This document shows positions 1 through 64,000 of a stretch of DNA of 64,000 nt, piece by piece. Position 1 is the first letter of the stretch; every line of letters begins with the position of its first letter. The DNA is from Aquimarina pacifica (lineage in GTDB: Bacteria; Bacteroidota; Bacteroidia; Flavobacteriales; Flavobacteriaceae). The notes beneath the pieces were generated by a model, which saw only the letters and a list, made by a program, of their open reading frames with translations, had not been told where the DNA came from and searched no databases. The DNA is taken from NCBI RefSeq assembly GCF_000520955.1, contig NZ_JACC01000006.1, forward strand, positions 62,001-126,000, in the 5' to 3' direction. Made by a program: the position numbers and the translations under genes.

Positions 1-10
1 AATGATTTTT

Positions 11-36
11 AAGACGGGATTTATAAATCCCGTCTT
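11..36 (+). terminator. Intrinsic terminator of a gene left of the window
   Basis: A perfect 13+13 base inverted repeat (arm AAGACGGGATTTA) is followed on the plus strand by ATTTT. The T tract lies only on the plus side, so it most likely ends a gene lying to the left. It could also act as a weak two-way terminator for the minus-strand gene that ends at 284. Confidence 0.6.
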
Positions 37-41
37 ATTTT

Positions 42-64
42 AATCTGATTTCAAAAATCAGATT
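42..64. repeat. Second hairpin directly behind the first
   Basis: Arms AATCTGATTT and AAATCAGATT are separated by three bases. It sits five bases after the terminator hairpin, giving two stem-loops in tandem. No T tract follows on either strand, so its role as a terminator is uncertain; RNA 3' end protection is an alternative. Confidence 0.4.
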
Positions 65-283
65 TCGGGTAGCTAAGATTATCTATTGTATGCATAAAAC
101 TATTACTATAGCAAATCTATTACACCCGAAGACTACTTCAAATACTGGCGTTTGTTTCTTATCAAATCCTATGTATAACTCCCTTAAAATATAAACTTCT
201 AAGAGAGTACTATCAATGCTGGATTTCGCTTGCGAGAAACAATTTTAGTCTTGATACGTATCTTGGATACCTATCTTGGCTAC

Positions 284-3200
284 TTATCTTCTCCTTACTA
301 ATTTTATAGTTTGATGGTCATTGCCTTGAATTATTTCTACCAAATAGACCCCTAATGGTAAATCTACGACAGATATAGATTCATCATTCATCACTTCAAT
401 ATCTTTTAAAATTTTACCATTGAAATCATAAATAGCCACTTGCGCTTCGCTACTTAATCCTGCGACCCATACCCTGTCATTGACCGGATTAGGATATAAA
501 ATAAATTCATCACTCAGGTTTTCATCTACATCTAAAGAGGCATTTACTGTGATTTCAAATACCGTACTGCTCTCATTCTCATCAGAATCTGCGGCAATAA
601 GTGTGACACTATGCGTACCTGCTCCTAATAAAGTTCCTGATATCGGATCTTGTGTAATAGTGACTACTCCTCCAGAATCGCAATTGTCACTGGTAACAAC
701 ATCAAGAGTAAAGTCTGGGAGTACATATGTATCTTCATCTGTAAAACCTACTTCGATATCTTCTGGTAACGAAGTTATATCAAATACTGGAGCTATGGTA
801 TCCTCTACTATAACTGTTGCTATACACGTACTACTATTCCCGTAGTTATCTACTGCGGTTACTACTACTGTATTCTCTCCAATAGTACTACAGTCAAAAT
901 CCGCAACATCAATTGTCAAGGATGCAATCCCAGAAATATCGGTGGTTCCATTGTCTAATTGTGTAGCAGTAATACTTGCATTACCCGTTTCATCTAATTG
1001 CACAGTAATGTTTTGGCATGTTACAATGGGATCGGTGAGATCTACTACATTCACCGTTCTGATTACTTGGGTTGCAGAACTACCAGACACAGGATTAACT
1101 GCATCATAGGTAACGGTATAACTCCCTAATTGATCCGTATTTAGAGATGTTGCATCAATGGTTAACGTTGCACCGTAGGTAACCTCTGCGCCTAGTTCTG
1201 TATAAGAGCCTCCTTGCCCTACAGTTTGAGGATTGTCGCCCAGTAATGTAATTACAGGGTCAATACATCCGAGTCCTCCATCATTGATAATCCAATTATA
1301 TGTAGCACCTGTTAAGGTATTCACTGCATCGACACTTAGACAATGTGCTATGTCTGCATTTAATGTTAAACCCGTAGGGATTTCAGTTTCTCCTCCTTCT
1401 AGTGTTGCCCAACCGATTAAGGTGTTGTCATAATTTTCTTGAGTCATTCCTGAGCCTGTAAAGAAATCGTTCATGTATCTAACTTTACTAATGTCCCATG
1501 CGGAAAGATCCTGATTGAAAGACGATGCGTTTTTGAATAAATCCGTTGCATCATAAACATGGCTAAAGTCCCAATTACTTAAATCTTGATTAAAACTAGT
1601 AGCTCCTTCTAACAAACTACTGATATAGTCTACTGAATTTCCTAGTGTCCAATTGCCAATAGGTTGATTAAATAAAGTCGCATTTTTGAACATGCTATCC
1701 ATATCTACAACGATAGACATATTCCAGTTTGAGATATCTTGGTTGAATGCAGTTGCATTTTCAAAAGTGCTATAAGTAAAAGCAAGATTTGTAAAAGTCC
1801 AGGATCCTATATTTTCATTAAAAATAGTACAGTCTTTAAACATATTCTGGATATAACGAATAGTAGTCATATCCCAATTCCCTATTTGATCCTTTTCATC
1901 TTCAAGATTGGTACAGCCTTTAAACATACTATTTACACTAGTTATTTGAGATAAATCTGGTACGTCATCAGCATTCAATTTTAAGTTGACACAATTTAAA
2001 AACGCATTATCTAAGCCTAACCATTGTTGCGTTCCCCATTGTTCAATCGTTTGTAAAGGATCTTTTCCTACTTGGTCTACACCGCTGTCAAATACAATCG
2101 CTGGATATTCTCCTGTAATAGTTATCGTATAAGTACCTTCATTTGCATACGTATGATATACCTCATCCGTTAGGTTTGCATCTTGTGTTCCATCTCCCCA
2201 ATCAATATGATATTTATAATCAAAACTTGTATCTACAGGTATTAGAACACCTTGTCCAGCTCCAACGGACCAAGTAGTAATAAACGCATCTTCTGTACAA
2301 CCTCTTCCTGCATCATTAATCTCCCATTCATAAGGTTCACTTGTTAAGGTATTACGAGCATCTTCCGCTAAACAATAGGTAGCATCTGCATCTAAACGTA
2401 AACCTATCGGAATTTGAGTTTCACCATCTTCTAGAGTTGCCCAACCAATTAAAGTAGCATCATAGTTTTCTTGAGACATATTGGTGTCTGAAAACGTATT
2501 TCCTATATTAGTTGCTTTACTTAGATCCCAATTCGCTAAATTTTGGTTGAAACTTAAAGCACCTTCTAACATACTGAGCATATAATCGGCATTACTCATA
2601 TCCCAACCACTTATATCTTGATTGAAAGCTACAGCATCTCTAAACATGTTTGACGTATTTTCCACTGCTGACATATTCCATGCACTAATATCTTGATTAA
2701 ATGTTTCAGCTTCATCAAACATGCCTGATGTTGTTTTTACTGATAACATATTCCAATTAGAGATATCTTGATTAAACTGTAATGCTTCCTTAAATGCATG
2801 ATTAGCATTTTCGAGTTGTGTGAATGTCCAATCACCAATATCTTCATTAAATACTGAACATCCGCTAAACATAAACGATATATTAGAAATATTCGATAGG
2901 TTCCAATTCCCTATTTGATCTTTTAAATCTTCAAGATTCTCCGAGCCGCTAAACATACTTGACAATGAAGTTACACTGGATAAATTTGGCACATCATCTG
3001 CATTTAATTTCAAATTAATACATTGATAAAAAGCAGCTTCTAACCCTAACCACTCTTGTGCCCCCCATTGCTCTATGGTTTGTAGCGCATGTCTTGTTCC
3101 TTCATCAACTTTATAATTAAATATAATGGCTGGAAATTCTCCTACAATTGAAACTGTATACGTTCCGGCATCAGTATATGTGTGTACAATTTCTCCTGTT

Positions 3201-5302
3201 TGATTATTTTCAATAGTTCCATCTCCCCAATCTATCCTATAATCATAGTTGAATTGAGTATCTACAGGAATGGTAATCGATTGACTAGCTTCAACTGCCC
3301 ATGTAGTTATAAATGCTTCATCAACACAAAATCTTCCTCCGTCAGTAATTGTCCATTTATATGTATCACTTGTCAAGGTATCATGAGCTGCTTCAGCTAA
3401 ACAATAGGTAGTATCTGCACTAAGTTCCATACCTAGTGGGATTTGGGTTTCACCAGCTTCTAGAGTAGCCCAACCGATTAAGGTGTTGTCATAATTTTCT
3501 TGTGACATGGCTGTTCCTACAAAGATTTCTTCGATATATCTAATATTACTAATATCCCAACTAGACAGATCTTGATTGAATCTAGTCGCTCCTAAGAACA
3601 TATCTTCAATATCTTCTACATTACTAATATCCCAAGTACTTAAATCTTGATTAAAAGAAGTAGCATTTTTAAACATACTGATCATATACTCAACTGTTCC
3701 GATGGTCCAAGCACCGATGGGTTGATCAAATGCTTCAGCTCCTTCGAACATGGATTCGAAATCTTCTACGTTACTTACATCCCAATTAGAAACATCTTGA
3801 TTGAACGTAGTTGCATATCGAAAGGTATAACTACAACCTTTTAAGTTATCAAAAGACCATCCACTAACATCTTCATTAAAAAGAGTACAATACGCAAACA
3901 TATTATCAATACGTTCTACACCAGATACATCCCAATATTGCATCATATCTTTTAGATCTTCAAAATTGGTACACTTTCTAAACATATCTTCTAAAGAAGT
4001 TAACTGAGATAAATCTGGAACATCATCCGCATTGAGTTTTAGATTAGGACAATCTTCAAAACCACTTACCATAGAGACCCATTGCTGTGTACCCCATTGC
4101 TCAATGGTTTGCAATCTTGGTTTGGCCTGATTAGCATTATCAAAATAAGGTTGTGGAAAATCTCCGTAAATTTTTACTGTATAGGTTCCTGCAGCAGCAT
4201 ATTCGTGGTTTACTGTGCTTGTTAAATTTCTAGAAATCGTACCATCGCCCCAATCCACACTGAAATTATAAGCAACACTAGAGACAGTAGGTATCCTAAT
4301 ATATTCATTTGCTGCTGTAGTTTGCCAAGTGGTAATAAAAAAATCTGTAGATGCACAAGTGGTGCCTCCATCAGTGATAATCCATTCATAAAGTGTGCTT
4401 ACAAGTTTACTTTTAGCTTCTATGCCTAAACAAAAGGTGCTTGACCCTGCATTAAAGTTAATACCTGAAGGTATATCATCGATTCCATCATTAAATATAC
4501 CGCTAGAATCTGTAGCCCAACCTATTAAGGTAGCATCATAATTTGTGGTAGAAAGAGAACTCTGTAAAAACATGTTACTCATATTTGAAACCTTGCTTAT
4601 ATCCCAACTCCCTAGATTTTGATCAAATTGACTATTTTGTGTAAACATGGCTCCCATATTAATGGTTCCACTTACACGTTCTCCAATATTCCAACTAGAA
4701 ATATCCTGATTAAATGAGCTTTGGTAAAACGTCCCTACAAAATTGATAACACTTCCTACATCCCAAGTACTTAGATTCCCGTTAAAAGAATCAGTTGCGG
4801 TAAAGGCAAAATTCATACTGGTCACATTCGACACATCCCAATTTGAAAAATCTTCATCTCTAAAGGCGCGACATACTCTAAAAATATTATTTATGTTCGT
4901 TACATTGGAAAGATCCGGAGCATCCGTAGCTGTTATTCTTAGGTTGTTACAATCTCTAAAGGCACTTTCCATGCTGGTCCAGGCAATATTTCCCCATTGC
5001 TCGACGGTTAGAATTTTATCAGCATCTGCATTGTTGTTAAAATAAATCCTAGGGAAATCCCCCGTTATTTTCACAGTATGTGTTCCTGCCTCTGCATATT
5101 CATGCGGAGCATTTCCGGTAAATCCATTTTCAATAATACTATCTCCCCAGTCTACCGAATAGTTATATCCAGATCCGGTTGTCGGGATAGTAATAGTTTC
5201 ATTAGCTGTTGTAGTTCGCCAAGTAATAATAAATTCATTTTGGGCAATTAGGATATTAAAAAAACTAACAATAAAAAGTAGGGTAATGTAAAAGTGTTTC
5301 AT
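284..5302 (-). CDS. Giant T9SS-secreted BspA/DUF285 repeat protein
   Basis: Secreted surface protein of 1672 residues. It starts with a signal peptide (residues 1-20, ending ILIAQ). Four units of about 340 residues follow, starting near residues 23, 320, 663 and 1007. Each unit opens with a PKD-like WGDGT/HxY..AGTYTV segment, continues with many copies of the DUF285 motif (MF..A..FNQD(I/L)S.WD(I/M/V)S.V), and ends with a stretch NYD.TLIGWA...C. After about residue 1350 come a DUF5011-like Ig domain, a HYR-like domain and a C-terminal T9SS type A sorting domain (ILYPNPV...G.YLVEI...KLV). DUF285 proteins are leucine-rich-repeat-like adhesins, so binding to a surface or matrix is the inference; the ligand is unknown. 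Units 2-4 resemble one another more closely than unit 1, which fits recent internal duplication. Confidence 0.9.
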   Translation of the reverse strand: MKHFYITLLFIVSFFNILIAQNEFIITWRTTTANETITIPTTGSGYNYSVDWGDSIIENGFTGNAPHEYAEAGTHTVKITGDFPRIYFNNNADADKILTVEQWGNIAWTSMESAFRDCNNLRITATDAPDLSNVTNINNIFRVCRAFRDEDFSNWDVSNVTSMNFAFTATDSFNGNLSTWDVGSVINFVGTFYQSSFNQDISSWNIGERVSGTINMGAMFTQNSQFDQNLGSWDISKVSNMSNMFLQSSLSTTNYDATLIGWATDSSGIFNDGIDDIPSGINFNAGSSTFCLGIEAKSKLVSTLYEWIITDGGTTCASTDFFITTWQTTAANEYIRIPTVSSVAYNFSVDWGDGTISRNLTSTVNHEYAAAGTYTVKIYGDFPQPYFDNANQAKPRLQTIEQWGTQQWVSMVSGFEDCPNLKLNADDVPDLSQLTSLEDMFRKCTNFEDLKDMMQYWDVSGVERIDNMFAYCTLFNEDVSGWSFDNLKGCSYTFRYATTFNQDVSNWDVSNVEDFESMFEGAEAFDQPIGAWTIGTVEYMISMFKNATSFNQDLSTWDISNVEDIEDMFLGATRFNQDLSSWDISNIRYIEEIFVGTAMSQENYDNTLIGWATLEAGETQIPLGMELSADTTYCLAEAAHDTLTSDTYKWTITDGGRFCVDEAFITTWAVEASQSITIPVDTQFNYDYRIDWGDGTIENNQTGEIVHTYTDAGTYTVSIVGEFPAIIFNYKVDEGTRHALQTIEQWGAQEWLGLEAAFYQCINLKLNADDVPNLSSVTSLSSMFSGSENLEDLKDQIGNWNLSNISNISFMFSGCSVFNEDIGDWTFTQLENANHAFKEALQFNQDISNWNMLSVKTTSGMFDEAETFNQDISAWNMSAVENTSNMFRDAVAFNQDISGWDMSNADYMLSMLEGALSFNQNLANWDLSKATNIGNTFSDTNMSQENYDATLIGWATLEDGETQIPIGLRLDADATYCLAEDARNTLTSEPYEWEINDAGRGCTEDAFITTWSVGAGQGVLIPVDTSFDYKYHIDWGDGTQDANLTDEVYHTYANEGTYTITITGEYPAIVFDSGVDQVGKDPLQTIEQWGTQQWLGLDNAFLNCVNLKLNADDVPDLSQITSVNSMFKGCTNLEDEKDQIGNWDMTTIRYIQNMFKDCTIFNENIGSWTFTNLAFTYSTFENATAFNQDISNWNMSIVVDMDSMFKNATLFNQPIGNWTLGNSVDYISSLLEGATSFNQDLSNWDFSHVYDATDLFKNASSFNQDLSAWDISKVRYMNDFFTGSGMTQENYDNTLIGWATLEGGETEIPTGLTLNADIAHCLSVDAVNTLTGATYNWIINDGGLGCIDPVITLLGDNPQTVGQGGSYTELGAEVTYGATLTIDATSLNTDQLGSYTVTYDAVNPVSGSSATQVIRTVNVVDLTDPIVTCQNITVQLDETGNASITATQLDNGTTDISGIASLTIDVADFDCSTIGENTVVVTAVDNYGNSSTCIATVIVEDTIAPVFDITSLPEDIEVGFTDEDTYVLPDFTLDVVTSDNCDSGGVVTITQDPISGTLLGAGTHSVTLIAADSDENESSTVFEITVNASLDVDENLSDEFILYPNPVNDRVWVAGLSSEAQVAIYDFNGKILKDIEVMNDESISVVDLPLGVYLVEIIQGNDHQTIKLVRRR

Positions 5303-5566
5303 ACGGGGCTTTTAAAATTCTTGTAGGTTTGGGGTAACAATATATTCTGAGTAGAATAATCAAAAGAGTATTTAGACTAATCTATTCTTGCTGCAAAATT
5401 AGGATAATACCCAGATCAACAAAAGACTAGGGGGGTTGCAAAAGGGTTGCAACCTACTAATTACGGGATATAAACCCGTTTAATTCACATATCCTTTTTT
5501 GCATTGAAAACTTATTTTAAAAGTTAAAGCTAAAGACAGAAGTTGTGTTTTACGGATCCTTTTGGG
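5303..5566. other. Intergenic region with two inverted repeats
   Basis: No gene seen. Inverted repeat GTTGCAA-AAGGG-TTGCAAC lies at 5435-5453, and a weak stem ACGGG/CCCGT at 5463-5479. Both lie between the stop of the LuxR-type regulator and the start of the giant surface protein, so they could be an operator or an mRNA structure of the latter. No T tract supports termination. Confidence 0.4.
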
Positions 5567-7222
5567 TTATTTTACCGCATTCATAATAAACTCGATAATG
5601 TCATCTTTTGAACTCACACCTATTTTTTTTCGAATACGAGAACGGGAAGATTTAATGGCAGAAACTGTCGTGCTTTGCAGCTTACTAATCTCTGTAGAAT
5701 TGAGCCCTAAGGTCATCAAACATAGAAGTTCTTTTTCTTTATCATTGAGCATAGAAAATTGAGTGTCCAAAATCACTTTAAAATCTAGACGTACTTTATT
5801 GAGATAGGATTGTAAATCAGTAGTCGTTCTTTTGGTTGCTTTTTCTGAAAGTAAAGATGCAGATAGCGAATGTAATGCCTGTTTCCGTTCTTGCTCATTT
5901 TCTAACCGTATAATTTCTTTAATTTCTCCCAAAGTCTTACTGATTATTTCCTGACGAATAGAACTATCTACCACAACTTTTTGTAATTCTTTTTCTCGGG
6001 TTACTAAGGCTAGTTCTGCTTTAACTTTCTCTAGTTGTTCTTGTTTTAATTTATTTTTAGCCAAAGCTATACGATGCTTTGCATTTTTTCTGGTAAGCCA
6101 AAAAATAACACCTCCCAAAATTAATGCTGTTGCAAACAAGATAAAATATAACCGTTTCTTTCCTGTTTCACTTTCGAGTATTAATTCGGCAGCTTGCTTT
6201 TCTTTATCAAACGTATAGTTCAATTCTAGAGCTGTGATTCGCTTTGCTTTTTCGATATCATTAATAGAATCATTATACATTTTATAGATCTTGTAATCCT
6301 GTAATGCTTGCTCATACTCTTTTCTGGTTTCATTCAAGTTACTTTTACTATAATACTGCTTAAGCAATAACCCTTTATTTTTTTGTTCTTTGGCAATAGT
6401 AATTGCACTATCTAGGTATGGGACGGCCTTATCATATTCCTTTAGTGCATTGTATAGGACCGCTACATTTAGATAACTAACACTTAGTTCACTTTGATCT
6501 CGTATATCTTTAGAAATTATTATATTTTCCTTATAAATCCCAATAGCCTTATCAAATTCTTTATTGCTGTAATGAATTGCGGCCAAACTCCCATTTGCTT
6601 TAGCGATCCTTGTTTTAGAACAAGGCAATGCTTTTACTTTTAAAATATGAATCAAAGAAGAATCATTTTGTTTATTAGTATAGTACGTCACTGCTAACAT
6701 ATGGTGCGATACCGCCAAACTTTCTACATCGGTCATTTTTTCTTTAATCGCAATAGCTTTCTTAAAATACTGTTTTGATTTTTTATAATCTTGTTGTCGT
6801 CTGTAGAACATTCCCAGATTATGAAACCCCAGTCCTATCGTAGTAGAATCGTTCATGGTTTCACTTATATCCAACGCTTTTAAATACGTAGTTAGGGCTT
6901 TTTCGGCATTGCCTTGTTTATTTTCAATGATACCAAGGTAATTGAGTGCTTTTGCTTTATTTTTTTGATAGTATGGTGCAGCCCCCTGTATTTCTTCAAT
7001 TTGTTTTAAAATATCATTGACAATAATTCTAGACGTGTCTAAATCAAACCGATGTATCTGTTTGACCAGTTCAATTTTGTAACCCATCCGTGCTGAATCG
7101 CTGGTTGCTCTTTCGATTTTATATTTTAATGAAGTTGCAATACTATCGTGATACTGAGAATAGCTGCTTAAACTCAATAGAATAACAAACAAATTTACAT
7201 AGGTAGCCCTCAAAACAAACAA
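5567..7222 (-). CDS. TPR-transmembrane-LuxR HTH regulator
   Basis: Predicted membrane-anchored transcription regulator of 551 residues. A signal peptide (1-23) is followed by tetratricopeptide repeats (about 80-330), one membrane segment (about 356-375), a coiled coil rich in Lys/Glu, and a LuxR/GerE helix-turn-helix at about 490-551 (LNDKEKELLCLMTLGL.STEIS...SAIKSSRSRIRKKIG). This layout is common in Bacteroidetes: the TPR part faces the periplasm and the DNA-binding part the cytoplasm. The target is unknown. It lies just upstream of the giant T9SS protein on the same strand, 264 bases apart, so control of that gene is possible but only inferred. Confidence 0.85.
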   Translation of the reverse strand: MFVLRATYVNLFVILLSLSSYSQYHDSIATSLKYKIERATSDSARMGYKIELVKQIHRFDLDTSRIIVNDILKQIEEIQGAAPYYQKNKAKALNYLGIIENKQGNAEKALTTYLKALDISETMNDSTTIGLGFHNLGMFYRRQQDYKKSKQYFKKAIAIKEKMTDVESLAVSHHMLAVTYYTNKQNDSSLIHILKVKALPCSKTRIAKANGSLAAIHYSNKEFDKAIGIYKENIIISKDIRDQSELSVSYLNVAVLYNALKEYDKAVPYLDSAITIAKEQKNKGLLLKQYYSKSNLNETRKEYEQALQDYKIYKMYNDSINDIEKAKRITALELNYTFDKEKQAAELILESETGKKRLYFILFATALILGGVIFWLTRKNAKHRIALAKNKLKQEQLEKVKAELALVTREKELQKVVVDSSIRQEIISKTLGEIKEIIRLENEQERKQALHSLSASLLSEKATKRTTTDLQSYLNKVRLDFKVILDTQFSMLNDKEKELLCLMTLGLNSTEISKLQSTTVSAIKSSRSRIRKKIGVSSKDDIIEFIMNAVK

Positions 7223-7586
7223 ATTTTAATCTTTTACGAACACTTTTCGCCTTCTAGTCAAAAATACAAGATAATATCTTTGTTATTGAAATGATCTTCT
7301 TTTGCTATCTTTTTGAGATTACTTTATAAGAAAAACTCATATATCACAATGCTACTTTCTTCGGTACACCTTACTCCCAACAGAAAGATGGTTTTCTTAT
7401 ACCTTATAGATTATAAAGTGAGATATCCCCATTTTGAAAGATTTTGCTTAGATTAAATTAAAAAAATAGTAGCGCCAAAATTACCATGTGTTTTTAAAAG
7501 AAAATTATAGTAGAAAAAGACCCTATAAAATGATCCCCTTTTTAAGTTAAAAACCCTAAAAGTACCATGATAAAAGATGTTCAATT
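7223..7586. other. Intergenic region, no gene seen
   Basis: About 360 bases between two minus-strand genes. It presumably carries the promoter of the TPR-LuxR gene. A TAATTTTG -7-like box on the minus strand at 7476-7483 has no TTG at the right distance, so I do not call a promoter. No RNA gene or strong hairpin seen. Confidence 0.4.
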
Positions 7587-8315
7587 CTATAAGAAATCTT
7601 TTAAAATACCTTTTAGAACCAACGTATCATTCTCAGTATTCCGAATCATTTTTTTTGCATCATTGCGCTCAAACAAAGCATAGTCAACCTCAATTAGACG
7701 CAGTTTTTTATTACTAATAGCTTTCTTTTTAAGCGAATTATAATATTTTATTTGTTCCTTACGTGCTTGTTCTTTCTCATCAACCTCACCAGTTTCAACT
7801 TTATTTTTTTCGAAAAACGCTAGTACCAATTTCAAATCTTCGTAATATGCATCTAACGGAAGTTTTGTTCTTCCTTTTCCTCTTTTATGTAAGTTCCCTA
7901 CCAAGGTATCAAACGTATGTTTTCTTGATGCTTTTTGTTTTAGCAATGAATCGCATAAGCTTACTAGATAATATTCATCACTGTTTTGAACCGCAAGTAG
8001 TTTTTGTTCTTTTTTGGTAAGAGGACTTATTGACTCTTTTGGCATGTATTTTTTTCCGGGTCTTACCAAATACCAATAGACTGTGTCTAGTCTTCTTTCT
8101 GCATGTACTGTAGGTATTTTTGAAAGATTCGATTCTAGATCCAATTTTCGCAATACTTTACGTATTGGCAATCCTTTTTTTTCATCCTTATTAAAAACTC
8201 CTGCCTCAATTAGTTTAGGCATTATTACCTTTACGGGAACCCAATCCACAGAAGTATTTGCGTCAAAAAAATGAGTTATCACTTCATTTATCTTTACTAT
8301 AGTATCTTCACTCAT
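7587..8315 (-). CDS. Hypothetical cytoplasmic protein
   Basis: A 242-residue protein I do not recognise. It has no signal peptide and no membrane segment. The first 80 residues resemble a winged-helix-like fold in pattern (short helices, then a basic stretch near 45-70), but this is a weak impression. The rest is helical and Lys-rich (RKEQIKYYNSLKKKAISNKK near 185-205). It stands alone: 180 bases and a terminator separate it from the upstream operon. ATG start at 8315. Confidence 0.6.
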   Translation of the reverse strand: MSEDTIVKINEVITHFFDANTSVDWVPVKVIMPKLIEAGVFNKDEKKGLPIRKVLRKLDLESNLSKIPTVHAERRLDTVYWYLVRPGKKYMPKESISPLTKKEQKLLAVQNSDEYYLVSLCDSLLKQKASRKHTFDTLVGNLHKRGKGRTKLPLDAYYEDLKLVLAFFEKNKVETGEVDEKEQARKEQIKYYNSLKKKAISNKKLRLIEVDYALFERNDAKKMIRNTENDTLVLKGILKDFL

Positions 8316-8351
8316 AACATTTAATCTTACTAATTACTTCTGGAATATTAT

Positions 8352-8384
8352 ATAAAAAAAAGCCTCACATATCTGTGATGCTTT
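8352..8384 (-). terminator. Terminator of the lipoprotein-CutA-YitT operon
   Basis: On the minus strand the stem AGC-A-TCACA / TGTGA-G-GCT (one mismatch) with loop GATA is followed by eight T. It lies 112 bases after the YitT stop codon and before the next minus-strand gene. Confidence 0.65.
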
Positions 8385-8495
8385 ATCTACTAACTCCTGA
8401 TTTCCAGAGTTCAAAATTTTTGTAGCAAATCTATAGGAAATAAGTGACTTATTTGAAATACGAAAGGTTTTTTTAAGACTACCTCTATTTTTATG

Positions 8496-9413
8496 TTATG
8501 ATACCTTTTTAAATAGATTTATTTGTTTTTTTTTAGAGAGATATCTTCGTAAAATACCTCCTTTAATATGGTTAACATCATATTCTATTACAAAAGCATC
8601 TGAATCAATCTGATCAATAATTTTATTTATTTTTCCAATTTCGATACGATTTATAATCGTATGAATTACTTCAAAATCTTGCCTCTTTCCTTGATTACCA
8701 TATCCATGAACTCCATTGAACACCGTCATCCCTGATCCCAATTTAGTGGTAATTCCTTCCTTAATCTGGTCGTATTTCTTAGATACAATCATAACTCCAA
8801 TAAAATTTTCGAATCCTTCTATAGTAAGGTCTGTTATTTTTGCCGTTACCAAAAATGCCAGAATAGAATACATTGCCTTTTCTTTTGAGGCAATGATTGC
8901 AGTGATAGCAAAGAGCACAAAATTAAAAAGCAGTGTCACTTTTCCAATGCTAATACCAAAATGCCTATTGAGAAATATTCCTAAAATTTCTGATCCGTCT
9001 AAGACCGCGCCATTTTTTATAGTAATACCTATCCCTAAACCCAGAAAAAGTCCACCAAAAATTGAAGTCAATAATTTGTCACTGGTAACAACTTCAAAAT
9101 TTTCAAAATGAATAAAGACTGCCAAACTAACGATACCCAACAAGGACTTAAAAACCATGTGCGTAGACATGGTAAAATAAGCTAAAATCAAAAATGGAAT
9201 ACTAAGAACTATTAATACCAGAGATATGTTAATATCAAACTGACTATTGAGTAAAATTGCAATCCCTGTAACCCCTCCATCTAAAAACCCATTAGGTAAA
9301 AGAAAAGCTTTCAGTCCTACACTTGCTAATAGAATTCCCAAAGCAATTTGAACACATTCATAAACATTATTAATCAACTGACTTCTTGGACTTTTATGTT
9401 GAGTTTTAGTCAT
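8496..9413 (-). CDS. YitT family membrane protein with DUF2179 tail
   Basis: A 305-residue inner membrane protein. About six membrane segments (residues 18-215, YitT/DUF161 part, with GLFLGLGIGITIKNGA and DGSEILGIFLNR) are followed by a soluble C-terminal DUF2179 domain (about 220-285, GMTVFNGVHGYGNQGKRQDFEVIHTI). YitT proteins are of unknown function; DUF2179 has a ferredoxin-like fold related in shape to PII/CutA. It is the last gene of a three-gene unit behind a DUF3298 lipoprotein and a CutA-like protein (spacings 13 and 10 bases), and the unit starts at a copy of the 41-bp element at 10629-10669. Transport or regulation of an ion is possible but not shown. Confidence 0.85.
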   Translation of the reverse strand: MTKTQHKSPRSQLINNVYECVQIALGILLASVGLKAFLLPNGFLDGGVTGIAILLNSQFDINISLVLIVLSIPFLILAYFTMSTHMVFKSLLGIVSLAVFIHFENFEVVTSDKLLTSIFGGLFLGLGIGITIKNGAVLDGSEILGIFLNRHFGISIGKVTLLFNFVLFAITAIIASKEKAMYSILAFLVTAKITDLTIEGFENFIGVMIVSKKYDQIKEGITTKLGSGMTVFNGVHGYGNQGKRQDFEVIHTIINRIEIGKINKIIDQIDSDAFVIEYDVNHIKGGILRRYLSKKKQINLFKKVS

Positions 9414-9426
9414 TCTAATTTTTTAT

Positions 9427-9744
9427 TTAAAATACAGTTATATAATCCGAAATAGCCTCTGATTGCTGTGAATCCATGTGTATGATAGGAATAGAATACA
9501 ATATGGGCATATTCGAAGGATACATTTTTCTAAGACGCTCATTAAGGTTATTAAATTGTAGTGACCTTATGATTCCAGAAATTAAAGTGCTATTCAATCT
9601 ATTTGTTTGTTTTTTTGTGCCAATTTTGGCCAGCACACAATTTTCTAACATCATAACTGTCAAAAGATACTTTCCTCTTAATAGGAATTCGGTGATTTCG
9701 GCGGCCTGTGATTTACTTTTAGGAATGATATATATTTTTACCAT
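9427..9744 (-). CDS. CutA/PII-like small protein
   Basis: A 105-residue cytoplasmic protein. Its pattern fits the trimeric CutA1 fold: an N-terminal beta-alpha unit (VKIYIIPKSKSQAAEITEFL), a second strand with a Cys (MLENCVLAKI), and a C-terminal LNERLRKMYPSNMPILYSIPI that parallels the CutA segment L..RI..LHPYE.PEI...PI. The match is partial and was read by eye. CutA and PII share a fold, and cyanobacterial SbtA works with the PII-like SbtB. An SbtA-type permease lies 2.3 kb away under the same kind of promoter, so a signalling role is worth considering. Alternative: an unrelated ferredoxin-like protein. Confidence 0.6.
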   Translation of the reverse strand: MVKIYIIPKSKSQAAEITEFLLRGKYLLTVMMLENCVLAKIGTKKQTNRLNSTLISGIIRSLQFNNLNERLRKMYPSNMPILYSIPIIHMDSQQSEAISDYITVF

Positions 9745-9754
9745 AACTTTTGAT

Positions 9755-10576
9755 TTAAGATTTAAAATAGGAAACCTCTGATTTACTTTTTTTCAAAATA
9801 GAGGAAAGTTCTTCTAATGGTATTTCTAGAAAATAATTCCCCGAATATGTAGGGCATACTGTACAATCATCAAAATAGAATTTTATGTACTCAGAATTGA
9901 TAACAAAATTGTTCTTAGACACTTCAAACTTGTCTTTAGTAAACTCCCAGCAATCCTTAAAAGAATCTTGCCCACCAATACGAGCCTGCAATTCTTGATT
10001 TAGTTTAAATAATAAGAAGGTATCACTATTGCTTTCAAATATATCTTGATATGTCACAAAGGTTCCTGTTTTTAGATTATAATTTAGGCCTCTGAACATA
10101 AAAGAGTTATGATGCTCTTCATCATAATAGTTTGTTTTGTATAGGAGAATGCTTAGAAATTGATTGTTCTTAGTATAAATTTTATAGTCAATATTCCTTC
10201 GCTTTCTTTCTGCATTCTTAAATAGGGGATCACAGGATAGATCCTTATTATGCAATACCTGCTCGATTGATTTGTCTGTTTTTAAATACGTTTTTTCGAT
10301 ATAGGAATTAAAACTACTAAATACAGGATTGTACTCTTCACTAAGATGGGGGTATTTATAATCAAGAACTAATGTGTTTTCTTGCTTATAAAATTTTTGT
10401 GTACTGATAAAATCTACTGGTTGCGTATTTTGACTTGCTAACCAATATTTTGACTTGTCATGTGATATTTGTACCCTGTTAGAATCTTGCTCAATCACTC
10501 CCAAACTAGAATTATTTGATACGGAATTACAAGATACTAGGATAACAACTAAATAAATATAAATTAGTTTTTTCAT
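9755..10576 (-). CDS. DUF3298/RsiV-like lipoprotein
   Basis: A 273-residue lipoprotein. The signal peptide ends in a lipobox (VILVSC, Cys at about 16). The body matches the DUF4163/DUF3298 pattern: a strand-rich domain (about 65-160, FLSILLYKTNYYDEEHH) followed by TGTFVTYQDIF (about 175) and a C-terminal FYFDDCTVCPTYSGNYFLEIPLEEL. Such domains occur in PdaC and RsiV, where they bind glycan or lysozyme. The Cys pair in CTVC may form a disulfide. It is the first gene of a unit with the CutA-like and YitT genes, and its promoter carries the 41-bp element. Confidence 0.8.
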   Translation of the reverse strand: MKKLIYIYLVVILVSCNSVSNNSSLGVIEQDSNRVQISHDKSKYWLASQNTQPVDFISTQKFYKQENTLVLDYKYPHLSEEYNPVFSSFNSYIEKTYLKTDKSIEQVLHNKDLSCDPLFKNAERKRRNIDYKIYTKNNQFLSILLYKTNYYDEEHHNSFMFRGLNYNLKTGTFVTYQDIFESNSDTFLLFKLNQELQARIGGQDSFKDCWEFTKDKFEVSKNNFVINSEYIKFYFDDCTVCPTYSGNYFLEIPLEELSSILKKSKSEVSYFKS

Positions 10577-10611
10577 CTTTTATGGTTATTTGATATTCGT
10601 ACTATGTCAAT

Positions 10612-10669
10612 CAAATGTCCATAAAATATTTCATGTATTTTTATTTATAATTTTGATCAATTACATAAA
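10612..10669 (-). promoter_or_regulatory. 41-bp element copy 4 with -7 box
   Basis: Read on the minus strand, the element at 10669-10629 starts TTTATGTAATTGAT and contains TATAAATAAAAATACATG. It matches copy 1 at 35 of 41 positions without gaps. Nine bases later comes GACATTTG (10619-10612), one mismatch from TAnnTTTG. No TTG lies at -33, so an activator is probably needed. Start codon 35 bases further on at 10576. Confidence 0.75.
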
Positions 10670-10706
10670 CATATTTTATGTAGTCAATTTTCATAAAAAT
10701 TATTCA

Positions 10707-11621
10707 TCAGAAGCTCTCGAACCTTTTTTCTATTATTGTCCCTTTTTCTTTTTTTAAATGTTCAAGAAAGGCCGTGGCAACTAAAGAGAATTTTTTATCC
10801 TTTAGCCAGATCATATGCCAGTTCGATTTAATAGGAAAATCTTTAATAGGGATAATCTGCAAAAGTCCTGTTTTAAGCTCGTTTTGTATCCCGATAAGGG
10901 GCATAATAGAATACCCAAGTCCAGCGATTACAGCCTGTTTTACCGCCTCATTAGAAGTAAGTTCCATTTTCTTGCTTACTGGCAAGTTGTTCTTTTCAAT
11001 AAACCGCTCCATCGTATACCTGGTACCAGATCCTTGCTCTCTGTAAATTAAGGGTAATTTTGTAAAAATAGATTTATCATAGAGATCCTTTTCGAATTTT
11101 TCATCCTTGTTCCCGACTAAGTATAGTTGATTCTCCATTAATTCAATTTTATCTATCTGTAATTTATCCGGAAGAACAGATACGAGAGAAAAGTCCACTG
11201 TATTTTTCTCTAAACTCTGAATTACCTGTACTTTATTGGTTACATCAAGAATTAGCTCTACGCCCTTATGCTGTTTTATAAAATCAGATAAAAAATAAGG
11301 CATAATATACTTACCTGTAGATACAACAGAAATTTTCAATACCCCAGATAGCTGTCCCTGATATGCCAATGTTTTATAATTTATGTCCTTTACTTCCTGC
11401 AAAATTTTCTCTGCGGCTATGGCAATTTCTTTCCCAAAGTCTGTTATATATAGCTTTCTCCCAATTACTTCGGTTAAAGGAATAGGAAATTGATTCTGAA
11501 AATTTCGCAATTGTATAGATACCGCAGGCTGGGTTAGATATAACTCTTCAGAAGCCTTGGTAATACTCTGCTTTTCAACGATTTTAGAAAAGATCTGCAA
11601 CTGGTGAAGTGTATAGTGCAT
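10707..11621 (-). CDS. LysR family regulator, CbbR/CysB-like
   Basis: A 304-residue LysR-type regulator. The winged HTH lies at 1-60 (HQLQIFSKIVEKQSITKASEE, TQPAVSIQLRNF) and the effector domain at about 90-295. The segment LPLIYREQGSGTR resembles the matching part of CbbR/RbcR/CmpR-type regulators, which control carbon fixation or bicarbonate uptake in other phyla; this is a family-level hint only. It is divergent from the small membrane protein-SbtA unit, and element copy 1 starts 9 bases upstream of its ATG, so autoregulation is likely. It is the best candidate to bind all four copies of the element. Confidence 0.9.
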   Translation of the reverse strand: MHYTLHQLQIFSKIVEKQSITKASEELYLTQPAVSIQLRNFQNQFPIPLTEVIGRKLYITDFGKEIAIAAEKILQEVKDINYKTLAYQGQLSGVLKISVVSTGKYIMPYFLSDFIKQHKGVELILDVTNKVQVIQSLEKNTVDFSLVSVLPDKLQIDKIELMENQLYLVGNKDEKFEKDLYDKSIFTKLPLIYREQGSGTRYTMERFIEKNNLPVSKKMELTSNEAVKQAVIAGLGYSIMPLIGIQNELKTGLLQIIPIKDFPIKSNWHMIWLKDKKFSLVATAFLEHLKKEKGTIIEKRFESF

Positions 11622-11629
11622 AAAATAAT

Positions 11630-11687
11630 TTTATATAATTGATTATAAATATAAATAAAAATATATAAAAGAATACGCACACCTTTG
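11630..11687 (+). promoter_or_regulatory. 41-bp element copy 1 with -7 box
   Basis: The element at 11630-11670 starts TTTATATAATTGAT and contains TATAAATATAAATAAAAA. It carries a dyad TTATA-N8-TATAA. Nine bases after its end lies CACCTTTG (11680-11687), one mismatch from the Bacteroidetes -7 box. It sits between the divergent LysR gene and the operon of the 79-residue protein and SbtA. Confidence 0.75.
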
Positions 11688-11702
11688 CAAAAAACTAAAC
11701 AA

Positions 11703-11942
11703 ATGAGATATCCTGATCAAAAGAAAAAAGAAGTACGTAAAGTAAAAGTGGCTCCATTGCATGCTGAAAAAAAAGTACAAGAACCTCGCCCCATTAACTT
11801 CGTTATAATTACTGTCCTTTTCCTACTTTTCCTTACACTTTCAATAAGAGCAAGTAATCTTTTTTTTAATGAAATCCTAGTCTGTTCAACTATTATAGGT
11901 TTGCTGTGTATTCCTCAATTGATATCAAAAAGTAATAAATAA
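11703..11942 (+). CDS. Small two-helix membrane protein upstream of SbtA
   Basis: A 79-residue protein, unrecognised. A basic cytoplasmic N-terminus (about 25 residues, many Lys/Arg) is followed by two membrane segments (about 28-46 and 52-70). A TTG at 11685 could start the frame, but it overlaps the -7 box, so I choose ATG at 11703, 15 bases downstream. It lies 63 bases before the SbtA gene and probably shares its transcript. A subunit or helper of the permease is a reasonable inference. Confidence 0.65.
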   Translation: MRYPDQKKKEVRKVKVAPLHAEKKVQEPRPINFVIITVLFLLFLTLSIRASNLFFNEILVCSTIIGLLCIPQLISKSNK

Positions 11943-12005
11943 CCAAAGGTTTCTTTTCGAACAAATCATACGAGTAATACATAATAGTACATTAAAAAAA
12001 GAGAG

Positions 12006-12971
12006 ATGGATTTACATTTACTGATAGACAATTTAACCAATCCTGCATTGCTTTTCTTCTTCTTGGGGGTGATTGCAGTTCAACTTAAAAGCGACCTTAC
12101 TATACCCGAAAACTCTTCAAAATTCATTTCACTTTACCTTTTACTTTCAATAGGTTTTAAAGGTGGCCAGGAATTATCACACAGCACCTTTAATGCCGAA
12201 ATACTTTGGTCATTACTGTTCGGAATATTTCTAGCCATATTCATTCCTTTATATACATATTTCATACTGCGAAGAAAATTTAATATAGAAAATGCAGGAG
12301 CTATTGCAGCATCTTATGGTTCTGTGAGTGCGGTAACGTTTGTAACAACTATATCCTTTTTAGAAATAGAACAAATTGCCTTTAGCGGACATATGGTAGC
12401 AGTAATGGCATTAATGGAAGCGCCCTCTATAATGGTAGGATTATTATTGATTACAATTTTTAGAAAGAATAAAAAAGAAGATAAAATACCCATGAAAACT
12501 GTAATACATCATTCTCTTACTAACGGCAGTGTATTATTGATAATAGGCAGTTTAATTGTAGGACTACTAGCAAGTGAAGCACAAGCTGAAGGAATCAAAC
12601 CTTTTACAACCGATATATTTAAGGGTTTTTTGGCTGTATTTCTTCTTGATATGGGAATCACAAGCGGACGTAAACTTTCTGATTTTGTCAAAAAAGGGTG
12701 GTTTGCATTTCTATTTGCTATCATAATACCCATCATTAATGGATGTATAGTTGCTGTAGTTAGTGGGTTTTTTAGTTCTGGAGAAGGAAACCGATTGTTA
12801 TTTGCCATACTGGCAGCCAGTGCATCCTACATCGCAGTTCCTGCTGCAATGAAACTAGCGGCTCCCAAAGCGAATCCAAGTCTTTATATTCCTATGGCAC
12901 TTGCCATCACTTTTCCTTTTAATATCACCCTAGGAATGCCACTATATCTGTGCATTGTTCAAAATACATAA
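12006..12971 (+). CDS. sbtA: SbtA-type sodium-dependent bicarbonate permease
   Basis: A 321-residue inner membrane protein with about ten membrane segments. It matches the SbtA family (DUF897) in length and in typical stretches: NLTNPALLFFFLGVIAV at the N-terminus, LYLLLSIGFKGG near 50, and AASASYIAVPAAMKLAAP near 275-292. Family members take up bicarbonate with sodium in cyanobacteria; in heterotrophs they may feed carboxylases, and the substrate here is unproven. ATG start preceded by GAGAG. The neighbours are a LysR regulator with CbbR-like features and a CutA/PII-like gene. Confidence 0.85.
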   Translation: MDLHLLIDNLTNPALLFFFLGVIAVQLKSDLTIPENSSKFISLYLLLSIGFKGGQELSHSTFNAEILWSLLFGIFLAIFIPLYTYFILRRKFNIENAGAIAASYGSVSAVTFVTTISFLEIEQIAFSGHMVAVMALMEAPSIMVGLLLITIFRKNKKEDKIPMKTVIHHSLTNGSVLLIIGSLIVGLLASEAQAEGIKPFTTDIFKGFLAVFLLDMGITSGRKLSDFVKKGWFAFLFAIIIPIINGCIVAVVSGFFSSGEGNRLLFAILAASASYIAVPAAMKLAAPKANPSLYIPMALAITFPFNITLGMPLYLCIVQNT

Positions 12972-12977
12972 CAACTA

Positions 12978-13035
12978 TTTATGATTCAAATAAAATATAT
13001 AAATAAAAACTTATAATATATTATTTCGATCTTTG
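12978..13035 (+). promoter_or_regulatory. 41-bp element copy 2 with -7 box
   Basis: The element at 12978-13018 starts TTTATG and contains ATATAAATAAAAAC. It is the most divergent copy but aligns without gaps. Nine bases later lies GATCTTTG (13028-13035), one mismatch from TAnnTTTG. The ATG of the next gene follows at 13061. It lies only six bases after the SbtA stop codon, so the next gene has its own promoter. Confidence 0.65.
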
Positions 13036-13060
13036 TCGAATAAATCTTAACAGAATACAT

Positions 13061-13363
13061 ATGGAATCTATAGTGAAAGAACCAAAAACAACGCAGAAAA
13101 TAAATTTGATTGATGGCCATTTTACCTCATCAGAAGCAGCAGACATTATTAATTCTGTACTGAACGTAAAAATTAATTTTCACAAATTAAATCGGTTATC
13201 AATAACCGAAGGAAATGCTACAGATACCTGCGAATATGATAGCGGAAGAATAGATGAATTATTACATGAACAAATCAAAGCTAAAGAATTCTTTGCCCAA
13301 GCAAGATTGCAAGGAAAGAAACTTAAGATGAGTAGTACAATACATATTTCTGTTGAAGATTAG
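13061..13363 (+). CDS. Small conserved-looking cytoplasmic protein
   Basis: A 100-residue soluble protein with no signal or membrane segment; I do not recognise it. It opens with a short strand and helix (FTSSEAADIINSVLNVKINFHKL) and ends in two helices and a strand (ELLHEQIKAKEFFAQARLQGKK). The size and alpha/beta pattern would suit a small regulatory or binding protein. It has its own copy of the 41-bp element, so it belongs to the same regulon as SbtA, and it is followed by a clear terminator. Confidence 0.7.
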   Translation: MESIVKEPKTTQKINLIDGHFTSSEAADIINSVLNVKINFHKLNRLSITEGNATDTCEYDSGRIDELLHEQIKAKEFFAQARLQGKKLKMSSTIHISVED

Positions 13364-13446
13364 ATATTAAAACACTCCTATGTTATAGTATTGTTCCTTA
13401 ATTAATAAAGAACTCAACTTTACTAATACACATTAATTAATTGCAC

Positions 13447-13477
13447 ATAGCGACTCCTGATAAGAGTCGCTATTTTT
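13447..13477 (+). terminator. Intrinsic terminator
   Basis: Stem ATAGCGACTC / GAGTCGCTAT (10 bp) with a 7-base loop and a TTTTT tail, 84 bases after the stop of the 100-residue gene. The rest of 13364-13661 holds nothing else that I recognise. Confidence 0.85.
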
Positions 13478-13661
13478 AGTATCAATAAATATCAAATTGT
13501 CTAACCAATTCCTTAGCCCTTTTTCTAAGTTAATTTTTTAAAAGCCCCAATAACATATTGCAAAAATTTCTTGTTTAAGAAGAGATACAAAATTGCACAA
13601 ACACCCCCTTCAAAGGCTTTAAAAATATTTCACTCCTTAAAAAATACAGTATTTACATAAA

Positions 13662-13724
13662 TTATATTTATACAAATCATTATAAATATAAATAAAAATA
13701 TATGACCAATATTTATTAAATTAG
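13662..13724 (+). promoter_or_regulatory. 41-bp element copy 3, perfect dyad, with -7 box
   Basis: The element at 13667-13707 matches copy 1 at 35 of 41 positions. This copy has the clearest dyad: TTATATTTATA (13662-13672), 8-base spacer CAAATCAT, then TATAAATATAA (13681-13691). Nine bases after the element lies TAAATTAG (13717-13724), one mismatch from TAnnTTTG. It drives the 151-residue protein and probably the SPFH lipoprotein. Confidence 0.75.
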
Positions 13725-13767
13725 TAAGGACGAAAAATAGTTTTCGAGAAATTAAAAACAATATAAG

Positions 13768-14223
13768 ATGAAAAAGCTATATAACTTATTGATACTTTTC
13801 TCTTTTGTCGCTACCATAACATATGGCAATACGCACACTAATAAGGCGACTATAATTTCGAATAACTGTAAAGATTACTATAAACCATTATGCATCTATA
13901 AATGTAGTTGTGCATATAGCCTAAACAACAACCTTGTCAGCATCTCTAATTTTCAAAACTATTTTTATTCTCCTCAGAAGGATACTGTCTTTATAGAACA
14001 AATTCCTTTGGCACAGCTTAATAATAAAGTGAGTATAGCTATGAATAAACTAAAGATGCAAGAGGATCATCTAAATGACTTATTGAAAAAAAAGCGATCA
14101 CAATATCAATTGTATAAAGTCAATGTGTTTGGGCAATTGACAAGCCCAGTAAATACCGAAATAAACTATCACAAATCACAACCGCCCAGAACAGAGGGTT
14201 TTGGCTTAAGGTTCCGATTTTAA
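13768..14223 (+). CDS. Small exported protein of unknown function
   Basis: A 151-residue protein with a signal peptide (1-20, ending TYG). After it come four Cys (CKDYYKPLCIYKCSC, about 34-48) that could form disulfides or bind a metal. A helix with Lys/Gln follows (about 90-115, VSIAMNKLKMQEDHLNDLLKKK), and the C-terminus RTEGFGLRFRF ends in alternating aromatic residues as in outer membrane proteins. I do not recognise a family. It is the first gene behind element copy 3 and lies 59 bases before the SPFH lipoprotein. Confidence 0.65.
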   Translation: MKKLYNLLILFSFVATITYGNTHTNKATIISNNCKDYYKPLCIYKCSCAYSLNNNLVSISNFQNYFYSPQKDTVFIEQIPLAQLNNKVSIAMNKLKMQEDHLNDLLKKKRSQYQLYKVNVFGQLTSPVNTEINYHKSQPPRTEGFGLRFRF

Positions 14224-14282
14224 AACTATAATTAATCATGAAAAATTTTAATACTGTAGCAAAACAATTAAAAATAAGAACT

Positions 14283-15062
14283 ATGAATATTAATTTTTTC
14301 CTTCTCATTGGGGTATTAGGATTATGTGCTAATTGCGCAGTCATAAGGCCAGGCGAAGCTGGTGTAAAACAAACGCTAGGTAAATTTTCTGACAAAGTAT
14401 CAACTCAAGGTACAATCGTCTATAATCCTTTGGTCAGTAAAATCATCAAAGAATCGACTCAAACAAATAATATAAAACTCATTCTAAGCTTACCAAGTAA
14501 GGAAGGACTTAGTGTAAATTCTGAAATTTCTATTCTATATCGATTAGAAAAAAATAAAATCCCCTCGGTACTAGAGAACTTAGGTCAGGGTTATGAATCA
14601 ATCATTACCAGTGTATTCAGGTCTGCTTCTTCTGATGTATGTGCGCAGTTTTTTGCCAAAGACATGCATTCTGGAATGCGTGCAAAAATTGAAGAAGAAA
14701 TTAAAATTAAAATGGAAGAAAATCTCAAAAAGCAAGCTGATGGTATCGAACTTATCGCCGTTTTGATGAAACGAATACAATTACCTAATGGCCTCGCCAG
14801 TTCTATAGAACGAAAATTACAAGCCGAACAGGATGCAATGAGGATGGAGTTTGTCTTGCAACAGTCAAAACTAGAGGCCGAAAGAAAAGTAATAAACGCT
14901 GAAGGTGAAAGAGATGCTCAAAAAATTCTTTCTGAAGGGTTGACAAAAGAAATCATTAAAATAAGAAGTATAGAGGCATTTAATAAGCTATCCGAATCTC
15001 AAAATAGTAAAATAATTATCACTGATGGAAAAACGCCATTGTTGATTAATTCGGACGACTAA
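14283..15062 (+). CDS. SPFH/prohibitin-like lipoprotein
   Basis: A band 7 (SPFH) domain protein of 260 residues from this start. I choose ATG 14283 because it places a hydrophobic signal directly before Cys (LCANC, about residue 18); an upstream ATG at 14238 adds 15 residues. The SPFH core spans about 22-190 (IRPGEAGVKQTLGKF...GLSVNSEISILYRL...AEGERDAQKIL), with the usual long helix rich in Ala/Glu/Lys at the end. SPFH proteins make membrane scaffolds or assist proteases and channels; a lipoprotein form would sit in the periplasm. Same transcript as the preceding exported protein. Confidence 0.8.
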   Translation: MNINFFLLIGVLGLCANCAVIRPGEAGVKQTLGKFSDKVSTQGTIVYNPLVSKIIKESTQTNNIKLILSLPSKEGLSVNSEISILYRLEKNKIPSVLENLGQGYESIITSVFRSASSDVCAQFFAKDMHSGMRAKIEEEIKIKMEENLKKQADGIELIAVLMKRIQLPNGLASSIERKLQAEQDAMRMEFVLQQSKLEAERKVINAEGERDAQKILSEGLTKEIIKIRSIEAFNKLSESQNSKIIITDGKTPLLINSDD

Positions 15063-15119
15063 ATTTAATAGAAGAATCCAAAAATAAGACCATGTACATC
15101 ATTTAAAAACAGTAACGTT

Positions 15120-15341
15120 ATGGAATTAATAAAAAAAGCATTCGAATTTGAAAAAAGAAGTATGGGTAATATGAGTATTAGTGATCGTGTTTCGGCATCA
15201 AGAGAAGCAAAATCGCTAGTATTAGGTATTAACAAAATCTACAAAAAAACCAAAGACCCATCATTGATGGATATCATGAAGCGAATTACTAAGAAAAAGC
15301 ATAGAATAGATAAAAGATTAAAGCTTGGATCTATTATTTAA
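15120..15341 (+). CDS. Small basic hypothetical protein
   Basis: A 73-residue, Lys/Arg-rich helical protein with no signal or membrane segment. Typical stretches are FEFEKRSMGNMS, RVSASREAKSLVLGI and KRITKKKHRIDKRLKLG. I do not recognise it. It lies 57 bases after the SPFH gene on the same strand, so cotranscription is possible. The high basic charge would allow RNA or ribosome contact, but nothing proves this. Confidence 0.55.
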   Translation: MELIKKAFEFEKRSMGNMSISDRVSASREAKSLVLGINKIYKKTKDPSLMDIMKRITKKKHRIDKRLKLGSII

Positions 15342-15775
15342 AATTTTGCAATGTTAAAAATAGTAGCTAGGGCTTCTTTTCCTTATGTGATGAGTAGTAC
15401 AATAGCGGTATCTATTTAGAATAAAGTAAACCTAGATAAGTACCTGTAATTCGCATCCTAGAAACTGTTAGTTTCATATGATTTCCTTCGAATGCAAAGC
15501 ATAATATTAAACATCCTGAACCATTCTTTTAATTCTCAAATATTTGACCAACACTCAACCAAAGCACTGGAAGAAAATAGGCTAAAACATCCTATTCTGA
15601 TACTTTACCCTATTTTATCTTCTAGTGTATGTAAAGTTCGAACTTTTTGACACAAAAACTTAGAGGAAATAAGTACTTTTTTTACAGCAAAAAAGGTGTT
15701 GCACGAGACCTGTTTTGATTAAAAACAGTTGTGATAGATAAAATTATCGAAAATTCAGCTCTTTAATTCAATTAG
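15342..15775. other. Intergenic region, nothing recognised
   Basis: About 430 bases between convergent genes. Only tiny frames occur (for example 22 codons from 15351). I see no RNA gene, repeat or strong terminator hairpin. Confidence 0.4.
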
Positions 15776-16732
15776 TTACTTTCCGTGCAACTCCATATTT
15801 GGTAGGTCATTAAGATCTTTCACATAAAAATCAAAAAAGCTTTTGGTTTGGGCAAAGAACTCTTTACGAAACTCCCTTATTCTGTGATCAGCTCCTTCAA
15901 ATAAAATATAACGTACAGGGTGTTTATATTCATACAATTTATTCAACAACTCGAGTGATTCTGAAGCAGGAACACGCCAATCAGAACTACCTTGCATTAT
16001 TAGTATTGGAGTTGTTTTACACATTTTATCAGCCCAGAACACAGCAGATCGTGCTTTGAGTTCTTTTTCTTTATTCTTATAATAATTCGGAATAAGTTTG
16101 GCATATACATTCTCCTCAAAATCGGGTCTATGAACAAGATGTTCAAAAGCGTTGGCAGCCCCCGCAAGGACAACGGCAGCTTTGAATTTACAGCTCTCTT
16201 TGAGGGCTAGATATGTCATCATACCTCCCCTGCTTGCTCCCTCTACACCTATTCTTGATGTATCAGCATTATCAATTTCTTCTAGCGTATTAACGAGACT
16301 TAATACATCATTCAAATCCTTTCCGCCTCTTTCTTCTTGTCCTTCTCCACCATCATTTCCGCGATATTGACTTGCTACTACCACATATCCCCAGCTGGCG
16401 AGTTTCCCTAAAAAGAAGCCCACCCCAATCTCATTCCATTTGCCAAATTCACCAGTTCCTCCGCGATTCGAAATAATACAAGGAAAACTACCTTCCTGAA
16501 CTGGCTTGGCAACAAAAGCTTTTACCTTAAGAGAATCTGATAGATACGTGATTCGAAAAAACTCAATGTTTTTAAGCCCATGAATCATAGTCGAATCGGC
16601 TTCATGAATTTTGGCAATTGTAGCATCACTTAGAATTAACCTTTGTTTTTCGATAATCTTTCCATTCTGAGAATAAGAAAAAGTACACTTTAAAAAAGTT
16701 AAAACTATAATTATTGCTTGTTTATATCTCAT
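15776..16732 (-). CDS. Exported alpha/beta hydrolase, S9-like
   Basis: A 318-residue protein with a signal peptide (1-22, ending SYSQ). The body is an alpha/beta hydrolase of the dienelactone hydrolase/prolyl oligopeptidase type: oxyanion region ISNRGGTGEF, nucleophile elbow GASRGG (Ser near 168), Asp in GSSDWRVP (near 250) and His in GADHRIREF (near 282). The substrate is unknown; peptidase or esterase. It follows FolE by 21 bases and MerC on the same strand and so probably belongs to the zinc-responsive unit starting at 17851. Confidence 0.85.
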   Translation of the reverse strand: MRYKQAIIIVLTFLKCTFSYSQNGKIIEKQRLILSDATIAKIHEADSTMIHGLKNIEFFRITYLSDSLKVKAFVAKPVQEGSFPCIISNRGGTGEFGKWNEIGVGFFLGKLASWGYVVVASQYRGNDGGEGQEERGGKDLNDVLSLVNTLEEIDNADTSRIGVEGASRGGMMTYLALKESCKFKAAVVLAGAANAFEHLVHRPDFEENVYAKLIPNYYKNKEKELKARSAVFWADKMCKTTPILIMQGSSDWRVPASESLELLNKLYEYKHPVRYILFEGADHRIREFRKEFFAQTKSFFDFYVKDLNDLPNMELHGK

Positions 16733-16753
16733 TATTACATTTTACCTGATGAT

Positions 16754-17440
16754 TTATAACCTGTACGCCGCATCAAAAGGCTTATTTATAATCTCAAAAA
16801 ATTCTTTTCTAGTATCAGCTTCAACAAATTTGCCTCTATATTCGATGGTAGTAGTAAAACTGCTTTTATCCTTAATCCCTCTAGAGGAAACACATAAATG
16901 TTTAGCCTGTATTACCACAATAACATCTTCAGTTCCTAAAGTTTCTTGTAAGTCTTCCAAAATTTGCAGACATAATCTTTCTTGTACCTGAGGACGATGT
17001 GCATAATAATCAACTAGTCTATTGATTTTTGATAAACCAATCACTTTACCTTCGGGAATGTATCCTATATGAGCAGTCCCAACAATTGGTAAGAAATGAT
17101 GCTCACAAGAGGAATCAACATTAATGTTTTGCTCAACTAGGATTTTTTGATATTTGTATTTATTCTCAAAAGTAGAAGTTCTGGGACGATTTTTGGGATC
17201 TAAACCATAAAAGAGTTCCTTTACATACATTTTGGCAAACCTGTATGGAGTTCCTGAAAGACTATCATCTGTTAAATCAAGTCCTAATTCCTTCATTATT
17301 TCTGCAAAGTGATGTTGTATGTTTTTAATCTTTTCGGTATCAGATGTATCAAAAGCATCTACACGCAAAGGTGTTTCTGTCGAATTAGAAATGTGCGAAT
17401 CTCCAATTTGTTCTATTTCATTTTGATTTTTGGTACTCAT
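16754..17440 (-). CDS. folE: GTP cyclohydrolase I (type IA)
   Basis: Converts GTP to dihydroneopterin triphosphate, the first step to tetrahydrofolate and pterins, in the cytoplasm. The 228 residues have normal length. Zinc ligands are visible in SSCEHHFLPIVG (Cys and His) and in KHLCVSSRGI (second Cys); GLSKINRLVDYYAHRPQVQERL is the family signature. This is the zinc-dependent class. Its place between MerC and a hydrolase behind a Zur-like box suggests an extra copy made under zinc limitation, when the enzyme would be short of metal; whether another folE exists cannot be seen here. Confidence 0.95.
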   Translation of the reverse strand: MSTKNQNEIEQIGDSHISNSTETPLRVDAFDTSDTEKIKNIQHHFAEIMKELGLDLTDDSLSGTPYRFAKMYVKELFYGLDPKNRPRTSTFENKYKYQKILVEQNINVDSSCEHHFLPIVGTAHIGYIPEGKVIGLSKINRLVDYYAHRPQVQERLCLQILEDLQETLGTEDVIVVIQAKHLCVSSRGIKDKSSFTTTIEYRGKFVEADTRKEFFEIINKPFDAAYRL

Positions 17441-17446
17441 GATAAA

Positions 17447-17851
17447 TTAATTTACACAACATTTTTCACCTTTACAGTGACAGTTTCTTTTATTATAAAA
17501 ATGTAACCCCACTAATAATATAGATACTACATAAATAGCTTCTTCAGGAAAATAGAATATTGATAATTTTTCATTAATTACAATCAATAACAACGATAAC
17601 CAAGCAAACCAAAAAGCGTATTTTATTCTTGTGCTTATGGTGGTTTTTGTAGATCGATAAATAGCTATAAAAGAAAGTCCCAAGAAAATAAAATCCAGTG
17701 ATTTCCACCAAACAGAATATCCACCTTCAAATAAGGCGGGCCCAGTATGCGCTAGAAATAAAAAAGGAGTTGCTATGCAATGTACTAAACATAAACTACT
17801 AGCTATTATACCTAATGTATCTGAGTTACTGCGAATGTCTAAAATGTTCAA
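17447..17851 (-). CDS. MerC domain membrane protein
   Basis: Small inner membrane protein with four membrane segments and the MerC signature SLCLVHCIATPF (two Cys). The C-terminus is Cys/His-rich (NCHCKGEKCC). MerC carries mercury or other metal ions; zinc or an undefined metal is likely here from the context. The frame is open up to an ATG at 17893, but a good -7 box (TATCTTTG, 17887-17880) lies inside that extension, so I choose the TTG at 17851. It leaves ten residues before SDTLG, as in relatives. FolE follows six bases after the stop. Confidence 0.75.
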   Translation of the reverse strand: MNILDIRSNSDTLGIIASSLCLVHCIATPFLFLAHTGPALFEGGYSVWWKSLDFIFLGLSFIAIYRSTKTTISTRIKYAFWFAWLSLLLIVINEKLSIFYFPEEAIYVVSILLVGLHFYNKRNCHCKGEKCCVN

Positions 17852-17879
17852 AATAAAAGTATCTGTATTTAATATCGGC

Positions 17880-17941
17880 CAAAGATAGTACATATTTTAC
17901 AAATGCAACTTTGTTGCTTTAGTAATATTTATTTATTTTTG
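17880..17941. promoter_or_regulatory. Divergent promoters sharing one Zur-like box
   Basis: The palindrome GCAACTTTGTTGC (17905-17917) supplies the -33 TTG of two promoters. Minus strand: TTG, 18 bases, TATCTTTG (17887-17880), towards MerC-FolE. Plus strand: TTG (17914-17916), 17 bases, TATTTTTG (17934-17941), towards the ABC operon. A repressor bound here would shut both. The same 18 bases TGCAACTTTGTTGCTTTA recur on the minus strand at 26163-26146. Confidence 0.75.
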
Positions 17942-17955
17942 ACAAAAATCAATTT

Positions 17956-18588
17956 ATGATCCGAACGACATCGTTAAGGTTTACCTATCAAAATACAAGA
18001 GCCCATACTTTTGATTTTCCGGATATAGATTTGTCACCAGAACAAAATGCCTTAATTCTGGGTCCTTCTGGTATTGGCAAGACCACTTTATTGCATCTTA
18101 TGGCAGGTTTATTAACTCCCAAAAAAGGGAATGTGTTTATCGATAATACTTGTATACAAAAACTTACAAGAAGTCAACTGGATAATTTTAGAGGAGAACA
18201 TATTGGACTAATTTTTCAAAGAGCATATTTCATTAAGTCATTAACATTATTAGAAAACCTGAGAATGCGGGAGAAACTCTCCAAAAAAACAACCGATCCA
18301 CTCAGAAGAAAACGATTAATAGAACAATTAGAGTTAACCGAAGTTAGGAACAAAAAGGTACATGAATTAAGTGAAGGTCAGCGGCAACGTCTTTCGGTTG
18401 CTCTCGGGATTATACATAAACCCACAGTTATACTAGCAGATGAACCTACCTCTAATTTGGATGATGAGCGTTGTGCAAGAGTCATTTCATTATTAAAAAA
18501 AGAGGCTCAAATTTGTAAAAGTAATTTGGTTATGATCACCCATGACCAAAGAGTTAAATCGCATTTCCAAAAACACATAATTCTATAA
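17956..18588 (+). CDS. ABC transporter ATPase, LolD/MacB type
   Basis: A 210-residue ATP-binding subunit. Walker A GPSGIGKTT (about 36-44), Q-loop LIFQRAYF, signature LSEGQRQRLS (about 138-147), Walker B VILADEPTSNLD (about 156-167) and H-loop MITHD are all present. The permease gene starts two bases after the stop. With the next two genes it forms an exporter or membrane-extraction unit of the LolCDE/MacB class. Its promoter shares a Zur-like box with MerC-FolE, so a role in zinc supply is inferred. Confidence 0.92.
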   Translation: MIRTTSLRFTYQNTRAHTFDFPDIDLSPEQNALILGPSGIGKTTLLHLMAGLLTPKKGNVFIDNTCIQKLTRSQLDNFRGEHIGLIFQRAYFIKSLTLLENLRMREKLSKKTTDPLRRKRLIEQLELTEVRNKKVHELSEGQRQRLSVALGIIHKPTVILADEPTSNLDDERCARVISLLKKEAQICKSNLVMITHDQRVKSHFQKHIIL

Positions 18589-18590
18589 AA

Positions 18591-19784
18591 TTGTTATACT
18601 TAGCTTTCAAAAACATCATTTCAAAGCCTTTGGATACTATCCTTAGTATCTTGCTTTTAACGCTAAGCATTTTGTTGGCTACTTTTGTTTTACAAATAAA
18701 CAAACAACTTAACCATCATCTAGAGACAAACAGTAAACCATTTGATATGGTAATTGGTGCAAAAGGCAGTCCATTACAACTTGTCTTATCTTCTATCTTA
18801 CATATTGACAATCCTACTGGAAATATATCATTAAACGAAGTCTTGAAAATTGGAAAAAACCCTTTGGTCAAAGAAATTATACCTGTTTCTTATGGAGATA
18901 ATTACAAAGGATATAGAATTTTAGGCACATCGCATTCGTATTTGGCAGCCTATGACGCAACTTTACAAGAAGGAGAAATCTATAATAAACCCTTCGAGGC
19001 AGTTGTAGGAAATTATGCAGCAAAAAAACTTAACTTACAAACGGGGCATACTTTTGAAAGTTCTCATGGTTTGACCAAAAATGGATTAGAAACCCACAAT
19101 GAAAAGCCATTTAAAGTAACCGGCATATTGAAACCCACTGGGTCGATTATTGACCATTTGATCATTACCAATCTAGAAAGTATTTGGCATGTACACGAGC
19201 ATCATGAGGAGCATACTCATCTCGAAGAAAAAGATGAGCAACGAGAAATCACCTCTTTACTGGTAAAATTTAGAAATCCTATTGCGGCATTACAACTTTC
19301 TAGGTTTATCAATAAAAAGACTACAATGCAAGCGGCATTTCCTAAATTTGAAATTGAACGATTAATGGGGTTTTTAGGAATTGGTTTTCGAGCAATTAAT
19401 AGCATTGCTATTGTCATACTTTTGGCAGCAGGACTCAATATTTTTATTAATCTCATAAAAACCATAAGAGAACGAAAACAAGAGTTGGCTCTTTTGCGCA
19501 CTTATGGAGCAAATACATTTCAATTGGTTAAACTGGTCTTTATCGAATCACTCTTCTTGTCTTTATTTGGAACCATTTTAGGGTGGTTTTTAGGAAGAAT
19601 AAGCATCTGGTTTTTCTCAGTTTTTACTGAAGATGCATATGGATATCATTTTGTATTTGATGCTCCTACTAGCAAAGAATTATTGCTAGTAGGAGCGGTA
19701 GTTTTAACTACTTTTATTGCTGCAATTTTGGCTTCACTATCTATTTTTAAATTAAACGTTTCTAAAATATTAGCAGATGCATAA
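18591..19784 (+). CDS. FtsX-like ABC permease with His-rich loop
   Basis: A 397-residue permease of the MacB/FtsX class. One membrane segment lies near 17-37, then a large periplasmic domain, then three segments (about 265-290, 312-335, 365-390) with the FtsX part KTIRERKQELALLRTYGA. A periplasmic loop near 198-215 is His/Glu-rich (WHVHEHHEEHTHLEEK) and could bind zinc. The start is TTG at 18591, two bases after the ATPase. It overlaps the next gene by 8 bases. Similar ABC/FtsX/DUF3299 sets are zinc-linked in proteobacteria. Confidence 0.88.
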   Translation: MLYLAFKNIISKPLDTILSILLLTLSILLATFVLQINKQLNHHLETNSKPFDMVIGAKGSPLQLVLSSILHIDNPTGNISLNEVLKIGKNPLVKEIIPVSYGDNYKGYRILGTSHSYLAAYDATLQEGEIYNKPFEAVVGNYAAKKLNLQTGHTFESSHGLTKNGLETHNEKPFKVTGILKPTGSIIDHLIITNLESIWHVHEHHEEHTHLEEKDEQREITSLLVKFRNPIAALQLSRFINKKTTMQAAFPKFEIERLMGFLGIGFRAINSIAIVILLAAGLNIFINLIKTIRERKQELALLRTYGANTFQLVKLVFIESLFLSLFGTILGWFLGRISIWFFSVFTEDAYGYHFVFDAPTSKELLLVGAVVLTTFIAAILASLSIFKLNVSKILADA

Positions 19785-20220
19785 ACTAATTTTTCTTTTT
19801 GCGGCATGTATGTGGAGTCCATCAACTCTTTTTTCTCAACAACAATTAACCTGGAATGATTTCGCTGATGTTCGTTTTCATGATATCTATAGCGAAAAAT
19901 ATGATGACTATTTCTTAAAACCAACATTCGGAACAATCATAAATTCTTTTGAAGGGTCCAGCGTTAGTATTAAGGGATATTTTTTAGATTTTTCTTCAAA
20001 AGAAGGCTCTTTTTATATGGTCTCTAGAAACCCTATGTCCTCTTGTTTTTTCTGCGGAGGCGCAGGTCCTGAAACTATTGTAGAAGTCATTTTTAAAAAC
20101 AAACCAAACTATAAAACAGATCAGGTAGTAGAAATTACAGGAATACTAGAGCTAAATGCAGAAGATGTAGATCACTGTAATTATATAGTAAAAGAAGCTA
20201 CAGCAAGTTTGGTACAGTAA
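19777..20220 (+). CDS. DUF3299-like exported protein
   Basis: A 147-residue protein with a signal peptide (1-20, ending TLFSQ). The pattern of a short strand-rich domain with SVSIKGYFLDFSSKEGSFYMVSR, then CFFCGGAGPE near 87-96, then VVEITGILEL resembles DUF3299, whose members accompany ABC exporters. The CFFCGG motif and His residues could hold a metal. Overlap with the permease gene shows a common transcript and probably linked function. Confidence 0.75.
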   Translation: MHKLIFLFAACMWSPSTLFSQQQLTWNDFADVRFHDIYSEKYDDYFLKPTFGTIINSFEGSSVSIKGYFLDFSSKEGSFYMVSRNPMSSCFFCGGAGPETIVEVIFKNKPNYKTDQVVEITGILELNAEDVDHCNYIVKEATASLVQ

Positions 20221-20273
20221 ATTAAAATTATACATTAGCTGTAAGAGAAATGACTCATCAATTTTCACAATAC

Positions 20274-21068
20274 ATGAATAAAATAACATATCATAATTGC
20301 CGCGCACAAAACATAATCCGTAACAGTTTCTTTTTACTTATTATGATCCTCGCTTTCTCTTCTTGTAAGAAAAAAGAGTATCTGGTAAAAGTAGAGGGAG
20401 CACGAATTAAAATCAATGATACTATTCCTGATAATTCTGATGTAGAAGCTTTTATAAAACCATATAGGGCACACGTAAATAAGACTTTAGATAGTGCATT
20501 GGCTTATGCACCAGAGACCTATTCTAAAAATGATGGAACCCTGAACACCGCAATAGGCAACTTAATGGCCGATATTGTTTTGGAGCAAGCCAATCCTTTT
20601 TTTATATCAAAGACCAAAAATGCGATTGATATGGTATTATTGAATCATGGTGGCATACGGGCACCTATACCAAAAGGTACTATTACGGCACGTACCGCCT
20701 ACCAAATAATGCCTTTTGAGAATAGTATTGTTGTTGTTGAAATGAAAGGCACTCATATCAGGAAACTGATTACCTATTTACAAAAATCTCGAAAAGCCCA
20801 CCCTATTTCAGGATTAAAATTGACTATTGATAAAAATTTTGATAGTGTAAAAGCCCTGATCAATAATAAAGAAATTAATGATGAGAAAACCTATTTTGTC
20901 GCAACTAATGATTACTTGTATCACGGTGGTAGCGAGATGTATTTTTTTGAGCAAGCTGGCAAAGCTCATAAATTAAATTATAAAATTCGAAATGCCATGA
21001 TCGACTACTTCAAAAAAGCAGATACGATCGCACCGAAAATTGATGATAGATTTTTACAAACCAACTAA
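20274..21068 (+). CDS. 5'-nucleotidase C-terminal domain lipoprotein
   Basis: Holds only the C-terminal (substrate-binding) domain of a UshA-type 5'-nucleotidase: NTAIGNLMADIVLEQA, LLNHGGIRAPIPKGTIT and NSIVVVEMKGTHIRKL are family marks. A lipobox (LAFSSC) lies about 32 residues after the chosen ATG at 20274; an ATG at 20250 adds eight residues. The catalytic metallophosphatase half is the next gene, 12 bases on. The two products probably act together in the periplasm on nucleotides or nucleotide sugars. Confidence 0.85.
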   Translation: MNKITYHNCRAQNIIRNSFFLLIMILAFSSCKKKEYLVKVEGARIKINDTIPDNSDVEAFIKPYRAHVNKTLDSALAYAPETYSKNDGTLNTAIGNLMADIVLEQANPFFISKTKNAIDMVLLNHGGIRAPIPKGTITARTAYQIMPFENSIVVVEMKGTHIRKLITYLQKSRKAHPISGLKLTIDKNFDSVKALINNKEINDEKTYFVATNDYLYHGGSEMYFFEQAGKAHKLNYKIRNAMIDYFKKADTIAPKIDDRFLQTN

Positions 21069-21080
21069 ATAAACAAGGAA

Positions 21081-21995
21081 ATGAAACGAAGAGAATTTGT
21101 AAAACAATCAGCATTAACAGCAGGCTTACTAACAATTGGCGGAGCTAGTCTATCATCTTTTTCTACAGGTAAAACAAAAAAAATAACAATCTTACATACC
21201 AATGATGTACATAGCCACATAGATGCATTCGGTCCCAATGATGGTAAAAATTCGAATAAAGGAGGTGTGGCAAGAAGAGCTACAATAATAGAAAACATAA
21301 GAAAAGAGAACCCAAACACACTGTTACTAGATGCAGGAGATATTTTTCAGGGAACCCCATATTTTAATTTTTATGGTGGTGAACTAGAATTCAAGTTGAT
21401 GAGCATGCTTAAATATGATGTGGCTACTATCGGTAATCATGATTTTGATAATGGAATTGAAGGGTTGCACGCGCAACTACCTTATGCAAAATTTAAATTT
21501 GTCTCTGCTAACTATGATTTTACCAATACCGTTATGGATACGTTTGTTAAACCCTATGAAATATTCATCAAAGACAACATTAAGATAGGAATATTTGGCC
21601 TTGGGATTGCTCTAGAAGGATTAGTCATGAAAGATCTATATAAGGAGACGAGGTATCTTAATCCTATAGAAATTGCTCAGGACATGAGTAACCTATTAAA
21701 AAATGAGGAAAAATGTGATTTGGTAATATGCTTATCCCATTTGGGATATGATTACAAAAATGAACCGAATAAAGTAAATGATTTAAGTCTTGCAGGAGCT
21801 ACAGAAAATATTGATCTTATTATTGGGGGACACACGCACACCTTTCTTGAAGAACCAACTATAGTAAAGAATAGGAAAGGCAATAATGTCCTTGTGAACC
21901 AGGTTGGGTGCTACGGTTTGTATCTAGGTAGAATAGATTTTTATTTTGATAGCCAAAAAAATAAAACTTCGTATGGACGTGCTACGTCAATATAA
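21081..21995 (+). CDS. 5'-nucleotidase metallophosphatase domain, Tat signal
   Basis: Catalytic half of a UshA-like 5'-nucleotidase, 304 residues. The N-terminus MKRREFVKQS plus a hydrophobic stretch is a twin-arginine signal. Metal-binding motifs of the calcineurin fold are complete: HTNDVHSH, DAGDIFQGTP, IGNHDFD, LSHLG and GGHTHTF. The partner domain is the preceding lipoprotein gene. Tat export fits loading of metal before transport. The pair lies at the end of the run of plus-strand genes that starts with the ABC operon. Confidence 0.9.
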   Translation: MKRREFVKQSALTAGLLTIGGASLSSFSTGKTKKITILHTNDVHSHIDAFGPNDGKNSNKGGVARRATIIENIRKENPNTLLLDAGDIFQGTPYFNFYGGELEFKLMSMLKYDVATIGNHDFDNGIEGLHAQLPYAKFKFVSANYDFTNTVMDTFVKPYEIFIKDNIKIGIFGLGIALEGLVMKDLYKETRYLNPIEIAQDMSNLLKNEEKCDLVICLSHLGYDYKNEPNKVNDLSLAGATENIDLIIGGHTHTFLEEPTIVKNRKGNNVLVNQVGCYGLYLGRIDFYFDSQKNKTSYGRATSI

Positions 21996-22072
21996 AATTG
22001 TATTAGTATTCTTTTATAAAGACAGCTTCTAACAAGTAGATAATTTTTAGCACACTACATATAATATAAACA

Positions 22073-22101
22073 AATCCGGTAAGCTATTGGCAAACCGGAT
22101 T
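22073..22101. terminator. Hairpin between convergent genes
   Basis: Stem AATCCGGT / ACCGGATT (8 bp) with a 13-base loop lies between the stops of the nucleotidase and the COG0523 GTPase. No long T tract on either side, so it is a weak two-way terminator at best. Confidence 0.5.
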
Positions 22102-22134
22102 GTTCACTATTTCATACATTTATAGATAGCTACA

Positions 22135-23352
22135 TTACATAGCTGACTCTTCATAATTAGGAATGGGCCAATGATCGCTCGAAACAAACTCTCCTTTTTT
22201 CCATTGTTCAATCTCTGACTCCGTAAGTAAACAATCATCTAATTGCTTAATGACTAGGTCTACATTTATGTTTTGACCGATAAATACCAATTCGATTTTT
22301 CGGTCACCAAAAGTAACATCCCATTCTGATTCGATCATCTTTTGATTATCTATAAACGAGGCATAACTGATTCTTTCGCTAAAAGACATTGAAGCCCACC
22401 AAACTCCAGCAGGGTCCGTTTTGAGCGAACCTCCTGCCGATCCCCAAATGAGAGCTTGGTTTGAACGAGAGGCAAGCCAAAATAACCCTTTACTACGAAT
22501 AATATTTGATGGAAATTGATCTGTTGCAAAATCCAAAAATCGTTGAGGGTGAAAAGGCCTACGCTTTCTATAAACAAAAGAACCGATCCCATATTCTTCG
22601 GTCTCGGGGATGTGTTCATTTTCTAGTTCCTGTATCCACCCAGCTGATGCTTCTGCCTCCTCAAAATCAAACAAACCTGTATCAATAACTTCATGTAAAG
22701 AAACATGAGAATTTTGTGTGGGAATAACATGAGCATTTGGATTTAATTTATGGATAATATCATATAGATTCCTCAATTCAGCTTCTGTTATCAAATCTAC
22801 CTTATTCAGCAAAATTACATTCGCAAATTCAACCTGATCAGTCAGTAGGTTAACAATGGTTCGGTCATCTCCCTCAATATTCGTTAGATCTCTATCTGTT
22901 AAATATTGTGAACTAGAAAAATCTTTCAAAAAGTTATAACCATCTACAACAGTTACCATGGTATCTACATAACTAAACTGACTTAAATCCAGTTGTCCAT
23001 CTTCACTGGCAAAACTAAAAGTTTGTGCAACAGGAATAGGTTCAGAAATTCCAGTACTTTCGATAATCAAATAATCAAATCGTTGTTCTTTGGCCAGTTT
23101 TTCTACTTCTATCATTAAGTCTTCTCTTAATGTGCAACAGATACAGCCATTAGACATTTCTACAAGTTTTTCTTCAGTTCTAGATAGTGTGTTTTCGTTT
23201 TCAACGAGTTGTACATCAATATTGATTTCACTCATATCATTAACTATAACAGCAACTTTTAATCCCTCTTTGTTATGTAAAATATGATTTAACAAGGTTG
23301 TTTTTCCTGCACCAAGAAATCCACTTAATACAGTTACAGGTAGTTTTTTCAT
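22135..23352 (-). CDS. COG0523 GTPase, putative zinc chaperone
   Basis: G3E GTPase of 405 residues. Walker [10 protein letters not shown] (about 11-19), the metal-binding CxCC motif GCICCTLRE (about 69-77), ESTGISEP, and NKVD (about 184) are present; a CobW C-terminal domain follows. COG0523 proteins hand metals to client enzymes, and members next to Zur-controlled genes are linked to zinc starvation. Here FolE is a possible client. It ends an operon after two lipoprotein genes (26-base and 30-base gaps). Confidence 0.9.
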
Positions 23353-23378
23353 TGACTTTATTTTTTAATTTTTAAATC

Positions 23379-24206
23379 TTAATCTTTTAATGTGATTGTA
23401 CGCGTTACTTTATTAAACGGTCCCGAAATTATATTCCCTGTATCATCAATGAGCTCTAATTGAATAGCAACTTCTCCCATTGGGAGTCCTTTGATAACAT
23501 GTGGTGTCCACTCATTGATTATAAATTCTTGACCATTAATAGTAGCACGAACTTTATGACCACTTTCTGAAAGTGTTGTATTAAGTACAAAAAAGTCTAA
23601 TAAAATGTGTGCTGCATCTTTTCCTTTGTATTCGCCTTTTGGTCTGCTATAGATAAGTGTTGGAGCTTTGATATCTAAGCCCAAAGAATCTTTGGGGTCA
23701 GCCCCAACAATAAGTTTACGAACAACCACAGAATTCTCATTTTTTACTGATTCGTGAAAGGAACGACTTAAAAAAGCAACCAAATGATGTATGCCACTGG
23801 GGATTTCTTTTTTAAATTGTGGTTCATAATGCGCAGAATACGGCTGGTTATCTAGGATAAAATGAATATGTTGCCCTTTTCCTGAGTTCGCTAACTTCTG
23901 TGCATTTACCCCTTCGGTTTGGGCACCCAATTCATAATTTTTTACATTAAAAGAAAAATCCATTTCTCCAGATTTTTTTGCAATTATTTCTTCAGAAGTA
24001 TCTAAAACAAGCGCTGCATCAATATATCCCGGAGAACCTGATAATTTTTCTAAAGTAATTTTGGTGCTAACATCTTCTTCTTTTTCTTCGATATTATTAA
24101 TTGTAACTCTTTCTTCTTGAGGTGTTTTTTTTTCTTGCTTACATGCTGTAGTAATAAAAAACAATAGAGATAAGACTATGACCAAACGATACGTTTTGTT
24201 ATTCAT
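23379..24206 (-). CDS. Lipoprotein of unknown function
   Basis: A lipoprotein of 275 residues from the chosen start (ATG 24206, lipobox FITTAC); ATG 24233 adds nine residues. After a short Glu/Lys-rich linker the protein is mostly beta. His residues cluster in GKGQHIHFILDNQPYSAHYE (about 119-138) and SGIHHLVAFLSRSFHES, a spacing that could bind a metal. I do not recognise a named family. It sits between a glyoxalase-like lipoprotein and the COG0523 GTPase in one operon. Confidence 0.75.
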   Translation of the reverse strand: MNNKTYRLVIVLSLLFFITTACKQEKKTPQEERVTINNIEEKEEDVSTKITLEKLSGSPGYIDAALVLDTSEEIIAKKSGEMDFSFNVKNYELGAQTEGVNAQKLANSGKGQHIHFILDNQPYSAHYEPQFKKEIPSGIHHLVAFLSRSFHESVKNENSVVVRKLIVGADPKDSLGLDIKAPTLIYSRPKGEYKGKDAAHILLDFFVLNTTLSESGHKVRATINGQEFIINEWTPHVIKGLPMGEVAIQLELIDDTGNIISGPFNKVTRTITLKD

Positions 24207-24236
24207 TTTAAAGTAATTTTGATTAGTATTCATTGT

Positions 24237-25193
24237 TTAAGGGTTATTTTTATATAATTCGCCGAAATTCCAAACAGATTTGGTGCCTTGATTAGTAATG
24301 GTCAGGTTTCCTAATTGGGTTATTGTATAATCTTTAGTGTTGAGTTGACAGATGATCTGAGTAATTCTACTGTATTCTATGAGATCCGAAGGCTCTATAC
24401 TTATGGTAACATCGCCTCCTTTTATTTTTAGTGTTTTGCCACTTCTCCTTAAAAGTCTGCATCCCAAATCATGTAACTCCCGAGTTATACGAGCGTAATC
24501 ATTTAGGGTACAGATAAGCTGTATTTCTTTGATTCCATTAAAAAGTTTTTGGTCCTTATAAATAGATTCTAGAAAAGCTTCTCGCGAATATGAAGAATGA
24601 TGTTTCCCGTATAGGCTATCCAAAAACACCGGATTATAGAAACCATACCACGTATGTACAGAAGTTCCTGGACTGGGCGTATAGAATGCTTTAAACCAAG
24701 TATGCTGATGACCATCAAAAGACATATGTACCGTTTCATTCGCATTAAAAAATTGGCTTTTCTTTGTTTTTAATTTCGGTTCAACACCTAAGTGAAAATG
24801 GGTGTCATCGTTTTTTAAAGAGAAACCAATACCACTCTTGCCCACAGGTTCGTTATAACTATTTTTGGGACTTAATATCTCGATGTAATGTTGATGTCCT
24901 CTCAAGTAGCAAGTAGTAGCCGAGTGGTTGTTTACAGGAGCAAAATCTGGCAACCCAAAATCTAAAGACCCATACATATCTTTCCACTGATTGTCTCCTG
25001 TCAATCGTGAGTAGGTAATACTATCTACCACCAGATACAAATGATCTAATACCACCTTGGACACATCCTTTCGGAAATCAGCATCAATCTTTTCACGGTC
25101 AATGACAACAGGCTGTTCTTGTTCTTCTTTTTGTTGCTGACAAGACATCAGAAAGATAGAGCATAACATAAATAAAATAGTACGGGTTAGCAT
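24237..25193 (-). CDS. Lipoprotein with glyoxalase-like (VOC) domain
   Basis: A lipoprotein of 318 residues from ATG 25193 (lipobox FLMSC); the open frame reaches back to 25268, but only this start gives a signal peptide at the N-terminus. The body opens with VVLDHLYLVVDSITYSRL and contains YLRGHQHYIEILSPK and HFHLGVEP, resembling vicinal-oxygen-chelate folds, perhaps the DUF5829 group. His and Glu residues could hold a metal. First of three genes with a second lipoprotein and the COG0523 GTPase. Confidence 0.7.
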   Translation of the reverse strand: MLTRTILFMLCSIFLMSCQQQKEEQEQPVVIDREKIDADFRKDVSKVVLDHLYLVVDSITYSRLTGDNQWKDMYGSLDFGLPDFAPVNNHSATTCYLRGHQHYIEILSPKNSYNEPVGKSGIGFSLKNDDTHFHLGVEPKLKTKKSQFFNANETVHMSFDGHQHTWFKAFYTPSPGTSVHTWYGFYNPVFLDSLYGKHHSSYSREAFLESIYKDQKLFNGIKEIQLICTLNDYARITRELHDLGCRLLRRSGKTLKIKGGDVTISIEPSDLIEYSRITQIICQLNTKDYTITQLGNLTITNQGTKSVWNFGELYKNNP

Positions 25194-25546
25194 AAGTAGG
25201 TTTTTTTGAATGATGTTAAAAAAAATGGTATTCCTAACCATAACATTATCAGAAGAAGCATGAGCCAATACTTTTTGTAAGACTATTGACCAGAATAATT
25301 CTGAACTCAGTTGGGACTTGTAAATAATATAAAAGAGTAATTTGTAATACGCTTGCAGACCGAGACCGATCTATGCTAATACAGCTTCTGTATAGAGTTG
25401 TAGCTATAAATAAAGGAACTGATTATTATTCGAAAATGAAATCAAAGAATACCATGCAGAATTATTGCAAATCAACATTAAGAGATTTGAATTCTAGACT
25501 TTTTAAAGCCAAGAATTAGAATGAAATAAAAACTATAAATACTCCT
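25194..25546. other. Intergenic region, nothing firm
   Basis: About 350 bases between two minus-strand genes. I see no RNA gene or strong hairpin. It must hold either read-through from the small Cys/His protein or a promoter of the lipoprotein-GTPase operon that I cannot place. Confidence 0.35.
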
Positions 25547-25876
25547 TTATACAGTAAAACCATATCCGATCTTTGCCGGTGGAGGTTTGTTATGAATACT
25601 TTTAGGAAGTGTAATGCTATACCCCCCTGTTTCATAAAAGAAATCAGTTCGATGGTCTTGAGTATCTAATACAGTTTCTTGTACTAGTGCTACAGGTGTA
25701 TTACTAGCAAAAGGAACAATTTTATGTGATATCGTTATAATATCACATAATTCACAATGTATTTGCTCATCATCATTAGAAAAATGGGAAAAAGCATGAA
25801 GGTTAACAATTCTAAGAAGTAGAAAAGTTAAAACGAAAAAAAGAGAAATTATATTTTTATACGTGTTTCTTCCCAT
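25547..25876 (-). CDS. Small Cys/His-containing exported or anchored protein
   Basis: A 109-residue protein. One hydrophobic segment (about 8-27) is followed by HAFSHF....QIHCELCDI, a His/CxxC cluster near 29-46. The rest has no known domain; the C-terminus is Pro/Lys-rich. It resembles in layout the 102-residue protein at 54176-54484, which also has a signal segment and a CELC cluster, though the sequences otherwise differ. A role as metal sensor or binding protein is inferred from the context. Confidence 0.6.
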   Translation of the reverse strand: MGRNTYKNIISLFFVLTFLLLRIVNLHAFSHFSNDDEQIHCELCDIITISHKIVPFASNTPVALVQETVLDTQDHRTDFFYETGGYSITLPKSIHNKPPPAKIGYGFTV

Positions 25877-26145
25877 TGGCTAAATATAGCAAATAATTGG
25901 ATTCTTAAATCTTAAGATATCCATAAGAGTTCTTGCTTAAAAAAATACAAAAATTCAGTATTTATATAATCAAGCTTAGAATTAGAAAACGATTACCAAT
26001 TATACTTATTCACCTTTTGGTTAACATTGAGTTAATTAAAGTTAAAGTTTGTTAAGAAGTAATGTCTTTGATTTCTTGCCATTTTCCTACACTTTTGAGC
26101 TGAAGGATTTTTCCTATTAAATACTTTTCAATGTACTGAATTCAT

Positions 26146-26163
26146 TAAAGCAACAAAGTTGCA
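26146..26163. promoter_or_regulatory. Zur-like box, second copy
   Basis: Palindrome GCAACAAAGTTGC at 26150-26162. On the minus strand it reads TGCAACTTTGTTGCTTTA, identical over 18 bases to 17904-17921. On the minus strand a weak -7 (TACATTGA, 26135-26128) lies 18 bases after a TTG in the box, facing the small Cys/His gene 250 bases away. The box is too far (97 bases) from the S8 protease -7 box to act there directly. Confidence 0.6.
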
Positions 26164-26259
26164 ATTAATTATTGTTTAAAACAAAAATTCCCTCTTAATT
26201 TTTGTCTTTCAGTAATTTACCATACGGTTTTCCCATACCATTTATTTTTTTAGAATTTA

Positions 26260-26267
26260 TACTTTTG
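26260..26267 (+). promoter_or_regulatory. Putative -7 box of the S8 protease gene
   Basis: TACTTTTG matches TAnnTTTG and lies 25 bases before the ATG at 26292. No TTG stands at -33. It supports the downstream start codon, since the frame extension back to 26202 would lie mostly upstream of transcription. The remaining 25877-26145 stretch holds no gene that I recognise. Confidence 0.5.
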
Positions 26268-26291
26268 AGACTAACACAAACTTTAACTCAA

Positions 26292-27560
26292 ATGAAAAAA
26301 TTTAGTAAACTAGCTGTGGGTACTTTATTCACGGCACTGGCAATTACTTCTTGTCAGAATGAGAAAATTTCTGACGGAGTGGTAGAACCTGTTGTAGAAC
26401 CTACAAGTGCCGAAGGGAACATTATTCCTGGACAGTACATTGTCGTTTTCAAAAACTCAAAAATTGAACCTTCCTCTAAAATCCTAGAGAAATCTTCATT
26501 CTCAAGTAGAACCGCAAAGTCCAAATCGGTTAGAGATATTTCTGAAGCTTCTATTCAGAAAATGAATACCGTGTTATCTGATAATAATTTAGATCAATCT
26601 AAGGTTCTAAATTACTATACTACAAAGATTTCTGGTATTACCATTACATTAGGTGATGATGAATTTGAAAAATTATCCAAAGACCCTAATGTAGCTGCTA
26701 TTGAATTTGATCGCGTTGTAGAATTGCCAAAATTTGAAGTCGAACAAGTTATTTCTGATGATCAATCTCAAAAAATGACGCAACAAACTCCATGTGGAAT
26801 TTCTCTTGCCGGAGGTGCCACAAATGGTTCTGGTAAAGACACCTGGATTTGGGTAATTGACACAGGGATTGATTTGGACCATCCTGATCTTAATGTAATT
26901 ACAGATTCTAGATACGCACAATCATTTGTTGGGGGATCTGCTAACGATTGTAACGGACATGGAACTCATGTTGCCGGTACCGCTGCTGCTATTAACAATA
27001 GTGTCGGTGTTGTTGGGGTTTCTGCCGGTGCCAGTGTGGTGCCAGTGAGAGTTTTTGGATGTAGTGGTGGGACTACTGCTTCTGCAATACTTTCAGGAAT
27101 TAATCACGTTGGCCAGTACGATCTTCCTGGTGATACAGTCAACCTAAGCTTAGGAGGATTCTTTGGTTCTGGATGCTCAACTAACTCCTCGTACCGTAGT
27201 TCATTATTATCCTTAGCAAACTCAGGAACATTGGTTGCGATTGCCGCCGGTAATAGTAGCGCTAATGCAGCAAATTATCAACCTGCCTGTGTTAATGGAA
27301 CAAATATCTATACCGTGGCATCAATGACATGCAATGGAGGCTTTTCGTCTTTTTCAAACTATAATATGAACCCTATTGATGTAATTGCTACAGGAAGTAG
27401 TGTAACAAGTACTTATTTGAATGGAGGATATGCCACACTAAGTGGGACCTCTATGGCCTCTCCTCATGTTGCAGGAATTATGCATGCTAGAGGAAGTGGA
27501 CCTGCAACTTCTGGATCCATAAGCAACAGAGGAGAAAATTACCCAATAGCAGTAAGATAA
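26292..27560 (+). CDS. Exported S8 (subtilisin) serine protease
   Basis: A secreted protease of 422 residues from ATG 26292. A signal/lipobox-like stretch (TALAITSC) is followed by an inhibitor I9 propeptide (about 45-130, PGQYIVVFK...) and the peptidase S8 domain. The catalytic triad is visible: Asp in WVIDTGID, His in GHGTHVAG, Ser in GTSMASPHVAG. Extra Cys (FGCSGG, GSGCSTNS, ACVNG) suggest disulfides, as in proteinase K relatives. It lacks a T9SS tail, so it probably stays as a lipoprotein or periplasmic enzyme. Stand-alone gene with its own terminator. Confidence 0.92.
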   Translation: MKKFSKLAVGTLFTALAITSCQNEKISDGVVEPVVEPTSAEGNIIPGQYIVVFKNSKIEPSSKILEKSSFSSRTAKSKSVRDISEASIQKMNTVLSDNNLDQSKVLNYYTTKISGITITLGDDEFEKLSKDPNVAAIEFDRVVELPKFEVEQVISDDQSQKMTQQTPCGISLAGGATNGSGKDTWIWVIDTGIDLDHPDLNVITDSRYAQSFVGGSANDCNGHGTHVAGTAAAINNSVGVVGVSAGASVVPVRVFGCSGGTTASAILSGINHVGQYDLPGDTVNLSLGGFFGSGCSTNSSYRSSLLSLANSGTLVAIAAGNSSANAANYQPACVNGTNIYTVASMTCNGGFSSFSNYNMNPIDVIATGSSVTSTYLNGGYATLSGTSMASPHVAGIMHARGSGPATSGSISNRGENYPIAVR

Positions 27561-27600
27561 AAATATATTTTATTTTAATTAAGTAGGAGTGTAGTTTCAA

Positions 27601-27630
27601 AACCACTTGTTGGAGAACAAGTGGTTTTTT
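27601..27630 (+). terminator. Intrinsic terminator between convergent genes
   Basis: Stem AACCACTTGTT / AACAAGTGGTT (11 bp) with loop GGAG and a run of T on the plus strand, 40 bases after the protease stop. It may serve the convergent Fur gene more weakly. Confidence 0.88.
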
Positions 27631-27633
27631 CAT

Positions 27634-28020
27634 TTATTTTTTGCATTTATTGCAAATACCGATAACCAAAAACTGTGTTTCCTGAATCGTAAACCCTTCC
27701 AAATTAGGGATATGTAGTGTATTGGGTTGACACGTTACTTCTTGGCATACTTGGCATTCAAAATGAATATGATTATGAATTTTATGCGATACACTACAGC
27801 CATCACAAAGCGCATAATATGCTTTGCCATTTTTACCCGTTATAAAATGAACTTCTCCTTTTTCTGCAAATCGATCTAAAATCCTATATATCGTTGTTTT
27901 GTTTACTTTTATGGGCATGGCATCCATAATGGCTTCTGCAGACATGGTATGCTCGCTTTTAGATAAGATTTCTTTGACGAGATTTTGTTTTTCGGTATTC
28001 CGGCTTTTTTTGATTTCCAT
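27634..28020 (-). CDS. zur: Fur family repressor, Zur-like
   Basis: A metal-responsive repressor of 128 residues from ATG 28020; an upstream ATG at 28035 adds five residues. Winged HTH at about 10-80 (KVNKTTIYRILDRFAEKGEVH), then the metal part with HNHIHFECQVC (regulatory His plus CxxC) and C-terminal CNKC, the structural Zn(Cys)4 site. Fur subtypes cannot be split with certainty by eye; zinc is favoured because COG0523, folE and MerC genes with a shared palindrome lie within 10 kb. Start site region has no visible copy of that palindrome. Confidence 0.8.
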   Translation of the reverse strand: MEIKKSRNTEKQNLVKEILSKSEHTMSAEAIMDAMPIKVNKTTIYRILDRFAEKGEVHFITGKNGKAYYALCDGCSVSHKIHNHIHFECQVCQEVTCQPNTLHIPNLEGFTIQETQFLVIGICNKCKK

Positions 28021-28280
28021 GATATACATATTCAAACTGCTTTCATTATCGAAATTAATGATTTTTTAGTCATTAAAGATTTTTTTCTAAGAAACAGAAA
28101 AATTTATACCTTACACGATGCCTTGTAACAAGTTATTTTTTATTACATAAAAACCCATTTAAAATTAGGTCATAAAAGGAAATAGGGGTTTTTAAAAATT
28201 TCAAAAAGCGATATCAAAATAATTTAGTGAAAATTTAGTTTTATATACAATTTAAATCTTAAACCCAATTAACCAAAATT

Positions 28281-28787
28281 ATGAAAACACTTAGTAAATT
28301 AACAATAATTGCAACAGTTCTTTTATTTGTATCCTGTAAACAAAACCCGGCTCAAGCACCAGAACATCTAGCAATGGTCGAAAAGCATAAAGAGATGGAG
28401 ACTTCTCACGAAGCCATGGCCAAAGAACATAGTACGATGAAAGATGGTCATCAAGAAATGATAGCTGCTCATAAAACTATTGAAAATGATTCTATCCATG
28501 TCATCACTGAAAAAAAACACATGGCTCTATTAGGAAAACACGGTAAACTTATCGAAGCTCACAAAGCGTTAATAGAAAAACATGCAGCATTAGAAACAAA
28601 ACATGCTTCAGGAGAGATCACTTTAGAACAAATGACTTCAGAACATGCCTCTATGGAAGAGGAGCATAATAATATGGAAAAAGAACATGAACAAATAGCA
28701 GCTGAGCACAAACAAATTACAGAAGAAGATCAAAAAATGATTATTGAAGATCAAGAGAAAGCTACAGAAGAAAATTCTGACCAGTAA
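28281..28787 (+). CDS. His/Met/Glu heptad-repeat lipoprotein
   Basis: A lipoprotein of 168 residues (lipobox LLFVSC, Cys near 19). The rest is one long predicted helix made of about 17 imperfect 7-residue units such as MVEKHKE MEtSHEA MaKEHST MKDGHQE MIAAHKT. A His stands at nearly every seventh position, with Met and Glu around it. This would give a His stripe along one face of a coiled coil, a good site for metal ions. Zinc or copper buffering at the outer membrane is inferred; no named domain. Stand-alone gene with a strong terminator. Confidence 0.8.
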   Translation: MKTLSKLTIIATVLLFVSCKQNPAQAPEHLAMVEKHKEMETSHEAMAKEHSTMKDGHQEMIAAHKTIENDSIHVITEKKHMALLGKHGKLIEAHKALIEKHAALETKHASGEITLEQMTSEHASMEEEHNNMEKEHEQIAAEHKQITEEDQKMIIEDQEKATEENSDQ

Positions 28788-28807
28788 AACTTTTAATCAT
28801 ACCATAA

Positions 28808-28843
28808 AAAAATCCTTGAAATAACATTTCAAGGATTTTTTTT
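28808..28843 (+). terminator. Strong intrinsic terminator
   Basis: A 15-bp stem (AAAAATCCTTGAAAT and its complement) with loop AAC and a run of T, 20 bases after the stop of the heptad lipoprotein. Confidence 0.92.
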
Positions 28844-28968
28844 ATGTGAAGCAACTGTAACTCTGCACTTTTTACAGCCCTATAAATGTGTGTTAGTATA
28901 TATAAAAAGGGATTGAATAACCATAACCCAATCATAAATTAGCGTGTACACCTATCTCGAATTACTTA

Positions 28969-29382
28969 TTAATCAAGCCTACAAGGTCTAAAAAGTTCTT
29001 TGACTACTTTTTTATCAGATTTGCCTAAATACTTTATGGCATCTTTCCAATACACCCACTTAATTTTTAAAAACTTATGAGGCTCTGCTACTTTAAATGG
29101 TTTGTTATCTTCTTTGCAAACAAAATAATGTCTAGAAAGTCGCTTTTTACCGTCTAAATTGACAGTAATAGAACAATAATAATTAAAATCCTCTTTAGAA
29201 AGTTGAACGCTAGTTTCTTCATAAGTCTCCCTAATCATGGCTGCTTCAGGAGACTCTCCAGCTTCTAAAAAACCACCAATAAACCCATACTGCAAATCTT
29301 TCTGTTTTTTTATCAAAACCAGTAACTCAATCCCTTTAAATACGATCAATCTCGATTTCTCTTTATGTTTTCTAATACGCAT
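28969..29382 (-). CDS. NUDIX hydrolase
   Basis: A 137-residue hydrolase of nucleoside diphosphate derivatives. The Nudix box is complete (GFLEAGESPEAAMIRETYEET, about 36-56; Glu residues bind magnesium). The N-terminus RIRKHKEKSRLIVFKG is typical. The substrate is not predictable. It follows the SET-domain gene by 14 bases and the RimK-like gene before it, so all three probably share one mRNA. Confidence 0.9.
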   Translation of the reverse strand: MRIRKHKEKSRLIVFKGIELLVLIKKQKDLQYGFIGGFLEAGESPEAAMIRETYEETSVQLSKEDFNYYCSITVNLDGKKRLSRHYFVCKEDNKPFKVAEPHKFLKIKWVYWKDAIKYLGKSDKKVVKELFRPCRLD

Positions 29383-29396
29383 ATTGGGCGAATTTT

Positions 29397-29996
29397 TTAT
29401 TTTGGGACTGACGTTTTATTATAATAATTGTTTAATATAGAGTCCATTTCTTTTTCCCCTTTTCCTATTTTTACTGCTAATTGCCATTGTTCTTCATCCA
29501 TTAACTGCAGTAGAGGTTGCTTTACTTTTGATAAACACTTAAAAGCTTTTAGTAATTTTTTATCCCAAGACTTATGATATTTAAGCAGATCATCTGGATA
29601 TACAACTTTTCGTTTTGTTCCTTCTTCAATTCCTTTAAAAGGCTTATCTATATTTAAATATCCATAATCATCGGTTAGCTGTTCTCCTGGATGAATATCC
29701 CGAATAGCTAACTCAAAATTATAAGCAGTAGTAAGACAATTAGCATTGAAACTATGATTTACGAATCTTGCATTATCCCAACAGAGAACCATATTCCCCA
29801 AGTTATTTTTATAGGCATAGGTTTCTAATATTTTTTTATAGGTTTGTTCTAATCCGATATATTCGTCTGGAGTAAATTCTCGATCAAATTTATCTAACAC
29901 CCAAGTGATAGTTCCCATAGGAATTAATTCTTTGGCACAAACACCATAACCCACTTCCTCACTAATAAACTTTATTTCTGTTTTAGGATGTATCAT
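29397..29996 (-). CDS. SET-domain protein
   Basis: A 199-residue protein with the post-Rubisco type SET layout: start [21 protein letters not shown] (about 14-34), the NHSFNANC motif (about 89-96) and the tyrosine of DDYGYLN (about 118-124). SET proteins methylate lysines with S-adenosylmethionine; bacterial targets are mostly unknown. The stop lies four bases inside... rather, its start overlaps the stop of the RimK-like gene by four bases, so the two are translationally coupled. A ribosomal or other lysine target alongside a glutamate ligase is an open possibility. Confidence 0.85.
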
Positions 29997-31369
29997 CTTT
30001 TAAATTTTAGCTTTTTTTCAATCGCTTCTACCATAATATTAGCAATATCCAATCCTGTTGCATTTTCTATCCCTTCTAGTCCCGGAGAAGAATTAACTTC
30101 TAACAATAGAGGGCCTTTATTAGATCGAATAATGTCAACTCCTGCCACAGGAAGATTCAGAATTTTTGCAGCTTTTATAGCCAGTTTGCGTTCTTCTGTA
30201 GTTATTTTAATTTTAGAAGCTGATCCGCCTTGATGAATATTGGCTCTAAACTCTCCTTTTGCAGCTTGTCTCTGCATCGAGGCTACTACTTTGCCATTCA
30301 CTACAAAACATCGAATATCCTGACCATTAGCTTCTTTAATAAATTCTTGTACCAAAATATTGGTTTGCACACTCTTAAAAGCATTGATTACACTCTCTGC
30401 AGCTTTATTAGTTTCTGCTAACACAACTCCTTTTCCTTGCGTACTTTCTAAGAGTTTAATAATCAGCGGAGCTCCATTTACCATTTTAATAAGATCTTTG
30501 GTATCCAAAGGAGATTTTGCAAATCCAGTAATCGGGATATGGATATCATGTTTAGCAAAAAGTTGCGTAGCTAACAGTTTATCCCGAGACTGAGTAATTG
30601 CTTCAGCGGTATTTAAACAGTAAGCTCCCATAGAATCAAATTGCCTTATTAGTGCACATGCATAAAAAGTCATTGATGGCTTTATTCTGGGAATAATAGC
30701 ATCAAATTCATCAATAATATTTCCTCCTCGATACCGTATTTCGGGTGCTATGGCATCTAATTTCATATAGGCTTGCTCAACATTTAGAAATGCCATTTCA
30801 TGACCTCTTGCCATGCCCGCCTCAACAATACGCTTATTGCTATACAATTCTGGATTACTAGCGAGTAATGCAATCTTTAATCCTGATTTTTCTTTAAAAA
30901 ATGGCTTGTACTTTATTTGAATTTCTTCATTTGTAAAATTTTGCTGTACCAAACTAACAGACGGATTTATAACGTATCGATTCTTAAGAGCTTCACGTCC
31001 TAATAACATTCTAAATTCCATAGCATCTCGATTGGCAAGGGTTAGCTCTATATCAAAGGTTAAATCCCCTAAAGTCACAGGTGTTTTGATCACAAAACGC
31101 TGTTCTGAAATACCCGAAGAACTTTTTACCACACGCTTATCATGCAATTTGGTTTCGCATCGAATCATTATACTTCTGTTGTCCTGGATAGGGTTTACCT
31201 CAAAACGAACCCATTCTTCAGTTCCTTTATGAATGAGTTTTATGTTATTGGCCTGAATAGAAGAGGTTTTTGCCCCAGAATCTACACGTGCTTTGATTGC
31301 AGGAATACTAAATTCTTCAAAGACACACCATTCTTCGCTTCCTATTATTTGTAGGTCTTTTGTTTCCAA
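29993..31369 (-). CDS. RimK-like ATP-grasp ligase fused to aspartyl protease-like domain
   Basis: A 458-residue two-domain protein. Residues about 1-150 are the RimK-associated (RimB-like, DUF785) retropepsin-like domain ([17 protein letters not shown], with DSG as catalytic Asp; [15 protein letters not shown]). Residues about 165-455 form an ATP-grasp ligase of the RimK type (MAFLNVEQ..., [46 protein letters not shown]). RimK adds glutamates to ribosomal protein S6 or makes related peptides. The fused form exists in several phyla. It leads an operon with the SET and NUDIX genes. Confidence 0.9.
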
Positions 31370-31538
31370 TATCTTGTTTGTATTTATATTAGTTTTATAA
31401 TAAACATATCAATGACTTCTACCTGAATTAAAAATGATATTGAACCACTCAATTTTCACCTTCCTGACAGAAACATAATGTCTTTTAATCGCCTGAGTAA
31501 TCTTTAAACTTAAACCCCACTTTACAATTAATCCTTTT

Positions 31539-31826
31539 CTAGTCACTAAGTAAATCGACCTCTTTATCTGGGTCATCATTATCATCATCATCATGATCTG
31601 CCATTGCACTAACCAGACGTTTACTAACTTTAACCAAGTATAAAGTATCCTCTGTTTTTACTTCTACACATTCTACGATTTCGTTTTGTGCATTTCTAAA
31701 CGTAATAATATCTTCATCATCATATCCGTCAGGGTACTTATTCACTAATAGGTCAAGAATGATATTGTTTAATTTTTTGTAATCAACTATAACTCTTTTC
31801 AGATTTTCGTTTCGTTCTGTTCTCAT
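31539..31826 (-). CDS. Small acidic protein downstream of the DHS-like gene
   Basis: A 95-residue protein with no signal or membrane segment. The first 70 residues form a mixed helix/strand domain (VIVDYKKLNNIILDLLVNKYPDGYDDEDII) and the tail is very acidic (DHDDDDNDDPDKE). I do not know the family. It lies five bases after the deoxyhypusine synthase-like gene, so it is the last gene of the polyamine operon. An acidic tail could bind polyamines by charge, which is a guess. Confidence 0.65.
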   Translation of the reverse strand: MRTERNENLKRVIVDYKKLNNIILDLLVNKYPDGYDDEDIITFRNAQNEIVECVEVKTEDTLYLVKVSKRLVSAMADHDDDDNDDPDKEVDLLSD

Positions 31827-31831
31827 ATTGT

Positions 31832-32818
31832 TTACATATCTAATAAATAGGCAAATATTAATGGTGCCACAATGGTCGCATCTGATTCAATTATGAACTT
31901 AGGAGTATTTATATCGAGTTTACCCCAAGTAATTTTTTCATTAGGCACAGCTCCACTATAAGACCCATAACTTGTAGTTGAGTCACTTATTTGGCAGAAA
32001 TAATTCCAGAATGGTGTATCCGTACGTTCCATATCCTGATATAACATTGGCACTACGCAAATAGGAAAATCTCCTGCAATACCACCACCTATCTGAAAGA
32101 ATCCAATTCCATTTTTAGAATTATCAGTATACCAATCAGCAAGAAAGGTCATATACTCAATACCCGATTTTATAGTGTTTGCTTTAAGCTCTCCTTTTAG
32201 CACATAACTAGCAAAGATGTTGCCCATGGTGCTATCCTCCCACCCAGGAACTACCATAGGTAAATTGGCTTTTGCAGCGGCATACATCCAACTATCTTTA
32301 ATATCTATCTCATAATGCTGTTCTAGAACACCAGACAACAATAGTTTGTACATAAACTCATGCGGAAAATAGCGTTCTCCATTTTCTTCAGCATCTTTCC
32401 AGATTTTAAAAATATGTTCTTGTAATCTTCTAAAAGCTTCTTCCTCTGGGATGCAAGTATCCGTAACTCGATTAAGTCCCTTTTCTAATAATTCCCATTC
32501 CTGTTGCGGAGTCAAATCTCGATAATTCGGCACTCTTTTGTAGTGGCTATGTGCCACCAGATTCATAATATCCTCTTCTAGATTGGCTCCTGTACAAGAC
32601 ACAATGTGTACTTTATCCTGACGAATCATTTCGGCAAAAATTTTACCCAATTCGGCGGTACTCATAGCTCCAGCAAGAGATACCAGCATTTTAGAACCTG
32701 TATCAATTTGGGTCTCATATGCTTTGGCAGCATCTACTACAGACGCCGCATTAAAGTGTAGATAATACTTTTCTATAAATTGGGATATAGCCCCTTTATC
32801 CTTCGTACTCATCGTCAA
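31832..32818 (-). CDS. Deoxyhypusine synthase family protein
   Basis: A 328-residue member of the deoxyhypusine synthase (DHS) family: NAD-binding VSLAGAMSTAELG, SCTGANLEEDI, VVPGWEDSTMGN and a C-terminal NEKITWGKL. Eukaryotic DHS carries its reactive lysine in a GGGxxKHH motif; here the same place reads GGGIAGDFPI, without that lysine. The enzyme therefore probably works on another route, perhaps making a polyamine by aminobutyl or related transfer, as some bacterial DHS relatives do. It overlaps the agmatinase gene by 23 bases. Confidence 0.85.
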   Translation of the reverse strand: MTMSTKDKGAISQFIEKYYLHFNAASVVDAAKAYETQIDTGSKMLVSLAGAMSTAELGKIFAEMIRQDKVHIVSCTGANLEEDIMNLVAHSHYKRVPNYRDLTPQQEWELLEKGLNRVTDTCIPEEEAFRRLQEHIFKIWKDAEENGERYFPHEFMYKLLLSGVLEQHYEIDIKDSWMYAAAKANLPMVVPGWEDSTMGNIFASYVLKGELKANTIKSGIEYMTFLADWYTDNSKNGIGFFQIGGGIAGDFPICVVPMLYQDMERTDTPFWNYFCQISDSTTSYGSYSGAVPNEKITWGKLDINTPKFIIESDATIVAPLIFAYLLDM

Positions 32819-33743
32819 TAAATTTTAGGTGGTTGGTTTTATGATTTCCTTTAAACACATATAAATTTTCATTCTCATCATCAACATCTTGTTCTTCAAA
32901 TTTGTAACTCAACATTTTATAGTACAATTTTGCCGCAGCAAAATCAGAGGATTTATCATCTTTATTAGGACATAGTTCTACAATATCAAATCCTACCACA
33001 TTTTTCTCTCCAAATATTTTCTTAAGAAACTCAAGAGTCTCATACCACAATAACCCTCCTGGTTCTGGTGTGCCTGTCGAAGGCAAAATAGATGGATCTA
33101 GAGCATCTAGATCAAAAGTGATATAGACATTATCTGTCATTAATTCGATGGCATTATCCATCCAATAATCATCGGTTGCCATTTCATGTGCGAAAAAGAC
33201 ATTTTCTTGATTCATCACTAACTTTTCTGAAGCATCCATACTTCTGATCCCTATTTGAATAAGGTTTGTATTTTGACTAGCTTCATATAATGCGCAGGCA
33301 TGATTATACTTAGAACCTTCATATTCTTTTCTTAGATCAGCATGAGCATCAATTTGCACTACCGTTAAGTCTTTAAAACATTCATCAAAAGCACGAATAG
33401 CTCCTATAGAAATAGAATGTTCTCCTCCAAAAAGAGTTACAAATTTGTTGCGCTTTATATTCTCTTTTACAGTGTTGTGCACTGCCGAAACCATTACATC
33501 GGGGGAGGTATTTTCATTCACAGCATCTGTCAGGTAAATGCCCTGTTTATATACTTCACTATTGGTTTCTATGTCATATAGCTCCATGTTTTCTGAAGCA
33601 TGTAGAAATGCTGCAGGACCTTTGTCGGCTCCTTTACCCCAAGTACTGGTTCCGTCATAAGGAACAGGGATCAATACTACTTTTGACGTGTCATAGCCAG
33701 CATATTGTTCTGGAATTCTGGCATATGTTTTCTTAGTTTCCAT
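32796..33743 (-). CDS. speB: Agmatinase/arginase family ureohydrolase
   Basis: A 315-residue manganese enzyme that would cleave agmatine to putrescine and urea. Metal ligands are visible: His in GGEHSISIGAI (about 104-114), the DAHADLR motif (about 132-138) and DLDALDPS (about 221-228). Its place directly after arginine decarboxylase favours agmatine over arginine as the substrate. A related ureohydrolase acting on aminopropylagmatine cannot be excluded. 25 bases separate it from speA. Confidence 0.9.
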   Translation of the reverse strand: METKKTYARIPEQYAGYDTSKVVLIPVPYDGTSTWGKGADKGPAAFLHASENMELYDIETNSEVYKQGIYLTDAVNENTSPDVMVSAVHNTVKENIKRNKFVTLFGGEHSISIGAIRAFDECFKDLTVVQIDAHADLRKEYEGSKYNHACALYEASQNTNLIQIGIRSMDASEKLVMNQENVFFAHEMATDDYWMDNAIELMTDNVYITFDLDALDPSILPSTGTPEPGGLLWYETLEFLKKIFGEKNVVGFDIVELCPNKDDKSSDFAAAKLYYKMLSYKFEEQDVDDENENLYVFKGNHKTNHLKFIDDEYEG

Positions 33744-33768
33744 TTTAAAAATGTTTGGATTTAATGAA

Positions 33769-35223
33769 TTAGTTAGGATATATTAATGTCTTTTTTTGTG
33801 AATATTCTAAAACTTCTTCTTTTGCTGTTTTTTGATAACCAAGGATTGATAATAACTGTTCTGAGGTTTGTTGTGGAGCAAAAACCTCTGTAGTTGCTTT
33901 TCCGTTTTCGTCAAGATCTATCAAAATATGTTTAGGTTGCGGGATCAGGCAATGTTGTAATCCACCAAAACCACCAATGGTCTCTTGATATGCTCCGGTA
34001 TTAAAAAATCCAATGTATAGCGGTTTATCCTTTTTATATTTTGGCAGATAAATAGCATTCATGTGTTGTTCTGAGTTGTAATAATCATCACTATCACAGG
34101 TTAACCCCCCTAATAGTACTCGTTCATATTCTTCTTGCCATCTATTTATTGCTAACATTACAAAACGTTTATTGATCGCCCAGGTATCTGGCATTGTTGT
34201 GATAAAAGATGAATTGATCATATTCCACTTTTCACGATCGTTTTGCTGTTTTTGATAGAGCACTTCATAAATAGCTCCTCCGCTTTCGCCCACGGTAAAA
34301 CTCCCAAACTCTGTAAAGATATTAGGAACATCGACCCGTGCTTCTTCACAAGCAATTTGGATTTGATTTACAATTTCATTAATCATGTACTGATAATCAT
34401 AATCAAAGGCCAAAGAATTTTTAATTGGGAAACCACCGCCAATATTGAGACTATCCAAGGAGGGACATATTTTTTTAAGGTTGATATATACCTTTAAACA
34501 TTTTAGTAACTCGTTCCAATAGTAGGCGGTATCACGAATACCCGTATTAATAAAGAAGTGAAGCATTTTTAGTTTCACTTTTGGATTTTTCTTGATTTGG
34601 TTGTTATAAAAGGATACAATGTTTCGATAGCCAATTCCTAGTCTCGAAGTATAAAACTCAAACTTTGGTTCTTCTTCTGAAGCGATTCGTATACCTACCT
34701 GAAAACCCTCATTAATGACATCGCTTAACAGATCTAATTCTTCATAATTATCTATAATAGGAATACAATTATAATGTCCATCGTTAATCAATCGGGCGAT
34801 ATTTTGAACATATTGATTACGTTTAAAACCATTACTAATAATGTAGGTTGCATTATTAATTTTACCTTGAGCTTTTAAGTTCTCTACAATATCAATATCA
34901 AAAGCAGAAGAGGTCTCTATATGAATATCATTTTTTAATGCCTCGTTTAATACATGTTGGAAATGTGAGCTTTTAGTACAATAACAATAGTTATAATTGC
35001 CTGCATAATTATTCTTTTTGATAGCTTTATCAAACCAGCTTTTTGCTCGATTAATATTTTCTGATATTTTAGGAAGGTATGTAAATTTTAAAGGCGCACC
35101 ATACTGAGCGATCAACTCCATAAGGTTGATACCATGAAACTGCAGTTCGTTATCTTTAAGTTTAAATTCCTCTTGAGGGAAATGAAAAGTTTGATCGATA
35201 AGATCGATATATTTTGTTTTCAT
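33769..35223 (-). CDS. speA: Biosynthetic arginine decarboxylase
   Basis: A PLP enzyme (fold III, alanine racemase-like barrel) that turns arginine into agmatine. From ATG 35223 it has 484 residues, shorter than E. coli SpeA (about 650) but similar to other Bacteroidetes proteins. The PLP lysine lies in NYCYCTKSSHF (about 76-86); NIGGGFP (about 265) and GLTCDSDDY (about 388-396) are family motifs. The frame opens at 35268, but the extension has no merit. First gene of the speA-speB-DHS unit. The leader upstream is long and structured. Confidence 0.92.
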   Translation of the reverse strand: MKTKYIDLIDQTFHFPQEEFKLKDNELQFHGINLMELIAQYGAPLKFTYLPKISENINRAKSWFDKAIKKNNYAGNYNYCYCTKSSHFQHVLNEALKNDIHIETSSAFDIDIVENLKAQGKINNATYIISNGFKRNQYVQNIARLINDGHYNCIPIIDNYEELDLLSDVINEGFQVGIRIASEEEPKFEFYTSRLGIGYRNIVSFYNNQIKKNPKVKLKMLHFFINTGIRDTAYYWNELLKCLKVYINLKKICPSLDSLNIGGGFPIKNSLAFDYDYQYMINEIVNQIQIACEEARVDVPNIFTEFGSFTVGESGGAIYEVLYQKQQNDREKWNMINSSFITTMPDTWAINKRFVMLAINRWQEEYERVLLGGLTCDSDDYYNSEQHMNAIYLPKYKKDKPLYIGFFNTGAYQETIGGFGGLQHCLIPQPKHILIDLDENGKATTEVFAPQQTSEQLLSILGYQKTAKEEVLEYSQKKTLIYPN

Positions 35224-35399
35224 CTGTTTTGTTTTTGATTTGCAGATGAAATTCACCATCAGAAACACAGGCTAAACTAGCCCTACAACCTATGGATCAT
35301 TCCATTATTACGAGATTAAAAAAAATAGACATTGATAAGAGAAATGGCAATACCATTTATATCAATTATCTCATACCCGAATAATAGAAATAGTGTAGG

Positions 35400-35530
35400 G
35401 AACGAATTGTATTCGTTCTAAGAATCTTAGTGCAGTTGCATATTTTTTAGAAGTCAGCCTGAGAATTCGGTTCCCCATCCCTGAGGCAGCTTTTGGAGTA
35501 GACTTCTTTATGCTCCTAAGCCCGAATCTG
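35400..35530 (-). promoter_or_regulatory. Structured 5' leader of the polyamine operon
   Basis: In RNA order (descending): ATTCGG 35527-35522, GGAG 35515-35512, AGAAGTC 35507-35501, CTCC 35498-35495, GCCT 35487-35484, CCGAAT 35470-35465, AGGC 35460-35457, GACTTCT 35455-35449. ATTCGG pairs with CCGAAT, GGAG with CTCC, AGAAGTC with GACTTCT and GCCT with AGGC, giving crossing pairs as in pseudoknots. Two palindromes follow (35430-35418 and 35418-35400, GAACGAAT-ACA-ATTCGTTC). No known riboswitch class recognised. Confidence 0.45.
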
Positions 35531-35589
35531 AAAAACGTTTTCATTTATGTAGGCAATGCGTCCCCAATGGACTCATTATTAATTATATT

Positions 35590-35597
35590 CAAATGTA
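35590..35597 (-). promoter_or_regulatory. Putative -7 box for the speA operon
   Basis: On the minus strand TACATTTG matches TAnnTTTG exactly. No TTG lies at -33. Transcription from here would give a leader of about 360 bases that includes the structured segment 35400-35530. Confidence 0.45.
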
Positions 35598-35788
35598 ATA
35601 AAAAAGTGATATAAAAACTTTTTTTGAAAAAAATATTTTCAAAATCTTAATGTTTCGATTATCAATTCGATGGTAAGAAGAGAACTGAGTACACTTTTTT
35701 TGGTTGAGAATTAAATACTTCTTTACCGAATATAAGAAAGGGCAATTTCATAAAAACATACTGTGACCACAAAAAGTAGTAATTTTTT

Positions 35789-35833
35789 ATTATTTATATG
35801 ATATATCAATTATATTTATATCATATAAATAAT
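35789..35833. promoter_or_regulatory. MarR operator: 17-bp perfect inverted repeat
   Basis: ATTATTTATATGATATA (35789-35805) and its exact complement (35817-35833) are separated by 11 bases. The repeat ends four bases before the ATG of the MarR gene, so it overlaps the transcription start or ribosome site. Autorepression by the MarR protein is the natural reading. Confidence 0.75.
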
Positions 35834-35837
35834 AAAG

Positions 35838-36296
35838 ATGAATATCACACTTCCTCAAAATACAGTTTTTTACCAACTAGAAAAGGCTATTAAAACATAT
35901 CGAAAACTGGCACAAGACAGGATTAACGCATCTGGGCACGATGTTAGTGTTAACCAATTAATCCTTCTTATAAATTTATCCGAACACCCTAACGCCACAC
36001 AAGCAGAGCTCTCAGAATATATATTTAAAGATTTTGCCTCGGTAGCTAGGATGGTAGATATTTTAGTAAAGAAAAACTATCTCGAAAGAAGAGAGAATAC
36101 TGTAGATAGACGTAAAAAAGACTTAAGACCAACGGTTATTGGCGAACGTATGATTAAGGAATTAAGACCTATAATCAAGGAGTATAGGCAAACTGCCCTA
36201 TTCGGTTTTACCAACGAGAACTTAGATGAAATATCCAGATTATTAAGAGATTTTATAACCAATTGTGAAAAAGGTTTAGCTACTACAAAAAAGTAA
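35838..36296 (+). CDS. MarR family transcription regulator
   Basis: A 152-residue winged HTH regulator. The DNA-binding part lies at about 50-105 (NATQAELSEYIFKDFASVARMVDILVKKNYLERRENTVDRRKKDLRPT is spread over this region), flanked by dimer helices. Typical length for MarR. It sits four bases behind a long palindrome and 28 bases before an S41 peptidase gene, so it probably represses itself and the peptidase in response to an unknown small molecule. Confidence 0.9.
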   Translation: MNITLPQNTVFYQLEKAIKTYRKLAQDRINASGHDVSVNQLILLINLSEHPNATQAELSEYIFKDFASVARMVDILVKKNYLERRENTVDRRKKDLRPTVIGERMIKELRPIIKEYRQTALFGFTNENLDEISRLLRDFITNCEKGLATTKK

Positions 36297-36324
36297 TATC
36301 CCACAACGCTAAATAAGAATTTTT

Positions 36325-37725
36325 ATGAAAACAATACGTATTCAAAAATTAACATTAGCATTATTTATAATATGCTGCTGTACTATTAAATCTAATGCTC
36401 AAAAAACGAACCTTACCCAAATACAAAAAGACAGTATAATTAATACTGCAGCCACCTATCTCACTAATTATTATGTTTTTAAAGAACTAGGAGAAAAGAC
36501 GGCATCATACTTAAAAGATATTAATTCTCAAGGTCATTTTAATGCCTATAACGAATTAGAGTCTTTTGCATCTGAGCTTACTAAAGTAATCTATACTCAA
36601 ACCTATGATAAACATATTACGGTCGATTTAAAGCCTACAAACCAAATAGCCGATGATGAGTTAAGCCGCTGGATTGAGAGTAGAATGGACGAAAGAAACT
36701 ATTTCAGAAAAAATAATGGTAATTTTAAAACCATCAAAAAACTACATGGTAATGTAGGCTACCTAGAATTGCGTGGGTTTTATGGTTTGGCCTGGGGCGA
36801 AGACTTTGCAAACTACACTATGGAAATGCTCTCTACATCTGATGCAATAATCATTGACCTAAGAAGTAATTATGGAGGAAGAGGAGATATGACTGAGCAT
36901 TTATTAAGCTATTTCTTTGAGAAGCCTGTTCCGACTTCAAAATCACTAAAAAGAGAAGGAGATGAATTCATAGAAACCCTTAATTATACTAAAGTTAATC
37001 CCGAGAATAAAAAAATGTATGACATTCCATTATTCATTTTGACAAGCAAAGCCACCTTTTCTGCGGCAGAAGCTTTCGCCTACCCTTTAAAAATTCATAA
37101 AAGAGCCACTATTATTGGCGAGATCACCAGAGGGGGTGGTAATGCGGGAGATATTTATTCTTTGAGCGAGGATTTAAATATATTTATCCCAGATGTTTCG
37201 GTCTCACATCCTACAGAAAAAGAAAGTTGGGAAGGTGTTGGTATCGAACCTGATATAAACACTAGAAGTGGAGATGCCTTTGATGTTGCTCTAGCATTAG
37301 CACAAAAGGCTGCAGAAAAGTTTAAAGTCGAAAATGATAAAAAAGCAAGAGGCCTTCTCGAAACACTGAGAAACACACTGAGCGATTTTGAAAAAAATCC
37401 CGACCCCCAAACAATCATAGATATCTATTTAGCATGCCGTGAACAAAACCTAATTTTTGAAGACTGGGAAATCAATTCTCAGGCCTATCTATATGCTCAG
37501 AACGGGAAAACTCTGACCTCAATGGCACTTTTTAAGTCTAATACCATATTGAATCCAGAATCAGCAAGTGTATTTTATTACTACGGTGAGGCATTATTAA
37601 AAAATAATGAAATAGCTATGGCCATCACCAACTACAAAAAAGCAGTATCTCTGGGAGAGAAATACAAGCATAGGTCCTTAAGCCGATTTAAGAATAAATT
37701 AGAAGAAGTAAGAGAACAGAAATAG
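36325..37725 (+). CDS. Exported S41 peptidase with TPR tail
   Basis: A 466-residue protein with a signal peptide (1-25, ending SNAQ). The S41 (tail-specific) peptidase core spans about 130-335: IIDLRSNYGGRGD, TSKATFSAAEAFAYPL (catalytic Ser in the SAAEAF stretch, near 243) and GEITRGGGNAGD. An N-terminal helical cap (about 30-120) resembles IRBP-type relatives, and no PDZ domain is visible. The last 90 residues look like TPR helices (SASVFYYYGEALLKNNEIAMAI). Cotranscribed with the MarR gene; substrate unknown. Confidence 0.88.
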   Translation: MKTIRIQKLTLALFIICCCTIKSNAQKTNLTQIQKDSIINTAATYLTNYYVFKELGEKTASYLKDINSQGHFNAYNELESFASELTKVIYTQTYDKHITVDLKPTNQIADDELSRWIESRMDERNYFRKNNGNFKTIKKLHGNVGYLELRGFYGLAWGEDFANYTMEMLSTSDAIIIDLRSNYGGRGDMTEHLLSYFFEKPVPTSKSLKREGDEFIETLNYTKVNPENKKMYDIPLFILTSKATFSAAEAFAYPLKIHKRATIIGEITRGGGNAGDIYSLSEDLNIFIPDVSVSHPTEKESWEGVGIEPDINTRSGDAFDVALALAQKAAEKFKVENDKKARGLLETLRNTLSDFEKNPDPQTIIDIYLACREQNLIFEDWEINSQAYLYAQNGKTLTSMALFKSNTILNPESASVFYYYGEALLKNNEIAMAITNYKKAVSLGEKYKHRSLSRFKNKLEEVREQK

Positions 37726-37984
37726 GTATAATATACTAACCTATATTGTGACTTGCAAAACGTGTGACACTATTTCTGGATGGGGCAAAAAACACAGTAC
37801 GTTTCTTATATATATCTTCTTAAAAATGTAATTTTCTATAAACTCTTTACTTTGTACTAGAAACACAGACGACTCGGATATGATAGCGCGGAAATTTTTT
37901 CCGTGCCGCGTTTGAGTGAGGAGTAAAAGTAAAGACTAGTTGTAATGATGTAATAGAATATATTAAAACTTTGGACTAGGTGGT
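37726..37984. other. Intergenic region with GC-richer hairpin
   Basis: Around 37886-37920 the base composition rises sharply, with CGGAAA (37889-37894) pairing with TTTCCG (37898-37903) and a CCGCG tract. This looks like imported sequence in front of the immunity-type gene. No open frame of note. Confidence 0.4.
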
Positions 37985-38650
37985 ATGAAAAATAAAAAAA
38001 ACATCTTACTTTGTAATGGCCTTAAGGAATGGAAGATTCTCTTTTTAAGTCTATTAGATGGAGTTTTCGCAATAGATGAATTCGAGAATGAAATTTATAA
38101 CTTAGTCAAATTAGAAAGTTATATTGGCAAAGAATCATATTCGAATTTAATTAGTTTTAATTACAAGGACTCTTCTCAATTCTCAAATATATTTGAATCC
38201 GTTAGGGATAATCTGGAGATTTTAGATATTCATAAATGGAATCTATGTAAGATTTTTATAGACGCAGGATTGTCTAAAGAAAATAGTAAACTTATTTATG
38301 AAAACAATGCTAATTTAACATTACCATATGTATTATTAGAGATTTATGGAGGGATGAAAATAGGAGATGTAGGACCTGGTCAAGAACAAGCTAAGTCCGA
38401 TGTTTGCTTTATGAAAATTCCTATTAAATCAGATTTAGATGAATACTGGAAAAATAGTATCGGAGAGGTCATACAAGTGGGGTTTGCGCATCATGAAAAT
38501 ATAATACTCTTTATGAATAACGAGGGTATGATGTATATCTATATTGATCTTACAAATACAATGTATTTGGGAGGAGATTTTGAAACCACAATGATAAAAT
38601 TGGTTTTTGGTTTAGATTATGGAGATCTAGTAATTCCCGATAGGTCATAG
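37985..38650 (+). CDS. SUKH-3 type immunity protein, orphan
   Basis: A 221-residue cytoplasmic protein. The C-terminal half fits the SUKH-3 family: LEIYGGMKIGDVGPG (about 119-133), WKNSIGEVIQVGFAHHENIILFMNNEG (about 158-184) and YLGGDFETTMIKLVFG (about 196-211). SUKH proteins neutralise polymorphic nuclease toxins. No toxin gene lies beside it, so it may be a remnant or guard against neighbours' toxins. It is very AT-rich and lies between a GC-richer segment and a decayed region, which suggests transfer. Confidence 0.7.
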   Translation: MKNKKNILLCNGLKEWKILFLSLLDGVFAIDEFENEIYNLVKLESYIGKESYSNLISFNYKDSSQFSNIFESVRDNLEILDIHKWNLCKIFIDAGLSKENSKLIYENNANLTLPYVLLEIYGGMKIGDVGPGQEQAKSDVCFMKIPIKSDLDEYWKNSIGEVIQVGFAHHENIILFMNNEGMMYIYIDLTNTMYLGGDFETTMIKLVFGLDYGDLVIPDRS

Positions 38651-38912
38651 TATGTCGCTGGTTTGAGTTTGTAACGCGGACCTCGACCTCCATACTGATA
38701 AGCAATAATAAATAAAACAACTCGTAGGTTGATTTGCAAGAATATTTTTGGGTTTAAAATTAAAGCTTTTAGAACTCAGTTCAGAGGTGTCAAAAATGTA
38801 GAATTTTTCCTTTTTAGATTAACCAGAATTTTTGCGTAAACACAACAATTGGCCTTGATCCCTTTTATACCCTACAGTCTTTGATACACAGCATCAGATT
38901 TTCGGGTATAAA

Positions 38913-38940
38913 AAAACCAGTTGTTTTCACAACTGGTTTT
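38913..38940. terminator. Perfect bidirectional hairpin
   Basis: Stem AAAACCAGTTGT / ACAACTGGTTTT (12 bp), loop TTTC, with A and T runs on both sides. It is followed directly by a tRNA-tail-like sequence, as a terminator of a minus-strand tRNA gene would be. Confidence 0.75.
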
Positions 38941-38943
38941 CTT

Positions 38944-38963
38944 CGTAGCGGGAGAGATTGAAA
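38944..38963 (-). other. tRNA 3'-end-like scar, possible att site
   Basis: CGTAGCGGGAGAGATTGAAA, read on the minus strand, resembles the end of a tRNA T-arm and acceptor stem (TTCAATCTCTCCCGCTACG). No tRNA body follows. A duplicated tRNA tail is what site-specific recombination into a tRNA gene leaves behind. A broken integrase gene lies 1.6 kb away. The match is read from memory of flavobacterial tRNA ends. Confidence 0.4.
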
Positions 38964-39561
38964 TATCTAACCATTCTATTAACAATTTATTTGAATTAGA
39001 AGCATTTATAAAAACCCATTCTATATTATTAATAGCTTCTTAAGGGTTACACTCTTATTTACTTTCATTGATACTAAAATTTTATCCTATTTTATGTTCG
39101 TTAAGTACTATGGCACATAGGATTGAACGTTTTATATTATGCAATACAAATGTCTTCAACCCTTTTTTACGTTCTAAAAAAATTTAAATGAGTTCAGTAT
39201 TAGTAATTACGGAAAATCATGGATTCCAGGACTTTCCATTAAGAAACCATGGTACTATTCTTGTCTAATTCTAAAAATCGTTTTACTTCCCATACTTGAA
39301 ATACTTCTTCTTAGATAAGCTCTATATAGTCCATCAGAATCCCATCAACCCAACTGATATAGAGGTCAACTTGATCCAGAATAATAGAGATCATTGCTTT
39401 AAAAAAAAGTAAATTTAAAAATGAACAGGTTATCTTTTTTATTTAAAGAGGTAGGTATCCGGTAGTATAGATATTGCCATATTTTCCGCCATTTTGATAA
39501 AGGAGCTTAGCTCAGTGTATCATGGTTAATCTAGTAGATATAAGAATCATAATGTGAATAC
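38964..39561. other. Gene-poor decayed region
   Basis: About 600 bases without an open frame of note; together with 38651-38912 almost 1 kb has no gene. Short minus-strand frames with stops (for example around 39290-39400) look like coding remains, but I cannot assign a family. Confidence 0.4.
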
Positions 39562-40457
39562 TTATAAAATTGAATTCATAATGTTTTGATAAGTATCAGA
39601 ATTAGGGTTTACTTCATAAGCGAATTTAGCAGCTTTTTTGCCCAATGAATCTTTTTTAATTTTTTTAAATTTATAATGATAATGTATTACATCGACTCTT
39701 GTTAGTTTATATTCTTTTATTGTTTTCAACACCTTTACTATTTTTGCAATCAAGAACAAACCTTGTTTTAATTTTATATGTTGATTCCAATCATCGAAAT
39801 GAGGATTTAAAGTTATAAAGTCAAGTCCTCTGTTTGGGTATTGTAGCTGACTATATCCTGTTACAAGGGTATCTCTTTCCCTTTAGCTCCATTGCAAGGC
39901 GCATAGCTAACAACTAAATTCTTTGAAAGAAACATCCATCCAGGATAAGTATCTTTAGAAATAACATGTTCCAGGTGTTCATAGTGACCATTAAAATCAA
40001 TTATTCATCTACAAAAAGCACATCTCTCTTTTTGAAATCTGAAATACAATTTCTTAATGTTTAGCTTAAAATTTACTTGAACATTATTTTGCCTATCCCA
40101 ATCCCCTTTAACAGCTACATCATCTTCGAAAAAACCCAGATTATCATTATTATAAACATATTTTTTATCTATTAAAGAATATTTAATATCACCTATATTT
40201 TCTAATTAGCTTTTCCATTACTTCTCTTAACGGATCTTCTTTAGACAATTTATCTAAGTTCAAATCAATCAACTCTTTAACTTTTGAGTTATAATACTTG
40301 AATCATCTTCAAGTTCGCTAATCGCAATTAAATCTAGTACCTCTCCTATTTTGTTAGCAACAAAATAATTTCTGGTTGTGGGAGCTCGAAATACTTCTAA
40401 TAATAATTGTTCTGCTGACATATTGCACCAAAGAAACTCAAAAACATTCATTTTCAA
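39562..40457 (-). pseudogene. Decayed HNH endonuclease
   Basis: Joined across frames, the minus strand encodes about 295 residues. Piece 1 is 40457-40269 (FEFLWCNMSAEQLLLEVF...). Piece 2 continues KELIDLNLDKLSKEDPLREV. Piece 3 holds the HNH core: CAFC, an in-frame TGA (40007-40005), HYEHLEHVISKD, FLSKNLVVSYAPCNGAKGK. Piece 4 runs DTLVTGY...YPNRGLDFITLNPHFDDW to 39562. Frameshifts lie near 40270, 40215 and 39880. CxxC, HVxxKD and CNxxKG are the zinc and HNH motifs. Such enzymes occur in phage-defence and retron loci; the partner is gone. Confidence 0.75.
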
Positions 40458-40569
40458 TGATTTATACGCTTTGTCATTTTCTTTAAAGTCATTTCACATC
40501 AGTTGATTTCAGCATTTGTTGTACCTATGTTGTACCTAATTTGACTTTCGTACTCAAAACAAGTCAATT

Positions 40570-41751
40570 ATGTCATCAAATGCAAAAATAGTTCTTTGTA
40601 AAAAACCGAACAGTTAAGGTCAATATCCATTAGCTATTCGAATTTCAAAAAACCGTCGTTCTACCTATCAATATGTTGGTCATTATATTGATATAGAGGA
40701 ATGGGACGAAAAAAATCTTAGGGTAAAAAAATCAAATCCAAATGCCAATAGCCTAAACAAGCTATTATCACAACAACTTTCTGATGCCAATAAGGCACTT
40801 ATTGATTTACAATCCGAATATAAAGATGCCTCAGGGAATTCCTCAACTTTCTTTGAACTGGCGCAAGAGCATCTGGACGAACTGTAAGTTGCCGAAAAGT
40901 TAAACTGTCTATCCACGGACAGCGCGTTGATTAGTTATATCGTAAAATATCACAAATCCAAACAACTTTCATTTCAAGAAATTGATGAGCGATTTCTTGA
41001 AAAATTGATGATATACCTCAAAGTTAAGCACGGCCTTTCAGAAACTTCAATAATGAATATCCTTGTTTTAATCAGCTTGTTGTTCAACAGAGCTATAAAG
41101 CTAAAAATAGTCAGCAGGGAATTGTATCCTTTTGGTGGTGACCAAATTAAAATCAAGTTTCCTGAGATTACAAAAATAGGGTTGAGCATTATTGAAGTAA
41201 GAGCCATTAAAGCCTTAGATTATCTAACCCGTAATGAAATTCACACAAGAAATGTTTGGCTATTCAGCTTCAATTTTGCAGGAATGCGGGTTACAGATAT
41301 ACTCTGGACAAAGTGGTCTGACATATATGACAATATGCTTCATAACGGAATGAATAAAAACTCAAAACTACTGTCCTTAAAAATTCCAGATAAAGTTCTA
41401 AGAATTTTGGATTTCTACAGAGATGATAAAAGATATGCTACCGATTTTGTTTTCCCTGAATTGAAAAAGGCCAATCTCGATGATGCAAAAGACATTTATA
41501 ATAAAAGAAAAACGGCAACTAAGAAATTCAACGACAACTTAAAATCTATTGCCAAAAAAGCTAAAATAGACAAGAAGATAACAATGTATATCGCCAGACA
41601 TACTTTTGGCAATATTGCCGGTGATTCCATTCATCCTTTAATGTTACAAAAACTATATAGACATAGTGATTTGAAAACCGCATTGAATTATCAGGCAAAT
41701 TTTATCCATAAAGAAGCAGATGATGCTTTAGATAGCGTTGTTAACTTTTGA
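40570..41751 (+). pseudogene. Tyrosine recombinase/integrase with two in-frame stops
   Basis: One frame of 394 codons from ATG 40570 to the stop at 41751, broken by TAA at 40615-40617 and 40885-40887. The frame is kept throughout, so the two stops are point changes. N-terminal arm-binding part (LAIRISKNRRSTYQYVGHYI), SAM-like core-binding part, and catalytic domain with Arg in AGMRVTD, RHTFGN and the nucleophile Tyr in ALNYQ. Length is typical of Bacteroidetes integrases. An ORF from 40927 (274 residues) alone lacks the arm domain and is unlikely to recombine. Confidence 0.85.
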
Positions 41752-41788
41752 CCTATTCCGAAGTAAACTACTCCCTTTTATGTGTAAA

Positions 41789-42573
41789 CTACTTTTGAGA
41801 TAGGCTTACTAATTTCTGATTAAAACATTTAACCAACATCTTGTATAATTCAGGATGTTTCTTTTTAAGCAAACCTGGACGTTCAAAAAAAACTCTGAAG
41901 CAACGGCAAAGAATTCAACTTGATTAATGTCACCATATTTTCGGATATCAAAGTGGTTATCATTTATCGCTTCCATTTCTTTATGGATTAAATTTAACCA
42001 AGGTATTGCGTATTGATGTTCTAATAGCCGTTCTAGCACACCGTCTGTTCTATCGTCCAACTTATCTATTAGATGTACAAATTCGTGTATTCCTGTATTA
42101 CTTTTATCGGTTGTATTTTTAAAGCCGTGGTACAATGCTTTTTTGGAAAGTATCATCTGTTTCTCGAACCTTCCATTCCCAACGATTCCACCAATATTCC
42201 TTGAGTTATCCTTACTTCCAAATTGCATATCCTCATTAAAATTATCTGGATACAAAAGGATGCCACTTAAATTTGTGTAGTACCATTCTTTGAAGCCAAA
42301 AACAGTGATTACAGCGCTTGCTGCAATTAAAATCTTGTCCAATTCTTCTAATTCAAACTGCACAGCATCAATATAGACCTCACTTAAAAATAGCATCATT
42401 CGTTGCTGAAAAATAAGTTGCCTGTCTTCTGAAAGATTTCGGTAATAGAGAACATTCTCCATTAATAACTTGTGCTAGTGCTCTGAAAATGATTCTAAAC
42501 TTTTTCTTTTTACTATTGAAAACAAATAAATGATAACAATGACAATCAATAAAAAAAATATAACAAAAAGCAT
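41789..42573 (-). pseudogene. MtfA-type (M90) zinc peptidase, two lesions
   Basis: A membrane-anchored metallopeptidase gene that is broken twice. ATG 42573 opens a membrane helix (MLFVIFFLLIVIVIIYLF), then codon 33 is TAG (42477-42475) in SEH*HKLL, where family members have Trp. The intact part from 42462 includes the zinc motif HEFVHLIDKLDD. Near the end a run of eight T (41892-41885, minus strand) should hold nine: adding one base restores ERPGLLKKKHPELYKM to a stop at 41789. Two independent lesions argue for real decay rather than sequencing error. Confidence 0.8.
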
Positions 42574-42658
42574 CAAAAAGTAGTTTTCAAAATATAGTTA
42601 TGTCTAAATTTATCCTTCTGTTAGAATGAGGTTTTAGGATGAAAAAAGATGTTAAAAT

Positions 42659-43303
42659 CTATTTCGAATAATCCTTTAAAAGATAGTTCCAATGTCGCTT
42701 TTTGAATAGTCCTATGTACAAATAAAGGTTCAGTTTTTTTGCGTTCAATTTCTTGTTAACTTTTAAAGAAGATGAATTAAAATATGTGATTATACTATAA
42801 AGATGATTTATTCCATGTTCTTCTAATAGTTTATAACAATGATGTCTTAAAAAAGGTGCTAAATTTTTTCCTCGATAAGCCTGAAAGGTATAAACATTTA
42901 ACAAATAACCTTCATTATCTTTAAGTGTAAAAGTCCTCTTTTTAAATACAAAATCCTCCAGTTCAACAAATAATAGAGTGGCAATCTCATTCTCTCGTTT
43001 GAGCCCGATGCACAATTGCCCCCTTTTCATATCAAGTTTCAATTGATTGGAATTCAACCCCATGTTGTTATCCATGATCAAAACATCTTCTAATTCAAGA
43101 TAAACCATTTCATAGTCCTTGAAGCTATCTGGTATTTTCGGTTCGTCACAACCGTTCTTCACTTCCTTGAACCAATAATAAGGTTCTATATCAATTCCAA
43201 TTCGTAACAATGCATTTCTCAAAGTAAATAAAAATAATCCATGACGAATTCGATACCACAATAACTTGACTTTATAGAATTTACTTTTTTCAACTACTTT
43301 CAT
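42659..43303 (-). CDS. GNAT-like acetyltransferase
   Basis: A 214-residue cytoplasmic protein. The C-terminal part shows the GNAT pattern: strand LLNVYTFQAYRGKNLAPFL (Q/R-x-x-G-K/x acetyl-CoA loop, about 130-150), helix HHCYKLLEEHG, and YFNSSSLKVNKKLNAKKLN. N-terminal basic residues may touch the membrane. Substrate unknown. It stands alone between the pseudogene region and the metal island. Confidence 0.7.
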   Translation of the reverse strand: MKVVEKSKFYKVKLLWYRIRHGLFLFTLRNALLRIGIDIEPYYWFKEVKNGCDEPKIPDSFKDYEMVYLELEDVLIMDNNMGLNSNQLKLDMKRGQLCIGLKRENEIATLLFVELEDFVFKKRTFTLKDNEGYLLNVYTFQAYRGKNLAPFLRHHCYKLLEEHGINHLYSIITYFNSSSLKVNKKLNAKKLNLYLYIGLFKKRHWNYLLKDYSK

Positions 43304-43374
43304 AAATTATTTATTTAAACTTACTTTGAAAGAACCTTCTTTTTTAAAGCTTGCCAGATTTTAAAGAAAATTAG

Positions 43375-43587
43375 TTAATCTATTGATTCTGCTTTAAATC
43401 CCACTTTTTGCAAAGTCGCCTTTACATCTTCTTCGGTTGCACCATCGCTTTCGATAGTTAGGATTTTATTAGGATTGGCAGTATCTACTTCCCAACTTTC
43501 TAAACCTTCTTGTGTGTTTAAAAAAGGGGTTACTTTTGATACACACCCACCACAATTGATATTTGTTTTAAATTTTAAAGTTTTCAT
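43375..43587 (-). CDS. HMA-domain copper chaperone
   Basis: A 70-residue CopZ/Atx1-like protein. The metal motif NINCGGCVS (Cys at about 12 and 15) sits in a ferredoxin-like HMA fold. It lies 20 bases after the stop of CopA and is therefore in the same operon. It would carry Cu(I) to the pump in the cytoplasm. Confidence 0.88.
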   Translation of the reverse strand: MKTLKFKTNINCGGCVSKVTPFLNTQEGLESWEVDTANPNKILTIESDGATEEDVKATLQKVGFKAESID

Positions 43588-43607
43588 TGTATTGATTTTT
43601 TTTATTA

Positions 43608-45866
43608 TTAAAGTTTTACTCGTTTAAGTCTTAAGCTATTTGCAACTACAGATACACTACTGAATGCCATTGCTGCACCTGCAATCATCGGGTCTAATAA
43701 AAACCCGTTTACAGTATAAAGAACTCCTGCTGCAATTGGAATACCAATGATGTTGTAAATGAATGCCCAAAACAGGTTTTGCCTAATCCCAAGAACGGTT
43801 TTCCGGGATAGTTTCAGTGCTTTTGGAATAGACTGCAAATCTGATGTTATCAAGGTCATTTTTGCTACATCCATTGCTATATCCGAACCTTTGCCCATTG
43901 CAATACTCACATTGGCCTGCGCCAAAGCGTGCGAATCGTTGATGCCATCACCAACCATTGCGACTATCTTTCCGTCTGCCTGTAATTTTTCAACAAAAGA
44001 TGCTTTGTCGGAAGGCATTACTTCGCCTCGGTAATTTGTTATTCCTACTTGTTTTGCAACAGCTGATGCGGTTTTATTGTTATCTCCCGTGAGCATATAG
44101 ACCTCGATGCCCCTTTCTTGAAGCATAGCTATAGCTTTTTTCGAAGTTTCTTTAATCTTGTCTGCAATGGCCAGTATCGCGAGCACTTGATTTTCGTTAC
44201 CAAAGAATATGACTGTTTTTGCTCTTTCTTCGAGACTTTCTGCTGTTTGCATTAAAGTAGCGTCGATTTGAATATTCTTTTCGACAATTAGTTTATGGTT
44301 GCCCACATAATATTTTGAATCATTCTCTGATTGTGCCTTTACACCTTTTCCTGTAATGCTTTCGAAAGAAGAGATTTCTGCTTGTTCAATATTTTCTTCT
44401 TTCAAATGATTAACGACCGCTTCTGCCAAAGGATGCTCTGATTGCCCTTCAATAGCCAAGAGAATTTCCTTGTATTCATTTTGATTTTCAAGCTTATCGT
44501 TCCAGAGTATGTCGGTTACCAATGGTTTTCCTTCTGTAATTGTCCCTGTTTTATCAAGGATTACTGCATTCACTTTATGGCCAAGCTCTAAACTTTCGGC
44601 ATCCTTTATCAAAATATTGTTTTCCGCTCCCTTGCCAATACCCACCATTATGGCGGTAGGCGTTGCCAAGCCCAAGGCACAGGGACAAGCGATAACCAAC
44701 ACGGCTACAGAGGTCAATAAAGCTTGTGAAAAGGCATTGTCGCCACCTACTGACATCCAGACGATAAATGTTATAATGGAAATACCCAATACCACAGGAA
44801 CAAAAATACCGGCAATCTTATCGACCAGTTTTTGAACGGGTGCCTTACTCCCTTGTGCTTGCTGAACCATTTTAATGATTTGGGAAAGCAGGGTTTCTCC
44901 ACCTACTTTTTTAGCGGTAAATTGAAAACTTCCTTTTTGATTCACCGTACCAGCGAAGACCTTTTCCCCTTGGGATTTCTGAACTGGAACGGGTTCTCCC
45001 GTAATCATACTTTCATCTACATACGAGCTACCTTTTGAAACTTTGCCATCCACAGGAATCTTTTCTCCGGGACGTACCAAAATGGTCTGACCCACCTGTA
45101 CGGATGAAATAGGGGTTTCCCTTTCTTCCCCATTCTCAATGATTTTAAGGGTTTTAGGTTGAAGACCCATTAGTTTTTTGATAGCCGAAGAGGTATTTGA
45201 TTTTGCCTTTTCCTCCAATAGTTTCCCCAAGGAAATAAATGTAATAATCACAGTAGCCGCTTCGTAATATACGTGAGGCTCGATGCCACGACTTAACCAA
45301 AATTCAGGAAAAAAGGTGTTGAACACACTAAAGAGGAAGGCGATTCCGGTACTCAAAGCCACCAAGGTGTCCATATTTGCTTTACCGTGTTTGGCCTGCT
45401 TGAAGGCATTGATGAAAAAGCTACGCCCAAACCAAAAAAGAATGGGAAAGGCCAATACCAAAGAAATCCATTTGCCTGGTTCCCATTGCATATAGAACAT
45501 TCCCAGTACAAAAATGGGTAGCGTAAGTATCGCCGACCAGATAGTACGGTTTTTTATATCCTGATAATGCTTTTGCTGAAGTTCTTGTTGTACTTCCGAA
45601 GGGTCTTCGGCATCTATTATAATATCATAACCCACCTCACGAAGTGCGTTTTGAAGTTGATTAGGGTTCAACCCCTCGTCATACTCTACCAGAACAGAAC
45701 TGTTTGCGAAATTGACGCTTGCATCAAACACACCTTCTGTGTGTTTTAATACAGATTCGACACTTGCTGCACAAGAGGCGCAGGTCATTCCCGTAACAGG
45801 AAATGATTCTTTCACACCCTTTTTATGATTCTTATTTTCGGTTTCAAATATACTGAATGCCTCCAT
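43608..45866 (-). CDS. copA: Cu(I)-exporting P1B-type ATPase
   Basis: A 752-residue copper pump. One N-terminal HMA domain ([10 protein letters not shown], about 26-35), eight membrane helices, actuator TGEPVP (about 292), the CPC metal site ACPCALG (about 390), phosphorylation motif DKTGTITEG (about 438) and [10 protein letters not shown] (about 640). CPC with conserved N/M residues near the C-terminus ([12 protein letters not shown]) marks the copper class. Followed by the chaperone gene. Inner membrane, exports Cu(I) to the periplasm, where the CusA-type pump could take over. Confidence 0.95.
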
Positions 45867-46060
45867 AAACCCATTCTTATTTGTATGTTACAAATTTCAG
45901 GATTAAAAGAGTGTAATGTATTACGTTATATGCTGAATGATTTGTAGAATTTGCTGAATTCGTTACATTTTAAAAAGAGGTTGTTATTTAGTCAATCCCT
46001 TAAAAAATGATAAGTTTAGTTTCAGTACTAATAGATGCTTTGGTTTCTCATTATGAGACT

Positions 46061-48025
46061 TTAGTTCCAACTCATTCGCTGTAACCTAACAGCATTCAAA
46101 ATTGCCAATAATGCCACTCCAACGTCTGCAAAAACAGCTTCCCACATTGTTGCTAAACCACCTGCCCCTAAAATCAAGACAACCAATTTAACTCCAAAAG
46201 CCAATATGATATTCTGCCATACAATTTTTCGAGTAGAACGACTTATTTTTATAGCTCTAACTACTTTTGACGGTTGGTCGGTTTGAATGATTACGTCTGC
46301 AGTTTCAATAGCCACATCACTTCCCAAACCACCCATCGCAATCCCCACGTTACTTGCGGCTAAAACAGGTGCGTCATTGATTCCATCGCCGATAAAGGCC
46401 ACTTTATTTTCTGGATTTTTCTTCAAAATTTCAACCTCATTTAATTTATCCTCTGGTAATAGGCCGCCTTTTGCTTTTTCAACATTTAATTCTTTTGCAA
46501 TTTGTTGTGTTATGGAATCTTTATCACCTGAAAGCATTATAATATTTTTAATACCTACTTTGTGTAATGCTGAAATCGTTTCTTTGGCATCTTCTTTTAA
46601 TTCGTCTGCTATCACCACATAACCAGCGAACTTATTATCTATTGCTACTAATACAATAGATTCTACAATAGATTCGGTTTCAGTTGGAACATCTATAGCA
46701 TTCGCTATCATTAATGCTTTATTTCCTACTAAAATAGCTCTACCATTTACAACACCTTTTAAGCCTTTACCTGCAATTTCAGAGACTTCCTTTGCTTCAA
46801 AGTCTTCACCATTTTCTTTATACTCCATAATGGCTTTTGCAATAGGATGCGTGGATTGTTCCTCCAGAGCCATTAGGTATTTCATAAATTCAGATTCTTC
46901 CCAACCTATAGCTTTAATTTCCTTGATTTTGAAAACACCTTTGGTAACTGTTCCTGTTTTGTCCATCACCAAGGTATTTATTTTGGTCATCGCATCTAAA
47001 AACGAAGCACCTTTAAATAAAATACCGTTCTTTGAAGCTGCGCCTAATCCACCGAAATAACCCAATGGAATAGAAATCACCAATGCGCAAGGACAAGAAA
47101 TCACCAAGAATATTAAGGCTCTGTAAAGCCAATCTCTAAACACATAATCATCAACGAAAAAGTAAGGTAGGAAAGTAACTCCAATAGCCAAAAACACAAC
47201 TATTGGTGTATATATACGAGCAAACTGCCTAATGAATAATTCCGTTTTGGATTTACGTGCCGTAGCGTTTTGAACCAAATCCAATATTCTGGCTATAGAA
47301 CTATCTTCAAACTTATTAGTTACTTCAACTTCAATGACACTTTCTAAATTGATACTACCTGCATATACTTTGGCTTCTTTTAAAATAGAATCCGGTTTGC
47401 TTTCTCCCGTTAAGGCTGCAGTATTTAATGATGCTTTTTCAGATAATAGTAACCCATCCAACGGAATTTTCTCTCCTACCCGAATTTGAATCTTTTCTCC
47501 AATATTTACATCTTCTGGCGACACACTAGTGTAATCACCATCACGGAAAACATTAGCTTCTTTTGGGCGAACATCTAACAAGGCTTTGATATTACCCTTT
47601 GCTCTTTTAACTGCAGCATTTTGGAATAGTTCACCAACTGCATAAAATAACATTACAGCTACGCCTTCGGGATATTCACCAATTACAAATGCGCCAATAG
47701 TAGCAATAGACATTAAAAAGAACTCTGTGAAGAAATCACCTTTTTTTATACTTTCCCACCCTTCTTTCACTACAGGAAATCCAACAGGGATATAGGCTAT
47801 AACATACCAAAGAATACAAATCCAACCAGAAAAACGTGGAAAGACATCAAAATAATCAATCGCAATTCCAGCAATCAGCATTACAAGACTAAAAATAGAG
47901 GGTAAGTACGTTCTAAAATTGAATATTGCATCAGGACTATGATGGTTATGACCGCTATCGTAACTGTGTTTGTCTTGGTGTTCTTTAGGTTTTAAGTCGC
48001 GTAAATTTATTTTTTTCTTTTTCAT
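46061..48025 (-). CDS. zntA: Zn/Cd-exporting P1B-type ATPase
   Basis: A 654-residue heavy-metal pump without an HMA domain. The cytoplasmic N-terminus is His-rich instead (HQDKHSYDSGHNHHSPD, about 17-33). CPC site SCPCALVISIPLG (about 308-320), DKTGTVTKG (about 354) and GDGINDAPVL (about 566) are present, with the conserved Lys/Asp pattern of Zn/Cd/Pb pumps near the C-terminus (LVVLILGAGG...DVGVALLAILNA). Its gene is 47 bases downstream of a Fur family gene, which probably regulates it. Confidence 0.92.
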   Translation of the reverse strand: MKKKKINLRDLKPKEHQDKHSYDSGHNHHSPDAIFNFRTYLPSIFSLVMLIAGIAIDYFDVFPRFSGWICILWYVIAYIPVGFPVVKEGWESIKKGDFFTEFFLMSIATIGAFVIGEYPEGVAVMLFYAVGELFQNAAVKRAKGNIKALLDVRPKEANVFRDGDYTSVSPEDVNIGEKIQIRVGEKIPLDGLLLSEKASLNTAALTGESKPDSILKEAKVYAGSINLESVIEVEVTNKFEDSSIARILDLVQNATARKSKTELFIRQFARIYTPIVVFLAIGVTFLPYFFVDDYVFRDWLYRALIFLVISCPCALVISIPLGYFGGLGAASKNGILFKGASFLDAMTKINTLVMDKTGTVTKGVFKIKEIKAIGWEESEFMKYLMALEEQSTHPIAKAIMEYKENGEDFEAKEVSEIAGKGLKGVVNGRAILVGNKALMIANAIDVPTETESIVESIVLVAIDNKFAGYVVIADELKEDAKETISALHKVGIKNIIMLSGDKDSITQQIAKELNVEKAKGGLLPEDKLNEVEILKKNPENKVAFIGDGINDAPVLAASNVGIAMGGLGSDVAIETADVIIQTDQPSKVVRAIKISRSTRKIVWQNIILAFGVKLVVLILGAGGLATMWEAVFADVGVALLAILNAVRLQRMSWN

Positions 48026-48072
48026 AATCTGTGCAAATAATTAAAAATTGTAGTGCAACGGAAGTGCATTTA

Positions 48073-48486
48073 TTAAGTACTGCATTTCTCGCAAATTCCC
48101 TTTAACACTAAATTGGCATCTTCAGCCACATAGCCTTCTGGCAAATTAATATTTGGAATTTTATGTTCGGTAAGACAAACGGTCTCATTACAATTATTGC
48201 AATGAAAATGTAAATGCAAATCCTGTTCGAGTTCACAATTGCATCCTGTTTCACAGAGCGCATATTTTTGAACGCCCGTACCATCATCTATTTGGTGCAC
48301 TACACCTTTCTGTTCAAAAGTTTTTAGGGTTCTGAATAACGTTGTTCTATCTGCTTTCGCAAAAGCGTTCTCAATATCCGTGAGGGCAATGGCAACTTCG
48401 CTTTCAGCCATATATTTATAAATCAAAATACGCATTGCCGTTGGGCGAACGCCATTTTCCGTAAGTCTTTGTTCTATTTCTTTCAT
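48073..48486 (-). CDS. Fur family regulator in the metal island
   Basis: A 137-residue Fur protein. HTH DRTTLFRTLKTFEQKGVVH (about 47-65), metal part with CETGCNCELEQDLHLHFHCNNC and C-terminal CEKC. The extra Cys (CETGCNCE) are unusual and may form a second metal site. It differs clearly from the Fur/Zur protein at 27634. It sits between the CusB-type gene (17-base gap) and the Zn/Cd pump, so sensing zinc or cadmium is likely. Confidence 0.85.
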   Translation of the reverse strand: MKEIEQRLTENGVRPTAMRILIYKYMAESEVAIALTDIENAFAKADRTTLFRTLKTFEQKGVVHQIDDGTGVQKYALCETGCNCELEQDLHLHFHCNNCNETVCLTEHKIPNINLPEGYVAEDANLVLKGICEKCST

Positions 48487-48502
48487 TATTTAGTCTTATT
48501 TA

Positions 48503-49705
48503 TCAATGTCCGTGTTCTTCAGATTCACCTTTTTTCATTTCTGCCATTAAATAGTAAGCATTGTTAAATGCGTATTCTACATTTGATTTTTGTTCTGTTA
48601 GAAAGTCAATGGCAATCCATTCTCCATCTTGAGTACTCTTTATAACTTCATAAGGCATAAAAGCCCAATTATCACCTTCCTTTTCAGCTGAAAACACAAA
48701 GAACCTGTTGCCATCAGCAGCTATGGCACTCTCGGGCATTGCCAATGTTTTAGTGTTGTCAGTTTGAATGCGTCCCTGGATATACATTCCGGGAATCAGG
48801 TTCCCTTCCTTATTTTCAATTTCAGCGTGTACATGTATTGCTTTTGGATTCTGTTCAAAAGTCTTTCCTACGGAATAGATTTCTGCGGTAAGTTCCTTGC
48901 CAGGAATGGATTGAACATTGAAAGTGATTTTCTGCCCTTCCTTAACCTTATATACGTCCTTTTCAAAAACCATTAAATCTGCGTGCACGTGATGCGTATC
49001 TACAATTTCCATTAGGTCGGTCTGGGGTTCTACATATTGGCCTGTTTTAATTTCTACCTTTTGTACAAAGCCTTCAATAGGACTTCTAAGTGCTACCCGC
49101 TGATAAATTGTTCCGTTTCTTACGCCTGAGGCACTAATGCTCAGCTGTTTTAGTTGAGCTTCCAATCCGTTAGCCATACTTCGGGATGCTTGATATTCGG
49201 CTTCTGCCTTTTGAAAATTTGCACCGCTGCCAACACCTGCTTCGTACAGGGTTTTTTGCCGTTCATATTCCTTATTGAGAAACTGGCTATTACTATAGGC
49301 GTTGAGGTAATCCGTCTGTTTTTGAATGATATTGGGGTGTGATAGATAGGCAACTGTTTGCCCTTTATTGACCTTATCGCCTTCGATAACCTCAATGGAA
49401 ACTACATTAGCACCAACCACCGTAGTTATAGTAGCTTCGTTTTGTGGTGGGACTTCCAACTGACCATTGGCTTTCACGTACCCACTCATATTTCGCATTG
49501 GTAAGGTATCGATTTGTATTTGTAATGCATTAAACTGCTTTTCTGTCAATAGCACTTCCTCGGCCTCACCTTCGGAATGCTCTTCTTTCATTTCAGAATC
49601 TGTCTCTTTATTTTCTGCGGCACTACTTTTCGAATCGCCACAAGAGGCAAAGCCTAAAAGCATTGTCAGTAGTCCTATAATTGTGTATTTAGATAGATTT
49701 TTCAT
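48503..49705 (-). CDS. RND periplasmic adaptor, CusB/CzcB type
   Basis: A 400-residue lipoprotein (lipobox GFASC) that links the RND pump to the outer membrane. A Glu-rich, His-containing segment (about 33-50) is followed by the barrel-sandwich and alpha-hairpin parts (EVIEGDKVNKGQTVAYLSHPNI, QKTLYEAGVGSGANFQKAEAEY) and the beta-barrel (PGKELTAEIYSVG, LIPGMYIQGRI). The C-terminus ends in EEHGH. One base overlaps the pump gene. It forms a tripartite metal exporter with the CusA-TolC fusion. Confidence 0.92.
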   Translation of the reverse strand: MKNLSKYTIIGLLTMLLGFASCGDSKSSAAENKETDSEMKEEHSEGEAEEVLLTEKQFNALQIQIDTLPMRNMSGYVKANGQLEVPPQNEATITTVVGANVVSIEVIEGDKVNKGQTVAYLSHPNIIQKQTDYLNAYSNSQFLNKEYERQKTLYEAGVGSGANFQKAEAEYQASRSMANGLEAQLKQLSISASGVRNGTIYQRVALRSPIEGFVQKVEIKTGQYVEPQTDLMEIVDTHHVHADLMVFEKDVYKVKEGQKITFNVQSIPGKELTAEIYSVGKTFEQNPKAIHVHAEIENKEGNLIPGMYIQGRIQTDNTKTLAMPESAIAADGNRFFVFSAEKEGDNWAFMPYEVIKSTQDGEWIAIDFLTEQKSNVEYAFNNAYYLMAEMKKGESEEHGH

Positions 49706-52700
49706 TATTGTTTGAAATATTGTAGTTCAAAAACTGATTTTAGGTAATTGTCGAGAGCGGCCAGCGCATCCATTTCGGTCTGTATGGCGTCCCTTATGAT
49801 TTGAGTGAAAGCTGCGTAATCAACTGCACCTTCTCTATAAGCTAATAACGCGCCCCGTCTTTGCTCTCCGGCAAGTGGCAACGCTTTATCTTTATAAAAT
49901 TGCCAAGATACTTTCCACTTTTGATAGGCTTGTACGGCTTGTCGATATTCTGATTGCAATTGGCGTTTTACAAAGTCCGCATTAGTCTTGGCAATTTCAC
50001 TGTCTATTTTAGCGGCCTTGGCTTGACTTCGTTTTGTTCCAGAGAATAGGGGAACAGATATTCCTGCTTGATAAGTGTAAAACCCGTTGCTTCCATTTAC
50101 TTGTTGTAATCCGCCTTGAAGATTTAGATTTGGTAACAAATCAGAACGAGCAGCTTTATAGCCAGCTTCGGCTTCGTCGATTCGCTTTTGTGAAAGTTCC
50201 AGTTCGGGATGATTCTTTATACTTGCGGATATTCCCAATACAGCAACTTCACTTTCGTCCAGTGTGTCGGGAACGGTGTAAAAAGTATCGGAAACCAACC
50301 AAAGGTTAAGCTTTTGCAGCGCAATGGCATAGTCGCTCTCGGCCTGTTGCAGTTTATTATTGATTTGCAACGCCTGATTGGTTGCAGATGAATATTCCAA
50401 TCTTGAAATAGCCTCTACCTTATAATTGAGTTCGATTGCTTTTTCAAACTGTGAATAGATAGAATCCAGTTCACGGTAGAGTATAAATTTCTGTCTTTGT
50501 TGGTACGCTTGAGACCACGCCTTTTTCACTTCCTGTTCCACTTGCAGTCCAGAAAGGTTGAGCGCAGTTTCTGCCAATGCAATTCGCTTTTGCTGTAAAC
50601 GCTTCTTTGCACCAATACCAAATAGATTGATATTCTGCTGACCTACACCCACTAAAGTGTAAATACCTTGACCATCGTTTACTTCCTCACCGCCTGTAAA
50701 AACTTGGGTGTTCCCTAAGTCATACGCTGTGCCTTTAAGGGCGTTCTGTTTTTGAATTTCCAACTGTTTTGTTTTCAATAGCGGATAATTTTTCTTTGCA
50801 ATTTCCACTGCTTGTTTAAACGAGATAGCAGGTATTGCATCACTATCTTGAACTTGTTGCGCATTGGCGAAAGCCGAAGTAAGTAGTAAGCACAACATCG
50901 CTGTTGCGGTTACGAATTTAGGATTGAGCTTCGTCTTACGTTCAGAACGCTTTTCTACCCATTGATAAAAAATTGGAAGGATAAAAAGGGTCAATAATGT
51001 TGAAGTAATTAATCCACCTATAACAACAGTCGCCAATGGTCGCTGTACTTCAGCTCCTGCAGATGCAGAAACGGCCATAGGCAAAAAACCAAGTATATCG
51101 GTAAAGGCCGTGAGCATAATAGGCCGTACTCTTCTTTTTGTTCCCTCTACAATACGTTCTTTGAGATCGGTAACACCTTCCTCTTTCAACTCGTTCAGTC
51201 CACTAATCATCACCAAACCATTCAGTACAGCAACACCGAATAATACGATAAAGCCGACACCCGCGGAAATGCTAAATGGCATATCCCTAAGCCATAGGGC
51301 AAAAACACCACCGATAGTAGCCATCGGTATAGCCAAATAAATCATCAAGGTTTGTGGAAAAGATTTTAATGCAAAGTAAATCAGGATGAATATTAGCAAT
51401 AATGCAATAGGAACAACGGTCTGCAATCGGTCACTTGCCCTTTCTAGATTCTCGAATGCACCTCCATAGCGTATAAAATACCCTGGTGGTAAATCAAGAT
51501 TTGCATCCAGTTTATCCTTTATCTCATTGACTAATGATTCTACATCCCGTCCACGGACATTTACACCCACATAGGTTCTACGATTGGTATTATCCCGGCT
51601 TATCTGCATCGGTCCTGGTGTGTATTCGATATTTGCCAATTCTTGAAGTGGAATTTGTGAACCGTTTGGTAAATTGATGTATAGATTTCTGATGTCGTTG
51701 ATATCTGTACGGTTCTGCTCATCGAGTCTAACGACCAAATCGAAACGCTTTTCGCCCTCAAAGATGACACCCGCATAACCCCCTGCAAAAGCAGATTGGA
51801 CTATCATATTGAGTTGGTCAATGCTCACACCGTATTGCGCTAGTTTATCGCGATTGTACTTTATGGTCATTTGAGGTAATCCCGAAGTAGCTTCCGCCCT
51901 CATATCGCCTATACCATTAGTGCCAGCTATGATTTTGGTAATCTCATCCGCTTTGGCAGCAAGTACATCAATATCCTCACCATATATTTTAATAGCAACA
52001 TCCTCGCGTATGCCTTCCAAAAGTTCATTAAACCTCATTTCAATAGGTTGGGTAAACTCATAATTGACACCTGGGATAATGCTTACCACTTCCTTCATCT
52101 TATCTATAAGTTCATCCTTTGAATCAGCTGACACCCATTCGTCCTGTGGTTTCAGTATAACGAATACATCTGCAAAGTCCATCGGCATCGGGTCAGTTGG
52201 TACTTCAGCCACACCGATACGACTCACAATTTTTTCCACTTCAGGAAATTCAGCCTTTACAATGCGTTCTACTTTAGTAGTTGTCTCAATGGTTTCGCTG
52301 AGCGAACTACCGGGTTTAAGGATGGCGTGGAAGGCAATATCACCCTCATCCAATTGTGGGATAAACTCGCCGCCCATTTTAGAAAATACAAATACGGCTA
52401 CAGCGAATATGGCAACTGCAATACCCACAACCCACTTTCCTTTTTTCAAGGCTCGCATTAAAAGGGGTTCATACTTATGTTGTACCCATTGCACAAAACG
52501 GTCGCCCCAAGATTTTTTTTCCGTTTTGGGTGGTTTTAAAAATAAGGCTGACATCATAGGCACATAGGTTAGACACAGAATCATTGCCCCCATCATCGCA
52601 AATATGAATGTTAATGCCATTGGCTGGAACATCTTTCCTTCTACACCTTCCAATGCTAAAATGGGAAGGAATACAATTAGGATTATCAACTGGCCGAAAA

Positions 52701-54048
52701 AAGCAGCATTCATCATCTTTTTGGATGCATCGGCAGCGATTACGTCTCGGTCTTCCTTTTTTAAAGCTTTCTTTTTAAATATATAACTACCCATAAGAAA
52801 TACGCTTGCTTCCACAATGATAACCGCGCCATCGACAATGATTCCGAAGTCGATTGCCCCTAAACTCATTAGGTTTGCCCAGACGTTAAAAACATTCATA
52901 AGTATAAAAGCGAATAATAAGGATAGCGGTATAGTAGAAGCTACAATCAATCCACCACGCCAGTTACCTAGCAAAAAAACCAAAACAAAAATTACGATGA
53001 GTGCACCTTCCAGTAGATTGTTGCGCACTGTACCAGTAGTTTCGTTTATAAGCTTACTTCTATCCAATAAAGGTTGAATGACAACCCCTTCAGGTAAAGA
53101 TTTCTGTATTTCGGTCATTCTTTCCTTCACTCGGACAATGACCTCATTTGAGTTTGCACCTTTAAGCATCATTACCAATCCACCAACGACTTCACCTTCA
53201 CCATCCTGTGTCAATGCTCCATAGCGTACGGCAGAACCAAAACGTACATCGGCAACATCACTTACGGTTATTGGTATACCATTTTCATTTTTGATAATGA
53301 TTTTTTTAATGTCATCAAGGTTGCGTACCAAACCTTCGCCACGGATAAAGTTGGCTTGGTGATTTTTTTCGATATAAGCACCACCTGTATTTTTATTGTT
53401 GGCTTCCAAGGCTTCAAAAACATCAGTAATGGCAAGACCGATAGCCTTTAGCTCATTGGGGTCTACGGCTACCTCATACTGTTTTATTTTTCCGCCAATG
53501 GCATTGATTTCAACAACCCCTGGAACCATTGCCATTTGTCTTTGAACAATCCAGTCTTGCATCGTACGTAAATCGGACAAAGAATATTTATCCTGAAACT
53601 CAGGTTCAACTTTCAGGGTATATTGATATACTTCGCCCAAGCCTGTTGAAATAGGTCCCATAGACGGTTGCCCTAGTTCTTCGGGTATCTGCTCACGAAC
53701 TTCAGTCAGTTTTTCGGAAACAAGCTGACGTGGTAGATACGTTCCCATATCATCATCAAATACCACCGTAACCACGGAAAGTCCAAATCGTGAAATCGAG
53801 CGGATTTCCTTTACATTGGGCAGATTGCTCATAGCAACTTCTATTGGATAGGTAACGAATTGCTCGATATCCTCTGTACCCAGATTGGGCGATTGTGTGA
53901 TGACTTGCACCTGATTATTAGTAATATCTGGTACGGCGTCAATAGGAACTTGAGTCATACTATAGATACCTGCACCGATGAGTGCCAAGGTTAGCAGACC
54001 AATTATAAATTTGTTATTGATTGAAAAATCAATGATTTTGTTAATCAT
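49705..54048 (-). CDS. CusA/CzcA RND pump fused to TolC-type channel
   Basis: A 1447-residue fusion. Residues 1-1035 form a heavy-metal RND pump: N-terminal TM helix, PDITNNQVQVITQSP, TM4 proton residue in DFGIIVDGAVIIVE, and a C-terminal run of helices. At about 1041-1063 a signal-peptide-like stretch ends AFANAQ, and residues 1075-1440 form an outer membrane efflux protein (ISFKQAVEIAKKNYPLL, YKAARSDLLPNLNLQGGLQQV). Cleavage there would release the channel. CzcA against CusA cannot be settled by eye. The sequence is visibly less AT-rich than the chromosome core. Confidence 0.92.
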   Translation of the reverse strand: MINKIIDFSINNKFIIGLLTLALIGAGIYSMTQVPIDAVPDITNNQVQVITQSPNLGTEDIEQFVTYPIEVAMSNLPNVKEIRSISRFGLSVVTVVFDDDMGTYLPRQLVSEKLTEVREQIPEELGQPSMGPISTGLGEVYQYTLKVEPEFQDKYSLSDLRTMQDWIVQRQMAMVPGVVEINAIGGKIKQYEVAVDPNELKAIGLAITDVFEALEANNKNTGGAYIEKNHQANFIRGEGLVRNLDDIKKIIIKNENGIPITVSDVADVRFGSAVRYGALTQDGEGEVVGGLVMMLKGANSNEVIVRVKERMTEIQKSLPEGVVIQPLLDRSKLINETTGTVRNNLLEGALIVIFVLVFLLGNWRGGLIVASTIPLSLLFAFILMNVFNVWANLMSLGAIDFGIIVDGAVIIVEASVFLMGSYIFKKKALKKEDRDVIAADASKKMMNAAFFGQLIILIVFLPILALEGVEGKMFQPMALTFIFAMMGAMILCLTYVPMMSALFLKPPKTEKKSWGDRFVQWVQHKYEPLLMRALKKGKWVVGIAVAIFAVAVFVFSKMGGEFIPQLDEGDIAFHAILKPGSSLSETIETTTKVERIVKAEFPEVEKIVSRIGVAEVPTDPMPMDFADVFVILKPQDEWVSADSKDELIDKMKEVVSIIPGVNYEFTQPIEMRFNELLEGIREDVAIKIYGEDIDVLAAKADEITKIIAGTNGIGDMRAEATSGLPQMTIKYNRDKLAQYGVSIDQLNMIVQSAFAGGYAGVIFEGEKRFDLVVRLDEQNRTDINDIRNLYINLPNGSQIPLQELANIEYTPGPMQISRDNTNRRTYVGVNVRGRDVESLVNEIKDKLDANLDLPPGYFIRYGGAFENLERASDRLQTVVPIALLLIFILIYFALKSFPQTLMIYLAIPMATIGGVFALWLRDMPFSISAGVGFIVLFGVAVLNGLVMISGLNELKEEGVTDLKERIVEGTKRRVRPIMLTAFTDILGFLPMAVSASAGAEVQRPLATVVIGGLITSTLLTLFILPIFYQWVEKRSERKTKLNPKFVTATAMLCLLLTSAFANAQQVQDSDAIPAISFKQAVEIAKKNYPLLKTKQLEIQKQNALKGTAYDLGNTQVFTGGEEVNDGQGIYTLVGVGQQNINLFGIGAKKRLQQKRIALAETALNLSGLQVEQEVKKAWSQAYQQRQKFILYRELDSIYSQFEKAIELNYKVEAISRLEYSSATNQALQINNKLQQAESDYAIALQKLNLWLVSDTFYTVPDTLDESEVAVLGISASIKNHPELELSQKRIDEAEAGYKAARSDLLPNLNLQGGLQQVNGSNGFYTYQAGISVPLFSGTKRSQAKAAKIDSEIAKTNADFVKRQLQSEYRQAVQAYQKWKVSWQFYKDKALPLAGEQRRGALLAYREGAVDYAAFTQIIRDAIQTEMDALAALDNYLKSVFELQYFKQ

Positions 54049-54175
54049 AGAATGAAAAGGGTATTAATTCAGTTTACATTCGCGTTGAACACTTAGAGTA
54101 CAATGCAACGCACGACCTTGATATATCCAAATTGGGATACATCAGAACAGGACATAGTTATCCTTTAAAACTGAA

Positions 54176-54484
54176 TTAAACCTGTGGTGGCTGTAAAAGG
54201 GAAAGGGAAATATCCTTACCTACACTATCAAAATGGTTAAAGTTATCTTGCGAAATTAGTGGTTGCAGGGGCTTAAACACCGCAAGTCCAAAATTTATGG
54301 TATGAACGTGGCAACAATGGCACTGGCAAAACGGCGAGCAAAGTTCGCAGTCTTGGTCGTGGTCGCCATCAAAATCAACCATTGTAACAACTTGGGAATC
54401 ATCAGTAATGTTTCCAGTATCACTACAAGGCACTACATTTAGTGCCAAAAAGTAAATTGATAATATGAATGCGAAATATTTCAA
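54176..54484 (-). CDS. Small Cys/His-rich exported protein
   Basis: A 102-residue protein. Signal peptide (1-17) with a Cys at about 20, then HDQDCELCSPFCQCHCCHVHTINF (six Cys and three His, about 43-66). Similar short genes (DUF6660 type) often stand beside RND metal pumps in Flavobacteria. The start is TTG at 54484, only four bases after a -7 box TATCTTTG, so the mRNA is leaderless or the true start is further in. It lies upstream of the CusA-type gene and probably senses or binds the pumped metal. Confidence 0.65.
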   Translation of the reverse strand: MKYFAFILSIYFLALNVVPCSDTGNITDDSQVVTMVDFDGDHDQDCELCSPFCQCHCCHVHTINFGLAVFKPLQPLISQDNFNHFDSVGKDISLSLLQPPQV

Positions 54485-54488
54485 GTTA

Positions 54489-54523
54489 CAAAGATAAAAA
54501 TATTATGATGCAACTGTGTTGCA
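54489..54523 (-). promoter_or_regulatory. Zur-like palindrome and -7 box
   Basis: TGCAACTGTGTTGCA (54509-54523) is a perfect palindrome around TGT, matching the core GCAAC-N3-GTTGC of the boxes at 17905 and 26150. On the minus strand TATCTTTG (54496-54489) follows 13 bases later. The TTG to -7 spacing of 14 is short, so repression or activation is unclear. Confidence 0.55.
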
Positions 54524-54536
54524 AATATGATTAAGG

Positions 54537-56243
54537 TTAACTCGCACAACAACTCAACTTTGAAACATCTTTTCCAAAAGTGATAGCGGCTAATTTAATT
54601 CCTTCACCTAATGTCAAATATGGATAAAAACTTTCAGCTAAATCACTTATAGTGATTCCAAATTTAATAGCCATACTTAATTGTTGTATCAGTTCTCCGC
54701 CTTCTGGTGCAACTACTCTTGCGCCAATCAATTTATCGGTTTCTAAGTTACGTATCAGTTTTATAAACCCTCTGGCATCTTGAGCTGCCAATGCTCTTGG
54801 AACGTGAATTAAATCAAGTTTACTGACTTCAAAAGGAATTTCCTTTTTTTCTGCTTCTATTTCATCTATACCTGCTCCCGCGATTTGAGGGTCTGTAAAT
54901 ACTACCCAAGGCAATGATGAATAATCAATACTGGTTTTTGATAATGAAAATGCATTATTAACTGCTGCATTGCCTTCGGTTGCTGCTGTATATACAAATG
55001 CTGGTGTATTGGTGACATCTCCTGACGCAAAAATATTGGAAATGTTGGTTTCCATTTTCTCGTTGACTATAATATGGCCTCTTTCTGTTAAATTAATATC
55101 AATATTTTCAAGTCCTAATTTAGAGGTGTTTGGCTTCGTCCCTGTAGCCACCACAATATGTCCTTTTTCGATGATTTGTGTTGTGGAACCGTCAGGGCAT
55201 TTACAATGTATAATTGTATTGTCTCCATCCTTTTCAAATTTAAAAGCTCTAAAATTTGGTAAAACCTCAATCCCTTCACTTTTCATTTGTTCTACCAAAA
55301 CATCTGTAATATCTTTTGTTTGACTGCGTAACGGCCTATCGGTAAATTCAATGATACGCACTTTTACACCTAAACGATTATATGCCATCGCAATTTCCAA
55401 ACCGATATAACCAGCTCCCATAATGGTCAGACTTTTGGGTTTCTCTTCTAAATCGAATAAGGACACATTGGTTAAATAATCAACCTCATTCAGTCCTTCA
55501 ATATTTGGGATATTGGTAGTTGCTCCTGTTGCTATTATAATGTTGGTTGCTGTGTAGGTGTCTTTTCTATCTACAAGTATTGTGTTATTATCCACAAACT
55601 CTGCCCATCCTTTTAGCATGGTTAAGTTTTCAAAATCACTGACCACATCCAGATATTTTTGTTGCTGAAGTGAAGCAACCAATGCTTTTTTATCTTTTAT
55701 GATTTGTGCAAAATCAATCTCTGCACCTTTAGGTTTTATACCCTTAAAATTGGAATGCGTAGCGTGACGTACCGTTTCGGCAGCTCTAATAAGATTTTTA
55801 GACGGCACACAACCCACGTTCACGCAAGTGCCACCAAAATCCAATCCTGCATTTACCATTAGCGTTGTGAGTCCTAAACCTTCAGCCTTAATCGCTGCTG
55901 AAAATGCCGCAGAACCACCACCAATAACTATTAAATCGTATTGATTTTTGCTTTTGGAATTTACAGCTGAAACCTCTTCCTCGTCGACATTATTTATGAC
56001 CGAATAATCACCAACGCTGTTTACTGCATCTATTACATTTGCCTTACTCATCTTATCAACATCAATAGTAAATTCGCCCTTTCCGGTTCCGTGGTTAACT
56101 GTGGAACTTAAAACACCTTCAGTTGCGTTCATATCCTTTTCGATATGTGTTGCACAACCTTCACAGGTCATACCTTCTATTTCCAATGAAATTGTTTCTG
56201 TGTTTTGAGGCATTTGGCTTTTCATTTTAGCTGTATTTTTCAT
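54537..56243 (-). CDS. merA: Mercuric reductase with N-terminal HMA domain
   Basis: A 568-residue flavoenzyme that reduces Hg(II) to Hg(0) with NADPH in the cytoplasm. The HMA domain lies at about 14-80 (GMTCEGCATHIEK). The reductase has the FAD site IGGGSAAFSAA (about 110), redox-active GGTCVNVGCVPSKN (about 136-149), NADPH site MGAGYIGLEIA and the C-terminal Cys pair SCCAS (565-566) needed to take up mercury. Last gene of an ArsR-MerTP-HMA-MerA operon; no merB is present, so inorganic mercury is the target. Confidence 0.95.
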   Translation of the reverse strand: MKNTAKMKSQMPQNTETISLEIEGMTCEGCATHIEKDMNATEGVLSSTVNHGTGKGEFTIDVDKMSKANVIDAVNSVGDYSVINNVDEEEVSAVNSKSKNQYDLIVIGGGSAAFSAAIKAEGLGLTTLMVNAGLDFGGTCVNVGCVPSKNLIRAAETVRHATHSNFKGIKPKGAEIDFAQIIKDKKALVASLQQQKYLDVVSDFENLTMLKGWAEFVDNNTILVDRKDTYTATNIIIATGATTNIPNIEGLNEVDYLTNVSLFDLEEKPKSLTIMGAGYIGLEIAMAYNRLGVKVRIIEFTDRPLRSQTKDITDVLVEQMKSEGIEVLPNFRAFKFEKDGDNTIIHCKCPDGSTTQIIEKGHIVVATGTKPNTSKLGLENIDINLTERGHIIVNEKMETNISNIFASGDVTNTPAFVYTAATEGNAAVNNAFSLSKTSIDYSSLPWVVFTDPQIAGAGIDEIEAEKKEIPFEVSKLDLIHVPRALAAQDARGFIKLIRNLETDKLIGARVVAPEGGELIQQLSMAIKFGITISDLAESFYPYLTLGEGIKLAAITFGKDVSKLSCCAS

Positions 56244-56284
56244 TGAAATTGGTACTGTTTACATATTAAAAATTATACCTTCCC

Positions 56285-56614
56285 TTATATTACCTCGGCT
56301 TTGAATCCTTTTTGTTCTATTATAGTTTTTAATGCCTTTACCGTTGTTTTTGAACCATCAAACTCAATAACAGCAATATCTCCTGGATATTCAACCGAAT
56401 GCTCCAAAACACCATCTACTTCCTTTAATGCATTATAAATAGCATTAGAACAACCAGCACAAGTAATGCCTGTAATTTTAAATTTCACCGTGGTTGCATT
56501 GTGTTTCTTTGAAGCTACTTCCACAACTTGATTTGTAACCTCCTTGCTTTGTGATTTAGCCTGAAAAGAAAACAGCATTAAAGCCAAAATAGGCACTATT
56601 GATAGTTTTTTCAT
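56285..56614 (-). CDS. Exported HMA protein, MerP-like
   Basis: A 109-residue periplasmic protein: signal peptide (1-22, ending AKSQ) and one HMA domain with GITCAGCSNAI (about 50-60). It would bind Hg(II) in the periplasm and pass it to the MerTP transporter. Spacing to the neighbours is 17 and 41 bases. It resembles the HMA part of the MerTP protein. Confidence 0.88.
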   Translation of the reverse strand: MKKLSIVPILALMLFSFQAKSQSKEVTNQVVEVASKKHNATTVKFKITGITCAGCSNAIYNALKEVDGVLEHSVEYPGDIAVIEFDGSKTTVKALKTIIEQKGFKAEVI

Positions 56615-56631
56615 AATGGGTGATTTTGCGT

Positions 56632-57225
56632 TTATTTATCTTTTATAACTTTATATCCTGTTGAATTAATTGCCTTTTCAATAGCTACTTTAGAGGTTTT
56701 AGACCTATCAAACTCTACCATGGCACTTCCCTTTTCATACGAAGGGGTTACATTTATAATACCGTCCAATTCATTTACAGCGTGTTTTATGCTTTCTTCA
56801 CAGCCAGCACAAGTCATTCCTTGAACATTAAAGTTTACAGTTTGAATATTTGATTGGTTTACAATGACTACTTCTTTTTTATTATCTGGATAAAAAATGG
56901 ATGAATAATATGGAAATGCCAGCATTATAATTGCAAATACAGTTACAATTGCCAAAAAGGTTTTTGACTGTATGAATTTTGGTTTCTCGTCCGTATCGCA
57001 TTCACAGTCGATTTCCTTTTGAGGTTTTAGTTTTTGATACCAAGCAAAGCCGAGCACTAAAATTGTTAGCCCGATTAGATAAGGTCTAAAAGGCTCAATC
57101 CAAGAAAATGTTGAGGCAATTCCGTTTGTTCCTGCAATTAGAGCTAAAACGGGTGTAATACAACATAAAGAAGCTGTAATTGCAGTAAGCAAGCCTGTAC
57201 CAATTAATTTGTTTTCACTTTTCAT
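56632..57225 (-). CDS. MerT-MerP fusion mercury transporter
   Basis: A 197-residue inner membrane protein. Three membrane helices (about 10-30, 47-65, 88-108) with a Cys pair in SLCCITPV (about 20-27) form the MerT part; CDCDT-like residues (CECDTDEK) lie in the loop. A C-terminal HMA domain (GMTCAGCEE, about 133) replaces a separate MerP. It imports Hg(II) for reduction. The ATG overlaps the stop of the ArsR gene by four bases (ATGA). Confidence 0.92.
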   Translation of the reverse strand: MKSENKLIGTGLLTAITASLCCITPVLALIAGTNGIASTFSWIEPFRPYLIGLTILVLGFAWYQKLKPQKEIDCECDTDEKPKFIQSKTFLAIVTVFAIIMLAFPYYSSIFYPDNKKEVVIVNQSNIQTVNFNVQGMTCAGCEESIKHAVNELDGIINVTPSYEKGSAMVEFDRSKTSKVAIEKAINSTGYKVIKDK

Positions 57226-57596
57226 ATCGTTTCTAAGATTTTGTTCTTGTCAAGTATTTCAAAGAATGGATTGAGTATTTTTTCGTATTCCTCTGTTAGT
57301 GAATAAAAAATGGTTTGGGCTTCTCTATCGGTTTCCAATAAATTTCTATCCTTCATTTTTCTCAAATGTTGGGAAATAGCAGAAATATTCATTTCGAGAA
57401 TATCGCTTAAGTCGCAAACGCAAAGTCTTTTTTCTTCAAAGAGTAAATAGAGAATTTTTAACCTGACATCATTTCCCACCATAGCAAGTCCATTTGCTAA
57501 ATAATCAAATGTTTCGTTTAGTTTTGAAACTGTTTCTTTACAACGGTTTATCTGTTTAATATCCGCCTGTTGTCTTATACAAGAATTATTTTCCAT
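57222..57596 (-). CDS. ArsR/SmtB family regulator of the mercury operon
   Basis: A 124-residue winged HTH repressor. Metal-binding Cys appear in CVCDLSDILEMN (near the recognition helix, about 59-70), with additional Cys at SCIRQQ and NRCKET near the N-terminus. HTH: SAISQHLRKMKDRNLLETDREAQTIFYSL. Mercury operons in Bacteroidetes often carry an ArsR-type instead of a MerR-type regulator. First gene of the operon; the promoter overlaps an AT-rich dyad, so autorepression is expected. Confidence 0.9.
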   Translation of the reverse strand: MENNSCIRQQADIKQINRCKETVSKLNETFDYLANGLAMVGNDVRLKILYLLFEEKRLCVCDLSDILEMNISAISQHLRKMKDRNLLETDREAQTIFYSLTEEYEKILNPFFEILDKNKILETI

Positions 57597-57600
57597 AAGA

Positions 57601-57630
57601 CAAAGTTACTATAATTTATTATTTAAGCAA
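57601..57630 (-). promoter_or_regulatory. Promoter of the mercury operon, probably leaderless
   Basis: On the minus strand TTG (57630-57628), 19 bases, then TAACTTTG (57608-57601), a full match to the Bacteroidetes consensus. The dyad ATAAT-TT-ATTAT (57611-57622) lies between the two boxes and is the likely ArsR site. The ATG at 57596 starts only four bases after the -7 box, so the mRNA should have no leader. Confidence 0.7.
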
Positions 57631-57694
57631 ATACTAAAATACCAACATCACAAGTAACATTTTAAAACAACCCTTCGTTTTTAACGTACTTTAA

Positions 57695-57817
57695 TTAAAT
57701 CTCATCCAATGATCTCCTGTTTTTAACTATGCTGCTCTTAAACTGTGTGGGTGTCATTCCTGTTACTTTTTTGAATTGAAAAGCTGTCAATTTATTTTCT
57801 TTGAAACCACTTTTACA
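57695..57817 (-). pseudogene. AraC family C-terminal fragment
   Basis: A frame of about 40 codons encodes the last HTH helix pair of an AraC regulator (GFKENKLTAFQFKKVTGMTP, then TQFKSS). Everything before it is out of frame or missing; the preceding frame (about 57818-57990) contains other helical remains that I cannot assign. The fragment marks the right border of the metal island. It resembles the end of the intact AraC gene at 61711 only in the family motif. Confidence 0.65.
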
Positions 57818-58001
57818 ACTTCATTTAAAAGCACTTCTGTATCTAATTCTTTAAATATTTTTAAAGTTTTTGCTGCTTCTGTTTCTAGTATTATAGAAAT
57901 AAGTTTGTTAGAACCTTATAGCAAATAGATGCTTCTGATGGATGCAGGATATTCTGGATAATTCTTTAGAAGAATGTACTTTTTAAATTCGGCTAAAACA
58001 C

Positions 58002-58868
58002 CTACTCGAAAGTATAAACTTCGTTTACAGATTCTGTAACCCTAAAATACCCAAAAGCGTAATTTTCTGGGTTTTCTAGATTTATATAATTACCTCTTAG
58101 CCTTGTTGGCAAGGTTGCAAAGGGATCTCCTGCATTATCGCCTTGCTCAATTAATCTATTCAAAAAATCGTAATATTCTTCGGATATACCAAATAAATTA
58201 ATATCTACTTCATCTCCTGGTAAAATCTCATCTTCTGCATCTGCCTCATCTTCTTCATATAAAAGAGACATTTCATTACCATTTGTAAACTCATCAGACA
58301 TTATTTCTCTTGTGGGAAGCCGATCTTCTCCTTCTAAAAAGGTAATGTAATAAAAATTCACTTCATTTGCCAGATCGTCAAAATAGATGGTTAGGTCCAG
58401 CTCTTCTTCATCTGAACCACCTTCACGAGATTGTTCAATTCTATTTATTTCAGAAACAGAGATTAACGTTTCTTGAGCAGTATATGTTTCGCTGTTGTAA
58501 ATTACCTCTAAATTGTATGTGTTGTTAATTATAGGCACAAAGTTTGTAGTTGTATAACTACCATCTTGTTGATCATTAAAGATAAAAACGTCTCCATTTG
58601 AAGCATTTTCAACTATTACCGATGCTCCACTTACAGGGTTTGGTGCTGTATCGTAATAAGGTGTTGAAAGACTTAGCTTTATGGTCTGATTATTTCCTAA
58701 AGTTCCTTTTTTCCAATCTAAAGATGCCTCAATAACTAATCGTGGAGATTCAGTTGGCACAGCTAGGTCTATAGCTTCTGTACAAGAAAAAATAATGACA
58801 CTTAATCCCATGAGGCTTACAATTTTAATCTTATTTTCTATTTTAAGTATCTTTTTTAAATACATCAT
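58002..58868 (-). CDS. DUF4249 lipoprotein
   Basis: A 288-residue outer membrane lipoprotein (signal ending VIIFSC). The start of the mature part, SPRLVIEASLDW, and the repeated beta pattern PVSGASVIVENASNGDVFIF ... YNLEVIYNSETYTAQETL are typical of DUF4249, a family found beside TonB-dependent receptors. A very acidic stretch (YEEDEADAEDE) lies near 213-223. It begins five bases after the receptor gene stop, so both form one outer membrane uptake unit. Confidence 0.85.
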   Translation of the reverse strand: MMYLKKILKIENKIKIVSLMGLSVIIFSCTEAIDLAVPTESPRLVIEASLDWKKGTLGNNQTIKLSLSTPYYDTAPNPVSGASVIVENASNGDVFIFNDQQDGSYTTTNFVPIINNTYNLEVIYNSETYTAQETLISVSEINRIEQSREGGSDEEELDLTIYFDDLANEVNFYYITFLEGEDRLPTREIMSDEFTNGNEMSLLYEEDEADAEDEILPGDEVDINLFGISEEYYDFLNRLIEQGDNAGDPFATLPTRLRGNYINLENPENYAFGYFRVTESVNEVYTFE

Positions 58869-58873
58869 GATTT

Positions 58874-61369
58874 TTAAAATTTAAAGTTATAGGTTACGGA
58901 AGGAATAATACCAAATATTGTAGTTCTCAAGGCCTCGTTTACTCCAGTATTATAGTCTTGGTTAAATGATATGGAGGCTGCATTTTGCCTATTGTAAAGA
59001 TTATAAATACTAAATACCCACTCACCTTTCCACTGTTTATTGGGTTTGCGGTTGGGTTTATAGGTCGCTGAAATGTCTAATCTATGATAGGCAGGTAATC
59101 TGTCGGCATTTCTTTCATTAAAAATTACAATAGAGGATCCTTCATATTCAAATTGCCCAACAGGATAGGTTACAGGACGACCGGTTTGGTAAATTGCATT
59201 CGCACTAAATGACCATTTATCGGTTAATTTATAGACTCCTGTAATAGAAATATCGTGTGTACGATCAAAAGGTGTATTGTACCAATTGCCATTATTAATT
59301 CCAGGACCTCCTGCATTTCCTCCAAAAGAACGCTGCTCGGATTTAGCTAAAGTATATGAAACCCACCCTGTATAGCGACCTTTGTTTTTTCTAAACATTA
59401 ATTCCAGTCCATAGGCTCTCGCCTCGCCATTTAAAATTTCGGTTTCGATATTATTGTTTCCTATTAAGCTTGCCCCATCAATATAATCAATACGGTTTTG
59501 GGTAGTTTTATAATAGGTTTCTGCTTCAAGTGAATATGCGTTATTATTAAATTTTTTATAGTAACCAAAAGCATATTGGTTAGATAATTGCGGTTTTACA
59601 TATGTTCCGCTAGTTGTCCAAACGTCTAAAGGAGTCACTGAAACTGTATTAGACAGTAAATGCATATATTGTGCTGAGCGAGTGTAACTTCCCTTTATGG
59701 ACGAGTTGTCTGTTAATACATAGGATAAGCCTAATCTCGGTTCTAAATTTCCAAATTTTTCAATAGTCTGTCCTTTTGAGTAAGCCGTTTCTCCTATGGC
59801 TTCTCCTTCTTGGTAAATACCCAACCCTTGATTGTAAATTACAGGTTGATTATTAGCATAATTTGTAATAGATTGCCCTCCTAAGCGGTTAAATGTGCTA
59901 TAGCGCAAACCATATCTTGCAGTAAGTTTGTCTGTAATTTTATGTTCTGCACTCATGTAAAGCCCTCCTTCAAAAGCCCTTTTTTGGTCTAATATTAATG
60001 GATTAATTGGAGAGGTTGGGGTAGATGGTGTAATTTCTCCGGGATTGAGATTATATGAGATGCCACTTGCTCCAAAATCTATTTTTAGTTTATCGCTTGC
60101 ATAATATCCAAAATCGTATTTTAGGTTATAATTTGTTATGTCAGATATCCAATCTAATTGATCAAAGTCCAGTATTATCTGATAGTCATATTTACTATAT
60201 ATAAGCGATAGGTTAGAAAACAACTTATCATTGAAAACATGATTCCACCTAAGATTTGCAGAGTTGTTTCCGTAATTACTATCTATTAGATTTACAATAT
60301 TAAAAACATCTCGCCCAAAATAACTTGATAGATATATCTTATTGTTTTCATTAATTTCATAATTGGTTTTTAGGTTTACATCGTAAAAACTAATATTACT
60401 ATTTCTTAAATCGTCTAATAAACCCGAAAAGAGTTGTGCATAAGTTGTTCTTCCTGCTAATAGAAAAGAGCCTTTCTTTTTAAACAATGGAGCCTCAACA
60501 GCGAGCCTACTTGAAATTAGCCCGATACCTCCATTGAGTTCGAGCCTTTTATTGTTTCCATCTTTTTGTCTTACATCTAATACAGAAGCTGTTCTCCCTC
60601 CAAATTTTGCGGGTATATCACCTTTGTATAGTTTTACATTTTTAATTGCATCGTTATTAAAAACAGAGAATAGTCCAAAAAAGTGAGATGTATTGTAAAT
60701 AATAGCTTCGTCTAAAAGCACCAAGTTTTGATCTACTGCTCCGCCTCTTACATTAAACCCGGCAGAACCTTCTCCATTATTTGTAACTCCAGGCAAAAGC
60801 TGAATGGTTTTTATAAGATCTACTTCGCCCATTACAGCCGGCGCTATTTTTATTGTTGATGCGCTTAAAGTAGTAACTCCCATTTGAGGTTTTCTAATGT
60901 TTAGTTTTTTTGAGTCTTCTGTTGTTGTAATAACAACTTCGTCTAAGGTATTTAAGTCTTCTGTAATTTCAATGCTTAATCTTATATCTTTAACAAGCGA
61001 TATTTTTTCTTGTACCTCTTTATATCCCAGAGACGAAGTAACCAAAGTATATTCTCCTTTTGGAGCTGTTATAGAGTAAAAACCATACTCGTTTGTTGTG
61101 GTTCCTATTGTTGTACCTTTAAGATATACCGCTATACCAAATACGGTTTCACCATTTGCTTTGTCGCTAATAGTTCCTCGTATAGTGTATTCTTCTTGAG
61201 CAATTATTATGCTACTGATTAGCATAAAAAAAAGTGATAAAAAAGGTTTGATGTACGATGGCTTAGCTAAGCTACGATAACTAAAACAACCTAATTGGTT
61301 TTTGCTATATGTTTGACAGTAATGATTGCTACAAGCCTCAATACATTTTTTTATTTTATTATGATTCAT
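58874..61369 (-). CDS. TonB-dependent receptor
   Basis: An 831-residue outer membrane receptor. After a signal segment (about 40-58, ending IIAQ) come a CarboxypepD_reg-like domain (about 60-145, YTIRGTISDKANGETVFG), the plug (about 170-270, LIKTIQLLPGVTNNGEGSAGFNVRGG) and a 22-strand type barrel to the end. The open frame has 40 residues before the signal core, so the true start may lie further in. The substrate is unknown; DUF4249 partners are found with varied receptors. Confidence 0.9.
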   Translation of the reverse strand: MNHNKIKKCIEACSNHYCQTYSKNQLGCFSYRSLAKPSYIKPFLSLFFMLISSIIIAQEEYTIRGTISDKANGETVFGIAVYLKGTTIGTTTNEYGFYSITAPKGEYTLVTSSLGYKEVQEKISLVKDIRLSIEITEDLNTLDEVVITTTEDSKKLNIRKPQMGVTTLSASTIKIAPAVMGEVDLIKTIQLLPGVTNNGEGSAGFNVRGGAVDQNLVLLDEAIIYNTSHFFGLFSVFNNDAIKNVKLYKGDIPAKFGGRTASVLDVRQKDGNNKRLELNGGIGLISSRLAVEAPLFKKKGSFLLAGRTTYAQLFSGLLDDLRNSNISFYDVNLKTNYEINENNKIYLSSYFGRDVFNIVNLIDSNYGNNSANLRWNHVFNDKLFSNLSLIYSKYDYQIILDFDQLDWISDITNYNLKYDFGYYASDKLKIDFGASGISYNLNPGEITPSTPTSPINPLILDQKRAFEGGLYMSAEHKITDKLTARYGLRYSTFNRLGGQSITNYANNQPVIYNQGLGIYQEGEAIGETAYSKGQTIEKFGNLEPRLGLSYVLTDNSSIKGSYTRSAQYMHLLSNTVSVTPLDVWTTSGTYVKPQLSNQYAFGYYKKFNNNAYSLEAETYYKTTQNRIDYIDGASLIGNNNIETEILNGEARAYGLELMFRKNKGRYTGWVSYTLAKSEQRSFGGNAGGPGINNGNWYNTPFDRTHDISITGVYKLTDKWSFSANAIYQTGRPVTYPVGQFEYEGSSIVIFNERNADRLPAYHRLDISATYKPNRKPNKQWKGEWVFSIYNLYNRQNAASISFNQDYNTGVNEALRTTIFGIIPSVTYNFKF

Positions 61370-61420
61370 ACTATTTAAAAATTAAATTTTTACTATTGAT
61401 TACTTTATTAATTTTTTTGA

Positions 61421-61621
61421 TTACGTCGTCATTGTAGAACTCATTAATAGATATATTTTTATTATCATAAGGGAAGTGCCAAGTGCAGCAATAGGTAGTG
61501 CAACCAAAACAACATCGCCGATTCTTTCTATATTTCGGAATTGTGGTGATTGTTGATTAATTTGTGCTTTCAGTTGTGAAAAACAAAATAGAATGGATAT
61601 CATAAAAAAAGAAACCTTCAT
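61421..61621 (-). CDS. Short exported protein, possibly truncated
   Basis: A 66-residue frame with a signal peptide (1-20, ending LKAQ). The segment ERIGDVVLVALPIAALGTSLMI looks like the first membrane part of PAP2-type phosphatases of Flavobacteria; the rest of such a protein is missing and the last residues look random. It is probably a truncated remnant between the TonB receptor and the AraC gene, but a small real protein cannot be excluded. Confidence 0.4.
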   Translation of the reverse strand: MKVSFFMISILFCFSQLKAQINQQSPQFRNIERIGDVVLVALPIAALGTSLMIIKIYLLMSSTMTT

Positions 61622-61710
61622 TAAACAGGGTTAGTAATGTTTCCCTAATGAACGTCGCTTTTTTTGGTAAAATACATTGTGTTAGTCCAGAATAAGTAGT
61701 TTGGACATAT

Positions 61711-62745
61711 TTACAATCTTTGAGTCAGTGATTTTTTAAATTGAGAAGGTGTTAAGCCCTTGATTTTTTTGAAAGTAGCATTAAATGTTGATTTTGAGTT
61801 GAAACCCACCTCATTTGCGAGACCAAAAAGGGTGAATTGACCACTTTGGTCATTTTTTAGGTTTTTTACAAACGCTTCAACCCTATATTCATTTACAAAA
61901 TCTTGAAAACTCTTACCAAAATGTATATTTAGGACTTCAGAAATATATTGTCTTGGAATGTTTAATTCTTGAGATAATTTGTGAATAGACAATTTCGGGT
62001 CTTTATACAATGCTTTACGTTGCATAACATCCAACAACGCTGTTTTGTAGTTTTTAACTTGTTCTTTATTTAATTTTGAACCTTTGTATTCAGTTGGTTT
62101 GGATATTGGTAATAATTCTTTAGGCCAAATAATTAAATAATAGGTCATACTATAAAAAAGAAAAGCATATACGAGGAGAAGATAACTTTGGTATTGCACA
62201 CTTTCTGATACGGCTATTGGTTTAAATTCAGCCAACTCGGCCACTTCATTAAAGTAATTAAATCCCATTAGCAGCACTATTGGTATTGTGAGGTATAAAA
62301 TCCAATACTTTGATTTATTCTTAAACAAATCAAAAATGATGTAGACTAAATAACCCAAAAATGCAAAATCTATTAATTCTTCAGCAACTTCAACAAACAT
62401 GGTTTCTTCACCCTCATTTAGTTCTATAGATTCCATAATAAAGTAAAGAATATTTGGTAAAAAAAACCATAAATCTTTTTTGTTGAAATGTGTTTTTTCC
62501 GTTTTGTAATACTTAAAGAATAGAAATAAAAAAGTAATGAACAAAGTACTATCAGAAAGAAGCCAGTCTGCTCCTTCTTGAAAAAGATTATTGCTGTCAT
62601 CACCAATTATGAATAAAAGAATAGAAATAATACTTCCAACAAATAACCAGAATGTTGGTGTCTTATATTTACTACGTTTATGAAATAAAACAAGCAGTAT
62701 AAAGACCCCTTGTATAACAGCTATTATTTGTACAGTTTTTAACAT
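61711..62745 (-). CDS. AraC family regulator with membrane sensor part
   Basis: A 344-residue regulator. The first 210 residues form about seven membrane helices (VQIIAVIQGVFILLVLF, FLFFKYYKTEK...), and the AraC HTH lies at about 240-340 (LSIHKLSQELNIPRQYISEVLNIHFGKSFQDFVNEYR, FGLANEVGFNSKSTFNATFKK, then GLTPSQFKKS). This layout is common in Bacteroidetes. The signal sensed is unknown. The TonB receptor unit downstream on the same strand may be its target. Confidence 0.9.
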   Translation of the reverse strand: MLKTVQIIAVIQGVFILLVLFHKRSKYKTPTFWLFVGSIISILLFIIGDDSNNLFQEGADWLLSDSTLFITFLFLFFKYYKTEKTHFNKKDLWFFLPNILYFIMESIELNEGEETMFVEVAEELIDFAFLGYLVYIIFDLFKNKSKYWILYLTIPIVLLMGFNYFNEVAELAEFKPIAVSESVQYQSYLLLVYAFLFYSMTYYLIIWPKELLPISKPTEYKGSKLNKEQVKNYKTALLDVMQRKALYKDPKLSIHKLSQELNIPRQYISEVLNIHFGKSFQDFVNEYRVEAFVKNLKNDQSGQFTLFGLANEVGFNSKSTFNATFKKIKGLTPSQFKKSLTQRL

Positions 62746-62870
62746 CTTTAAATAAATATAAAATAATTTAGTTTTGGTTTTTCAAAAAAGTCTAATTTAA
62801 AATGCCCTCTATGGCAAAACCACAGAGGGAATTCATTTTGTGGTAAGGAAAAGTGCGACTTAATTCAGAT

Positions 62871-63425
62871 TTACTCGATTGTTACATTAAAGGGTGCTGC
62901 AATGTCTGTATTGCCACCTGCATCATCAAGCCCCGTATTTGGTTTAGTAGGCAGATGTCGCAATGTAAAGGTCAATACCCCTGAACTTGCTGCCCCAGCC
63001 GTAAGCGTGAATTCTGTACCTAACGGATTACCGTTGACGTCAAAATTGCCATACTCCGTTGTCACTTCGAGACCGCCAGCAGAAGTATAGAAAAACTGAT
63101 GGTCTACGTCTTCTAGTTCTATTTCATCAGTAATGTTTTCAGGAGGACTCACAGTTTCGTTAAGAATTACAATAGAACCATTGTAGGTAACTCCAGCACT
63201 TAGGTTGCCCGAAACGGTAACGACTGGTGGCTCTGGGCCATCGTCATCCAAATCGCGAGTCTGTAAAGTAATGGGTGTACCACCTCCATCCGGTTCAAGT
63301 GTTACCGTGAAAGTGGTTAGTGGTTCTTCTTCATTTACTGGTTTTGGCGCATCATCGTCATTTGAACACGATACGAACAAAACGGTTGCAAAAATTGCAG
63401 TGGCTAAAAATTTTACGTTTTTCAT
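62871..63425 (-). CDS. Lipoprotein next to a TonB receptor
   Basis: A 184-residue lipoprotein (lipobox VLFVSC) followed by an acidic linker (SNDDDAPKPVNEEEP). The rest is beta-rich, with VTLEPDGGGTPITLQTRDLDDDGPEPP and GVLTFTLRHLPTKPNTGLDDAGGNTDIAAPF; the Asp-rich loops may bind calcium or another metal. It starts 19 bases after the receptor stop and so is the partner lipoprotein. No named family recognised with certainty. Confidence 0.75.
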   Translation of the reverse strand: MKNVKFLATAIFATVLFVSCSNDDDAPKPVNEEEPLTTFTVTLEPDGGGTPITLQTRDLDDDGPEPPVVTVSGNLSAGVTYNGSIVILNETVSPPENITDEIELEDVDHQFFYTSAGGLEVTTEYGNFDVNGNPLGTEFTLTAGAASSGVLTFTLRHLPTKPNTGLDDAGGNTDIAAPFNVTIE

Positions 63426-63444
63426 ATGTTTTTGATTTAAAAAA

Positions 63445-64000
63445 TTAATAATTGAGTTTGAGATTTAATAAAAAGTTCCTGCCCAAATCGTCTGCGTAAA
63501 AGCGCAGGCGGTTCAGGTAATTTCTATAAGGCGTATTAAATAGGTTTGTAATGCCAAAGCCTATCGTGAGTGTTGATTTTTCCGTAACCTTAAAATCAAT
63601 ACTGGAATTAAAATTGATTAAATGAAATGCATCAGGTGGCGTGCTCACGTCTACAACTTCCATCGTTTGGGTGACTGGTAGGAACACTTCAAAATTGTTA
63701 TCTGGAAATTCGTTTTGACGAAATACATACTCGCTTTGTAGTGCCAGCCTTATATTCTTAGAGTTTGGGTTTTGATATACAATTTCGTTCTTTGTGTTTA
63801 TAGGCGGCATGTTTATCAAGGGCTCATCCCTTTTACTGTCGTATCCCTTTACGAGAGAAAATTGGTGGTTTAACCGAAGGTTTTGGGCAAAGGCGTATGA
63901 GGCATCAAAATCTACTCCCAAAAGTTGGGCATCTGTCTGTCTGTATTCCCAAACTTGAAAGCTACCTCGTATGGTTTGTTGGATTTCTACAGGTTCTATA
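63445..64000 (-). CDS. TonB-dependent receptor, 3' part only
   Basis: The frame is open to the right edge and continues beyond it; about 185 C-terminal residues are visible. Alternating beta strands with YRQTDAQLLGVDFDASYAF, RLALQSEYVFRQNEF and a final FYADDLGRNFLLNLKLNY mark the end of an outer membrane barrel. YRQTDAQLLGVD resembles receptors of the ZnuD/heme type. An internal start at 63921 would be an artefact. Followed directly by its lipoprotein gene. Confidence 0.8.
   Translation of the reverse strand, partial: IEPVEIQQTIRGSFQVWEYRQTDAQLLGVDFDASYAFAQNLRLNHQFSLVKGYDSKRDEPLINMPPINTKNEIVYQNPNSKNIRLALQSEYVFRQNEFPDNNFEVFLPVTQTMEVVDVSTPPDAFHLINFNSSIDFKVTEKSTLTIGFGITNLFNTPYRNYLNRLRFYADDLGRNFLLNLKLNY

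Follow-up and report, generated by a model that had tools for sequence, protein, structure and literature searches.

A predicted Zur operator shared by the divergent promoters of merC-folE and an ABC/FtsX operon in Aquimarina pacifica

A predicted Zur box, ATGCAACNNNGTTGCAT, has been described before znuABC-zur in two Desulfovibrio genomes (Rodionov 2004, PMC545781), and boxes of the 7-1-7 type are known for Zur proteins (PMC6103462). PA4064/PA4065 of Pseudomonas aeruginosa are Zur-regulated and have been interpreted as a MacB-type pump that exports pyochelin-cobalt (PMC11481552), and the related ZrgABCDE system of Vibrio was described as a zinc transporter (PMC9817125). In Flavobacterium psychrophilum, TAnnTTTG at -12 to -5 was mapped as the sigma-A -7 box (PMC9723704).

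Here, we analyzed a stretch of 64,000 nucleotides from A. pacifica (the window), in which the palindrome GCAACTTTGTTGC (17905-17917) separates minus-strand merC from a plus-strand ABC ATPase gene. The system resembles the Desulfovibrio Zur_D regulon in having the same palindrome ATGCAACNNNGTTGCAT and in that the regulated locus itself carries the gene for a Fur-family regulator. It differs in its targets, which are znuABC-zur in the two deltaproteobacteria but merC, folE, cobW, TonB receptors and others here, and in the placement of Bacteroidota promoter elements inside the operator; the two were compared at the level of the box. Of the 12 inner positions of the Desulfovibrio-type box, the window's 15-mer TGCAACTTTGTTGCT matches all but one, and a further box at 54509-54523 matches all 12. 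Like PA4063-PA4066 and ZrgABCDE, the ABC operon has homologous separate genes for an ATPase and a MacB-like permease, a third gene for a small secreted protein and, as predicted here, Zur control. Unlike in those systems, the third gene is unrelated by sequence, no DUF2796 protein was seen among the genes read in the operon, and one operator joins the transporter with merC-folE.

We conclude that 17904-17918 very probably serves as operator for a Fur-family repressor that senses zinc (Zur). The likeliest candidate is the protein encoded at 27634-28020, one dimer of which would block both operons. This reading draws on motif identity, the adjacency of regulator and box in other genomes, the closeness of one paralog to the box-linked regulators, structural similarity and zinc-related targets; from these sequence data we infer binding, zinc as the metal, and repression.

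Operator and divergent promoters

The features of the intergenic region and the two operons are as follows.

17904-17918, strand not applicable: predicted Zur operator TGCAACTTTGTTGCT around the core palindrome at 17905-17917, called from conservation and the Desulfovibrio motif
17880-17887, minus strand: -7 box TATCTTTG for merC-folE, 18 bases from its -33 TTG (17908-17906)
17934-17941, plus strand: -7 box TATTTTTG for the ABC operon, 17 bases from its -33 TTG (17914-17916)
17447-17851, minus strand: merC-family membrane protein (PF03203, 9e-18), probable TTG start at 17851
16754-17440, minus strand: folE, GTP cyclohydrolase I (PF01227; NF006824 above cut-off)
17956-18588, plus strand: ABC ATPase, PA4064 homolog (PF00005)
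18591-19784, plus strand: FtsX/MacB-like permease, PA4065 homolog (PF02687, PF12704)
19777-20220, plus strand: secreted OB-fold protein at the DUF3299/PA4066 position, with no Pfam match
20250-21995, plus strand: genes for a 5'-nucleotidase C-terminal domain and a metallophosphatase (PF02872, PF00149)

The 15-mer TGCAACTTTGTTGCT differs from TGCAACNNNGTTGCA by one mismatch, and in Bacteroidota the full motif is TGCAAC-N3-GTTGCA. An earlier note on this DNA had claimed that the palindrome supplies the -33 TTG of both promoters, and the sequence at 17880-17941 confirmed this: the minus strand reads exactly TTG-N18-TATCTTTG and the plus strand exactly TTG-N17-TATTTTTG, each taking its TTG from one palindrome arm. 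From the mapped position of TAnnTTTG, transcription is predicted to start near 17946 on the plus strand, 10 nt upstream of the ABC ATPase ATG, and near 17875 on the minus strand. A sigma-70 scan of the region returned nothing useful, as expected for Bacteroidota. In the mechanism that we propose, zinc-loaded Zur dimers would bind the 7-1-7 palindrome TGCAACNNNGTTGCA, each half-site of which holds the -33 TTG of one of two back-to-back sigma-A promoters. A single bound dimer would bar RNA polymerase from both merC-folE and the ABC-FtsX-OB-fold-nucleotidase operon; when zinc drops, Zur would leave and both operons would be made.

The merC start is probably the TTG at 17851, as orthologs carry an in-frame stop ahead of that residue; the ATG at 17893 was rejected, being upstream of the predicted transcription start and not conserved. 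The folE product keeps the CEHH and C ligands, so it is predicted to be a zinc-type enzyme. The genome holds four folE genes, that of the window and three on contigs C13 and C15 (L183, L184 and L185), with the zinc ligands kept in all; the C13 copy in L184 is followed by a cysS-like gene.

The ABC ATPase shares 30% identity with its P. aeruginosa counterpart (E 3e-33) and the permease 25% over its full length with PA4065 (E 2e-45), matching the pair that lies between the DUF2796 and DUF3299 genes of P. aeruginosa (PA4064-PA4065). The permease has a His-rich loop, HVHEHHEEHTH. The "ABC exporter" of the earlier note thus stands as to its ABC/FtsX identity, and export is half settled, the relatives having been read as an exporter (PMC11481552) and as a zinc transporter (PMC9817125). 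The homology with Zur-regulated PA4064-PA4065, together with a Catenovulum plasmid on which a merC gene adjoins the same transporter type, indicates that the transporter is a predicted part of zinc starvation. Its third gene, which had been called DUF3299-like, gave no DUF3299 match in sequence searches and no Pfam hit, so that the name found no support at the sequence level; a weak DUF1980_C match was noted (best E 0.03). The model of its product does resemble PA4066 (4hsp; Z 9.4 over 105 residues), a score with which general OB folds tie. The gene pair at 20250-21995 probably belongs to the operon, and the same order of nucleotidase and metallophosphatase genes was seen in two further loci (L040, L042). 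In the window the two domains are encoded by separate adjacent genes, the 5'-nucleotidase C-terminal domain gene first.

Candidate regulator and its linkage to the box

Two Fur-family genes are encoded in the window.

27634-28020, minus strand: Zur-type Fur protein, best candidate repressor (PF01475; two CxxC pairs)
48073-48486, minus strand: second Fur paralog, within a DUF6660-RND operon (PF01475; 71.9 bits to the profile of merC-linked Fur proteins)

In the 27634-28020 protein the pairs C89/C92 and C123/C126, which would form the structural Cys4 zinc site, are invariant across 16 sequences, and C72, C75, H84, H86 and C97 are also conserved. The AlphaFold model (mean pLDDT 83) has a Fur fold with a winged helix and a dimerisation domain. 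Compared with the PDB, it retrieved six Zur chains first (M. tuberculosis, Synechococcus, S. coelicolor) and then Fur and PerR, so that Zur structures ranked above Fur, PerR and Mur. By profile, the best matches were S. coelicolor Zur (3mwm, 7vo0), with M. tuberculosis Zur (2o03) and E. coli Zur (4mtd) near the top. The S. coelicolor and M. tuberculosis (FurB/Zur) proteins are thus its best matches by both profile and structure and share the paired CxxC motifs, but identity is only about 20-24%, and the A. pacifica protein has the extra C72, C75 and C97 near the expected sensor region. Against the NCBIfam Zur model NF008646 (PRK11639) it scored 26.2 bits, far below the cut-off of 167, and other Fur-family models did no better; because NF008646 is a strict equivalog model, this low score limits the name "Zur equivalog" and not a Zur-like function. 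To our knowledge, no sequence feature assigns the metal of a Fur-family protein with certainty.

The linkage of regulator and box was observed well beyond this species. Divergent merC and Fur-family genes that enclose the box are found in Maribacter, Kriegella, Croceivirga, Meridianimaribacter and lineages further away, an arrangement seen in many Flavobacteriales and beyond. To avoid circularity, loci were also fetched by the Fur profile alone. In all 10 of these the box lay at most 70 bp upstream of the fur start, nearly always starting at -27 to -29 from it and mostly at -28, with at most one mismatch in nine and two in the tenth. Across 392 Bacteroidota genomes, with the regulator called at a Fur-profile E of 1e-12 or better, genomes with the regulator averaged 0.88 boxes (control pattern 0.03) and genomes without it 0.20 (control pattern 0.10); the profile was built mostly from merC-locus seeds, and the genomes are related rather than phylogenetically independent. 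Among the boxes listed from genomes with the regulator, 16 of 64 lay within 4 kb of such a fur gene, where 0.14 were expected.

These data also bear on which paralog reads the box. It is unlikely, though worth keeping in view, that another Fur paralog (48073-48486 or one on other contigs) does so, alone or together with 27634-28020. The 48073-48486 gene belongs to the operon headed by the window's third box, and Fur proteins less close to the profile (about 62-85 bits) likewise occur about 0.8 kb from a box in other families. However, the 27634-28020 protein scores 108.8 bits to the profile of merC-linked Fur proteins against 64-73 (maximum 73.2) for the other paralogs of this genome, which places it 36 bits closer to the regulators linked to the box, and it alone among the five paralogs compared keeps the recognition-helix sequence NKTTIYR[IV]LD. 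This scoring used only merC-linked Fur proteins as the profile and covered five of the six paralogs, the sixth being a Fur-like protein on contig C34. The 27634-28020 protein is therefore retained as the most likely repressor. Its closeness to the box-linked regulators, its structural match to Zur and the zinc-related targets together support the zinc and Zur interpretation of the earlier note, which had also named 27634-28020 as a Zur-like protein.

Other boxes and predicted targets

Two further boxes lie in the window.

26149-26163, strand not applicable: second predicted Zur box AGCAACAAAGTTGCA, kept beside both flanking genes in L031, L081 and L113
54509-54523, strand not applicable: third predicted Zur box TGCAACTGTGTTGCA, ahead of a minus-strand DUF6660/RND efflux/fur operon

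The second box is flanked by a small Cys/His ORF (25547-25876, minus strand) and a subtilase gene (26202-27560, plus strand), and a fourth box in the genome precedes a PhoX-moaB-COG0523 operon. In relatives, boxes are followed by merC, folE, fur, cobW, moaB and TonB receptor genes, and by genes for LCIB-type carbonic anhydrase, PhoX, DUF4625 lipoproteins, cysS and a lanthipeptide dehydratase. For the window's own cobW, the closest NCBI model is ZigA, with 563 bits just below the cut-off of 600. Some boxes precede genes without an obvious zinc link, namely subtilases and the RND efflux operon.

That the regulator responds to a metal other than zinc (cobalt, copper, iron or manganese), or to an excess of metal instead of zinc shortage, appears improbable. 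An RND efflux operon does stand behind one box, the PA4065 pump has been tied to cobalt-pyochelin, and MerC takes its name from mercury. Set against this, COG0523/ZigA-like proteins, folE, carbonic anhydrase, PhoX, cysS and TonB receptors form a zinc-starvation target set, the box motif is identical to the znuABC-zur box, and Zur structures outrank those of Fur, PerR and Mur for the 27634-28020 model. Zinc shortage thus remains the preferred signal for the predicted repressor.

Two further arrangements were noted. A 1447-aa ORF of the window (49705-54048) fuses an AcrB-type RND pump to an outer-membrane efflux protein domain (PF00873 and PF02321). In L092 (2991-9059) and L094, a box is flanked by a Fur gene and a gene for a lanthipeptide dehydratase (PF04738 and PF14028), and another box precedes a 65-aa precursor-like peptide.

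Conservation, paired boxes and wider meaning

The genome-wide search for GCAAC-N3-GTTGC proposed in the earlier note returned four exact sites in 5.26 Mb against two for the reversed control. Three of the four are in the window (17905, 26150 and 54510, inside 37 kb). Sites with one mismatch on contigs C2, C3, C11 and C41 and at window position 5437 were taken as chance, because they had no convincing target genes and the motif occurred nine times against four for the control.

In the organism's own genome, the motif count alone is near chance; conservation in relatives carries the case. Summed over 63 Aquimarina genomes, the 15-mer TGCAACNNNGTTGCA occurs 91 times against nine for the control. 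The box lies 64-73 nt ahead of the same merC residue in all 30 Aquimarina merC loci fetched, with at most one mismatch in 24 and at most two in 29, and its half-sites are 99% identical against 74% and 65% for the flanks. The -7 boxes are phased with it: among the first 24 Aquimarina loci examined, 23 have an exact TAnnTTTG at N17-18 on the merC side (0.11 expected from shuffled flanks), and 21 have one at N16-17 on the opposite side (0.30 expected). In one of the three loci without the second -7 box (L127), the divergent neighbour is a subtilase remnant in place of the ABC operon. With the box in place and both -7 boxes phased in relatives, the earlier proposal that one repressor acts at this box on both promoters gains support at the sequence level. 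That the palindrome is an incidental inverted repeat without a regulator can practically be discarded, since the near-chance count in its own genome is outweighed by the conservation across the 30 merC loci, the phasing, the enrichment in the genus and the presence of the box in every regulator-seeded locus.

Two operator layouts recur: the single box of the window, serving both -33 elements, and the merC/fur layout of other genera, in which boxes are often paired. Of 36 box pairs within 80 bp, 24 were spaced at 38 bp and eight at 39 bp (for example, L045 at 5924 and 5962). In many pairs the first box contributes the TTG, and TAnnTTTG at N18-20 is completed by the TG of the second box, so the spacing of the pair appears to be set by the promoter; it corresponds to the distance from -33 to -7 with the overlap added.

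In several relatives, paired boxes were observed ahead of a 36-aa peptide gene with a double-glycine leader and a Cys/His core (..NPVGG-THCSNCGHCSSTL). It is followed by 159-aa and 306-aa genes of no assigned family, a TonB receptor, a weakly DUF4374-like protein, an ABC ATPase and two ABC-2 permeases. Such loci occur in L198 (6100-17059), L197 (325-7516 and 8669-13100), L028, L035, L037, L082, L083, L088, L091 and L096, and genome G030 has a divergent ABC/HlyD/TolC-type exporter at the peptide locus. No copy of the 306-aa gene was found in the genome of the window. A zinc-scavenging peptide system is a possible reading of these loci.

In the open literature, which here means outside subscription papers and RegPrecise, we found no prior description of a Zur box for Bacteroidota; what appears new is a predicted Zur regulon in this phylum, with MerC as a core target and operators inside promoter elements. 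More broadly, we see an even chance that Bacteroidota have their own Zur regulon with the operator in the promoter core, a single box covering the -33 elements of two divergent promoters and pairs at 38-39 bp covering the -33 and the end of the -7 element at a spacing set by the sigma factor. MerC would then be a signature zinc-starvation gene, and some relatives would add the double-glycine-leader Cys/His peptide with an exporter and a TonB receptor, possibly as a zincophore. The locus offers a clean divergent promoter for testing repressor action on TTG/TAnnTTTG promoters. For the phylum, the motif would provide a direct route to listing zinc-starvation genes, and the meaning of MerC-family and MacB-like genes would shift from mercury and drug resistance towards zinc.
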